Part shown: piece by piece, positions 1 to 64,000 of the stretch
Numbering within the stretch: the first letter of the stretch is position 1
How the letters are laid out: each line of letters opens with the position of its first letter
Assembly (NCBI RefSeq): GCF_032854445.1
Contig: NC_088299.1
Location: forward strand, 11,463,608-11,527,607
Reading direction: 5' to 3'
Length of the DNA stretch: 64,000 nucleotides
Source: Liolophura sinensis
Lineage: Eukaryota > Mollusca > Polyplacophora > Chitonida > Chitonidae
The notes under the pieces: model-generated
Databases searched by the model: none
What the model was told of the DNA's origin: nothing
What the model saw: the letters and a program-made list of their open reading frames with translations, nothing else
Program-made: the position numbers and the translations under genes

Positions 1-2100
1 GAATCCCTACACGTTCTCGGTTGACATTTAAATCCAACTGAATTCCTTGAGTGGGTTTGGGCAGAGATTTTTGTTTGGTTGAGCTCAGAAATAGTAATGT
101 GAGTGGGAAAAACTGGCAGAGATTTCAAATACTCGAGTTCAAGGAAGGGGCCGATTCCTCAAAGCCCTTTCTGACTTAAGTCAAAATTTATCATATTTAA
201 ATTATTATAAAGGGTCAAGTCCCTTGCAACAGCCCTTCCTACACTAATGTTGTCTTCTCACTGGCTGTTAATAATACTATCTTTAAACCATAACAGCCTG
301 TTTTTCAGGCACACCTTTAGCCACTTATAGATGGGGGCAATAGAATGTACCTTTAGCATGGCTGCCGTACATCTTCCAGTCTCATTTGCCCTTGACCTGA
401 CATCCATCCATTTAATCGAAAATTAGTGTAATTTGACCTCTTTCTTGTAAAAAGACAAAAGATATTTCAGTGTTCAAAGTACAGAAATTTAAAATTAAAC
501 ATTTACTTTAGTGGTTGTGTGATATTACCAGAGGAATATAATACATGACAGCATAGAGAATACAAGCAGAGAAGCGACGAGTGATAGCTGGTGAATGATC
601 ATACTTAACCGGCCAAATACGGCCTCGTCAGTTTACCTCAGCTACGGTTTTAATCTAACAGATCTTACAGACTGCTCAGCCATATCTTCTGGACATTAAC
701 AGTAAATGGATAATAAGCAAGAAAGCTGCTCGAATGCTGCTTCGGTAAGCATGCACAGAATGTGTTATATACGGTCTAAACCAAAACACATGGGTATGTA
801 TACCTATATACTCCAATATTACAAAGTATGGTGATTCATTAATGTTTTTATGTGTATTTTTTCTCAAGTGTCAGATGTCACAAAGATTTACATAAAACGC
901 ACGAAATTTAGTGAATTATGTTGCGGAGTCATATAACCCTTATTCCGAGCTACGCAGTTGCGAGAGTTACGGTGTGAAACACCCTCAAATGTTTGAATTA
1001 CGGAAAGGAACATTTATCACGCTCCTCAAGCGTATTACAACTTCCCATACAACATATAAATTGATGTCAAGTGAATGTTACTAAAAATTACCTAACATGT
1101 TCTTTAACATGCCTAACTAAAAACAGTCCTTGGCAATGAAACGAATTGACATCGCATATTTTAGCCACCATCTCGATGCGTTAGTCTTAGTCACGTGATC
1201 AGTCTGGGACAACCCATGCAAGGACACAAATCTGCGCGCATTTAGGCTGCTAAAGGTCACAACCTCACGGTCAGTGTTGTAAAAGCAGTGTGATAGAGGC
1301 GGGTCCACTAACGGCTGTGGTAATTAGTGGCGAAATGGGGTAATTTATCCAGCAATGCAATTGCGAGAGTTACGGAGAGAAAACAGCCCCAAAATGTGTC
1401 GGTTGAGGCAAAGGAACATTTACTGCTGTTCACGCGCTCATTAAATCTTCCCCAGCATAAATCGAGGTCAAATGCATTTTACTACATTTATTTGCATTTG
1501 TTTAGGTTGACCTAAATAAAAACTATTCCAGAAACTCAACAGCTGCTATGGTACTGGATCCGAAAATGTTATTATTTCTCGTGAACAGACGGGATTGCTA
1601 TGAACCCTGTCCTAGCCCTCGCAACACATGTGTCGCTCGACGAGAGTTACCCTACTCTGCAGCTAATGTGGTACAGGTTCACAAAATCTGATTATTACTT
1701 ATGAATAGATTAAATTCGACGGGTCTCGCAACAAGTTAGTAAATTAAGACCATACGATTACGTCGTTTTATTCTTGGGAAGTTTTAATGCGCGTGTGAAC
1801 AGTGATAGATGTTCCTTACTGTAAATTCGACACATTTGGGGCTTTTCACAACTGCGTCGCTCGAAAACGAGAGTTACCTCACTCCGCAACTAGTCTTGGA
1901 GAACAAATCCCTGCCAGGTGCATTAGAAACAGGTAGCTCGCTTATAGCTTGTGACTCGACGCCTAGCGCCGCGAGCGCAGTGCAAGGGAGGGTACAAATG
2001 CTTTGTATATGCCAGAACCCGTAATTGTTTTATCTCCCTTGATTTCTTTAGCCCCCAGAACCAAATTGATTGTCCCACACGTACATGTACTCCTTAAAAG
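1..2100. other. Gene-free left flank
   Basis: No coding exon can be supported here; the short ORFs have no recognisable domain or splice context. Around 940-1110 and 1340-1530 there are two diverged copies of the same sequence, both with an 'aattgcgagagttacgg'-like core followed by 'aaaggaacattta'. A third fragment lies near 1840-1890. This is a low-copy dispersed repeat of unknown type. Confidence 0.5.
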
Positions 2101-2147
2101 CGCATGCGCTGCTCTCTGTGCTGGCTTTACACCATACTCCTTACCGT

Positions 2148-2507
2148 GCATGCGCCACTCGCTACTTTTCGCTTTACATCACAATAGACAAGCTTGACAT
2201 TTGGAGCATATGAGACGCACGAAAAGCTTGTTCAAGATAAGTCTCATTACTTGTGTCTTCCCGCAAAACTATTTAATCAACATTCATCAATAAAATTGTT
2301 TCAGGTGTTGGTTAGAATCATGTTGCACATTTCTTTAGCTAAAGAGAATGCAGGTGTGTAAAGTATTATTAGAGACGAAGGTTAAGAGGGATGTTTGTGT
2401 TTTCTGACATCACTGCCTGCCTCATCACTATGACCCTAAATTTGCGCTGTAAAAAATTTGCTAATAGTGGCAGTGATGTAAAGCGAAAGGTAGAGAGTGA
2501 CGCATGC
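2148..2507. mobile_element. MITE family 1, copy 1
   Basis: A ~360-bp element is bounded by inverted repeats of about 33 bp. The left arm (2149-2181) ends in GCTTTACATCAC and the right arm (2472-2506) begins GTGATGTAAAGC. Both ends carry CATGCG/GCATGC motifs. It has no plausible ORF, so it looks like a non-autonomous DNA transposon. A partial left-end copy (2101-2134) precedes it. Related sequences lie at 2503-2880, 26815-27185 and 52745-52885. Confidence 0.55.
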
Positions 2508-2880
2508 ACACTAGGGAATATAGCTTTACACCACTCACACAACTGGATAATCTTGACATTTGGAGCCTGTGAGACGCACGTAGGCTTGCTTAGGCTTAAC
2601 CTCACAACTCGTGTCCTTGCGCTGACTATTTTAATTACCATTCGATCATTAAAACAATGTTGCAGGTGTTGGTTAGAATCATCTTGTGCACGCTTTAGAT
2701 AAGGAGAGTGTATTGTATAGTGTAGTTTTACACGCAAAGAATGAGTTTTTGTATTTTCTGACATTACTTCCTCCCTCATCACCGTGACCTCAATGACCTT
2801 GGCGTTGCTCAAGATTTCTGTACAAAATTTGTTATTGGTGGCAGTGATGTAAAGCAAACGCATGAAGCGGCGCATGCACT
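2503..2880. mobile_element. MITE family 1, copy 2 (tandem)
   Basis: A second copy abuts copy 1 and shares the GCATGC junction. The interior repeats the same order of motifs: 'cttgacatttggagc', then 'caggtgttggttagaatcat', then 'cctcatcac'. It ends near 2844-2878 in GTGATGTAAAGC followed by GCGCATGC. The long minus-strand ORF across this region (2369-2875) is a by-product of the repeat and is not called as a gene. Confidence 0.5.
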
Positions 2881-3239
2881 GTAAAGAGTACGTCCAACAG
2901 CGCAGTAATTTCGGTCATGCACACTTGGAACAGCTGTATCGCTATTTGCCTCTTTTAATGGTTCTTGCTCAAATAACTTTGGAGGCATTGTACATGTTAG
3001 AAGCTCCCACACACAAATGTTGTGCACTTAATTTAACAGCTGGCAAAGGTCCACTTTTTACACTCGGCATCAGGTATAGCCCAGCGGCATGCACGAAGCA
3101 GTCGGTAGAAGACAAGCACCATACCATCTGCGGGAGCAAATTCTTTGAAAGATATATATACGCAAAATTTAATTCTGTTAAAATTCTGTTTAAAGTCAAC
3201 TAACTAACAAAATAAATAATTAAACGCAACTGTATATGT

Positions 3240-3490
3240 GCAATGCAGTTTTCACTTTCGACTTCACTTCAATGCGGTGATATATATATATATATATATG
3301 CTGTGCAGCTTTCACCGAACAACTTTAGAGTTTATTTCAGTGTGGCGATATTTGCTCAGTGCAGATTTCATTGATCAACTTTCAATTTCACTTCAATGCG
3401 GCGATATATGAACAGTGCAGCTTTCAACGAACAACTGTCGACTTGACTTCAGTACGCCGATATATGCCCAGTGCAGCTTTCATTGAGTAC
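3240..3490. repeat. Degenerate ~56-60 bp tandem repeat
   Basis: About four degenerate units each contain 'gtgcagctttca', 'cgaacaact' and 'gcgatatatg'. A short (TA)n tract at about 3281-3298 interrupts the first unit. Confidence 0.55.
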
Positions 3491-3499
3491 TTAAAATAC

Positions 3500-4950
3500 A
3501 CCTATACATATATACATTATTCAGCTCATTTCTGCTGACAGTGAATTAGTTTCATTTTCGAAATAGTGAAGATTGCTAGTTTATGTCTTCGGAGTTATTT
3601 ATTTTTTTTTTATCTCTTATACCAGTGGACTCGATGGGTACACTAAATTCTGTCAAGCCCACCAGGATTATTTGGGTAGAACTTTCGTTCCTCTCTGGTC
3701 ACATGTAAGAACCGTCAAAAATTTGTCAGTATGGCGTAAAACAAAAATCGAATAAATAATTACATAAATAAAGACATAGTGTAAAAAAAAAATCAGATAA
3801 AAAAAATTTATAATTGTCTCTAATTCCAATTAAAGGAGAAGAAAGCATAAAATGATGCCAAAAGAGCCTGTAAACTTATTTGCAAATGTGGTCTATATTA
3901 TTGGTTCTCGATTTTTCTTTTAGGTGAAAGGGGCATTTGAAAATAAGTTTGTATGGTGGGCGTTTGGGACCATCGTTGGGCATATGTCGTCTTTTGCATA
4001 ATAATGTTTTAAATAAGGATGTTGAATTGAGTCGCGACTACATGGAACCAACACCCGACGATCAGCTGAGTTGAGTTGAGTTGAGTAGAGCTGAGTTAAG
4101 TTGCGTCTTAAGCTTTCGAGTATGCCGAGCTTTAGATACAACTCAACTCAACTCAACTCATCTCGGCCCCATAGTCCCCATAAGACCTCATGTATGCGAA
4201 ATTACGATGCGACTCCAGTGGAACAGGCTTCAGTTTGCTTAGTTTTAAGTTTAATCCAAAGTCGTGTGGCCACCAAAATCTGAGGCCAACTGCAAACCAC
4301 AAGTTCAGTTGAGTTAAGTCGGGTCTTAAGCTCTCTGTCTTTAATTGGAAAGAGTGGCCGCCAGTAAATATTAATTTTACGGTCCTATGACACTTCATCA
4401 AAATGAAAGCGGTAGAAAGTGTTGATGGTTGCTAAATAAGCCGAAGAAAGAGTTTGTCATGGTTGTCTCTAGTCGTTATGTGTATAACCCGAAACACAGT
4501 GTCGTGTCACTCGTACCGCAAGCACGTATGGCTAAAAGGCAAAACAGGATTTGCATGACGTCAGCGGAAACAGCCGTGTTCCCCGATTATAGAAATAACT
4601 CTCGCTTGATTGGTTAAAATCGATAACATGGCGGCGGTTTTGATTTTCTCAACGTGCATACACGTTGAACTGCGATTCCTCAGTTATGCAACATCACAGA
4701 AATAAAACGCTGTTAAAAGGAATATTTCACTGGTACTATGGTGGCCATGCTGCATTATCGTCGAAGAAAACTGGCGTGGGGAAACCCACAATCACTTGAA
4801 CGTGTGACAAAGAGGTTTGTTCTTTATGTTGCACGCTTTATCGCTGCATACACATACACTGGATTAGATGTTTCTGTTTTCTGGAGAAAATGTAAAAATG
4901 ATGCAATGGTCAGATAAAAATCTGTTAAAAGTTATTTGTGAATATGATTT
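3500..4950. other. Non-coding stretch with a GAGTT/AACTC palindrome
   Basis: No gene is seen. Around 4065-4160 a run of 'ttgag' pentamers is followed about 50 bp later by its complement (actcaactcaactcaac), which would form a hairpin. A partial further copy of the 'gttgagttaag' motif lies at 4310-4340. A weakly similar segment ('ttgaaaataa..tttgtatg') occurs at 3935-3960 and again at 6000-6025, suggesting another dispersed repeat. Confidence 0.4.
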
Positions 4951-5954
4951 TGTTATGTATGACTATTTAACGTCTTCATGTACTGTTAGTCTGCGGACCT
5001 TTGTGAAAGCATAACAGGCCCTGTTATATATGTACAGCGCGGACCTGGTTGAAAACACCTTGTTCAATGCTTTGTTTATTTAACTGGCTGTTCATTGGCT
5101 GTTAATTCTGTGTTTAAAAATAGTTGAATCCACCTGGCACGTATATAAGCCGTGTTTTCTGTGCAGAGAGGAGGTATCTTTGCTGCATCCACTGGGAGCC
5201 AGGAGAGTGTGCGACGCTCTCGTATCGAGTCCATTACTTTGATATGAGCTGGTGATGCCAGTTTCATTAGGGAGGACAGATTTTTATGCCGGCACCGTTT
5301 GTGTACCACAGTAGTACTGATGTCTGGTTTATGTGAATTTCTGCGGAAGTCACGTTTATTGGTGTTCGGATCTTTATTATGATTATACAGTGTGGACTGT
5401 GTAATTTGTTTAACACGCTGACCTCACCTGACCGACAAGGTCGTCAAGGACTCTAAACTGAAGTTTTCAGTTTTGCAAAGGACGTTCGTTCTGCCACAAG
5501 GTGACATTACTCTACGTCTCTGAACGGCTCGTTTGTGAGCTTCTGCGGGAGCTGTGACTGATCTAAAGTGGATTATACCTCCATGCCTGTATTTACCCTG
5601 TGTCGTGCTCTGCGGGTGTGACGTCATTCAAAGGCTTGACTGTTCCAGTTCTGTGTAACCTGTGTACTGTGTTCGCGTTCGCTATCCTAGCGAAGTACCT
5701 GACTAGGACAATTTTTGAATTGTGTGTTTATCCCATGGTCTTTACGTTGGATCTTCTGGAACACGTTCCTTGGGATGCAAAGGTGAACTGAAAACTTTTA
5801 AAGACCGGTAATACTGATGTGTATGTTTTTTATGTTGTTGTTGTTGAACTGTCTGTAAAACTGTACGTCTCATTTTGTATATATAAAGCATTGTTTACAT
5901 TGTAATATTGAGTCACTGAGTCTGTTTTCTGTTGCTGTTTTCAATACCGTAACA
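4951..5954 (+). mobile_element. Candidate solo LTR (family uncertain)
   Basis: A ~1.0-kb non-coding block begins TGTTA and ends TAACA, the inverted TG...CA termini typical of long terminal repeats. It is flanked by a short direct repeat, attt, at 4947-4950 and 5955-5958. Inside are a TATA-like motif (gtatataagc, about 5150) and an AT-rich polyadenylation-like region (atataaagc, about 5880). No internal retroelement coding region and no second LTR are seen next to it. It is best read as an old solo LTR. The 4-bp flank is weak evidence, so the boundaries are tentative. Confidence 0.35.
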
Positions 5955-5958
5955 ATTT

Positions 5959-7340
5959 CAATCAATCTTTCAATTTTTATTTTTGAGGAAAAAAGGACAA
6001 TTGAAAATAATATTTGTATGATGGATGCATGGAATTACCCCTTGGTATATCCGCGTCTGGATTGACAAAATTTTTCGGGGTTCCTTGCTATTGGGATTTT
6101 TTTTTTGCTTGTTTAGTATCATCAATTTGTAGAAGGAAAGCGTTAAAATTTTAATTCTAGAGCTATTATTGAACTGATGCAAATGTGAACAAAGCAAAAG
6201 GAGTGAAAAGGCGACTGAATCTCAGTGTCCTTCTTGAGGCTAAACAGTTTTTCTAAGGCCCCATCAGCGATCAATTCGGAATTTAAATAGCCTGTACTTG
6301 TGCAGCTGGCAAAACAGCTCTATTGTACGTGTATATTCACGTGGGGGCGTTCTTTAAGCTGATCCCACGTTCCCTGTAAGTCCGTTGATGACGTCATTTC
6401 AAAAATGGAAAATGAAAAAAATAAAGGTTATTAATAGATATAAAATATGCCTTTTATGGGCATAATTTTCTAAAATCCATAATCTTTGTTTAAGATTATT
6501 CTTTCATGCAACCTTTAAAAGCTGAATAAAGTCACTCTTTGATCGTAGCGCCACATAGAGTAAATGCATCGCCATGCACGGTCGCACACAGTTACATGAC
6601 TAACAATCACACTCCGGAATAATGTAAAACACTATATTGAGAGTAAACCAGAGAAACGACGATAGTGTGGCAGTTGGCAAATGGTGCCATAACCGGTGAG
6701 ATATGGTCTCTTGTTAATTTATGTCAGTTAGGAATTCATTATAACTTCAGGTAATACAGGAATACATAATGAATTCCGACTGGCTAGTGTGAGACATACG
6801 CACGTCGTCACATTTAATAAACATTTATATGAAAACAGTGCAAAGGGACAAGGCTTAGTGCACCATTAGTACACGCTTAGCGCACCAGCAGAATCTAGGC
6901 CTCGTGGACGCTTTGTGTAAAAGCAGAATCTAGGCCTCAGGAATGCTTAGTGCAATGAAAAATATTTACTTCATTTAAGATCTCCCGACATTTCGGCGAC
7001 TATTAAAGGCTGATTTAACGTTTTTTGTTACATTCTGTTGCTTAGAAAATTGTGACTTAACCTACATACGGCCTGCTTTAATTACTGCTTTGCAAACTCA
7101 GTCATCTTTGATTGAGCATTGCCCTCTGGGTATCTATTGTTAGAGGTGTCATAAGCTAGACAGAACACAAACTTACCTCAAAAGAGAGATGCCATTGTAA
7201 ACCATCTATAGACGAGGTCCTACTTCTTGTAGTGTCACGCCCCATTAACCAATCTCGCGTGACGTTATGGTCGCTGCTGCTTAATTCAGAGCAGGCCTAT
7301 TAACATTCCTCAAGAAATGGTCATGAATCTCCGGAGTCAC
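5959..7340. other. Non-coding stretch upstream of the EF-hand gene
   Basis: No supported gene. Around 6870-6960 there is a short near-duplication ('gcagaatctaggcctc' twice). Nothing else is recognised. Confidence 0.4.
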
Positions 7341-7346
7341 GTGTCA

Positions 7347-7358
7347 CATATATACTGA
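7347..7358 (+). promoter_or_regulatory. Putative TATA box of the EF-hand gene
   Basis: The motif 'catatatact' lies about 95 bp upstream of the ATG at 7442, leaving room for a start site near 7380 and a short 5' UTR. This is an inference from position and sequence only. Confidence 0.35.
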
Positions 7359-7441
7359 CTGTTAAAAATTATTGCAAGTTTTGTATTTGCACAGCGTTCA
7401 TCTCGTCCCAAACATATCGAAAGGCAGTCGAAAAGTGAAGG

Positions 7442-10286
7442 ATGAGAAAGGAAAATGAACAGGTAAGAACTTACTCCTTTATTTGATTGATGTTCAGCTG
7501 TGTATTCAACAATTCTTCATGAATATGATGGAAGTCTACGGAAGTCCATTAGTGTCGCGGTGAAACAAAAAATAGGGGTAAAAAAGTCGAATTTTCCTAT
7601 GTCTAAATTTCCACTTTCTTATGTCTTGCAGTTGGTATGGCGATTAGGAGCTAACCATGCACACATATCTTGTGTATTGCTGTATACGATGTCTCCGTGT
7701 GTCATAAGAGTGTGTGATTGACCCAACAGGAAGTACAAATTTCGACCGCTCCAACGCTCTTGTATCTAATGCTGCTTCACTGAGACGACTTACCGAAGGC
7801 AAGTAAGCTGCCCCACCCGAACCATTATACTGATACGGATCAACCAGTCGTTGCACTATCCCCTTAATGCTGAGCGCCAAGCAAGGAAGCTACAACTTCC
7901 TCTTTTAAGGTCTTGGGTGTTACCCGACCCAGGATATACCCTGGATCTACCGCCCCCGAAGCGAACGCTGTACCAACTTAGCCATCGATGCCGAATAATT
8001 TATAGTTTTAACTGGGTAATTCTGCATAGCAGATTGTCTGGTAAAAAATGCTTCTTAAATTGACAGGGCGTCAATCCGGGTGATTATCGTCCAATTATAC
8101 AGCACGTTATTTCACATAGCTAACTTCACACATCGTACTGGCACATGCATTATTGTTGAAATATTGCCAACGTGGATTCAAACATCAATCTTACAGCCAC
8201 GATTTGGCTAAAATGTTACATATGGATGGATTATTCAGTTATTCCAACATTAATGTTACAGTTACGATTTCGCTACATATGGATGGTATTATTCAATTAT
8301 TCAAACATGTTACAGCCACGATTTTTCTAAAATGCCACATATGGATACTGTTATTCAAAGATTCAAACATTTGGCTAAAATGTCAAATATGGAGGATATT
8401 TTTCAGTTATTCAAACACTAATGTTATAGTCACGATTTGGCTAAAATGCTACATATGGATGCTATTATTTAAACATTAATGTTACAGCCACGATTTGGCT
8501 AAAATTTCAAATATGGATTTCTATTATTTAGCTATTCAAACATTAATGCCATACCACGATTTGGCTAAAATGTAACATATGGATGCTGTTATCCAGTTAA
8601 AGAATTCGCTAAGATCTGGGGTTATTTTTTTTCTTATTGGCTCAGCTATCTACGCTATTCCCACGTGCGTTGAGTGCATGGAAAACAAGTCTGATTGCTA
8701 AATAGGCCAATATATGAAGTGACTTTTATTTCCAGCTTTTACTTTAATCGTTGAATTTGACACAGTTACATTTGCGGTCGACACGTCAGTCGGAAACACC
8801 ACAACGCAGATTTTAATCAAGAATTATCGACAGTGTTCGACAGAAATACTCTTAATTAATTCAATGGATGCGAGACGCATTCACTGGTCATTTTATTAGC
8901 ACTTTGGACATCCTTCGTCCGTCCATCCTTGCACTTGATTAATCGACTGATTAACAGATTGACCGAACGACCGACCGACCGACCGTCATCTTTACCGACT
9001 CACTGTCCGTCTTCTGTCCCGTCCAACCGACTACTCGTCCACCCGTCTGAGCTGCCCGCTGACCGACAGGCCAACCAACCCACCAACTGTACGTCCCATC
9101 GATCGAGCTACCGACGAATGGACAGATTTCTTTATTTATTTATTTTCTTGATTAGTGGTTTACTCCACGCTCTTGAATATTTTACTTATAAGACGGCTGT
9201 CAGTATTATGGTGGAGGGAAATCGGGGAGAGCCCAGTGGAACCGACGACCATCAGAAAGTAGCCCGAGACCTCGGTCTAAGGGTGGCTTACATATATACT
9301 GATACGCGGGTGACAGCTAGCCACCCTTAGCCTGAGAGCTGTCTGCACCCGATTTCGGCGTATTGCTTACGAAGAGCTACCTTCTCGTTCAGTTTAGATG
9401 CTTGCGCTTTAGATTCCTCCTGAATACACATAAAGCACGGCAATTCCGAAAGCCAAAATACTTACGCACATCTTGCCACAATCGCTACTGGCCTTTACAT
9501 CCCCATTCTCCTGTAAATCTTAGCCGAAGTCGAAAATACGATTATATTCAGCAGCTTGCCACGGCTCAGCCCGGTTTTCTCCCACCATAATGTTGGCCGG
9601 CGACGAGTAATGGAAATATTCTTACAGTAAGTACGGCGTAAATCTCCTATCAAATGAATAAATACATACATGTGACGGTGTGAAACCTCTCTAATCCGTA
9701 TTGTAGGCAGTCGCAACTTCCTGTAACTATATGTTTCTTGCAGAGCGATGTTGAAGCGTACATGATAAAGAAATGGGAGATACTTTTTGACTACGTGGAT
9801 ACGACAAGAGACGGGATTGTGGACATTGAAGAAATGATGTCGTACCCAAACCGACTGGTAAGTGAGGGAAAACAGGAAAGAGGAAAACTTCTTGGAGACA
9901 TTCTTTCTGAGACATGGGGAAGAATGTGTGAAGCAAATAATCTACCTCGCGAACATGCCTCCTTAACGAAGGCTCAGTGGGTTATCGGACGTAGAGCTTT
10001 GACAAAGACTGACTGGTTTCGGAAAACATACGTACCAACCCTGGCGACTATTCACTTCGAAAGCCTTGACAGGGATCATGATAACACCATTACCTTGGAC
10101 GAGTGGCGCACTTACAAACATAAAAGGGGTGTAACAGACGACGCTGCGATCCAGTCCGCCTTCAAACGTTTGGACTTGGACGGTGACGGAATCATCAGTC
10201 AAGAGGAGATGACTCATGCTATCACTCAGTTTTGTATTGGCGAGGATCCGTCGGATGACTATTCATTCCTATACATCGTTCACTAA
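7442..10286 (+). CDS. EF-hand protein, sarcoplasmic calcium-binding protein-like
   Basis: The gene is modelled as two exons, 7442-7462 and 9744-10286, giving 187 residues ending at TAA 10284-10286. Exon 1 encodes only MRKENEQ and ends in CAG|GTAAGA. Exon 2 follows a TTTCTTGCAG acceptor in the same phase. Exon 2 holds three good EF-hand loops: DTTRDGIVDIEE (about residues 26-37), DRDHDNTITLDE (about 116-127, with Asn instead of the usual Gly at loop position 6) and the canonical DLDGDGIISQEE (about 151-162). The second hand, expected near residues 72-86, is degenerate. Length and hand spacing fit the invertebrate sarcoplasmic calcium-binding/calexcitin-like family, cytosolic Ca2+ buffers or sensors. 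Exon 2 is secure. Exon 1 rests on phase, splice consensus and a TATA-like motif. The subfamily is uncertain, so no symbol is given. Confidence 0.75.
7692..7994 (-). mobile_element. tRNA-derived SINE, type B, in EF-hand gene intron
   Basis: On the minus strand a tRNA-like head near 7966-7993 (box A-like sequence, then 'gcttcggg' resembling an anticodon region) is followed by a body ending near 'gtcgtctcagtgaagca'. The same head and body occur on the plus strand at 38287-38645. It lies in the single intron of the EF-hand gene. Confidence 0.65.
8165..8605 (+). repeat. ~66-73 bp tandem repeat in EF-hand gene intron
   Basis: Five to six units of an AT-rich repeat share 'acgatttggctaaaatg', 'catatggat' and 'ttattcaaacat'. 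Spacing varies through small indels. The ORF running through it (8153-8479) reflects the repetition. Confidence 0.7.
8936..9115 (+). repeat. CGAC-rich low-complexity tract
   Basis: The stretch is dominated by imperfect 'cgac' tetramers on the plus strand. An open frame crosses it (8929-9330) but continues into an antisense SINE, so it is not a gene. Confidence 0.6.
9122..9260 (-). mobile_element. SINE type A fragment (minus)
   Basis: A reverse-complement 3' part of the type A SINE (tail 'tttatttatttatt', then 'gaatattttacttat' and 'attatggtgg'), diverged from the consensus. A perfect 12-bp stem hairpin (9277-9288 with 9319-9330, 'ctaagggtggct') lies just after it. Confidence 0.65.
9555..9665 (+). 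mobile_element. SINE type A fragment (plus)
   Basis: The 3' half of a type A SINE ('cccaccataatg', 'gaaatattctta', 'gtacggcgtaaa', then 'caaatgaataaat'). It ends about 80 bp before the acceptor of EF-hand gene exon 2, so little native intron remains there. Confidence 0.6.
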
Positions 10287-11129
10287 CTATAGCCAGCACA
10301 TTTCATCGATACATGTGCACATGGGAAATGGACTCCCAGTCTTATTCATATATGGTACTGTTCTGCAGTACTGGAAATTATGCACAAACTACGAGTTCCA
10401 CATCATGTGTTGTGTTGAACTGGAATGGTGTTTTCGAGATTTCTTTGGAACGTGGACTGACATTCCACTGGAAAAAGATTTTCTAGCATTTATTTACCTG
10501 TAAAATGCATTTTTGGATATTTGGATAGTGATTTGAATATATGTTAGACACACAATACTATTTATTCTAACCGAAAGAAAGGTCGTGGAGGCGGGAGGGG
10601 GAATGGGGTCAAACGGGTCCCTCTCATCCACCCGATGTCAACAATCTCAAAAATTGATATTTCTATGCCTGAATATTATACGAAGAATTATCACTGCTTT
10701 GATTTAAAGAAAATGTCTTTACGAAAATATGAAATGAAATAATTGCCTGTTTATTGCACACAATGGATAAAAAAACCCGACTAGTTGAGTTTTTTGCCGT
10801 ATTACCAATATTTTCGTTTTACATTGACAAAACAGTATTAACTAAGACAATGCTTGTCACTTGGTTCCAATTTCACGTACATTTTGTACACATCTGAATC
10901 CATTAAAGCGACCGCTATAACATAGTGAATCTAAACAAAAATTCTCAGAAAGTCATATCCAATGGAAAATAAGTAACAGTTATACGTGTATCAGGCTGGT
11001 TTTTGAGCTTGATGTGGGAAGAACTACCAAGAGAACAAGGAGCTAAAACTGTTTCAGAATAGGACATTTAAAACATTTTCATAAACTAGCAACTTATCAA
11101 AATCAGACTTAGATGCTAACTTGATATAG
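10287..11129. other. 3' flank of the EF-hand gene
   Basis: AT-rich sequence after the stop codon, presumably 3' UTR and spacer. No canonical AATAAA was identified with confidence, and no repeat or gene is recognised. Confidence 0.4.
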
Positions 11130-11253
11130 ATTTATTTATTTATTTGATTGGTGTTTTACGCCGTACTCAAGAATATTTCACTTATTCGACGGCGGCCAGC
11201 GTTATGGTGGGAGGAAACCGTGCAAAGCCCGGAGGAAACCCACGGTCTCATTT
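11130..11253 (-). mobile_element. SINE type A 3' fragment (minus)
   Basis: A well-conserved reverse-complement tail and 3' body ('tttatttatttgattggtg', 'gccgtactcaagaatatttc', 'gttatggtgggaggaaacc'), truncated before the tRNA-like head. Confidence 0.75.
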
Positions 11254-11452
11254 ATATAGATTGTTACGACCCAAACTGTCTGTATTATAAAGAGATGGCT
11301 TGTTCGAAATACACGACAGTTTAGCCGCACAAAAAAGTAACCAAAACCAGCAGATTTTATTTTACAACAATTTATTAGGTTTAACAAGAATAGATAACAA
11401 GACTTTTACAAATACTAAAGAACTTAAGTTTAACAAGAAATGATAGCAGTAT

Positions 11453-12352
11453 CTATACAAATACTAAAGTACTTACATGTACAACGGTGTCCAAACGGAC
11501 GCATATATTCCACAATGCTGAAAACCATACAGGCATAAATGCACAAATAAGAGGGAAAATCCACAGTATAACTGAGTGTATGACCAAATATACACAAAAT
11601 TCCACAGACAGGGTCCGTGTACTAATAAGCACTGTGTACACAAGAGCACAAATTAAATATACAAGTTCAGACTGAACAAGTGCTCGGTGGAGATATGATA
11701 TAACAAAGCCAGAGGCTATAAAGACACCAAAATTCAGCACAAAAGGCCTACTAAAATAATACACAGCGAAATCATCCAAAACTCTCAATAATTCTCCTTT
11801 CTCCTCCTTTGACCTGCTTTCATAGGTCTTGTATAGACTGGTGGAATTTTCTAGAATAAGAAAATTCTTGAACACTTGTTGTAAACAAACAGGCCCCGAA
11901 TATTCTGGGCATTCTGGAACATTGTAAGGCAGAGGCAGACAGCAGGCCCTGAACCGAGTGTATTCTGGAACATTGTAAGGCAGAGGCAAACAGCAGGCCC
12001 TGAACTCAGCATATGTAAACAGTGGCAAGCTAAATTTAGAAGCTGACGGCAGTTGTTCACGTAACAAGATAGTCACATGGAAACCGTGCAAAGGTAACAG
12101 GCCTCGGGAACTTGTAATCCACGAGTAGAATCCGCGTTTTTGCAAGAATACAATATAAAAGACTATAGTATAGAAATTAGGTCTAAAACCAGAGAAGTGA
12201 CGACAGTGCGATAGTTGGCAAATGAAACCCCGTGAAATTGGGCCTCCTGTCAGTTTACCTCGGTTAGCGCTTTTTTCTAGCTGTTCATGCAAAGGCTTAA
12301 ATAGTAGCAGGTCCTCCATGGCCGAGCGGGGTAGCACGCCAGCGCGGTGCAA
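11453..12352 (-). other. Unexplained long ORF, possible membrane protein
   Basis: An open frame of 299 codons is read from the minus strand. Its first ~15 codons come from an antisense SINE (12311-12560), so any real protein would begin later. Residues about 150-175 contain a duplicated block (RACCLPLPYNVPE twice) caused by a ~50-bp tandem duplication at 11920-12000. The C-terminal ~100 residues are strongly hydrophobic, with several possible membrane spans in a row (for example ELVYLICALVYTVLIS). No known family, start context or splice partner is recognised. It may be an orphan gene or a chance frame. Confidence 0.2.
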
Positions 12353-12560
12353 TGACCGCGTATCCTCTCACCCATGCGGTCGCTATCCCCAGCTCATGTT
12401 GGCCTCCTCTCCGGCCGTACGTGGGAAGTGCCTACAGCAACTTGCGGATGGTCGTGGGTTTCCCCCAGGCTGGTCACGGTTTCTTCCCACCATAATGCTG
12501 GTCGCCGTCGTATAAGTGAAATATTCTTGAGTACGGCGTATAACACCAATCAAATAAAAC
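12311..12560 (+). mobile_element. Near full-length SINE type A (plus)
   Basis: The tRNA-like head contains a box A match (TGGCCGAGCGGG, from about 12319). It is followed by the conserved body ('gtggga..gcctacagcaacttg', 'cccaccataatgctgg') and the 3' end 'gtataacaccaatcaaataaa'. It is nearly complete and only moderately diverged. Confidence 0.8.
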
Positions 12561-12789
12561 AATACCAAATTAGAACTGGGTTAATTTTAAGCAGAATTAG
12601 GTACGAAAATATTTGTAATGATATTTGTAATATGTTAGACGTCACTGGTCGAGTACTTACTTAAAATGATGTATTTTATCAAATGTAATATAGAAACAGA
12701 CTAAACCAAGGCAACGAGAGTCTGGGTGGTTGACAAATGGTCACAGACAGGATTTGACACCTCATCTCGTGTGCCCCTCGTGTCAGTCA

Positions 12790-13915
12790 TGCACATGTAT
12801 GTTGACAAACCTGGTAGAAAACCACTGCTCATTGGTCAAATACTAGACAAACCTGGGAGAAAGCCACTGTGCATAGGCCAAATACCTGATAAACCTGGTA
12901 GAAAACCACTGTGTATTGGTAAAACACCTGACAAACCTGATAGATAACCACTGTAAATTGTTCAAGTATCTGACAAACCTGGGAGAAAGCCACTGTGCAT
13001 GTGCCAAATACCTGACAAACCTGGAAGAAAGCCACTGTGCATTGGTCAAAAACCTGACGAACCTGACAGATAACCACTGTACATTGGTCAAATACCTGAC
13101 AATCTTGGTAGAAAACCACTGTGCATTGTCCAAATACCTGACAAATCTGGTAGAATGCCACAGTGCATTGGTCAAAAACCTGACAAACCTGGGAGAAAAC
13201 TACTGTACATTGGCCAAATATCTGGCAAATCTGAGAGAAAACCACTGTACATTGGTCAAAAATCTCACAAGCCTGGTAGAAAACCAGTGTACTTTGGTCA
13301 AAAACCTAACAAACCTAGTAGGAAACCACTGTGCATTGGTCAAGTATCTGTGAAACTTGGTAGAAAACCACTGTGCATTGGCCAAATACCTGACAAACCT
13401 GAGAAAAAGTCACTGTGCATTGGCCAAGCACCTGTCACACCTAATAAAAAGCCACTGTACATTGTGACAAACCTGGGCAAAAACTACTGTACACTGGTCA
13501 AATACCTGACAAACCTAATAGGAAACCACTGTGTGGATTGGCTGATAGCTGACAGAAACCACAAAACCGCTGTGTATTGACCAAATACCTATAACCCAGG
13601 TAGGAAACCATTACTTATTGGTCACATACCTCACAAATCTGAGAGAAAACACTGCCCATTGGCTAAATACCTGACAAACCTAGTAGAAAGCCACTGTGCA
13701 TTGTTCAAATACCTGACAAACCTGGGAGAAGCCACTGTGCATTGGTCAAATACCTGACAAACCTAGTAGAAACCACTGCTCATTGGCAAAATACCTGACA
13801 AACCTGCAGGAAAACCAATGCTCACTGGCCAAAAACATGACAAACCTGGTACAAGGCCACTGTGCATTGTTCAAGTATCTGACAAACGTGGTAGAAAGCC
13901 ACTGTCTCCATTGGT
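12790..13915. repeat. 42-bp minisatellite, ~26 copies
   Basis: Units read roughly 'aaatacctgacaaacctgg' then 'tagaaaaccactgtgcattgg', with scattered substitutions and small indels. Because 42 is a multiple of three, frames stay open for long distances on both strands (12829-13245 minus; 12916-13353 and 13155-13580 plus) with a 14-residue periodicity. No start context, splice sites or domain suggests that any frame is translated. Confidence 0.85.
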
Positions 13916-13984
13916 CAAATCTCAGGAGATTTCTCTCCTGATAATTACCAGCACAGAACCCAATGGATCAATGTCTTCTGCAAT

Positions 13985-14425
13985 GCTTCCAGCACACAAT
14001 CCCCATTGGTAAAAGGCCTGACAACTGGTGTGATTACAGCACACAACCCCATTGGTAAAAGGCCTGACAACTGATTACAGCACACATCCCAATTGGTAAA
14101 AGGCCTGACAACTGGTCTGATTACAGCACACCACCCCATTGGTAAAAGGTCTGACAACTGGTGTGATTACAGCACACAACCCAATTGGTAAAAGGCCTGA
14201 CAACTGGTGTGATTACAGCACACAACCCAATTGGTAAAAGGCCTGACAACTGGTGTGATTACAGCACACAACCCCATTGGTAAAAGGCCTATCAACTGGT
14301 GTTATTACAGCACACAACCCAATTGGTAAAAGGCCTGACAACTGGTCTGATTACAGCACACATCCCCATTGGTAAAAGGCCTGACAACTGGTCTGATTAC
14401 AGCACACAACCCCATTTACCACTGT
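13985..14425. repeat. 46-bp minisatellite, ~10 copies
   Basis: Tightly conserved units read 'cacacaaccccattggtaaa', then 'aggcctgacaactggtgtga' and 'ttacag'. It starts about 70 bp after the 42-bp array, and both units share 'attggt' and 'cctgacaa', so the arrays may be related in origin. Confidence 0.85.
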
Positions 14426-14687
14426 CATGTCAAGACCTGAGATAACTAAGCCTGCAAGGAGGATCCACTTTTCGTGTAAAAGTTTTGAGCACTTAGGCAA
14501 AACTTCACAGCCCACGGAAGATTTTCATAATCAGATTGTAAATAAAATTAAGACAACAATAAACTAGAGCCCAAGAGCTGTGAAATTGGCCTATTGCTCT
14601 TCTTCTATTTTTCTTGTAACTAATGACCAATTGTCTTCTAGTACAATTCACTGTTCTTCTGTCTGTAATTTAGGACCCAGCTTCACC

Positions 14688-14790
14688 TCATTATGACATG
14701 ACCTTAAAGAGAATGCAGTGTGCCAGAATATCCTATTATGACATGACCTTAAAGAGAATGCAGTGTGCCAGAACATCCTATCATGACATT
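14688..14790. repeat. Two-copy ~46-bp direct duplication
   Basis: The segment 'tatgacatgaccttaaagag' with the following 'aatgcagtgtgccaga' occurs twice, back to back and almost identical. A partial third start ('catgacatt') follows. Confidence 0.75.
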
Positions 14791-15267
14791 CTTTAAGATT
14801 GTAGACATTTTCCGCAAAATTTTTTTTGTAACTAAGTCGTTCCCATTTCTATTTATTAGGTTAGTGTGAGCATGAAAATCATTATTTGCACCACTGTCGT
14901 ATGTGGCAACAGATCAAGGCAACATATCGTAATACATGTTCTGGTCCTTACACTGTCTGGTTGTATCTCAACAGTTCAAATATGGCAAAGACACATAAAA
15001 TACATGTACAATCTGTCAACCTTTTTTTCAATCCTTTCAGGATTATAGCCAAATGTTCATCACGTACAGCAAACGATTACTAACGGCTCATTCCACAATT
15101 TAACAGATAACTTCTTCAACAGGCCATGAAAAATCATGTATAACACTTTATAATGGCAATTCCTTCACAATTTTTCATGCCTTCATAATGGGCCTCTGGC
15201 AATTCTCACCAATAGACCCATAAAAAAATAACAAAAATACAATCAATCTTACAATGTTAAGGAACTG

Positions 15268-15273
15268 TTTATT
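15268..15273 (-). promoter_or_regulatory. Possible EMC4 polyadenylation signal
   Basis: AATAAA on the minus strand, about 650 bp beyond the EMC4 stop codon. It is the nearest exact hexamer noticed downstream. The interval 14800-15918 otherwise shows no gene and is presumed EMC4 3' UTR plus spacer. Confidence 0.3.
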
Positions 15274-15918
15274 TTTGAACACTTATGACAATTGACAATT
15301 TTCTCTTTCAAACCCCATTTCTTAAAATTTAATCTAAACCATACGAACCCTAATACAAACACTGAGACCAACAGCTGTTTTCTTGTAGATTCTTCATATA
15401 TAAATATTCCATAATGAAATCAAACTCCAGCAAAACATGTACAATTAGTACTCTCTGTCCTATTGACAGATACAACTGAATTACGAGAGCTTATATACAG
15501 ATGAATCAATCAAATATAAGCTTAAACAACGTAACACTTTCTGAAAACCAATTAAATATAGTTGATTCCCAACATGTATATGAACTTTGCACATTCTGAG
15601 TCCCACTTGATCCACAGGTTTGATTCTTCTAAGCCAGAACAGTGTCTCCTTTGTCTCCTTTATATGCGAAAATGACAGTAATGTTATCTATCAACACCAA
15701 ATTCTTCACCATTTTCGATGCGTAGCAGATATGGTGCTTCATGAAAACACCAGAAGAACGCCTGTATTAATCAAGTGAAATGCACCACAGTTGTCTCTGA
15801 AAGTTTAGTCAGAGATACAGCCATGCCACACTCCTCCACTCAACGTCACAGGCGACCAATAGATCTGTCCCTCCTTGTCACAGGTGAAGGCCACTCCCTC
15901 ATCTACCTCTGATGACTG

Positions 15919-18308
15919 TTACAGATGTAGGCCACCACCAGACCACTCTAATCTCTGTAAAAAAAAACAACAACATTAGATCAGATGCATTAAGGCATTA
16001 TTAAAAATATGTTTGTGGAGTGTAACCTGACCAACCACCCGAAAAAAACATACACTAAATATTTTGTTGGCCTATTGATGGAATATATTAAAATATATTT
16101 TAAACTCTATTTTTTTCATTTATAGTAAGAATAAGGAAAAAATTCTTTACCAATCCACCCTATTTTTTAGACAGTGTTGGGATATCCCCAACAAAGAATT
16201 ATCTAAAGATGTCCTTATGTATATTAAATGTTTCAAATAAATTTCACCTTTTATTTCAAGTAAAAAATAATTAAATTGCGCTATTTTCGTGGACAGTATT
16301 TCACCTGGCAAATACCAGTAATTCATGTGTTTCCTTCTTTCATTACATTATTCACTGAATTTGTATGGCTATGACCAGGAATATTTCACATATAGGTGTA
16401 TAATGTCGCCAAATTTATGGTTGGAAGAACCATAAAGTACTATTATAGGAAGGGGAAACAACCACACCTCAACAAGTACATGTACAGTGAAAACTCCTGA
16501 CTTAAAGCCACAGCTATACCAGCAGGTATTGTGTGTATTAAACTAATACTTCATCATTCAACAAACATCACGGCTCTAAATCAACATTTTCTTATGTACA
16601 CAAAAAATTTATCTTCCTGTTTATTACCTAAAGGAAAAGACAACTTAAGCATTTTGACATTAAAACATTTTAGCTAATATGTTCTATTAGAAGAAAGCAT
16701 TTTATCTGTTGTTTCTCAATAATGGGGGTCTTCATTTCACTAGTAAAAAATATCACAATCTTTCAGAGAATTAACTATTTATATGCTATGTCACTGTTGA
16801 TGACATATTCAAGGCCAATGGGAACGCCTTTCCGTTTGTATCAAGATGGTCCACTGCTGTGAACTCACTTGTTCTTTCCTGTGTTATGTCACAATTATTG
16901 GTGTAAGAATGCTCATAAAACATACATGCAGTACACATGCACTGCAATGTCGCAGAAGAAATAGTTGCGTTCTACTGTCATTTGGAGCTTCTGTGTAGCT
17001 CGTTCTCGTGTCTCCAAATGAAATGATCCATTTATAAATCTTCTGTTCAACTGTTAAAGCTAGCGTTGAGTGTCTGGGTCAAACCTACATGATTTACCCC
17101 ACATATTAGCAAGTTACAATGGCAGCACCCAAAATATTTAAGACTTGAAACTACACCGTTTATAGGCATAATGGTCATTGGGTTTATCCTTGGAAGATAT
17201 GCACTCAAGGTCAGCAGAATGTGTTGCTATGATTACATTATAAGAAATTGGTCAGAGTATTTGCAGATATTTTCTGATGCCTCGAAATGCCCTGATACCG
17301 CCAAGGTTTCAGCTACCATTAGCATCCCAGAACTTAATTATAGTAACAAGTCCAGGTTATCTGACTACATGTCTATTTACTCTGCAGAGTTAACAGGTAT
17401 TCTAAAGGCTGTCCAGTTTCTTAACGTGTTTAAACCATTGAAATCTGTTATATTAAGTGACTCCCTATCTGCCTTGAAATCTTTAAAATGTTCGAATGTC
17501 ATCAAATGCTTACCACTCGTCCTTGAAGTTTTATACCTATATACCTGTCTAGCCCTCGAAGGGGTCTCTGTATTCTTTGAGTGAGTACTGAGTCATGTAT
17601 CTTTGCTAACGAGCAAAATTACCCACTGGCTAAGGCAGGCCACTTAATGAAAGATGTCACTCATGTAATACCCATTTCTGTTTCAGAAATGATGAACCAA
17701 ACAAAAAGCTTTTAATTTAGATTGTGGCATGTGACTGAGATAATGACGCGAAAGGGAGGTTTTTCCATCAAATGTGCCCGCTTGTGACCTCTCGGTTTGT
17801 GCAGCTTCCTTCTTTGTTCACGGACTGGTCTCAGGTCATTTCCCAGTGAATTCGTATCTACATAGATTCAATCAGCATGACTCAGGTCTTTGTAAGACCT
17901 GTTTAGTAGAAGATTCCATCTCACACCTGTTATTTCATTGCAAAACCTACAATAATGCAAGGAAACTTTTTTTTGCAGATCTAATTTAAGGTGGGGTCAC
18001 TCACCCTTCCTTTTAAACTGTTCAGATCGTTACATAATGAAAACCTCCAAGGCTGCTGCCTCCTTTTTACTGCGATGTAAGAAATTCTAGATAGTATGTA
18101 GTTATTCGTTCAGTGTTTAATGAATTGATATAATATTGGCCTAATGACCATCTTTTCTCAGAACTGAGTTCCCTTTCCATTGTCTTTGCATCTCTGTCCA
18201 TTACACCTGTGTTTTTAAAGGAGACAAACCCAGATAATGAACTGATGATTTTTTTTTTTTTGTTCCTGCATTGGCACACATCATGCTTGCGCATGGGGTT
18301 GCCATTCC

Positions 18309-18348
<40 letters not shown>

Positions 18349-21300
18349 TCAACCCTCATCCTTATTTTCATCCTTATTTTATGCATATATATGTTGACAC
18401 ACAATACAAGCTTAGCTATCATTACTTTTCCCTTAACACACTGAGACTTTCATCTCCAATACCTTTAAGGGTTCCACAAAGGCAAGCCAGTCTGAAGCGT
18501 GTGTTGGCAACAGACCCATCACCTGGCACTTGTACACAGCCAGCCCAAGACACACCAGATTGCCCAGAAAGTACACAAACTTCTGCACGGGAGACTGGTT
18601 CCCCTCAATCATCTTGAAAGCTGAAAGACACATTCATACAATCTATCAATGACTTCATGGTTTCAAGTTGAGACAGTTACATGTACTTGTTTATTTATTT
18701 GATTATTGCTTGACACCATACTCAAGAATTTTTCACTGATACAACACTGGTCAGTTTTATTTATTTATTTATTTGATTGGTGTTTAATGCCGTCTTCAAG
18801 AATATTTCATTTATACGACGAGGATTAGCATTATGGTGGGAAGAAACCGGGCAGAGCCCGCTGGAAACCCACGACCATCCATAGATTGCTGGCAGACTTT
18901 CCCAGGTACGGCTGGAGCCGCTCAGTTTTAAGGGTGGAGGTAATAACCTGTGTGCCTGTGGTAAACCACAAGACTTCCATAGTTACTGAGGAATATCACT
19001 TAATAATAAAACATTCTTGAAGCTGAATGTTCTTTCATCCATGTAATAATTTTTTATTGATTTCTCTCAGGTTTTATAAAATTTTAACATTACTGTGATC
19101 ACATTATGAATGGGCATGATTCAGACACATTGTGCTGCCTCACTGGCATACACTGCTGAAGACACCAGGCATGATGCCTCACAACATAGACACTGAAATG
19201 ATCAGTATTTATGGTTGAAGGCATTGTATTAAAGGCTGAATTGAGGAAAGTGCAGGGCTAACAAGGCCACCAAGGCTACCAATCTTGTTTATAAGGCAGA
19301 TGATTTCAACACTTAACCATTGCAATACAGTTGCAAGTAATGAATAATGAACTGAAGTATAGGACTACATAAGTATATCCTTCAGCTGAAAATGTAGAAT
19401 TAAATTTATTTATTTATATGATTGGTGTTTTATACCATACTCAAGAATATTTCTCTTATATGACGGCGACCAGCATCATGGCGGGCACTGCTGGGAGGAA
19501 ACCGGTCAGACCCCGGGGAAGCCCATAATCATCTGCACGTTTCTGACAGACCGTCCCATGTAAAGCGGGAGAAGAAGCCAGTATGAGATTATACATATAT
19601 GTAGAATAAGAGACCCTTCCCAAGATAATTATTCATTCAAATATTGCAGTTTAACATAAACTTCAGGTTTTGTGTTAATATGAATAGATACAGTAAGTTT
19701 CACTGACTTGACTGAATCTGGATAAAGGCCTGGATAGGTCTGAAGAACATCATGCCAACCATCATGATAGGAAAGATGGAAATAGTGTTGCCTGCCATCC
19801 ACATGATGAAGAAATTCATGGGAACCTGCTTAATTGGCCCAAGCGCAATGTCCCAGGATCTCTTTAAAAATAAAAAATACAGAATTTCCAAGCAATGTCA
19901 GATGTGGCAATGTGTTGTAATTATGCGGTATACTGTGTAACTTCAGTTCTGCCATTGACAATTACGAGTACTTAAAAAAACATTATCAATATAAAAGAAG
20001 ACTGTATTTGGTTTACTTGACTTCTAATTTGCTTTCAATCTATTGAATTGTTTACATGTGCGATCCACGAGTGAAAGTTGCATTGTAGAAAGTTTGCGCT
20101 GCCTCATTTGCGTGTTCTCTCATCGGGCAGAGAGTTTAGACCAGTGACAGATTTCCCCTTATAATTCTCTTAACTGACATTTTGCAGAAAATATAGGCCC
20201 AGAAAGTTTATTTGGAGTCTAATGCAATTCATTCTTTTTATTAGCTTATTCTCTTGCCTAACTTAAAACAGCAGCTGAACTAACACAAAATGAATGCGAG
20301 TCTGCGACCTCGCTGGTCAAAAGTTAAAAGGCTGCTATGAGAACGTTTTAGCTGAATGAGCCAGAATAAAAAATATGAGATTCAGTGTTCCCACATTGCC
20401 GTAAATTTACTTACTTACTTGATTAGTGTTTTACACCATACTCCAAAAAATTTATCTTTTCTCTGTTAGTGACATAAATAGAGCTCATTTTTCATAATAT
20501 TTTTGTTAGATTCCAACAGATTCCAATAACTTCGTCTCACAGTATTCTGGTTTTAGATTCCTGTATACTGCAATTGCTCTTTAATCCCTTTTCTCATGGC
20601 AAGTAAGTAATAAAAAGCAAGTTGTGTCAGAAACAAATACTTAATCCCTCAGATAAGTACAAATGTTAGTGATCGAGGCCTATATTCCAGGGCCTTCAGT
20701 GTCATTTGAATAAGCCAATTTTGGGGGATTTGGATTCCAGTGAAAAAACGAGACCTGCACACAGCTGTAACCCACTTTAAATCAAGTACCTTTGCAATCA
20801 AGTCTACATCTGTCTCTTTATTAGCATGATCGGTTGACACAGTTGTGTCTGAATATCCCACAGGTGGACGCAAGTCAGCTGTGGCAATCTGCCTCTCCCC
20901 TCGAGTCCTGTAACATAAAAAGTGAATAATAAACAAACCTGAGTCACTAATGGCTTTTTTGCAATGAAACATCCTGAAACAAACAAATTAACATAAAATA
21001 TTTATTTCTTTATTTCACTTGTGATATACGCCGTACCTCAAGACAGCTGCCAGCGTTATAGTAGGGGGGAATCAGGTAGAGCCTGGGAGAAATCTACAAC
21101 CATCTGCAGGTTGCAGAACTTCTCACATACAGCTGAAGAGGAAGCCAGGATGGGCTGAACTTGAAATCACAGCAACCACTATGGCTCCATGGTCATTGCG
21201 CCGCACTGGCATGCTAACCACCTTGGCCACAGAGGCCCCCTGGCATACCACAGAAAAGAGCAAAAGACATCACGGTCACATGAAAATTACAGGACCCTGA

Positions 21301-22530
21301 TTCATTGTTTCCGTCAAAACAGTGGGTACAAGCTTTTAAGGTATAGTTTATTTGTCAAAATTTACATATAAACACATTAGCGATCTTATTACATATATTT
21401 AAATGCAGCCTTAAGTTTTCAACAATCAATGAATATATGAAAGTATTTGAATGTGGTGACACAGACACATAGATGTTCGATATGTCTACCATCATCACAT
21501 TGCAATGATTAAGTGCTCTACAACTCTGAAATTTTGTGATTTACAGGTCATACAGATATGGTCTTAGAAATATGTTGGATTGTGTTAAATATGATTTGAA
21601 GTGTTAACTTTCTTACCATATCGGGATTAATTAAAACTGTACAAAATTACTTGGATGAAAATAGTTTGAGATAGCTCTGATGTTTGGTTTTGCAAAGTTT
21701 TGTTTGGGCAAAGATGCCCTAAACCAGAGCGAGCTCCATTTAAAAACCTGATGCATTTACCTGGTCTTTTGTCAATGCTAGCAGTACAGTGAGTCAATCT
21801 GAGCATTACTGAAGAATCATCATTGACAACAGTGAGTCAAGTCCCTTCTTTTAAGGTAAAGACTTGTCTGATTTGGGTTAAGGTCTTTTGATAGTTTCAG
21901 CTTTCAACTGACCAGAAAACTCTGGTCTATACAGTCAATCAAATCAAAAGTCAGGCAATCTTCTTTTAGACAATGAATCACATACCATTTTTTTCATGTT
22001 ATTTGCATTTTGAAGCAAACTTGCACATGATGTGTGAGGTTAAGTCGTCAAATGTTAAACAGACGGCCTTGGGCTGACGAATTTCAGTGGTGTTTGACTG
22101 AACCAGTTCAAGTCTGGAATTTGCAAATAATTTTTAAGTTGGTGCGGGAAAAAATGCTGGCAATAATGTTACTTTTATGTACTCAACTGTACCAAACAGT
22201 TGTCTTATGTCAAAATGTCATTTGGTGCAGGGCACTGTACTTGTTCTGCTCATAATTCCAGTTTGTAGGTGAGGTGGCTTATTCTCCTGACACTGATGTG
22301 TTTTGGCTAAGACCAGAACCAGAACCGCAAGCCGCTTAATCTGTCTAGTAATCAGAACAGCTGAGAGCAAAGCTGGTGTTCTCATCTTATGTCAGTTTCA
22401 ATGTCAAACGTAGGCGTGCCATGAACGAGACACGAACGCCTAGAAAGGAAAACATACATTTCACAAAATGGTAATATATTTACCTCCCAACGAAGTCGAT
22501 TGCCCACTTGTGTCGCCTTCGCGAAGACAT
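15919..22530 (-). CDS. EMC4: ER membrane protein complex subunit 4
   Basis: Five coding exons on the minus strand: 22530-22484, 20907-20790, 19861-19708, 18620-18463 and 15954-15919, encoding 170 residues (human about 183). The start [13 protein letters not shown] matches the conserved N-terminus. [16 protein letters not shown] (residues 56-71) leads into the first membrane segment (about 70-95, AGNTISIFP), and a second lies at about 121-144. [11 protein letters not shown] (144-154) is a family signature. The end, [11 protein letters not shown], corresponds to the conserved C-terminal SGGG motif. It comes from a 36-nt terminal coding exon 2.5 kb away, after an AAAG|GTATTG donor. Reading through that donor gives an unrelated tail and is rejected. 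EMC4 belongs to the ER membrane insertase complex for multipass and tail-anchored proteins. It lies head-to-head with NGDN. Confidence 0.93.
17171..17990 (+). mobile_element. LINE 3' remnant with RNase H and terminal zinc knuckle
   Basis: Antisense to EMC4 in its last intron is the 3' end of a non-LTR retrotransposon. 17171-17584 encodes an RNase H-like segment with the spaced acidic motifs FSDAS, AELTGI and LSDSLSAL. After a stop and frame change near 17582, SHV..ANE-like residues of the same domain appear in another frame. 17774-17989 encodes a terminal CxxC...H...C knuckle ([17 protein letters not shown]). Upstream reverse transcriptase is absent, so the copy is 5'-truncated and dead. The RNase H suggests an I- or Jockey-like clade; the exact clade is not determined. 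Confidence 0.7.
18312..18344. repeat. (TA)n microsatellite
   Basis: About 16 TA dinucleotides in EMC4 intron 4. Confidence 0.95.
18688..18930 (-). mobile_element. Two SINE type A copies, nested or tandem (minus)
   Basis: A short 3' end (18688-18755) is followed directly by a second tail and a longer body (18756-18930) containing 'gcattatggtgggaagaaac' and 'gcagagcccgctggaaaccc'. The first copy was probably interrupted by the second. It lies in the EMC4 intron between exons 3 and 4. Confidence 0.7.
19406..19590 (-). mobile_element. SINE type A (minus)
   Basis: Tail 'tttatttatttatatgattg' and body with 'gaggaaaccgg' and 'gcccataatcatctgcac', missing the tRNA-like head. It lies in the EMC4 intron between exons 3 and 4. 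Confidence 0.7.
20408..20460 (-). mobile_element. SINE type A tail fragment (minus)
   Basis: Only the 3' end is present ('ttgattagtgttttacacca', 'tactcc'), in the EMC4 intron between exons 2 and 3. Confidence 0.5.
21000..21240 (-). mobile_element. Nearly complete SINE type A, diverged (minus)
   Basis: It runs from the tail (about 21000) through the body ('agcgttatagtagg', 'caaccatctgcaggttgc') to the head, ending near 'ggccacagaggccccctgg' at 21240. It is among the more diverged copies. It lies in EMC4 intron 1. Confidence 0.7.
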
Positions 22531-23742
22531 CTTGGAAGTGAAGTGACTTTACATACCTTCATCGCAAAAGAGCTCTTTTATGAACAACAATTAATTTCTG
22601 GGTAGTATATCGTTTACCGCAAAGCTTCCTCGGTTTTCTTGGTGTTTTTGTTTCGAATACGTAAACGTTTCATTTAACAGCATACCGTACTTTGCCTTTA
22701 AGGTTTCTTGTGAAAATACAGAGTTACAGATTGCTTGAACAACACTCAGATAATGAACTCTCCCTGGTGTAAACTTCCGCCGGTAGTGAAACATCGAAGA
22801 CGCACGTGGGGTTAGGTTGATATTAAATCTCCGACCCTCAAACACCAATATTTGGGGTTGCTACTGATGAACCACTCAACATGACATCGGTGGGTTAATC
22901 ATAGACACATGTGATTTTTAAATCATGATGTGGTATCAGTACCGTTACGCCATAAGGCAAAGATGAACCATAAGCTGATGTAAAGATATTGGGCCAACTT
23001 AGTAGATTACATGGTACATCTGTGTTCTACTTGTAACACTAAGGGAGACATACGCTTCTATTTCCTAAGTGAGTAAATTACACATTACTGACAACCACGA
23101 AAGCTGTAACTGTCTCACTCAATGAAAGGTAAATAATCATGCAACTATAGTTTGTTTAAATACACCAAACATTGGTACCGGTAACCACAAACATTATACC
23201 GTGCAGGTGTAAATGCTAGCCCTGGATGTACTTATGTTCGCTTTTCTATGCATGTATTTCGACTGGTGCTCGCACAATTCATGGATGGGTCCTCCCCAAC
23301 CCGTCCAATTAAATACTGTTTTATAATGCATAGGGTTCTAGAGCACCAGACTGATAACACCTGAGCTGTCAATCATCCCAAAGGTAAATGTCCATTCATT
23401 TTTCAGCAAGCTCTGACTTTAAGTTTGCAAAATGGCCCCTGTCTTCTGATGTCTGTTATGGTGTGGGATTTGTCATTAGCCTGGTTCCTGGGCCTCGCAA
23501 CTGCAAATGGTGGGAATGTGTGGCCCAGGAACCAGGATGGTGTATAAGATGGGCAGCCATTTTTGTGAAGTTAAGTGAGCACAGAAGTTGAACTTGATGA
23601 TGCATGGATGAATATTTAGTTAGGCACTAACTTGCAGTCTTGAGCAGGTAAAAGGTACTATAGAGGACGGAGGCAAAATGCTCTGACATCCTCTCAAAGA
23701 TTGACCCAGCTTGTGTCATGAGTTTGTTCTCATGTATTACAG
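22531..23742. promoter_or_regulatory. Divergent EMC4 / NGDN intergenic region
   Basis: The EMC4 start codon (22530, minus) and the first NGDN coding exon (23743, plus) point away from each other across about 1.2 kb. The NGDN coding exon is preceded by a splice acceptor, so at least one untranslated NGDN exon should lie here. It cannot be placed from sequence alone. A shared or bidirectional promoter is an inference. Confidence 0.45.
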
Positions 23743-23745
23743 ACA

Positions 23746-26700
23746 ATGGAGAAGGAAGTATCAACATCCATTAAACTGTTTAACCAGATTACAGACGTAA
23801 GCCTATCAGTCACACAGCATGTACAGAATCTTATCCAAAAGGTGAAGAATGGAGACATTTCCACATCAAAGGTAAACAGGCTCCTGCTGTATTACTTTCT
23901 GACAACAATACTTTATAATGTCTTTATAGTGTACTTTTGAATGCACTACAGGTATTTGTTTACCTTACACAATTTAAAGCTTTTACATTCAGTTCGATGT
24001 GTATAGAAGTCTGACAGTTGAATTAACTCGCTTAGAACTATGTCATATACATGTAGGCAGAAAATTTATTTCGGCAATTTATAAATACATGTAGATAGCA
24101 AAATTGTGAATGAAAGCAGAAATAATTGAGCTAGATGTGGTTTCAGATATGATCAGTGAAACACTGTCTGTCAGTGTATGGACATATGCACTAGTTAGTT
24201 TAAATTCAGAATTCATAGAAAATTAAGCCTGCAAATGAATAAAACATTATTATTTGTGTAAGTGAAATTTGAAGCAAAAACAGTTTGTTTTATAAAACAC
24301 TTTGTTTTGTGATATTCCATTATGAGCTCAGAGGGATCACGTCACAACTGTTATGACTCCTACACGACACTATGTCATACAAGATGTCATTTATGATGTC
24401 TTGCTACAAGTCTGTGAAGGCCTACAGCTAGAAACATTCAACATTAAATGTGCAAACTTATCATACTGATTTGGTCATCATTTCCACCTCTCACTTGTGT
24501 AATTTATATAGTATTCAACCTGCACTGCGCAATATGTCACCAGGATATGGCTGAAATATTACCTGTGTGGTGTTAAGCCATAATCATTCATTCATTCATT
24601 CATTCATTCATTGACTCTGCAATGTATCATCTATTTATCCCATGGATGTCAGTATTAAAAAACTTATTAAGAAACTTATGTTTCAGCTTATCGATATGCT
24701 TAACAATCAAGACTTGTGAAAAGAGAGACATAAAATAGCTTTTAGTTTGCTATCGTGGGTTCATCTTTAATAAGGAATATAAGACAACAGTGTACAAACT
24801 TTTCAAGGAGTAGACAGTGGTTAATGATGCTTGCCTTTCAGTGACTTTGACACACAAGTTGCAGGTTCAAAACTGGCATTGGGCAGGGAAATTGTAGCAT
24901 TTTACTGCTCAGACTTGTGTGTTTGAGGACAGCTTGTCTTCCACCAATGCGGCATGCATATCTGTATGTCACATGTGGGAAGTTAATCAGTAACTAGCCA
25001 GAGTGGGGTTTTTTTCACTACAGTTCCCTCTATCCAAGAATCTGACATATGACCAACAATCAAGGAAATAAATACAAACTTTCCATGTTTAGTAAATTGT
25101 TGTACATTTTCATTCATTTTTGTACAGGGAATAAGTTTGTTAGAAGGGAAATATCAGATGTTGCTCAGTTACCTCACCAATCTTTCTCTCCTGATGCTGA
25201 GGAAGTCTTCAGGGGAGTCAATCCAGGATGATCCAGTCATAATGAGACTTGTAGAGATTAGGACGGTAAGCCCATGTTCATTAAACGTTACTGTCCTATG
25301 CAGATGATGGAGCACTGCATGTAAACAGTGTAACATTTTGCTGCCTGGCTTTCTCTACCCATAAAGCTGACGAATGTTCTGGCACAGGCTCCAGGATCAC
25401 GATGCGATGTTAGACTTACGTAAGTCAAAATTTCAAATCACATCAAAATTGTTGTTTTTCATGTTACAATTTTGCTTGACTACGTAAACTGTGTGTAAGT
25501 TATCGTACAGTAAATTTTGGAAAAGAACACTTCAGTTGAAATTTAATGATTGAATTTTGACTTAAGTCTAAGATTGTTTCATGCTCGAATGAAAAGTGTT
25601 TTGATGTGGCCATATATGGCCCCTACCGTCATGATATTCCTGAAAATACTGCCCTGTGGAATTTAAAACCCAATCATTCATTCATTCATATGCCCATTGT
25701 AGCTAGTTGGAAGGCTGTACTCTGTGATACTTTGAATGCCAGATAATTGTCTAGCCTAAAGACCCAAAGGGTCCGTATAACATGAATATGGGATGGATTG
25801 GTATGTATAAAATGGTGCTTGTATATATTGGGCGTGTCTGAGTCATCCGTAAGTGGGAAGATCTTCCAGCAACCTGCGGATGGTTGAGGGTTTGCCCCTT
25901 GGCTGTGCCTGGTTTCCTCCCACCATAATACTGATTGCCATCATATAAGTGAAATGTTCTTGAGTATGGCGTAAAACACCAACCAAATAAATAAATAAGT
26001 TAATTTATAAATTGAGTCATTGACGAAAAATGATGGCACTTTGGTTCGACGAAACCTGGTTTCTGTAAAATATGGATTTCTCAGATGAAGTATAACAATC
26101 ATATGAGTAAATCAATGAATTAATGAGTCCTGAATCTTGTTGAAAATCGCACAGGTGCTAGAGAAAATACGTCCTATAGACCAGAAGTTGAAGTATCAGA
26201 TTGACAAACTGCTGAAGATGGTGAGCACAGGAGCTGCAGGTGAGCAGAGTACTGTATATGTAATTTTCATATAAATACATATCCGAAGTCCTCAATAAGT
26301 TCAACCACAGACATGACTCCATGTTTCGACATAACAGGAATGTTAGTTTATTTGGACAGGTTATTTTATGATATTGACGATGTTCATATGTGAAGCAACC
26401 TGAACAATACATTTTAATCTTCAAAATGTAGTGAATTATGTTTCCAAATTGCAAGTTAAAGTTACTTTACTGGTCAAAGTTTTAAGCATTCGGGCTAAAT
26501 GTAATTAGTAGTTTCAAGATTAGGCCTAAATATAATTGTCCAGAGCATGAGTCTGTGAAAGCCAGCCTTGTTAAGGTATAGTTAGGCTCATGATATTTAG
26601 ATATGTGTAAAAGTTGAAGAATGTACTCTTTTGGCCGCACCAGGATTTGAACTCTCGTCTCCATTTCAAAAATCCATCATTCAGCCAGGTGAGGAAATTC

Positions 26701-28016
26701 CAAGAAACTGTTGCTAATATAACTAGTGGAAAACTGCTCATGTGACATTTAAACACAGCAGACATCATTCTGTTCTCATTGTAATGGTTTGTACAGTTCA
26801 TTCACCATACTCCTTCCTTACTTCCTTACACGTGTCGCTCCCCATGTTCGCTTTACATCTCTGCCACCACTACACATGTTTGACCTTTGGAGCTTGTGCG
26901 ACAAAAGGTGGACTCGAGTTGGCATATCGTCACCACTGGTGTACAAAAGTACGTCCTTGCATGGACCAATAATCAGTATCCATCTATAAAACTCAAGTGA
27001 TTGTTCGAATCATGTTGAACATGATTTAGATAAAAAAAAAGTATTAACGAAAACAAAGGTTGAAACAGAGATCTTGAACTTTCTGACATCACTTGACACT
27101 TTCTGCCTCATTTCTGTGACTGAAGGGACCTTAGCATTGTTCAAGATGTCTGTACAAAATTTGATAAAAAACTGAATGTAGGGAGCAACACTTGCGCTGC
27201 ACTGAGTATGTTCATTGACTCTGATCTTCATTTCATTTTTCAGGAACAGCAGACCCTTTAAGATTCAGACCGAATCCCGGAAACTTGATTAGTAAGGTGA
27301 ATCAGTTTTTAGATTTCCACAATGAGTCAGACAGTGATAATCACTGATACATTGATAAAATTGGAGCAGTCTTCTTGCTGATTCATGCTGTCAAAACATT
27401 ATTATCACTACAGCTGACTGGCCCCAGACCAATGAGATAATCACAGCATAATATTTGATTTTTAAATCTTTACATATCTGTAGGACATAATTTATTTTTT
27501 GTATGCTCATATCCAGTTCTTTGAAAAAAAAAGTATGATGCCTTATTTTGTCTTTTTGATGACGCTGAAGGTACGTGTTGTTGTTGTTGTCCTGTTTTTG
27601 TTTTTTTTTATGAGAGGAGGTTGCAAAAAAAAAAAGACAGCTAAAAACTGGGTCAGTGATATCTTATTTAAATCGCTGCTTTCTTTGTTACAGCTTGATG
27701 AAGCAGACTCTGCCAGCGATTCTGATGAGGAGGCCGAAACGCGATCCAGGAGAAAGTCTGATCCACTCAAACTTTATGTCCCTCCCAAGCTGGCTGCTGT
27801 TCATTATGGTAAACCCACTAGTATTTAGAAAGTACAAAATTATGTGATATAAACTGATGTCTTATGTGGAATAAATAACAGGAATGTTTAATTTTCATGA
27901 TCAAACCCAATTCGTCCAGATTTGGGTGAAGTCACAGACACTTTTGAGCCACTTCAACATGTGTGATATTCAGGACCACTTTAGAACATATTTATTGTGG
28001 AAATTTGAAGAATGAT

Positions 28017-28075
<59 letters not shown>

Positions 28076-31000
28076 TACACCATAGAAAGGAAATAAAACA
28101 GCCAAATTAATTATGGCATTTTGGATTTTTTCTTGTGTTTTCTTAGAGACCACCTTTAAATAAAATATCCATTATCTGAAAGTCCATTTCATGCAGATTC
28201 CAAACATGGTTATTGATGGTTTTTTAATATGTATTTTTTCTTGCAGTGAATAAAAAGCAAAAGGCTTTCTGGTTCTAGTCTGGACCATTTTGGACATAAT
28301 GAACGGTGAAGCACACTGACATCACAGATTGATATTTTGGTGCTAAGCACACTCTGACAGTTATATACGTGTAGATATATATAGTTGTACATACATGTAC
28401 TGTATATTAGTACATGTAAACATATATATGTATTCTTGATGAACTTAGAAACGTAGCAATTAGTGGATGTTTAGCAAGTACATGTAGAAAGTATTGATGA
28501 CCCATCACCGTGCTTCAGTGTGCTTAATATGGTCGAAAAAGTCGAACTTCGATCTTTATTTGCATTTTTTTTAATGTAAATGTAAAACTTGAAAACTATG
28601 TTTGGAATCTGTAATGAAATGGTCTTTAAAGAGTCTCGCCGAGCCATTACAAGCTTTGCATCCACACCTGACTTAAGGGAGATCCATGTAATTGTTACAT
28701 TTCTAGATGGAGAAGAAACCCAGACGGAGAGAGAGCAGCGGTTACTGGAGAGAGCCAAAAGGAAAGCTCTAAGCAGTAGTATGATACAGGACCTGAGACA
28801 AGAGTATAGCGAGGGCCCACAGGAGATCAGGGTAAGTTGAGCACAAATTTGAATCCCACTACAGCATTTGATTTGTCAGTCATGCTGGCTTCCCCTCTGC
28901 CAGCAACCCATGGTCATGGGTTTCCCTGGGTTTGTGCCTGGTTTCCTCCCACCATAATGCTGGCCACTGTCGTGTAAGTGAAATATTCTTGAATGCAGTG
29001 GAAAACTCCAATCAAATAAATAAATAATTACATAAATTTGTCAAATTCAGATGCAAAGACAGCTTATCCAATGAAAGAACACTCTGTTATTTTCTGTCTT
29101 TTTTTCCCTTATGGATGCTTAGTTCCTTTTATTCTAAAAAATTTGTCGATAAAATTTTTATTCATATTCAAATGAAATCAACCTGTACATGTTAAAGGGA
29201 TTAAAAATTCCTACAACCAGACATGTGTGAAAAACCTCCCAAATATGGCTGCCAAAAGAAGACAAATCTAACAGGGCATCAGTATGACTGGAAACTAGGC
29301 ACAGTGATCACAGATGTGTAAAGCACAGAGCACTTGCTACATACAGGTACCATGTAGGGCTGTTTTTGTGATGTGGGCCTCACTTAAATTAATTTAGAAA
29401 AACTACTTTTGTAAGGAATTTTTTGTGTTTGTTTTTAGGAGTCAAGAAATTTGCATAGACTTAAAGATGACAAGAAGACAAAGGAGCGAACTGAGTAAGA
29501 GTTTTATATTTTATTATGTTTGTTGAAGCCAGCAGCAACTTGTGTCAGCAGACATAAATAATTGATGGTTTCATTTTTATATGCCCCCATCAATAGGCAG
29601 CTCAGGCCAAGTCCAAAACGGGTTATGTTGGTCCAATTTTGGTCACATGTTTCTTGATCAGGAAACTATGTTGATTGTTTCCTGGATTGGACACAAGCAT
29701 CTGTTTCCTGACTTGGACACAAACAACTGTTTCCTGAATTGGACACAAGCAACTGTTTCCTGAATTGGACACAAGCAACTGTTTCCTGAATTGGACATAA
29801 GCAACTGTTTCCTGAATTGGACACAAGCAACTGTTTCCTGAATTGGACACAAGCAACTGTTTCCTCAATTGATTTATTTTTTTTATTTATTTTGTTGGTG
29901 TTTTACGCCATACTCAAGAATATTTCAATTTTTTGATGGCGACCAACATTATAGTGGGAGGAAACCAGGCAAAGCCTGGGGGAAACCCACGACCATCCGC
30001 AGGTTGCTGGCAGAACTTCCCATGTAAGGCCGGAGAGGAAGCCAGCATGAGCCTGACTTGAACTCACAGCGACTGCATTGGTGAATTGAACACATATAAC
30101 TCTTTCTTAAATTGTACACCTATAACTGTTTCCTAAATGGGAAACCCTAAAGAGTTTCCTAAAAATGCATTTTTTTTTTGTGCTATTTATATGCAAGTAC
30201 ATATGTTACTGTAAATATAGGGAAAAAATAATAGTTTGTGAAGAAATCTAGGTAGGTCGCTAAAATTCAAATGTATGAAATCAAAAGTTTATTGTTTGCT
30301 GTAGGAAAGGTTGAATGCATGTAATTGGGAAGCAGTGTGTTACATTTGAATATAACAAACATGTATTGGATCTAACCAAATCCATGTGATGACCTGTATA
30401 AGGCATCGTGGAAGCTGTATTGTGGAAGCTGTATAAGGTACTGTGGAAGCTGTATTGTGGAAGCTGTATAAGGTACTGTGGAAGCTTATAATTATGTCAT
30501 ACTTCAGTCATTGATGTCAAATAATTGTGCATATTCTGACCAGCTCAGTAATTAATTAATTAAACCATTTGTTGATGAACAACAAGTACATGTAATCTAT
30601 TCTGTCTATATATTGACATATAAATTTGGTTTTAAGTTACATCATTTCATGTATATTGATTTGGGACATTGCTAGGCAGATATGTGGTATGTAAAAAAGT
30701 AGGTATGTATTAGTGCAGTAGACTGTCTGTAGACAAGATGTTGTATTAAACATGCGCAAATAGCCTATAACAACAACAACATGTGTATTGTACATACATA
30801 TACATTTAATTAAACTTGTTAAAGAGCACAGTGATGCATAGCAACAAACTATGAAAAGAAGCTGATCTGTAATATACTTTAGTACATACACATAATTACT
30901 TTACAAAAAAATGAAACTTCATTGCTAAGGTTCATTTCCACGCAACGATGCTTTTCTGGTCTACTGGCCGTGGTCGGATGTTGTCAGGGCTGTAGCAGGG

Positions 31001-34000
31001 GAAAATTGTGACGGCAACTGTTGTTGGAGGCATTTTTATTCAGTAACTGAGCTACTCAGTGTCGGACTCATCTTTCACAGAGTGACTAAACTCTGATCTT
31101 GGCAGGAGGTGTGGTACTGTATCAAGACAGTCACCTGGCGACATGTGAGTTGAAGCCAAGCTCGGACTTTGTCGGACATCATGTGACACGCTGCCTCGGA
31201 TTAGACAAGACAGATTAACACTCACTTGAAATGTTTGTATTACAAACCACTGTCGGCATTCAGAAAATAGAGAAGAGTCGGTTTACTGAAGGCAATTAAC
31301 ATTACTATCAAATGGAGCAGAAAATGTTGTCGATTTTGACAAGATGTCGGTTTATTAAGGTGTCGGTGTTGAGAGAGTTCACTGTACTTCCATTCCACGT
31401 AAAATTATCCATGGCAGTCCACGTGTTTATATAATTGCATGTAAATGCCGGAATGTGTGGATAGCAAATAATCTTTCATATGTAAAGTCTAGAAATACAT
31501 TTGGGTATCTTGTTTATTAACAAGTATTTGAGCGTACTTGTGTGTTGGTGGTGGTGGTGCAAGTGGGCATGGGGTGGGAAGATGGGTGAGGTGTGGTACG
31601 TGTATCGCTGTATCATTACATATGGAATAGTCATGGTTTATTTGCCCTCCAGTGGCCCAGGTATGCCAATCACCAGTTATTTGTGTCCTGTACAGTGTAT
31701 CAGGGCTGGTTAATAGGATGATGTGGGCCTATCGGTGGAACATGGGCTGTCTGATGCTGGGCAATGGCTCTCACACAGCACACATTCTAGTCTCTACCCC
31801 ATCCTGGCCTGATTTACCAACAGTAGAAGTGGCAGTGCCTCCTAATTTAAATGATTGGGTTTGGGACATGGAATCTACCTGAACATGTAAAGGGTACATT
31901 GTTCTACTTATATGTACTGGCAAAATTTGTTCAAAACAAAAACAAATTTTGAAATAGATGAGGAGATATGTAGGAGACACAGGAAAGCAAAACTACAGCT
32001 CAATGCATGAAGTGCATGTATTTTACATGTACTCCACATGTGAAGGTCATTGTGTGATTTACTGTCACTGACACACCACCAGATCAATAATCCTAAGGCC
32101 AATTCAAAAGATGATGTTTAACACAAACCACCAAAGAATCAAGAAAGTTTTTAAAGTATGAAATGACGGATTCATGCAAAGAGAAGAAATCGTCAAGAAG
32201 TTTGATGCAGGATTCACTCTTTCATTAGTTTTGTTGTGCACCAACTTAAGACCATTCTAATGGGCCATGCAACAGGTGAAGATCTGTGGAAGGAGAGTAC
32301 GTCTGTCATTGATGAGGCTGGCTTGCAGCTGAAGAATTTGCTGATGTTAGGGAGTGATGGACCGAATGTCTGCATCATTGTCTGGCGTATGGTTAACAAA
32401 AGTGTTTGAACTGAAGAATTGCGCAGGAAGTTGCACATTTCCAGTGCTGAATAAGTTAGTGAAAGTTGTTTTGGCCCTGCCTACAGTGATGTAAAAATGG
32501 CATTTTCAGTAAGTAACAAAAGTGTTACCAAAGACAGGGTAAGCCCAAGTGAGGTTTCAATTAACAGCTTTCGGGCAACAACTGATAGCATGAAATGGTA
32601 TGGAAACCGACCAGAACATGTTCCAATTACCAAAGATTTCCTTTCTCTTGGACGTATAGCAAACATGCATTATAGACAGAGTCTGGAGGAAGAGGAAAAC
32701 GCAAAGAAAGAGAGGAAGAACAAAGAAAACGAGATAAGCAAAGACAAGATAGAGCAGAAAGAGAGGAGGCTGCCAGGATTGCTAAACAAAAGGAAGAACT
32801 TCTCTGCAGTAGTACACAACTGAAAACACAGAGAAATCACTTGCTTAAAATGAATCATTGCACCAGGTATTGCTGGGTGTGAGCAATAGCCTGCTAAACC
32901 AGGGAAATCAAAAATTGAGGGAGGCTTTAAAGAAGGGTGATATTACTGAGATTGCGGTTGTTCAGGCCATGTTTGAATCTGCACTAAAAATGATGGAACA
33001 GGCAGAGCTTAAAAAGACCAGAAGAAGGTTGAGAAGAGAAAGCTAACTATGATAGAAAACATGGTTGCTGGTAAAAGAAGAAAGTGTGACAGTTTTTCTG
33101 TTGATTCTGCAGACAAGACAATGTTGTGATCACTATCATGTGCTTTTATTGCAGGACCGGGAGAAAGGTACCATGGTAAACAATGTGGATATCATGAATC
33201 TCAACTGTGTACATGGTGTCACACTTTAGAAATTTCAGTTTTATGTTAGAGATTAAATGCTATTGTTTCAAATGGTTTTATTAATGTCCCAGAGTGTTTC
33301 ATTTATGTGTTAAGTGATTGCTTGGATCGCATTGCAGTATGATTAATGAAGCAGCTTATAATGTTAAGCTGTGACCATCCACCAACTCATGATTATGTAT
33401 TTACATCTGGCAGCCTCTGTAATTGTAGATAGGCTTTAAGTTTTGGGTTTTGACGATAGACAGGCATGTAAGCTTCTTGGACACTGAAATGTGTGATGTA
33501 ACAAGCCATCGTATTTTTACCATATTAAAATCTCAGAATTATAGATACTGATGATCTGTATTGGGACCCCACTAGTAACTATCTGTGAAGTTCATAAAAA
33601 GTGTGTTTTATTTGTAGCATTGATTGTTACCAGTAATGAAAATGGTAATATCCTGTATAATTACAAGTTACTTTAAGATGCGACTTGTTACAGGCTACAC
33701 CAGGCATAGTCAGCTGAGAAATGACCTCCCAACCCAGTATTTAGAACTTGTCTTGAATATGTTTATTATTAAAAACACTGGGTTTAGGGTGACAAGTTGA
33801 AACACAATATTTTGGGAGTTATAATTTTCATTTCGTATAATTGATACACCTAACTCCAGGTCAGTTAAATTCAGTGTCAAATTCGAAAAAATATACATAA
33901 AGAGAAAAAAACGAATGGTGATTTGATACTTTCCACATCTAAAATGACCCTTTGACTGTTGTGAGATGACCAAACAGTGTCATCATACATGTATAATTGA

Positions 34001-36870
34001 CCCTCTTGCAGTCTCACACGACACAACTGGGCCCAGGTACGCCTATACTGTTACATAATGTCAAGGCAAGAATGCACAGAGATCTTGCCATCAGTGTCCT
34101 TGTAATAACAACGTACTATGCCTGGTGTGATATAGAATTAATAATTTGGGTGGACAATGTGGTCAAAGGGGAGTAGGTGGCCAAAGTTGAGAATACATGT
34201 AATTAATAGTAAACCTGCCTGTTTGTCAAGCCGAAACAATGTGAAAATTCAAGTTCTGTCTTCTATTTTTCCTACTTTTCCAGTTTAAAAAGTCCTATAA
34301 AACTCCTATAATCTATGAAAAAAATTCCTATTTTTCCTATATTTTTTCTTTCAGTCTTGGCTGGGATGCCTGTTACAGTGATATATATATATAACATAAA
34401 GATCATATAACATTGCAAACACTAGCACTACTGTAATTTTTCAACCTTTTCGTATGTTTGCAAGGTGTTTATTGAAGCATATTGTGAAGGCATTGTACTG
34501 AGTAGACTGATTAAATTATAACTTTGTGAAGCCCTGAAATTGGTCAATCCAACCAATGTGGTTTAATTTTAAATATGTGCTTAAAGTTGATCTGTCATAT
34601 GCGAAAAGGTTGAGGAATTAGGGTGTGTCTTTGGTCAAATTTGTTGAAGATTTAGGGTTTTTTTTTTTTATACGTTTAGGGCGTATGTGCTTGCATAACA
34701 TTTATGTACATGTATTATGATCTTTTAAATTCTTTTTTCTTTTCAGATATGAAGAAGATCACTTTGTTAGGCTGTCTGTCTCAAAGAAAGAAAGGGTAAG
34801 GTGACAAAAAGATACGAGTACTATATAGATTGAGTAAACCTTTAGAAACTGTTGGTCTGCTCTAAAACTGGGGTTCTTTCATGTGTCTTTCTGCTTCCAC
34901 ACGCACGACATACAGAACATAAAGGGATACACAGTCAATTCTGATTGGCTGGTGTGAGAGATACATATAGACAAGCCCAGGCTTTGTCTTGTCGATTCTG
35001 ATTGGCTGGTGTGAGAGATAGACAAGCCCAGGCTTTGCCTTGTCGATTCTGATTGGCTGGTGTGAGAGATAGACAAGCTCAGGGTATGCCTTGTCGATTC
35101 TGATTGGCTGTTGTGAGATATAGACAAGCCCAGACTGTGCCTTGTTCATTCTGATTGGCTGCTGTGAGAGGTAGGCAAACCCAGGCTATGCCTTGTCGAT
35201 TCTGATTGGCTGGTGTGAGAGAAAGGCAAGCCCAAGCTATGCCTGCCCTCAGCTGAATTTTAGGTTTGGTACATTTATTCAAGCGTGACCAAGTCTACTG
35301 AGTTTAACCCAGGGAACCCTATCTCCATTGTCAGCCAATCAGCGTCGATTCTGTATCCCTTCGATTGCTTTAGTGTGTTTCCACATGTATTGTACATAGA
35401 CATGTCTTTAGGCAGCTGCAGTATTGTTTTGTTTGGGCGAGCGTACATTAAAAAATCCAAAAATGGAATGAAAGCAAAACTGAAAATCCACATTTTTATT
35501 GTGTCTGATATTCAGATTTTTATGATTTTCTTGTTTTTCAAGGCTTTGCAATCAATGCAAACAAGATTTTTACTCCACTGTTGCTTAGGCTTCCACTGTT
35601 TGTATTTCCAGAACGCCATGAAGCAGATGTCGACTCTGTCCGCCCTGGATGGACTCACACACTTTGATGATATAAGTGCCCTTGGAGGTGGGGGTGGTGA
35701 CCTTGAAACGGTGAGTAATGCAGGCATTCATTTCTTTGGAAGGAAAACTTTCAAGATGCAGGTTATGTTGTGGTGGGAATATTTCACAAACTTAAGATAG
35801 CTATGGACTAAATTACATGTATTATACATAAAAAATAAACTATGGTCATGGTACAAAAATGGTAAAATGGTACATTTAATGTGTGTCAGGATTTATGGGA
35901 ATGTTCCTTTAAAAATGCCCTAATTCCAAAAGAGCTGTTAAGGTGATGAACTATGAACTTCTCCTTTTTACCAACAGGGTGGTTCTTCATCCAAGAAGAG
36001 GAAATTGTCTGGTAAAAAGGTATGTGTGAAAATCGTTTATTTCTACATTTTATTGGCCTTGCTGCACCATATGGGCCCCACTGTGCATCATTGTCACAGA
36101 GTGAGTTTAGTGTTAAGTTGAAGACCATCAGAACTTAACCAGTGCAGTGGGGCCATAGTGGTTCACTCTCACTTCATCCGATTGACTTTTGACCTTTGAT
36201 CAATGAGGTCACAGGTTCCAATCCAGCTCACACTGTCTCTTAAATTTGTCTTCAGTTCTGAGATGATAACTTCCTAACTTTAAGCATATTTTTCCTTCAT
36301 ACTGACTGCATATTGGCAGCAAAGCCAAAAACAACCAACAAAAAAAAAAGACTTAGTTACAATAACATGAGGATGTATAACTATTTTACATGTAACTGTT
36401 TTTTATGGCTTTGCATTAGCTTTGCTATGTCATTTGTGGCTAATATTCCTGAAAGATGCTATATTTAAAACAAACTCCAACTCACAAACATTTTGTGAGG
36501 GTCATGCAGGCTGTTGCACCACCAGATATTGCACTTAGTTTTCTACAGGGGATTTTCCAGTTTCCATGGAAGACAAATGGTGTGAAACAAATGCAGAGAT
36601 TCAAACATCTCAGCACAGTTGTTACCATTCTAGTATCAATAATACTAGTGATTAATTTGTATATAATTATTATTAATAAGAGTCTCCCAATCAGCTAATT
36701 TGCATTTCTCAAGTAACAAACGGGCTACATGGAAATCATTAGTAATTAGAACTCATTCACCGTAACATGTCATAGCACACTGGTGATTACCAGTAACATT
36801 GGTTTTCTTACAGGGAAAGAAGAGCTTGAAAGGCAAACACAGGTCCGTGAAGAAAAGAAGACGTAATTAA
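23746..36870 (+). CDS. NGDN: Neuroguidin (Sas10/Utp3/C1D family)
   Basis: Eleven coding exons: 23746-23871, 25128-25265, 26155-26239, 27244-27296, 27694-27808, 28707-28831, 29439-29494, 34747-34795, 35612-35710, 35978-36019 and 36814-36870. All phases agree and give 314 residues (human 315). The start ATG follows a TTACAG acceptor, so exon 1 is untranslated. Residues about 5-115 form the Sas10/C1D-type helical domain, ending in KLKYQIDKLLKM; DPLRFRPNP follows. An acidic stretch (SASDSDEEAE) precedes LYVPPKLAAVHY. RAKRKALSSSMIQDL, VRLSVSKKER and LDGLTHFDDISAL are conserved. The tail is rich in Lys/Arg (KKRKLSGKK, KKRRRN), as expected for nucleolar targeting. The family acts in small ribosomal subunit processing, and vertebrate NGDN also binds eIF4E/CPEB. 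Intron 7 of the coding part (29495-34746) is 5.3 kb and packed with repeats. Confidence 0.94.
24535..24615 (+). mobile_element. SINE/LINE 3' end with (CATT)n tail
   Basis: A fragment reading 'gatatggctgaaatatta' then 'gtggtgttaagcc', with a (cattcatt)n tail. This 3'-end style is common in molluscan short retroposons. A related fragment lies at 25619-25692. Confidence 0.55.
25619..25692 (+). mobile_element. (CATT)n-tailed retroposon fragment
   Basis: A diverged relative of 24535-24615 with 'cctgaaaatactgcc' and the tail 'aatcattcattcattcat'. Confidence 0.45.
25851..26000 (+). mobile_element. SINE type A 3' half (plus)
   Basis: It begins at 'gtgggaagatcttccagcaa' and ends 'aaaacaccaaccaaataaat'. 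The tRNA-like head is missing. It lies between NGDN coding exons 2 and 3. Confidence 0.75.
26815..27185. mobile_element. MITE family 1, copy 3
   Basis: The left end contains 'gttcgctttacatctctgcc' and the body 'ttgacctttggagcttgtg' and 'ttctgacatcac'. The right end ('gtctgtacaaaatttgataa') has lost the terminal inverted repeat. It is the same family as 2148-2880 and lies in an NGDN intron. Confidence 0.5.
28021..28072. repeat. (TA)n microsatellite
   Basis: About 26 TA dinucleotides in an NGDN intron. Confidence 0.95.
28877..29033 (+). mobile_element. SINE type A, internally deleted (plus)
   Basis: 'catgctggcttcccctctgc' joins directly to 'cagcaacccatggtcatggg', skipping the 'gtaagtgggaaggtctt' part of the consensus. 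The tail is 'caatcaaataaataaat'. It starts only ~45 bp after NGDN exon 28707-28831. Confidence 0.75.
29655..29870. repeat. 26-bp minisatellite, ~8 copies, split by a SINE
   Basis: The unit is 'gaattggacacaagcaactg' plus 'tttcct'. Degenerate units resume after 30085 ('gaattgaacacatataactc'). The SINE at 29871-30085 therefore inserted into an older array. ORFs on the minus strand here are repeat artefacts. Confidence 0.8.
29871..30085 (-). mobile_element. SINE type A inserted in the 26-bp minisatellite (minus)
   Basis: It runs from a T-rich tail through 'gttttacgccatactcaaga' and 'ccatccgcaggttgctggca' to 'cttgaactcacagcgactgc'. Only the outermost head is lost. Array units flank it on both sides. 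Confidence 0.8.
30400..30490. repeat. Short 17/34-bp direct repeat
   Basis: 'gtggaagctgtattgtgg' and 'aagctgtataaggtactg' alternate about five times. The rest of 30500-32180 (NGDN intron) shows no gene; 31538-31600 is G-rich. Confidence 0.7.
32180..33060 (+). pseudogene. Decayed transposase-like relic (hAT-like C-terminal region)
   Basis: Three coding-like fragments lie in order within the long NGDN intron. The 32215-32408 segment contains GHATGEDLWKE and LGSDGPNV. 32455-32823 contains YSDVKMAFSVSNKSVTKDR, followed by RPEHVPITKDF and a charged coiled coil. 32858-33046 holds a further helical segment (NQKLREALKKGDITEI). Stops and frame changes separate them. The order and wording resemble the C-terminal part of multicopy transposase-like proteins common in fish and invertebrates (GHAT.ED, DGPNV, S..DVERAFS-type motifs). 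The assignment to a hAT-like family is tentative. It is not a host exon, since NGDN splicing skips it. Confidence 0.45.
34429..34620. mobile_element. MITE family 2, copy 1
   Basis: A ~190-bp element with ~24-bp terminal inverted repeats: left 'taatttttcaaccttttcg', right 'cgaaaaggttgaggaatta'. The interior has 'tttgcaaggtgtttatt' and 'gtgaagccctgaaattgg'. A second copy in the same orientation is at 48569-48780. Confidence 0.6.
34935..35250. repeat. 51-bp minisatellite, ~6 copies
   Basis: The unit is 'cttgtcgattctgattggct', 'ggtgtgagagatagacaagc', 'ccaggctttgc'. The length is a multiple of three, so minus-strand frames stay open (34862-35149), but they are artefacts. It begins ~140 bp after NGDN exon 34747-34795. 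Each unit contains ATTGG, a CCAAT-box complement. Confidence 0.85.
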
Positions 36871-38286
36871 GGCTTGATTTTATGCTGTTCACATTGTTAA
36901 GGTTGACTGTGGTTGCACAAGGTACAATGCAAGACAACTAGTGTCAGAGAGGAAGTCCAGAGCTCCCCTTAGTATTCCATCAAAGATAGCTGATTATGTC
37001 TCTTGTATTTGCCGGACTGTTTGGCATTTAAGAAAAAAAAAAGAACAGGACATTTTTCGTAGGGGCGGAATCTGACCAAGCTGTAGGAGATCAGCGTGTA
37101 CTACATGGCCCCGTGTACATACAGGTTGTAGACATGTACACACTGTGTGGGGAAGCGAAGCAAGGCTGAGGGAATAAGGTACACGACTCCTGAACACCAG
37201 GAATTTTAAAGCTCGAGTTCAACCATGGCCATGCACAAGGAATATAAGATAAACCCACAATATGCATTTGGGGTGATTTCCACACTATTGCATTCATTGA
37301 AGACCACTTGTCTTCACCAGTATTGCGTGAAAGTCTGTTCATCACATGTGAAAAAGTTGGTCAGTAACTTGCCAGTGGGTGGTGGTTTACTGCAAGGCAC
37401 TCAGGTTTACGCCATCATAACTGACAAATTTGTGATTGTGGCAAGTAGCAACTGTGGAATTTATATATGCTGTCAGTGTGTTGAGTTGTGTAAGCATGTC
37501 AGATGAACATTAGCTTTCAACAACAAGACACAACTGAATGTGGAGTGTCTTAATTAAAGCTTATGCCAAATATCATGAAGTATCAATGTTTAACAGGCAA
37601 ATAGTAGATAGTAAACTAGCTTACAGTTATCAACATTGTTGGGATAACCAAACTTGTGAGTCGGAGGAAAACTAATTTGTAGAATTGTCACTGAATGTTG
37701 TTCATGTATATACCAAAACTTCAAGAATTGACACAAAACCAAACTCCCAAAAATATGCATGTATTATTTGCCAGTTCATTTTCACAATAAAATGTGACAG
37801 TTGAAGGTAACTGTGGGGTTTGACAGTATATTGTCAAAATGCAATAAGAAATTATGATCAGCTGGATGTGAACAAACTAGAATGGGGGTTTCCAGGGAAC
37901 ATTAAACTGACACATAATATTGTAGTTACACATTTGTACCACATGATATTTGTATACATACACTGTACATGTAAAAATATGAAATACAGTTACTACTGAG
38001 GCAGTAAATAAGATATCATTTTTTCTTTTCATGCTTCCTGTGCTTCGTTGGCTGGTGATACAACCAGTTTCAGGGTACACTGTGGACAAAGTGCAGTGTT
38101 ACCATTTTGTGGTACATGGTTTATTTAATGGGGTTCTCTTCAAAGGAAAACAAATCTTATAACTCCTAAAACAGCAGTGCCTTTTTGAATAACATTGCCA
38201 GCTATAATTATCACTGTTATTGTTATTTGAGTAAATATATGGCATTGCTGTTAAATGAGTTTTAAGGTTTGCTTTCCTTTGTAAAG
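36871..38286. other. NGDN 3' flank
   Basis: Presumed NGDN 3' UTR and spacer. An exact AATAAA lies at 37786-37791, about 0.9 kb after the stop codon, and is a candidate polyadenylation signal. No gene is seen. Confidence 0.4.
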
Positions 38287-38645
38287 AGACCGGCCAGGAT
38301 AGCACAGTTGGTAGAGCGTCTGCTTCGGGAGCAGTAGATCCAGGATCAGTCCTGGGTCAAATCACACCTAAGACTTTAAAAGAGCAAGTTGCAACTTCCT
38401 CGCTTGGGGTTCAGCATGAAGCGGATAGTGAAAGGACTGGTTGACCCGTATCAGTATAATGGCTCGGGCGGTACTTGCCTTCGGTAAGTCGTCTCAGTGA
38501 AGCAACACCAGATAAAAGAGCGGTGGAAATCCATCCTGCAAGAAGGAGGCACATCACATACACCCTAAGGATTCCTTCGTCGTCATATGACTGAAAAATT
38601 GTTGATTACGACATTAAACCCCAAGCACTCACACACTCACTCCTT
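38287..38645 (+). mobile_element. Full-length tRNA-derived SINE, type B (plus)
   Basis: The head has an exact box A match (TAGCACAGTTGG) followed by 'gagcgtctgcttcgggagca', then a box B-like 'ggatcagtcctggg'. The body includes 'ggttgacccgtatcagtata' and 'ggtaagtcgtctcagtgaag'. The 3' end reads 'cattaaaccccaagcactca' with a CACT-rich tail. The head resembles a tRNA-Pro-like sequence, though that source is an inference. The inverted copy is at 7692-7994. Confidence 0.75.
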
Positions 38646-39665
38646 TGTAGAGAACCCCACTGAAACAGCAAATGAGGAGGAGCTCACCATATTCCATAAC
38701 GATCTTGATGTGGCAAGATCAACCAACATACAAGCATTGTTTATCCCAAATCTGAGAGCAAAGAACAAAACGAAAATGAGTTGTTGCATGTTAAGCAGAT
38801 AGAGGACATTGCACAGTGAAGGTTGAATATCAAAAGTATTGTTCGAGTGAGAGGTAGGGATTGCTCGAAGCTTCGCGTCTTGTGGGTTTTTTCTACCTTT
38901 CACGAGAACAATATTTACGGTATTTAACTTAACTGTGCAATATTCTATTTATTATTTATATCCTGACATTTTCTCTGCATGTATATACATGCATATCAGT
39001 TTATCTGTTGCATCTGTGACAAAAAGAAGCAATGTGCCATCTTCATGGTATTTCTGATTCTTTTCATACGCGCTGCAATTTTGTTCACATCCGCTCTCAT
39101 AAAACCTTTTTACAGATTTAAGGGCTGTCTGTAAGTAATTATACATTCTACAATGGTGCTTAATGTTAATGCAATAAAGGTATTTACATATATTAAGCAC
39201 ATGAAGAATTTCTACATCTCTTTTTGGTGAACTATATATTGTGCGGAAGTGCATAGCCATGTGATGTGGTCCATGAAAATTTCATGGCAGACATGAAATT
39301 CAGACATGAATGTAGCAGACAGCATGTTCAAAAGTAGTTCCGGCAAGGTCAACTGTGGGTCATGGGTCAAGGTCTCCAGCAGTGTAATAGCAAAATGTAA
39401 TAACAAAAGTGATATCTAACTAGTGAAGATATCATTTTTATCAGTGAAGGAAATACTGGAATTTCACTGATGTATAAATAATAAATACATGTGCCCAACT
39501 GCAAAGTGGGCAAAAATGTGCTACTAGAAACCACAATTTTTTTTTTTTTTCCAAACGCCTACAATCACAATAGAGTTGATGGATGACCTGTGGTAAGTTG
39601 GTTGGCATCATTGGCAATCTGCAGAACTGACAATCCCCTACACAGGCTGAGGCTTTGTGGATACT
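38646..39665. other. Spacer between NGDN and WDR88 (convergent ends)
   Basis: AT-rich sequence with no gene. On the minus strand an AATAAA (38948-38953) lies about 0.7 kb beyond the WDR88 stop and could be its polyadenylation signal. Confidence 0.35.
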
Positions 39666-42600
39666 TCAGTCTGCAATAGCAGCGTGCTCCCTACCCTCGG
39701 ACTGTTGTAGTCGACAGAACACACACAGCGTCACATCCCTCAAACTCTCCATCTGCCCCATAGAGAACGGCTTACCACACTGGTTACACTGTTAACAGAC
39801 CAACAACCAATTACTTTATATTGCAACAGACAGTTTCCATACAGTTTTTATCACAAGAAAACATACTGATACACTCGTAATGTCAGCAGGCATCCATCAT
39901 CATGCTCTGCTCAGATGGCTAAAATGATGGCTCACTGCAACAATCAAGCCCTTGACCAATGATGTTGCCCATTCAGAACCAGGGGGCCTTCGTGGCTCGG
40001 TTGGTTAGCGCGCTAGCACAGTGTAATGACCTAAGAGCCTTTCACCAATGCAGTCGCTGTGTGTTCAAGTACAGCTCATGCTGGCTTCCCCTCTGGCTGT
40101 ATGTGGGAAGGTCTGCCAGCAACCTACGGATGGTCGTGGGTTTGAGTACTGCATAAAACACCAATCAAAACAAATAAACATTCAGAACCAGTATGCTGGA
40201 ATGCAGTATGATAAATATACCCACTGATATAATGAACGAATCGTATCGAAAGTAAATATTCATCACTACATGTACTTGTATACAGTAAATGTCTGAATTG
40301 TTTAATATGTGAAGTGAAAAAAGAAGTTACAGGCGAGATGCTCACAGAAAAGTGAGACAGGAAAAAATAGCTCACCTTGACCATTTTGAGACCGATGGAT
40401 CTACGGTTTTCTAACACAACAGGGATTTTATCGCTCTCTGCGATGTTCCACAGCCGAACAGTCTTATCCTGAAATAGAGTGTTTATGCTGAATTGCCAAA
40501 TCTTCAACTTTTGCAAATCAGTTGTAACATCTTTTGTGAAAATTATTAACTACAGGTATTTTCTCATTTATACAAATCTTTGCTTTTGTGCTATACCTCA
40601 CCTGTACATCAGTTACTTCTACCTTTGCAAGTTCTTGAAGTGGTCTACTTAATTCACGTTTTATAAAATATAACAGTCTCGACATTTTGGAGTACCCATG
40701 GAATGAACACTCCAAAAGACCGCTGTAAGGTCATGACATCAAAACTAAAGGGGAGACAATCCTAACATTATGAATAAACTGTCTAGATTTATATGGTTAA
40801 ATTCTGGTCACACGTAAGCTTAACGGAATTCCTATGAAATAATAACACCATCGTAACAAAGTGTTTACTCTTTGAAATGGATGAATCCTTAATACCTTTG
40901 AACAAGACAGCAACCATTTCTGATCTTGACTGATATCGACATCTTCCACCCAGTCTCCATGACCCTGGATAAAACAAAACACAACTGGTTCTGTCCCCAT
41001 GAATGTTCTAATAATAATAATGGGAGACACTGGTTAAAACCCTTTCTTAAAGACAGAATCTGAACTGCTTTCCTAATAATTGTTAAAACCTGTGCAGTGC
41101 ATTAACATTGATATTGTACACTTTAGAGAAACGTATCAAGGAAAGGTAAATTTTCTTTCCGTCTCACTTTTGTCTGATCTGGCCTCATGCATGAACAGTT
41201 GGCATCAGCCATTGATAACATATAGCCATAAATGACTACTTTCAAACCCTCTTGAAATCATTCTAGCATAATTAACTTACACTATATCATATTTTCCTGA
41301 GTCAACACCACATAAGGAATGTGATAATGTCAGATCTGGAATACCATCACATCATAAAAGGAAAAGCTTACAGAGACTAAGGAATATTTTTTTAGGACTT
41401 TTCAGTTGGAGTTATAAAGTGCTATCCATTCTAAGTTCTTATAAAGCATGATGTTAGCTCTGTTCCATAGGATTTCCTTCCTATAATATTCATATTTCTA
41501 CCCAGTTTCTCTTTAACTGAAGCAGCACTTTAAAGGAAGGTTCAGATATCTTTACCACTACTGTGGCTTGTCCTCATTGTATAATTTTTCAGCATGGATT
41601 CCTGCAAATGCATGGAGTTAGTCTTGTTTCATGTTATGTGGTGTCAAAGTGTCTGGTAGTTGAAACATGAACAAATTTACACCCAACAGCCTGCAGCGCC
41701 CTAAAGTGATGCCGTCGAAAATTCTAATCCTGTCCATTGGATACCTGGTGATCAATGCAAGACAGTATGAGTTCCAGAAGACAAGTGTGTAGGTCACACT
41801 AAGGGGAGATAACTCACAAGAACTGAATACTTACATTCCCACCCAAAGACAAACGTGTTTGAAGTTAGTTTATACACTTGTCAACATCGTACATACACAA
41901 AAGTTTAGGAAAATATGGTTAAAATAGTACTAATGTGGTACGGACTCTTGCTACCACTTCTATGTCCTTACCTGTTAGAATTTGCCACAGTCTGAGGACA
42001 CTAAAGGGAGACAACTGAGAGTCTGAACCAACTGCTTAGCCAATGCCTGGATAACTAAACCTCTATCAAAATATCTTGATAACAGGCTAACATTTTTTTT
42101 CACAATGATGGTGCTGGGTAAAATATTTATATTTTTTTTCACCAGTTTGGGTGATTTATTGTTTCACATGTACGTCTTACCTGTAATTTGAGTTTCTGCA
42201 CATTATTGTCTACATCCCACACCACAATGGTGGTATCATAGGAGCCTGTGATCAACTGTAATCCTGAAAGAAAATGAATGACTCAAATGTATGATCCACA
42301 TTTATGTCTGGCTTAATGCAGTTGCACTGGTCAGTTCAAGTCCATATTTAAACAAGTTTCCTCAATGTTTAAGAAAAAAGCAACAAAACCTGAAGTCATC
42401 ATCCAACTGAAGACCATGTATGAAACCTTTGAATAATTTTCCTCAATTTCTTCATTAGAACAGAATGCATTCAAAAAATTTAATTCTAAGATTAAGCTTT
42501 ATGGACAATACTGTGAAGTACTTAATTTTCGCATGGAACTAATTTTTGCGGAAAATTAATTCCAGCGAAAAAATGTTCCAATATTGAATCATATACTCCT

Positions 42601-45600
42601 GGTAATGATGAAGTGAAATCTTTGCCAGGGTGACAGGAGTTGTCCTAAGACAGCCTGATGGGCCAGCTAAATTTTTTGACAGCAGGGAAGGGAAATTATG
42701 GTTTAAACATATACAAACTTTGGTGCTAAGGCTTGGTGGGTATAAAACAAAGTGGGAGTTAATTCATCTTTAGTTTGATCAATCTTTGTTATGCCCGTAA
42801 AGTGAAAGAAAAGCTATCCCATTGTGGTATCTCCTGTGGTCCAGTGAGCTTCTAGCAAACTGTGAAGTGTACATGTATATAAAAATAGCTGTTTGACAGC
42901 TACGGCAATGTTTGCCCTTGTGACCTGCTATTTAAGCTACTGGGCTTTAATCACACCAATTCATTTTCCGCCTTTACATATGGCTATTAACAAAGTTCTT
43001 ATAGTTTAAAGTACTTAACATATATGACATGCATATGTACAAACAAAAAGCAGGAAAGAGATGATTTAGAGCAGAAAATAAGTCCTCAGTACCCAACACT
43101 ATTAATACAGAATTCAAACATTTGATTCCCATTAATTTCAGTTGAAGAATTTATTTTTTTTATAAAAGTTGAGTGAAGATGTTTAATACAGCATTCAGTG
43201 ATGAGCATAATGATAGTTAAGATTAATATTAATATATTATGATCATTTTAATGGCATGATTTTTATGGAAATTATTTCTCTGATACTATAAATGTGTAAT
43301 GACATTGTTATAAAATTTAACTTTTATGTAATTCTCACACATAAATAAATTAAGATTTTTTTTATTAATTTAACAATTTTTGTGAAGTAATGGTTAATCA
43401 ATGGTGTATAATATATGGAGTGTCCAAGGAGCAGTGAGGTCAGACTTGCCTGGCCTTAGACGGAACAAATTACACAGCCACCTTGTTGAAATCCTTGACA
43501 ATTGAAGTAACATTTAACAGAAATCATGAAGATAAACACCTACCATCTTGACTGAACTCACAGCAGCTAATTGACCCCTCATGACCTTTGGCCAGGATAT
43601 CTGGGCCTTGAGATCTACAGAGAAAAACAAAGACGATTAAAAACATGCGTTGAACATGTGTTACAAACTAAAAAAGTCTTTACCTGTATATAACTGTTGT
43701 AATGTCACATTAGCTAACAAAGTCTTTAACTGTATGAACCTGATGTAATGCCACATAAGCTAACACAATCTCTACCTGTATGTACCTGTTGTAATGCCAC
43801 ATAAGTTAACACAATCTCTACCTGTATGTACCTGTTGTAATGCCACATAAGCTAACATAGTCTCTACCTGTATGTACCTGTTGTAATGTTGCATTAGCTA
43901 ACAAAGTCTTCACCTATCTGTGCCTGTTGTAATGTGACATGAGATGAGGTCATTACCTATATGTACCTGTTGCAATGCCACATAAGCTAACACAGTCTTT
44001 ACCTGTATGTACCTGTTGCAATGTCACATGAGCTGAGGTCGTTACCTATAAGTACCTGTTATAATGCCACAGAAGCTAACACAGTCTCTAGCTGTATATA
44101 CCCGTTGTAATGCCACAGAAGCTAACACAGTCTGTACCTGTACGTACCTGTTTTAATGCCACGTGAGCTAACAGTCTCTACCTGTATGTACCTGTTGTAA
44201 TACCACATAAGCTAACAAAGTCTTTACCTGTATGTACCTGTTTTAATGCCACATGAGCTAACACAGTCTCTACCTGCATGTACCAGCTGTAATACCACAT
44301 AAGCTAATACAGTCTCTACTTGTATGCACCTATTGTAATGTCACATTAGCTGAGGTCTTTACCTGTATGTAGGGCCTACCTGTTGTAATGTCACATAAGC
44401 TAACAAAGTCTTTACCTGTTTATACCTATTGTAATGCCACATAAGCTAACACAGTCTCTACCTGTATGTACCTGTTGTAATGTCACATTAGCTAACAAAG
44501 TCTTTACCTGTATGTACCTGTTGTAATGTGACTTGAGCTGAGGTCGTTACCTATATGTACCTGTTGTAATGCCACATAAGCTAACACAGTCTTTACCTGT
44601 ATGTACCTGTTGTAATGTCACATAAGCTACCAAAGTCTTTACCTGCATGTATCTGCTATAATGTCACGTAAACATCAAAACTAAAAAAGTCTTTACCTGT
44701 ATGTACCTGTTGTAACATCCCAGATTTTAACAGTTTTGTCCCAAGAGGCAGTGGCAAATTTTCTCTCATCTGGTGACATGGCACAGCTGGCTATGATGTT
44801 AATGTGGCCACTGAAATAGACAAATTTACTGCAAACAGTTTTGATATATTATAACAAACCTTATTTAAGCACAACAGCTTTCCAATGCTACAGTACACTA
44901 GCAGTAGCTGGCAAGAATGTCCATTTAGCTCAGATGGTACAGCTCGTTCTGGCAATGTAATGGGAGCTGCTATCCAGCGCTATAGTGGACAAGCAGTAGC
45001 TGGCAAAAATATCCCTTTAGCTCAGTTGGTACATCTAGTGCTGGCAATGTAAGGGGAGCAGCTATCCAGCATTACAGTAGACTAGCAGTAGTTGGCAAGA
45101 ATGTCCATTTAGCTCAGTTGGTACAGCTAGTGCTGGCAATGTAAAGGGAGCAGCTACCCAGTGCTACAGTGGACTTACAGTAGCTGACAAGAATGTCCAT
45201 TTAGCTCAGTTGGTACATCTAGTGCTGGCAATGTAAGTGGAGCAGTATCCAGTGCTACAGTGGACTAGCAGTAGCTGGCAAGAATGTTCCTTTAGCTCAG
45301 TTGGTACAGCTAGTGCTGGCAATGTAAGGGGAGCAGCTATCCAGTGCTACAGTGGACTAGCAGTAGCTGACAAGAATGTCCCTTTAGCTCAGTTGAAACA
45401 GCTAGTGCTGGCAATGTAAGGGGAGCAGCTATCCAGCAGTACAGTTGACTAGCAGTAGTTGGCAAGAATGTTCCTTTAGCTCAGTTGGTACAGCTAGTGC
45501 TGGCAATGTAAGGGGAGCAGCTATCCAGTGCTACAGTGGACTAGCAGTAGCTGACAAGAATGACTCTTTAGCTCAGTTGGTACTGCTAGTGCTGGCAATG

Positions 45601-48600
45601 TAAGGGGAGCAGCTATCCAGTGCTACAGTGGACTAGCAGTAGCTGACAAGAATGTCTCTTTAGCTCAGTTGGTACAGCTAGTGCTGGCAATGTAATGGGA
45701 GCAGTTATCCAGTGCTACAGTGGACTAGCAGTAGCTGACAAGAATGTCTCTTTAGCTCAGTTGGTACAGCTAGTGCTGGCAATGTAAGGGGAGCAGCTAT
45801 CCAGCGCTACAGTGGACTAGCAGTAGTTGGCAAGAATGTCCATTTAGCTCAGTTGGTACAGCTTGTGCTGGCAATGTAAGGGGAGCAGCTACCCAGCGCT
45901 ACAGTGGACTTACAGTAGCTGACAAGAATGTCAATTTAGCTCAGTTGGTACATCTAGTGCTGGCAATGTAAGTGGCGCAGTATCCAGTGCTACAGTGGAC
46001 TAGCAGTAGCTGGGAAGAATGTTCCTTTAGCTCAGTTGGTACATCTAGTGCTGGCAATGTAAGTGGAGCAGTATCCAGTGCTACAGTGGACTAGCAGTAG
46101 CTGGCAAGAATGTTCCTTTAGCTCAGTTGGTACATCTAGTGCTGGCAATGTAAGGGGAGCAGTTATCCAGTGCTACAGTGGACTAGCAGTAGCTGACAAG
46201 AATGTTCCTTTAGCTCAGTTGGTACAGCAGGTGCTGACAATGTAAGGGGAGCAGCTATCCAGTGCTACAGTGGACTAGCAGTAGCTGGCAAGAATGTTCC
46301 TTTAGCTCAATTGGTACAGCTAGTGCTGGCAATGTAAGGGGAGCAGCTATCCAGTGCTACAGTGGACTAGCAGTAGCTGGCAAGAATGTCCCTTTAGCTC
46401 AGTTGGTACTGCTAGTGCTGGCAATGTAAGGGGAGCAGCTATCCAGTGCTACAGTGGACTAGCAGTAGCTGGCAAGAATGTTCCTTTAGCTCAATTGGTG
46501 CAGCTAGTGCTGGCAATGTAAGGGGAGCAGTTATCCAGTGCTACAGTGGACTAGCAGTAGCTGACAAGAATGTTCCTTTAGCTCAGTTGGTACAGCTGGG
46601 CCTCAGATTTGGAGACCTGAGTTCAAATCCCTTTATACACCAAGGAAGAAATCCATCAATCATTACACAGGTAAGGTTACAAGCTGGTGCCTTTTTTTAA
46701 AAAACAAAACACAGCCGGTTTAGGTTGATTTATAACCCTGATTACGATTAGTCCAGAGACTGCATGTTTTCATTTCAAATCTACAACCTCTAAGTAATTT
46801 CAGGACATAAATCTTAGGACAAGTTGAACAGAATTTACTCACTGCAGTCGTAAGGTGCTGGTTTTTGTTTTAAGATCCCAGAAATTTGTGGACTTGTCCA
46901 TGGAGGTGGTTATAATCCTGGTGTCATTGGGGGAGAAAATACAGCTTGTGATAGTTCTGCTGTGGATATCTGGCAAAACAAAACTCAGAGTGAAGATCAA
47001 AGAAGTCACAGCGGGGTTACCATAATCTCAGAAAAGGGGAGGTAATCACTAGCTCTTAAATTCAAGAGCACTGAAATACACCTTTGGCTTACGTCCTCAG
47101 TTACGTGAATATGAACATAAACAGAACCGACAAAAGCACGAACGCCACTATTTTTATATGAAAACGACAAGGTTAAACCTGAGTGCCATCTACCTGCGCA
47201 CAAAATATAAGTGAGTACAATGATAAAGACAAATCAAACAAATATGTGCATGTCACATAGCAATCCAGCCAGTGTGTGGCTTTTCTGTTACCGTCTAATT
47301 TGTGGATTGTCTCCCCTGAGCTTGTGTCCCACACCTTCAGACAGTTGTCTATATCAGAGCCAGTGACAATGAGCTTCCCATCATGAGAGATGTCACAGCA
47401 GGTCAGCACACCATCATGTTTTCCTGTCCACTGAAAGTCCCAAACCATTGACATCTAACACATTTGTGTCTTAAATCAAATCCCTAAGGCTTACTGACAT
47501 CTACTTTCGTTCACTGTGTGACGGCCACAATTACTGCAGTATTCCAGGTTTGTTAGGTAGATAACATTGCAATGCCTGGTGATATCCCCCGCCCATAAAC
47601 CTGATTGTAATTTTAGACTGGAAATGACAATTAAATCATAACTTAAACCAGTCTTATAACTATGGTGCTTTTGAAAACACCAATCAAGTAAATATTCCAA
47701 TGCAGAAAACAAGTTCTAACATCTTTATGTCTTCACATTTTTACAGATAGGTGAACGTGTTATTGTATTAACTTGAAGAGAAAATACATGTACATATATA
47801 CATGTATGAGACTGCTCATCTTACTTTATATGACAGAAGCAGCAAAACCATTTCCTCAGCTAAGTATCAAATAAGGCATGGGTCCAGGAACTACTTTAAA
47901 ATAATGACTGCTATGCAGAAAAAAACTGCTTGAGCCACAATCTTGTTCAACTAGAAATATATCTTGCTACAAATCAGAAATTTCATTACCAGTATCTTGC
48001 CTGATTCTACATCCCACACATGCACTTTCTTGTCCCAGCCAGCAGTAACAAGTCTATTAACAAATAAATCATGAGAAATTATTAGACCCAGTCTGTGTGA
48101 GGTCCCTGGAGTCCTAGATGTGATAACTTTAACAGTAAAAGCACCTGAGGTTTAAATGAGCTGCCTAATTTTAATTTCAATCTAGGTGACATACCTAGAA
48201 ATGAAATCATCAGGTTGAATAAATGGAGCTATTTTTAGCTTCTGTTGTAATTTTTATATTAATTGGTTTAAAACTGTTTTCATCTGTAACTTGGGCTTAA
48301 TTACATCTATCCTAGATCCTGATTCTGCCATCCTATCCATGCGTATCATTATCACTTTGCCCCCTGACAGCTTCGGTACGAGTAAAACCTCAACTATACA
48401 GGAATACTGTAGTTTATTTATTTGATTCGTAGTTTACACTGTACTCAGGACTATTTCACTTATACAACGGCATCCAGGGTTATGGTGGGAGGAAACCGGG
48501 TAGAGCCTGGAGGAAACCGACGATAATTCACAGGTTACTGCCACCAAGACCTTCCACTTACAGCTACATACTGTAATTCTTCAATCTTTCCACATGTTTG

Positions 48601-50893
48601 CAAGGTGTTTATTTAAGCAACATCTGAGAGCATTATTCTATGTTGACTAATAAAACCACACTTTTTGTAAAGCCCTGAAACTGACCAATCCATCCAATGT
48701 AATTTTATCTCCAAAATCAACTTAAAAATGTGCATAAAATGCACTGAAAGTTGATCTTTCATATGCAACTTAGGAATTAAGGAGCATACATACCACTCTG
48801 CACCTAACTGCAGTGCTGATATAATTAGGCACAGAGAAAATGATATAATTTTTCATGAAACCAAGAGCTGAGACAGACAAATATCATTGGCATTGTACGC
48901 TATGTATATATGTACATGTATGTATGTAACACTCCGCCATTTGTTGTTAATATACACCAGGTACAGAGGTGTGGATATTATAAAACTTTACCTGTTGTTT
49001 TCAGAGCTCATACAGGCCTGAGTGACATTGGCATTATGTGCACTGTATGTATGTAGCACTCTGCCACTATCCACATTCCAGATTTTGGCTGTCTTGTCCA
49101 GGGAGCTGGTTACAATGCATTCATCATTATTGAAAAATTTACAACTGTTCACCCCTTCACTGTGACCACGTAGCACCTTGATTCGAACCTACATAACAAA
49201 TAGTTTTCAGTACACCATCATGTGTAAGTATATAACAGTCACAATGAATGTCAACAAGAACATGCAGTGTCAATGAAAAATACAATTAAAGAAATAAGAG
49301 TCTACAAAACTCCACAGCAAAGTGAAGGCTGCTTTCCTAAACTGTACAACAATATTGAATCATATCTGCCTGGTTCAAATACAGTGTCATCTATCTTTCA
49401 CAAAACAATTCACATTTTCAACAAGATATTTAATGAACATGTCAGTTTCTTTTACTAATCATATAAGCTTTCATTTCAGATTCTATAAATTTTAGGACTA
49501 AAATTGAGTATTATCAATATTATCATTAATAGGGATAACACTTTCTGAATATAGCACAGATTCTAGTGCTGAAAATTGGCTGAGACCACTGTGGGTTTTG
49601 AACCAGCGTCTTCAGAGTCAGGCACCAAAGCGCCAGCAATATACGTCAACCGTCTTGACCACTCAACCAACAGGCCTTCCACTAAAATAGAAGGTAGTTG
49701 GCAGGTAGACTTTGCAGTGAACATGCACTACCCCTTTGATATTCAGAAAGCATGATCAAGGATAATACTGTTACTTAATCCACTTTCTAATATGACACTT
49801 AAAACCTGTCTGATATACTCACCTAAGGGAGTGGTGACATTTGTAATCATCAGAGGGGTAATGCATGTTCGCTGTAAAGTCTGCCAGTCAACTACCTTCT
49901 ATTTTTGTGGAAGGCCTGTTGGTCAAGTTGTCTAGACGGTTAACATATATTGCTGGCGATTTGGTGCCTGACTCTGAGGACGCTGGTTCGAAACCCACAG
50001 TGGTCTCACCCAATTTTCAGCACTAGATTCTGTGCTATTGTACTGTTCAATTGCAGAATTATAAGGTATTAGCTGAACAAATGTTGGTCAACTGATGCAC
50101 TGACAAACTGAGCAGTACTGAGCCACAATGACTAGTGGTATTCAACAGATCTGTGACAATTGGCTGCAAAAAAATTAGGTTTTAAACAATGCCATTGCTC
50201 AATTTTTGGGACCTGCATTCATGTGTGAAGATGAATGTGTTGTAATGTAATGGATGAAATGAATTTTCTCCTGACTCCGTTAACAGCAAAGCGGTAATAC
50301 TGAACCTAATTTCTGTAAATCGGAACAGTAAAGTGGTTTGTGTTCATCAATATTTGTCTCCCGAAGAAAGAAATTCTCACACTGCCCTCCAAAAAAATAG
50401 AGTCAGCCCGAATTAAGCGACTTGCTCACATTACCCACAACAAACATATCTTTTTAGTCATGGCCTGACCGAATCACTGGAAATGCAACCATTTTGTGTC
50501 ATGCATCTAAAGAGTGTGAACAGACAACACTAAAATTTTATTGTAAAAAAGCATGATTTGATCGGTATTTTACGAACTAAGTATTGTGCTTCACACTAAC
50601 GATACGTAGGCCTACTCTTGGGTTGACATACCCAAATAAGAGAAAACTTTACGCAGATGTAAAAACACATAGCGGCAGAACAATCTAAAACTGGAACTAC
50701 TTCTTTAAACTGGTGACAATGTTCACCACCTCAGAAATGTCCTCATAGGCTTTGCTTCCCGACCACAAAAAGTTACCGTTGCTAAATCTTCGTGCTCCCA
50801 GGTTGCCTCATTTTTGGCCTCCAGCTGATCATTGAATTCTTTAGTTACTTCAATAGCTAATGGATCTATGTCATCTTCAAGAGCAAGCTCCAT
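39666..50893 (-). CDS. WDR88: WD repeat-containing protein 88
   Basis: Eleven coding exons on the minus strand: 50893-50777, 49188-48992, 48053-47990, 47430-47292, 46969-46843, 44810-44697, 43614-43544, 42263-42181, 40964-40896, 40468-40376 and 39788-39666, all in phase, giving 398 residues. Seven WD repeats are readable, from VLRGHSEGVNSCKF (about residue 44) to KDKTVRLWNIAESDKIPVV, enough for one seven-bladed propeller. After SIGLKMVK, the last exon adds CNQCGKPFSM and LCVFCR, a CxxC/CxxC zinc-ribbon-like tail as in human WDR88. The human protein is longer at the N-terminus. The start here is the first in-frame ATG after an upstream stop (IDPLAIEV follows it), but an additional upstream exon is possible. 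The exon 6 donor was chosen as TACAG|GTAAAG because only it keeps the frame. The molecular role of WDR88 is not established. Confidence 0.9.
39978..40180 (+). mobile_element. SINE type A with internal deletion (plus)
   Basis: The head is intact ('ccttcgtggctcggttgg', box A, then 'ttagcgcgctagcacagtg'). The body jumps from 'ggatggtcgtgggttt' straight to 'gagtactgcataaaacacca', losing about 60 bp of consensus. It lies in the last WDR88 intron. Confidence 0.8.
43676..44715. repeat. 46-bp minisatellite built from the WDR88 exon 6 splice donor
   Basis: About 22 units of ~46 bp fill most of the intron downstream of WDR88 exon 6. On the minus strand each unit reads approximately 'ttacaacaggtacatacag', then 'gtaaagac' and 'tgtgttagcttatgt'. 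The real exon end is 'ttacaacaggtacatacag|gtaaagac', so the array repeats the last ~19 exon bases and the 5' splice site. The array runs up to the exon itself (44697). Confidence 0.9.
44883..46660 (+). repeat. 92-bp tandem array carrying a tRNA-like box A, ~19 copies
   Basis: Each unit contains an exact or near-exact box A (TAGCTCAGTTGG, followed by 'tacagctagtgctggcaatg'), then 'gagcagctatccagtgctac' and 'gactagcagtagctg'. Spacing is 92 bp over most of the array. The final unit (from about 46570) instead continues into 'gacctgagttcaaatcccttt', which contains a box B-like GAGTTCAAATCC. The array therefore seems to have grown from the head of a tRNA-derived element. It lies in the WDR88 intron between exons 5 and 6, in antisense orientation. 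Confidence 0.88.
48415..48565 (-). mobile_element. SINE type A 3' part (minus)
   Basis: Tail 'tttatttatttgattcg', body 'ggttatggtgggaggaaacc' and 'gaccttccacttacagct'. The head is lost. It abuts MITE family 2 copy 2 at 48569, in a WDR88 intron. Confidence 0.7.
48569..48780. mobile_element. MITE family 2, copy 2
   Basis: Same order of motifs as 34429-34620 ('tactgtaatt.ttcaa', 'catgtttgcaaggtgtttat', 'gtaaagccctgaaactg', 'catatgcaact'), with more diverged ends and small insertions. Confidence 0.55.
49515..50046. mobile_element. Palindromic element with two inverted tRNA-like arms, copy 1
   Basis: A ~0.5-kb imperfect palindrome. The right arm (about 49900-50035) carries 'ttggtcaagttgtctagacg' and a box B match (GGTTCGAAACC). 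The left arm (about 49560-49690) is its reverse complement. The inner sequences also pair ('aatagaaggtagttggc' with its complement near 49890). It lies in WDR88 intron 1 (49189-50776). A second copy is at 54111-54561. Confidence 0.7.
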
Positions 50894-51359
50894 TACTGAT
50901 CCTTCGTTTTCGATCACCGCATGATCAAAACCACTAAAATTAACACACTTCAAAACAATAACGGGCACATGTCAAGCAGACGCCATTTCGCTTTCTATGT
51001 CGCTAGACAACTAACGTAATCGGAATTTCCCCACACCAAATTGAAGTGTCGTCTCTGCTGTCAAGGGCAAGTCTTTGGAAAACATTGTCCATACATTTGT
51101 GTTCAATATAGGGAGAGATAATACATAACAGAAGCGTTGCAAAATGAAAATAGATGAGTTGCATCTAATTCAATGGTAGACAACAAGAAAAACGCAGATA
51201 ATACTGGTGAACTATTTTACTGGGCTTCACAAATAGTCCATACAAAGCTGCAGAGACATCGGTTTATTGCTCACTGATATCGCTGTCGTAAGTGGAAAGC
51301 GATTGTCGTAATAGTGTGCCACTTTACGGTAGACGATCACTTCCGACAAGACGATCAAA
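50894..51359. promoter_or_regulatory. WDR88 / MARCHF6 head-to-head promoter region
   Basis: Only 466 bp separate the WDR88 start codon (minus) from the MARCHF6 start codon (plus), so 5' UTRs and promoters of both must fit here unless extra exons exist. No TATA box is obvious. A shared bidirectional promoter is inferred from geometry. Confidence 0.5.
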
Positions 51360-54300
51360 ATGGATGACGCTGAGGGGCAGACAGGTATCTGTTGATGTCT
51401 GTTTATATATGTGCGGTGACCTGTAACAAAGATAACTTCTTTGATGCAAAGGTTTTAACTTGCGATAAGTTATGGTTGTTACAGGTAAAACCTGAAAGCA
51501 ATTGGTGAGCTTGGGAAAATTCGAAATGTGTGTCGCATGTCACAGGTACTGCAGTGGCATTGGCAAAATCTTGTTTCGTGTGTGTAAATGCTTTTTATGA
51601 GCATGCAATCTCTTACAGATGGATGACTGTTCTGATAGTTCACTAAGCTTTCCAGTCTCACCTTGCAAGTATTCGTTATTCTCTTAATGCTGTCAATATT
51701 TGTAGGAAATTAATATACAAGATTTCCCATTCACCAGAAGCCTGGCTTTGCACAATTGCATAGAGATCTGCCATTAGCTCTGCAGCTGGGCTGTAATTAC
51801 ATATATCTATCTATCACGGCCCTGTCTTGTTTCATAAGCTTACCTAGAACCTTTTTGTGTATCTAATTGATGCTCTCAGTATACCAGTGCTGTTAAATAG
51901 TTAATCTGTTGTTTGGCGAATTATTCTGTAAGACGGATTGAAAGCTAGAACAAACTATGTGGGTGAGGAAAACGGTCGTCCCATCATTATTGCATAGGAA
52001 ATTGCCTATTTTTGAATCTTTGTCAGCGATCTTGTATACATTGGATTTGTATAATTTTCAGCTTTCCATATAGTCTGAGTATTTCTGCAGAGCTTTTGTG
52101 ACATTATTTTGTACAACTAGGCCTCACTGGGTACTAGGAAAGTGGCAAAAAGTGACTTTTTCCCTTCCCCAATGCTTTAACATTGGGTGGCCATTTTGTT
52201 TTAGACACAAAAGGGTGGTCACGTGACATCCAACTTTCGACTCGTCTTACAGAATTGACACAAACTGAAAAGGTGTGTGTGATCTTTGCCAAGGCTTCAT
52301 GTAAATCTGATTGATATGACACTGTGTTTTCATAGTTCTGACCAGCCCTGCTTGACACCACCTTTGCTCCAATATAATTTTGAAGTTACTACAGTGCAGT
52401 CATGCATCCTTATAATTACTTTTCTTGGAGTAGTGCCACCTTGCACCTCGGGCACTTACAGTGTGCCTCCTGTGAAAGTACACACCTTCACAAATATGCA
52501 CTCTATAATTTCAGTGATATTACCTGTATTCATCAGCAGCCTGTCAGTCTTTAGATCATTACCCTTTGTTGAAACAAACCCAAACCATAATGGCAACTGA
52601 ACTGACGTGTGGACACTGGTGGGGCATTTTGTTTGTGGTTCACATCTGTTGATGGAACATTGCAGTAGTTGTAGGCTTAAAAATGAACTATGCTGAAGTG
52701 GCAGCATAGCAACTTTGTTGGGGACTCTTCACACGTGAGAGGTGACATTGTTTACTCTCTCCACATCACTTCCTGCCTCATCACCATGACTGTATTGACC
52801 TCAGCGTTGTTTAAGATTTCTGTATGATATTTGCTATTGGTGGCGGTGATGTAAAGCCAAAGATAGAGAGCAAAACATGAGCTGTAAGGCGTATGCTCTA
52901 AGAAAAGTAATGGTTGACTGCATTGTAGTGACGCCATATTGGAGTAAAGGTGCCTTCAAGCACAACTAAGTTCGGAAATCATTGTTTGCTTGGCCAAGAA
53001 TTACAAAGAATTATCTCAGTAAATGACCACTGGATGCACCCAGGAGGATATTTGCCCCACACAAACTCTCATCTGATCATACTCCAACTCCAGTTTGGCC
53101 TCTCAACACAGATTAATGTGTGTTCAGTGATCAAATTGGAGTGATGATAGATGAGGGCTCCTGTGATTTCTCCCACCATCATAAATTTGGATCAGAACTG
53201 AAGCCAAATAGTTAGACCAAAATTAGGCCACTTGGAAATTAGATTCCAAGCTCTAGAAATATGTCTAATCCATTCTGTGGCATATTAAAGAAACCAGCAA
53301 TCTAAAATATATAGCACATTTGCAACTTCAAGGAACTTTGGCAAATATTGGATATGAATCCAGCCAAATATGATTGGCTTCAATTATGGCCAAACTATAT
53401 TTTGGCATTTATACTTTAATACACGGATAGATGTACCTTTAGAGCTGAAGGTTGCTTGGTTATGTTTTTATTGTTTGAAATGAAGGGTTTGTAATAGAAA
53501 ACTGTTGATATAGGGAAAGATAATGGCCTTGTTTAATATCTGTATGTTAAGACTCAGATTTATCTGTTCTTCAGACATCTGCCGCGTGTGCAGATGTGAA
53601 AGTGCCCCAGACAGGCCGCTGTTTCACCCCTGTGTCTGTACTGGAAGTATTCGCTACATCCACCAGGATTGGTTTGTATACCAGTTTTGCTTTCATTTTT
53701 ACTTTCACTTTCACTTAGTGTGGGTAATACCTTAAGACTAATCTTCAGGTCTATAACTTTCAAAGTTTAGGCCATAGTCATTATGAATATGGCTAGGAAA
53801 TTGATCGGAGCACACAGTATGTCTGTCACCATTTCATGGGCTCATCATTTATATGAAAATTTGTTACAACGGTTTCGCTAGGTCATTTGTTGAACAGTTT
53901 TCTTAGAAAAAGTTACCTTATCGCTTATGCTGTTATTGTCTAGAAAATGGCATACATATGCAAAAAGTAATTTTGAGAAAATGAAAGTAACTTCAGAAGT
54001 GGTTTTTAATCATGGTTCCAAGACACAATTTTCCCCTACACATGCACTTATGCATACTATTTGAGTTTATTAGGCTAATGTAAGGTGAATTTTTTGGGTT
54101 TGTTACATAACAGTATTATCGTTATGAGGGATTACACTTTCTGACTATAGTACAGATTCTAGTTTTTAAAATTGACTGAGACCACTGCAGGTTACAAACC
54201 AGCGACCTCAGAGTCAGGCGCCAAATCGCCAGCAATATACGTCAACCGTCTTGACCACTCGACCAAGAGGCCTTCCACAAAAATACAAGGCAGTTGACTG

Positions 54301-57300
54301 GTAGACTTTACGGTGAACATGCTTTACCCCTCTGATGATCAGAAATGACACATCTCCCTTAGGTGCGTTCACCTAAGGGAGCTGTTTCATTTGTCATCTC
54401 CCTCCTATTTGTGTGGTAAGCGTGTTGGTCGAGTGGTTAGACGGTTGACATGTATTGCTGGCGATTTGGTGTCCTGACTCTGAGGTTACTGGTTCGAAAC
54501 CCACAGTGGTCTCAGCCAATTTTCAGCACTAGAAAGTGTAATCCTAATAACAATGGTACTGTTACTTAATCCAGTTCCTAAATGATTTATTACATGTAAT
54601 AAAGAAGACAAAATGAATGCAAAATAGCTCAATGATTTTTGTGTGAAGGTAAATTTCAAAATTGAGATGGCTGCAGTGTTAAACAAATATTGATCGGTAT
54701 CTGTCCCCAGAGCCAGATGGCCTAAGGCACTGCAAATCTTTAATCAATTAAGATTTCAGCCTGTGTTTTTTTCAGGAATAACATTTGTTTGCTGCTTGTT
54801 GAAAACAGGATCCTAAATACGATCATGATTGTTTTTTGAAGTAAGAAGTCCATATATTAGAGAGCTTATATATGTAGATAAGCCTGTTTCAGTTGATGTC
54901 TTGATCTCGTGGACAGCACTTGGACAAGTCAGCTGTGGCTTGCTCTGAGCATGCAGGCACGACCACCTGATTTGCCTGAAGCATCTGACTTGTGGTCTAC
55001 CCGTTAAGCTGGCAAACCAACATGTCTACTGCAGTGTCTTTAATTCCCATGGGAATGAATGATATTAACAAAGTGTTTACTGAATGATGAGCTGGTTTTC
55101 CTTCTTTTGTTTTTTAACAGCTTGGTGCAATGGTTGAAGTACAGCAGAAAAGAATATTGTGAGCTATGTAAACACAGATTTGCCTTCACACCAAGTAAGT
55201 GTGTTTACTTTTAATAATTCATTATCTTTACCAACTAAAAAATGATTATTAAACATGGAAATGTACATACTAAATTTGTTACAGTTTATGAATGTGTTAT
55301 TTTCACCATTATGTGACCTCAGAAGGCCTGACCTCAACTACTGGTACATGTATTAGATCTGGCGGAGTTTCTGTACATGTATGTGTTGATATACACTTAT
55401 GTGACATGAAAACAAGAAATATTGTTTATTGCGCAACAGTTTTATTTATTTATTTTCTGTGTATTTTCTCTTCTCTCTAACCTATCTTATTGGGGTAGGG
55501 AACCTACATCTACTTATTGTTATCTGTCATCCAGTATACTCGCCTGACATGCCCAAGAGGCTGCCAGTGAAGGATATCCTTGGGGGACTCCTATCCAGTA
55601 TAGGCAAGGCTGTACGCTATTGGTTCCATTACACTCTTGTGGCATTTGCTTGGCTTGGTGTTGTACCTCTTACAGCATGTAAGTATGCAAAATGTCTACT
55701 TTTGCTAGATAAGAAAATTACATGTGGACATATATATAGGTAATGGCATACTTGGAACAAAATTAAGTGACAGTGATGAAGCGTCTCCAGTAGCATGCCT
55801 TGAGATATCAGTCACATGGAAGCCAGGTGTACACAAGCCTAGGACTATTGTAAATTTGGAATGATAAACACAGATATCAGTCACATGGAAGCCAGGTGTA
55901 CACAAGCCTAGGACTATTGTAAATTTGGAATGATAAACACAGATATCAGTCACATGGAAGCCAGGTGTACACAAGAATAGAGCTATTGTAAATTTGGAAT
56001 GATAAACACATATATCAGTCAAATTGAAGCCAGGTGTACAAAAGCATAGGGCTATTGTAAATTTGGAATGATAAACACAGATATCAGTCACATGGAAGCC
56101 AGGTGAACACAAGCATAAGGGCTATTGTAAATTTGGAGTGATAAACACAGATATCAGTCACATGGAAGCCAGGTGTATATTTTTATAGACAAGGTTTATA
56201 AAATAAGTCATTAATTTACCTGTGTACATCTGGTATGGCTTTTTGTTTTTTACAAAAGCTTCATTTAAGACAGAGGTGAATAAGGTCATATCTCTTTATT
56301 CTTCGAGACACACCACTTCAAACTCACTCTTCAAAAACACTGACTAAATCCCAACCCCCCCACCTCCTAAAGAGTTGATCATTATATGTTATAAGATGTA
56401 TGTGTTTTGTATTTGCCAGGTCGTATATACAGATGTTTGTTTACGGGATCGGTCAGCTCTCTGCTTACCCTGCCTCTGGACATGCTGTCAACGTAAGTAT
56501 CTGAAGAACGTGTATTTTCATCATTTGTTACGTTCTCAAGACAACAGATTCAGCACTGCGTTACAAGTGTAACATAGAATAAAAAAATCTGTTAGTAAAC
56601 TGTTTCTAAGACACAGTGCAAAGGCATATCTCAACTGAACATCTTACATATACCTTGGTGTTTTTTTTGTGCGGACAAAATATGTTATCTGACTGTTTTC
56701 TGGGTGTTTTTCATGTGGGCAGAATGTGTTGGCTAACTGTTTCCATGACACAGTACAGAGGTACATGTATATCCCAATTGAACATTGTACCTTGGTGTTT
56801 TTCATGTGGACAGAATCTGTTGTCTGTTTCCATGACACAGTACAGAGGTAAGTGTTTATCTCAAATGAGCATTGCTCAGTCAGTTAGCGTGCTAGTGCAG
56901 CGTAATGACCCAGGAGCCTCTCACCAATGCGGTCGCTGTGAGTTCAAGTGCAGCTCATGCTGGCTTCCTCTCCGGCCGTAAGTGGGAAGGTCTTCCAGCA
57001 ACCTGCGGATGGTCGTGGGTTTCCCCCGGGCTCTGCCCGGTTTCCTTCCACCATAATGCTGGCCGCCGTCGTATAAGTGAAATATTCTTGAGTACGGCGT
57101 AAAACACCAATCAAAAAAAAAAAAAAAAAATCAAATGAGCATTGTACCATGGGGTTTTTCTTGCAGAGAGAACCTGTTATCGGACTGTTTCCAGGGCTGT
57201 TTTGTGGTGACCTGTACTCTCTGTGCATTTATTAGTCTGGTGTGGCTGAGAGAACAGATCTTACATGGAGGAGGTCCTGATTGGCTGGAGCAAGAGCATC

Positions 57301-60300
57301 GACCAGCCAATCAACAACGGGTAATAACAGCAGTGTTGTCCTTCTTGGTACATATGGATCAGTCACAAAACAAGCTACAAGATGAATATGTATTTAACAT
57401 TCTAGTTTTCCTGCCCCGACCTATAATTTTGTCAGAAGAACAAGTTTGTGACATGTTATAAAGGTTAATAAGTTTTTTTTATTGTTTTTTTTTAGTTAAC
57501 TAGAGGCTTGAGGCATTGGTTTTCTTTTCTTTTTTTGATTTTATTTATTTGATTGGTGTTTTACACCATTATCAAGAATATTTCACTTATACGATGGCGG
57601 GCAGCTTTATGATGGAAGAAAACCAGACAGAGCGAAGGGAAAACTCACAACCATCAGCAGTTTTATTTAATTACGCCTATTCATTGAGCCTTCAGGATAT
57701 ACAGCTTACAAATATACACAGCATGTAGCTTCTTGACATTTTTGGCAGGTGATATTATTTACAATTATACTATAAAAATGACAGGGCTTTCAAAAAACTA
57801 CCAAAAAAAACATTGATTAAATAGAAAGTAAAGAAAAGAAAAGTTAACATAAATTGGTACTGCTCTGTTGCGATTCAGAATGCTGGAGAAGGAGGTTTTG
57901 TCAACAACCTTGCTGCAGAGTTCGGGGCGGCACCTAGAGCAGCAGCTCAGCCGAATGATGAGAATGCTGTACCGCCCGCCCCTGCCGAGGGGGCTGAGGG
58001 GGCAGGAGAAGCTGATGGGGCTGCTAACAATGCCAACAATGGAGCCCAGGGTGAGTGCTTGAGGGAAAGGCATTTAGTAGGCCAAATTATCAAGGGTGTT
58101 TACCTTTTAATAGTGATGAATGGTGACATCAGAGTGGTACTTTTAGGTGTGTGGGGTAGCTATACTTTACTCCATTCAGACAACAAGTAATCAGTGCTAT
58201 AAAGTTAAAAGAATAATATAAATATCAATGGAGTTTTTACAGTGTGCTTTAATAGAAAGACCATGCAAGAAAATAGTTTTATTGTTCAAGGATTTTTCCA
58301 AAGGAGTTTAGTATGGGCGTTTATAGTATTAGATTTTACAGTGGACTTTTTTGAGCAAAATCTTCCTTGTGGGACATTTTTTATATACTTTGTGCTGCTG
58401 GATAAAAGTAAAGTAAGAATTATTTGCTGTGTCTGTATAAGACATACAGGTAATCACACAACTGTAGTTCATCAGAATTCTGGGGCCTTCGTGGCTCCGT
58501 TGGTTAGCACGCTAGCACAGCATAATGACCCAGGAGTCTCTCACCAATGCGGTCGCTGTGAGGTCAAGTACAGCTCATACTGGCTTCCTCTCCAGTTGTA
58601 AGTGGGGAGGTCTGCCTGCAACCTGTGGAGCACTGTGGGTTTCCCCCAGGCTCTGCCCGGTTTCCTCGCATGATAATACTGGCCACCGTCATATAAGTGA
58701 AATATTGTTGAGTACAGATTTAACACCAGTCAGATAAATAAATAAATCAATCAATCATTAGAATACATGTGTAACACCCATCATTGAACTGAACATAGGA
58801 CAAGTTCTTAAATTCATACTGGTTTCATTTTCTGATCAGATGACAATAACTGGAACCCCATAGAGTGGGACAGAGCAGCTGAGGAGCTAACCTGGGAAAG
58901 GGTAAGTGTTCATGTCAGATTTAAACTAGACCACACAATTGTCTCTGTCATAACTGACAATAGCAGGAACTCTGGAGTGGGATAGAACAGCTGAAGAGCA
59001 GACCTGTGCAAGGGTAATTTTTAATGTCAGGGTTAAACTAGCTCACTTGATTGTGTCTGTCATATGTGACAATAACTGGAACTCCGCAGAATTGCACAGA
59101 GCAGCTGAGGAACTGACCTAGGAAAGTCACACAGTTGTCACATAATAAGTGACGTGAAACAAGAAAGCAAAAAGAACATGCGAGACAATTGTGTACAAAA
59201 CTTAATTACACTAACATGATGTGTCAAGGCTTGTCCTAATCCTGCAGACAGTGAAAGAAAGTGTCCCAAGATCACACACTAAAGCTCCAGTATCCTTTTC
59301 TGCGCTAGTACCACAGTCTGTACATAGAATGTACATTGTATCAGTTTACTTTTTCCAGGACTTATTTGAGTCAGTTTTATCTGATCTTTTTTTACAATTT
59401 AATCTGAAACCACTCTTAGGTTATGGCATACAGGCCCAATCACAGTAAGAAAAATAATATTCTATGCCCTTACCACTTTCTCGGAAAGTTACTTGCTTCA
59501 AAAAAGGCAGGGGTGTTTTTTTGTAGTTTGATCCGACATAGAGGCACTGTATTTTCAGCCTCTGAGAGTACAGCGAGCTTGCAATGCTGTCAGCCATGAT
59601 GAACAGGAAGTTAAGTAGAACATGTGGCTGATGAATTAGATGTAGGACAGAAAGCCAATCAAGGCCCTTGATCAAAGAAGTTTGGATTCATATGAAATTC
59701 GTATTCGTATTCTGAAATTCGTATTCTGAGATTTTCAGGGCTGTTGTGGAAGTATTTAACACATAGTGCGGTCTACTCTTTAGGTAGGGGAGATAACTCA
59801 AACTGACAAGTTTTAGAGTACCCAGTTCTCGAACCTCTTTTTTTTTTTTTCTGCAAAAAACACCAAAGACCAAATTTTAGTTGATGAAATGCCATTAATA
59901 CTGAAATTATTACAGGTAAATCAGTTTCCATAGCAGAAATTGTTGGCAATTGAAAAAATGTTTCCCAGGTCAAAAGTACACGGAACCAAAAAAACTGTTG
60001 CGCAGCAGTTCTGAAATCCTCCTGCCCATTGTTGTTGCAAACTCTTATTGGCTACGATTGGATATAACGTACTCAAGATAACTCTGATTATTTCCATCGC
60101 ACAACCAGTCACCATGAATTCCCTTTCTCTGTGTTAAATAGTTTAAAACTCTCCACCATTCAATTCATAATGACCACTGTCTATTAGCATACCATTGCAA
60201 CAGGTGCGGTTGACAATAGATATGAATGTTATACTTAGTCCTACCTGTTAGATGGAATATAATGATAATATTGCTGACAGTACTTTCATGTAAGACTACA

Positions 60301-60895
60301 CCAATGTTCTTTTCTCCTTCACAGCTTTTGGGCTTGGATGGCTCTTTGGTGTTTCTGGTAAGTAACCCATTTCATATAACAACTGCCTTTGTAGTCTGAG
60401 CAGAACTGAAAGAAATTTGAAATATTTCATTTTAAGAGAAATATAAACAAAAAAATGAAGAAAATTTGAAAATCCTATCCAAAATTATTCTTACCTTTTC
60501 CTTTAGTTTAATGATTATTTCATTTTATGACTTGGTTCTTAATTTGTCTTTTTTTGTGTTACATGTTGTCTGTAAAGCTCATTGTTGAATTAATGCATTT
60601 AACTACATTTAATTATGTAGAAAGATACTGAACTCTTGAAAAAAAAATAAGTAAATGTAGTTTCTGTTGTAGTTTTCATTGATCTTTCGGTTGATGTTCA
60701 TTTGGCTCACTTCTTGTTTTGTTTTCTTTCACTTTTTTAGTAGTCTTGTAATCATTTGTCATTGATTCCTATGTTATAACAGCTGTTGTTCTTGTGTATT
60801 TTCAGGAGCATGTGTTCTGGGTAGTTTCCCTCAACACTCTCTTCATTCTAGTCTTTGGTGAGTTGAAAGTTCATGTTTCATATATTGGAATATAG

Positions 60896-60955
<60 letters not shown>

Positions 60956-63900
60956 TTCTTTTTCCAAACTTTTTATTAATAGTTTGTGGTATTGAATTTA
61001 CCATGATAAGTTACAGATCAGGTGTTAATTATGCCGTTTTACCCCAATTCTTCCAAGACACCTGATCCGCTCTTTTAGCCGATTTACATGTAATTGTAGC
61101 AGAAATATTTAGTGTCTTTTCACATGGTTAGTCCATCTAATGAACAACATATTCATATCTTTACTTTTAAAAAAAAATTTGGAGAGATATGTATAAATTC
61201 TTTGCATCCAGCACCATTAGTATCTGTTTTAAAACTAGGGTAGTTCTGTTGCACATTTTGACACACTTACTTACTTACCTTCCATTTTTTCATATTTTCA
61301 GCATTTTGCCCATACCACATTGGCCAGTTTACTTTAGTAGGTTTGAAGGCTGATGAAATGGTAAGGATGAAGGCATCTGAACAGATGAAAAGTCGTGTGT
61401 TAAGTCCTTTGAGCTATAAATATTCATGTTTACCAAAATATAAAATCAATTTTTGAACACTTTTTCTCTATGATATGAATAACCAGTAATGCTGTCTTCT
61501 TTTGTTCTCATCAACTTATTTTGTCAGTGAAATTAGTCCTAAATTTTAATTTACCAAGTCAATACGACAAGTTGCACTATGTGAACACTGTTTCAGCTGA
61601 TCACTACTGAACTTCTCAGTTAAGTACACCGGCAACCGTTTGATTTCTATCTCTCTCTCTCTCCACAGGTCTTGGCGTCACATTTTGAGGGTTTGTTGAC
61701 AGCGCTGACCGGCTATGTGGTCATATCCATATCTCTGGTCATCTTGTATTTTCTCTGTTCCCTGGCCAGGCTCAAAAGGTACATCTGCTTCTCTGACTTG
61801 AATGTGATTGTAACATCATGGACTTTTATTAAGAACTTACAATTTATGACTTGCTTCGGGAATTTACCTTTCAGTAATTAATGCTCAGAAAATGTAATTA
61901 GAAGTTGCATAGAACTTCAGCAGCGCAGGGTCAAGAAACTGTTTTAGATTCAAGTCAGTTTTAGCCTTAATCCGTTGTATGATTCCCAAACGTAGATGTA
62001 TGTTTGAAGTTAGTTGTAAACTTTCAATATTGTCATAAAAGTTCAAGGCAAATCTACGAATTAAGATAAAAATTACTAAGGTAAGTCATAGTAGTAGTGC
62101 AGTGAAGTGGTTTGAGGTTAAGACTAAATCTTCTGTAAGTCTAAGACAGCTTTGTGTTCCTGGGTCCAGGTCATATGCTTTTACCATGTAGACATAAGTA
62201 GTTAATATTTGGTGAACTTTGAAAGTTATAATTAACTTGAGTAAGACATAAAAGTTACAAGGGATGTTAAAGTTACAAGTCACTTCAGTTATTATATTAA
62301 CCTGTATAGATATATGTTATTTGTTTGTTTATTGGATTGGTGTTTTATGCCATACTCATGAATATTTCACTTATGTGGCGGCGGCCAGCATTATGGTGGG
62401 TGGAAACAGGGCAGAGCCCAGAGGAAACCCACGACCATCCGCAGGTTGCTGAGGACCTTCTCACATATGGCTGGAGAGGACGCCAGCATGAGCTGGCGTC
62501 CAATGTAGATTGTTCTTTTGAAGGATGTGCCAATGTAGAATGCACCTGTGTAGGGTCTACCTTTGTAGGATATGCCTGTGTAGGACATAGGCAAAGAGAT
62601 GTGTAGTGTGTGCCTGTGTAGGATTTACCTGTATAGGGTGAATCCCATTTGGATGCAGCTCTGCCTATGTAGGATTTACCTGTATAGGATATACCTGTAT
62701 AGGATATATCCATTTGGATGCAGCTCTACCTGTGTAGGATGTACCTTTATAGGATGTATCCATTAGGATGCAGCTCTACCTGTGTAGGATTTACCTGTAT
62801 AGGATGTATCCATTAGGATGCAGCTCTACCTGTGTAGGATTTACCTGTATAGGATATATCCATTTGGATGCAGCTCTACCTGTGTAGGATGTACCTGTAT
62901 AGGATATATCCATTTGGATGCAGCTCTACCTGTGTAGGATTTACCTGTATAGGATGTATCCATTAGGATGCAGCTCTTTGTGTAGGATTTACCTGTATAG
63001 GATGTATCCATTTGGATGCAGCTCTACCTGTGTAGGATTTACCTGTATAGGATATATCCATTTGAATGCAGCTCTACCTGTGTAGGATTTACCTGTATAG
63101 GATATATCCATTTGGATGCAGCTCTACCTGTGTAGGATTTACCTGTATAGGATGTATCCATTTGGATACAGCTCTACCTGTGTAGGATTTACCTGTATAG
63201 GATATATCCATTTGGATACAGCTCTGCCTGTGTAGGATTTACCTGTATAGGATATATCCATTTGGATGCAGCTCTACCTGTGTAGGATTTACCTGTATGG
63301 GATATATCCATTTGGATGCAGCTCTACCTGTGTAGGATTTACCTGTATAGGATGTATCCATTTGGATACAGCTCTACCTGTGTAGGATTTACCTGTATAG
63401 GATATATCCATTTGAATGAAGCTCTACCTGTGTAGGATTTACCCGTATAGGATATATCCATTTGGATGCAGCTCTACCTGTGTAGGATTTACCTGTATAG
63501 GATGTATCCATTTGGATGCAGCTCTACCTGTGTAGGATTTACCTGTGTAGGATATATCCATTTGGATGCAGCTCTACCTGTGTAGGATTTACCTGTATAG
63601 GATATATCCATTTGGATACAGCTCTACCTGTGTAGGATTTACCTGTATAGGATATATCCATTTGGATGCAGCTCTACCTGTGTAGGATTTACCGGTATAG
63701 GATATATCCATTTGGATGCAGCTCTACCTGTGTAGGATTTACCTGTATAGGATGTATCCATTTGGATGCAGCTCTACCTCTGTAGGATTTACCTGTATAG
63801 GATGTATCCATTTGGATACAGCTCTACCTGTGTAGGATTTACCTGTATAGGATATATCCATTTGGATGCAGCTCTACCTGTGTAGGATTTACCTGTATAG

Positions 63901-64000
63901 GATGTATCCATTTGGATACAGCTCTACCTGTGTAGGATTTATCTGTATAGGATATATCCATTTGAATGCAGCTCTACCTGTGTAGGATTTACCTGTAGAG
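51360..64000 (+). CDS. MARCHF6: E3 ubiquitin ligase MARCHF6 (TEB4/Doa10 family), 5' part
   Basis: Twelve coding exons lie in the window: 51360-51384, 53575-53671, 55121-55194, 55535-55678, 56420-56492, 57167-57320, 57879-58050, 58840-58901, 60325-60357, 60806-60857, 61302-61360 and 61669-61778. Phases agree, giving 351 residues of a protein of roughly 900. Residues 9-63 form a complete RING-CH domain, with C11, C14, C28, C30, H38, C41, C54 and C57 as metal ligands. Membrane segments follow near [41 protein letters not shown] and [12 protein letters not shown]. Between the second and third is a low-complexity Ala/Asn/Glu linker ending in the conserved NNGAQDDNNW and [12 protein letters not shown]. 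The family is an ER/nuclear-envelope ligase for ERAD, including sterol-synthesis enzymes. The last visible exon ends in AAAAG|GTACAT, and the next must lie beyond 64000 or the repeat array. Confidence 0.93.
52745..52885. mobile_element. MITE family 1 fragment
   Basis: Only the right-hand part remains: 'acttcctgcctcatcacc', 'gcgttgtttaagatttctgt', 'ggcggtgatgtaaagc'. It matches 2740-2860. It lies in MARCHF6 intron 1. Confidence 0.5.
54111..54561. mobile_element. Palindromic element with two inverted tRNA-like arms, copy 2
   Basis: Terminal inverted repeats of about 30 bp begin 'cagtattatcgttatgaggg' and end with the complement of 'ggattacactttct'. The right arm has 'ttggtcgagtggttagacgg' (54425-54444) and box B GGTTCGAAACC (54491-54501), a ~66-bp spacing like tRNAs with a long variable arm. 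The centre ('tcccttaggtgc' against 'cacctaaggga') is a tight hairpin. Possible 8-bp flanking repeats are ttacataa and ttacttaa. It lies in the MARCHF6 intron between exons 2 and 3. Confidence 0.72.
55795..56180. repeat. 69-bp minisatellite, ~5.5 copies
   Basis: The unit is 'cacatggaagccaggtgtac', 'acaagcctaggactattgta', 'aatttggaatgataaacaca', 'gatatcagt'. The length is a multiple of three, so the minus strand stays open (55705-56112) as an artefact. It begins ~115 bp after MARCHF6 exon 4. Confidence 0.88.
56577..56865 (+). repeat. Degenerate tandem copies of the MARCHF6 exon 6 acceptor region
   Basis: About four imperfect units resemble the 3' end of the intron plus the first bases of exon 6. 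The copies read 'gtttttcatgtggacagaat' then 'ctgttgtctgtttccatg'. The real junction is 'gtttttcttgcag|agagaac' then 'ctgttatcggactgtttcca'. Two full units are about 91 bp apart. All precede the SINE at 56876, which separates them from the functional acceptor at 57166. Confidence 0.7.
56876..57130 (+). mobile_element. Young full-length SINE type A with perfect target-site duplication
   Basis: This is the reference copy. The head is 'ctcagtcagttagcgtgcta' (box A-like), then 'gtcgctgtgagttcaagtgc' (box B region). The body contains 'ggtcttccagcaacctgcgg' and 'tccaccataatgctggccgc', the 3' end 'gtacggcgtaaaacaccaat', then an A-run of ~18. It is flanked by an exact 14-bp duplication, tcaaatgagcattg, at 56862-56875 and 57131-57144. 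It sits 36 bp upstream of MARCHF6 exon 6. Confidence 0.93.
57541..57665 (-). mobile_element. SINE type A 3' fragment (minus)
   Basis: Tail 'tttatttatttgattggtgt' and body 'tcaagaatatttcacttata', 'gagcgaagggaaaactcac'. It lies between MARCHF6 exons 6 and 7. Confidence 0.7.
58480..58750 (+). mobile_element. Full-length SINE type A (plus)
   Basis: A complete head ('ggggccttcgtggctccgtt', 'ggttagcacgctagcacagc') through to the tail 'cagataaataaataaatc'. Weak flanking similarity ('catcagaat' and 'cattagaat') may be a decayed target duplication. It ends ~90 bp before MARCHF6 exon 8. Confidence 0.85.
58950..59130 (+). pseudogene. Two decayed copies of MARCHF6 exon 8
   Basis: Exon 8 (58840-58901) and about 50 bp of the following intron are repeated twice more, starting near 58955 and 59067, with unit lengths of 114 and 112 bp. 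Copy 2 ('gagtgggatagaacagctga') has a 2-base deletion that shifts the frame to a stop. Copy 3 ('gcacagagcagctgagga') ends in 'acctaggaaag', with a stop replacing the Trp of TWER and no GT donor at the expected place. Neither copy has an AG acceptor at its start, so both should be skipped. Confidence 0.85.
60896..60949. repeat. (TA)n microsatellite
   Basis: About 25 TA dinucleotides in the MARCHF6 intron after exon 10. Confidence 0.95.
62315..62500 (-). mobile_element. SINE type A (minus) at the edge of the 50-bp array
   Basis: Tail 'tttgtttgtttattggattg', body 'gcggccagcattatggtggg' and 'ccatccgcaggttgctgagg', ending near 'ccagcatgagctgg'. The tandem array starts within 20-30 bp. Confidence 0.8.
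62515..64000. repeat. 50-bp minisatellite, ~29 copies, running off the window
   Basis: Regular units read 'ctctacctgtgtaggattta', 'cctgtataggatatatccat', 'ttggatgcag', with a 50-bp period from about 62700. The first ~190 bp are shorter, more diverged units. A g/a variant ('ggatgtatcc' or 'ggatatatcc') and 'gatgcag' or 'gatacag' alternate along the array, hinting at higher-order duplication. It lies in the MARCHF6 intron after exon 12 and continues past 64000. Confidence 0.93.

Follow-up and report, generated by a model that had tools for sequence, protein, structure and literature searches.

The 5' splice site of exon 6 in a WDR88-like gene of the chiton Liolophura sinensis (Polyplacophora) is repeated, together with the end of its exon, in a 46-bp tandem array that makes up almost the whole of intron 6. 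We consider it most probable (about 0.85) that this array is a tolerated minisatellite seeded at the donor, with the spliceosome normally using the first donor. The analysis covered one 64,000-nt stretch of L. sinensis DNA, referred to below as the window; positions of the features are collected in Table 1.

A ten-exon minus-strand model, completed by a final exon read from the frames, encodes a protein of 398 amino acids; along its full length, this matches at 100% identity a public L. sinensis database record (P0001, named "WD repeat-containing protein 88-like [Liolophura sinensis]"). The best listed non-self matches (P0002-P0040) show 51-60% identity at 87-98% query coverage; WDR88 names from at least one source are attached to 19 of these 39, nine are hypothetical or uncharacterized, and 11 are nameless. 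The best whole-length matches are WDR88 proteins of other animals, as expected of a WDR88 orthologue, and the name WDR88 given to the gene in an initial annotation, made from the DNA letters, agrees with this. That annotation also had exon 6 ending CAG/GTAAAGAC (a slash marks the exon-intron junction), which is where our model ends it. Splicing from the first donor of intron 6 yields exactly the 398-residue protein in public databases (100% identity). Joined to the acceptor ctctgtag/ATCTCA, the exon 6 donor produces the conserved TGxYR-SxGP junction; the modelled alternative donors do not.

Table 1. Features of the WDR88-like and MARCHF6-like genes, in positions of the window
Feature	Position	Strand	Details
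Exon 6, WDR88-like	44697..44810	-	114 nt; exon model, protein match, alignment; last 19 nt (44697-44715) equal the repeat consensus (unit 0)
Working donor GT, intron 6	44695..44696	-	ATACAG/GTAAAGAC, phase 2
Intron 6, WDR88-like	43615..44696	-	1,082 nt; exon model
46-bp tandem array	43668..44715	-	TRF: period 46, 22.8 copies, 79% matches; phase-locked decomposition
Exon-side 22-mer CAGGTAAAGACTTTTTTAGTTT	44678..44699	-	straddles the working donor
Second 22-mer CAGGTAAAGACTTTTTTAGTTT	43665..43686	-	acceptor-side array end; intron start of last copy at 43683, 69 nt before exon 7
Exon 7, WDR88-like	43544..43614	-	exon model; conserved SxGP...GHEGS
92-bp array, unrelated	44875..46597	-	18.8 copies; most of intron 5; does not reach a splice site; TRF, exon edges
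Second case, MARCHF6-like exon m8 (58840-58901)	58840..59084	+	decayed tandem repeats of the donor with its flanking exon end and intron start; TRF, sequence, self-alignment 36
Third case, acceptor side of MARCHF6-like exon m6 (starts 57167)	56657..57193	+	copied in the preceding intron; TRF, sequence, self-alignment 29

Phase-locked decomposition with 23 anchors resolved the array, whose unit is of minisatellite size, into the end of exon 6 (unit 0) and 22 intronic units. Hence the ~22 copies of the initial annotation, and its description of an array that begins at the functional donor and fills most of the intron, are both borne out. The last 19 bases of the exon and the first eight of the intron (-19 to +8) are identical to the consensus of intronic units 2-22, a run of 27 contiguous identical bases across the boundary; the array is contiguous with the exon end, and its unit carries the donor of that exon. 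The ~19 exon bases previously assigned to the unit prove to be its exactly matching part, and local alignment of the exon end with the unit extends at lower identity to exon position -36.

Two donor-like cores 10 nt apart, CAG/GTACAT (upstream) and CAG/GTAAAG (main), are present in the unit consensus; the upstream one was absent from the initial annotation. The main-core GT is kept in 20 of the 22 intronic copies and lost in two, and CAG/GTAAAGAC is exact in 8/22; exact CAGGTAAAGAC occurs in nine of the 23 units when the real donor is counted (8/22 decoys). At the upstream core, GT is kept at its fixed offset in 18/22 copies, and in unit 7 a 7-nt insertion shifts it away. The 22 copies sit at extensions of 54 to 1,013 nt past the real donor. 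Their earlier description as "~22 near-identical decoys" fits the eight that match the real donor over 11 nt, but not the two without GT. The motif CAGGTA occurs 29 times in intron 6, compared with a mean of 1.1 and a maximum of 7 in 300 first-order Markov resamplings, and three times in 8,362 nt from eight other introns of the gene. For CAGGTAAAG, the count in intron 6 is eight, compared with a resampled mean of 0.007 and maximum of 1, and none in those eight other introns. We conclude that the abundance of donor cores in intron 6 is not due to chance.

Exon 6 ends in phase 2 (AG) and the intron starts with G TAA, so the in-phase reading across the edge is AGG/TAA. Since G TAA follows the exon in phase, use of a downstream copy stops translation whatever the added length modulo 3. 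When exon 6 was extended to the main-core copies, all 22 modelled isoforms, of any length, ended in KTVKIWDVTTGTYR and a stop at the exon edge. Extension to the upstream-core positions, some of which are without GT, gave the same outcome (22/22), so that the 44 modelled longer isoforms all stop at the edge of exon 6 after TTGTYR. A ladder of isoforms 46 nt apart that mostly shift frame, which the initial annotation had entertained, is ruled out by these immediate stops; its observation of the array was accurate and its speculation on splicing half right. The upstream core inside exon 6 would shift the frame if used, and as the real exon end it is ruled out by this frame shift and by the loss of conserved residues. 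Only one of the 46 core positions (23 units with two each) gives the known protein. We infer that the spliceosome would normally take the first, exon-edge donor, defining exon 6 as a 114-nt exon, and that occasional use of a downstream copy would produce an mRNA with an immediate stop codon, presumably degraded. Such early-stop mRNAs would be candidates for nonsense-mediated decay.

Repeats of this kind are known from human genes, and the chiton case is not new in kind. The minisatellite of human IFI6 (6-16, G1P3) was reportedly described by Turri et al. in 1995. In IFI6, two downstream repeat units act as donors and are said to give different isoforms (PMC4526556), whereas the modelled chiton ones all stop. 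Intron 18 of human ABCA7 contains a VNTR of 25 bp, with 23.7 units in the reference genome, that starts at, and includes, the exon 18 donor GT. An effect of VNTR length on splicing was shown in RNA, the first donor is canonical, and retention of one unit, also seen in RNA, shifts the frame and leads to a premature stop (PMC5954066). Unlike the chiton unit, which includes exon bases, that of ABCA7 begins at the GT, and the chiton stop, in the modelled isoforms, is immediate and independent of unit length. In human CBS, a 31-bp VNTR, c.1444_1467+7(16_21), is polymorphic, with 16-21 copies (PMC2630376); going by the HGVS name, the unit would span the final exon bases (1444-1467) and the intron up to +7, and each copy should carry the donor. 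The CBS repeat has a unit of 31 bp, lies in another gene and is a known polymorphism, whereas the chiton array is known from one sequence. Judged by its sequence, the chiton array is of the CBS/ABCA7/IFI6 kind in its minisatellite-size unit and its donor-carrying contiguity with the exon end, so the architecture of these human genes is now shown in a mollusc. The extracts consulted of one paper bearing on the Liolophura genome and introns (PMC12005716) do not mention the array locus; according to them, other chitons, such as Acanthochitona, Callochiton and Deshayesiella, have sequenced genomes.

We calculated U1 duplex energies, with an assumed sequence for the U1 5' end, for the real and copied donors. 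The value for the real donor (-8.3) is equalled by eight intronic copies with the same core and surpassed by one upstream-core copy (-9.3); across the gene's ten donors, the energies lie between -5.1 and -11.0. As modelled, U1 pairing does not favour the real donor over its copies. The intron offers a natural experiment in 5' splice-site competition, with the real donor facing eight copies that match it over 11 nt, and the readout is simple: of the modelled donors, the first alone makes the full-length protein. No hiding of decoys in RNA structure was seen, predicted local structure failing to separate real from copied donors; the probability that the donor 9-mer is unpaired is low throughout (real site, 0.010; copies, 0.001-0.147). 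Over units 2-22, the GT columns average 95% identity and the two 9-base donors 89% and 92%, compared with 90% for all 46 columns. Purging of decoy GTs is ruled out, no depletion being found over these units, and the column identities give no sign of selection for or against decoys. Decoys are not being purged, nor are they visibly retained.

These data bear on the idea that leaky donor choice is a regulated off-switch, with unit number tuning the amount of full-length WDR88-like protein through one common truncated or degraded mRNA. The convergence of all 44 modelled decoy choices on the same stop and the equality of eight decoys with the real donor in U1 pairing would suit such a switch, and the length effect and one-unit retention in ABCA7 offer a precedent (PMC5954066). 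However, the decoys carry no sign of constraint, their two donors being about as variable as the unit as a whole, and we regard a regulated switch as unlikely. A length-coded version, in which U1 would bind along the array and unit number would set the share of pre-mRNA taking dead-end donors, seems quite unlikely; if it were true, output of WDR88-like protein would vary between chitons with repeat number.

A tolerated minisatellite would have arisen when a ~46-bp segment across the junction of exon 6 and intron 6, covering exon -19 to intron +19 or more, was tandemly duplicated; growth by duplication of units and blocks would then have produced the 22 intronic copies and lengthened the intron by ~1 kb. 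The outer limits of this seed are uncertain, since weak similarity extends beyond it in both directions. In local alignment, the exon end with the acceptor-side flank scored 34, compared with at most 18 among 500 base shuffles, and the exon end alone scored 20, compared with a maximum of 16 (500 shuffles). The 22-mer CAGGTAAAGACTTTTTTAGTTT is found in the window exactly twice on the strand of the gene, at both array ends, and never on the other strand; at the corresponding place, intronic units 2-22 begin with TTTGTTAG, TGTGTTAG, CTCAGC or variants. The presence of CAGGTAAAGACTTTTTTAGTTT at both array ends is expected if duplication of a boundary-straddling segment was followed by the appearance of further copies between the ends. 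We therefore read the two bookends as the mark of a duplicated exon/intron boundary. Unit 1, which adjoins the exon, has diverged furthest (mean identity of 0.67 to the other intronic units, compared with 0.69-0.85 for units 2-22). Blocks of units were probably copied too, because units 3-4-5 resemble units 16-17-18 (0.96, 0.86 and 0.96).

That the array was gained elsewhere, or is a mobile insertion, and matches the exon end by convergence on the donor consensus is very unlikely. Exon 2 of the same gene also ends AACAACAG/GTAAAG, and the donor consensus would account for ~9 of the matched bases, but 27 contiguous bases are identical and 19 of them are exonic; the 22-mer bookends weigh further against this already disfavoured reading. 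The initial annotation had named an exon end not homologous to the repeat unit as evidence against its reading; the alignment of the two did not bear this out.

The alignment of homologs took in 103 of the 120 listed matches. At the end of exon 6, 99 of the 102 aligned homologs retain G-x-[YF]-R, and the six junction columns are ungapped in all 102. On account of this conservation, the exon end came first, as ancestral coding sequence that precedes the array. The ungapped protein across the exon 6/7 junction (102/102 aligned homologs) is consistent with a single intron having lengthened. Another study (PMC4974935) describes intron gain through a tandem duplication that crosses an exon/intron boundary, and the duplication inferred for the chiton is likewise of this type; there a new intron arose, whereas in the chiton an intron appears to have lengthened and the coding sequence shows no new one. 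It is scarcely credible that several units serve as genuine alternative exon edges or as micro-exons (AG before, donor after) that add peptide, for although TTAG lies 30-38 nt before the main core in 16 of the 22 intronic units, every modelled extension isoform stops and the aligned homologs are without inserted residues at the junction.

The seeded minisatellite would be an undirected product of the repeat-rich genome around it and would be tolerated because its first copy remains functional. TRF arrays with units of at least 20 bp occupy 7,761 bases, or 12.1% of the window (merged). We mapped 40 splice junctions, 19 WDR88-like and 21 MARCHF6-like (excluding the final WDR88 exon and, in MARCHF6, the first exon and those beyond m12), sought a direct copy of the surrounding 60 bases within 3 kb of each, and counted scores of at least 29. 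Three junctions reached this threshold: the WDR88 exon 6 donor (35), the MARCHF6 m8 donor (36) and the MARCHF6 m6 acceptor (29). Among 1,000 random 60-mers of the window, which include positions inside arrays and so measure any site in this window, 12.5% scored as high, and ~5 of 40 would be expected. In this window there is thus no enrichment of tandem copies at splice sites (3/40 compared with 12.5%), and splice sites are not favoured targets of tandem duplication. Taken with the two milder cases in the neighbouring gene, the array is not special to splice sites, showing no excess over random 60-mers. The two smaller MARCHF6-like cases suggest that, in repeat-rich genomes, splice sites are routinely caught up in tandem duplications.

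The MARCHF6-like gene is the plus-strand neighbour of the WDR88-like gene, and its L. sinensis protein is P0121. The two genes look head-to-head, with ~470 bp between likely starts (50893 and 51360), the MARCHF6-like start resting on a short 11-residue match (E 0.44). In Solemya, Potamilus and Bradybaena, the two genes have consecutive record numbers, which suggests an old pairing. Within 58840-59122 (+), exon m8 and its donor come first, and two decayed tandem copies with a period of 112 follow in the intron; the second unit copy keeps GTAATT, and the third is without a donor. Protein P0121 holds the m8 segment once. Copies of the m6 acceptor side and exon start, at 56657-56874 and 57137-57193 (+), are an acceptor version of the same phenomenon.

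Other repeats in the window were also noted. The 92-bp array of intron 5 contains TTTAGCTCAGTTGGT, which we take to resemble a tRNA A box; a tRNA or Rfam origin of this array was rejected, ARAGORN and Rfam giving no match. A 50-bp array of 26.5 copies at 62677-63997, downstream of the last mapped MARCHF6-like exon and reaching almost to the window end, contains many TACCTG motifs (minus-strand CAGGTA); no exon boundary was identified at it. Further arrays, with units of 42, 46 and 69 bp, are found at 12803-14416 and 55803-56177; those of 42 and 69 bp carry open frames of more than 100 codons, the 42-bp one on both strands. Finally, a dispersed element at 62330-62530, with similar stretches near 56900-57090 and 58520-58690, seems to resemble a SINE common in molluscs.
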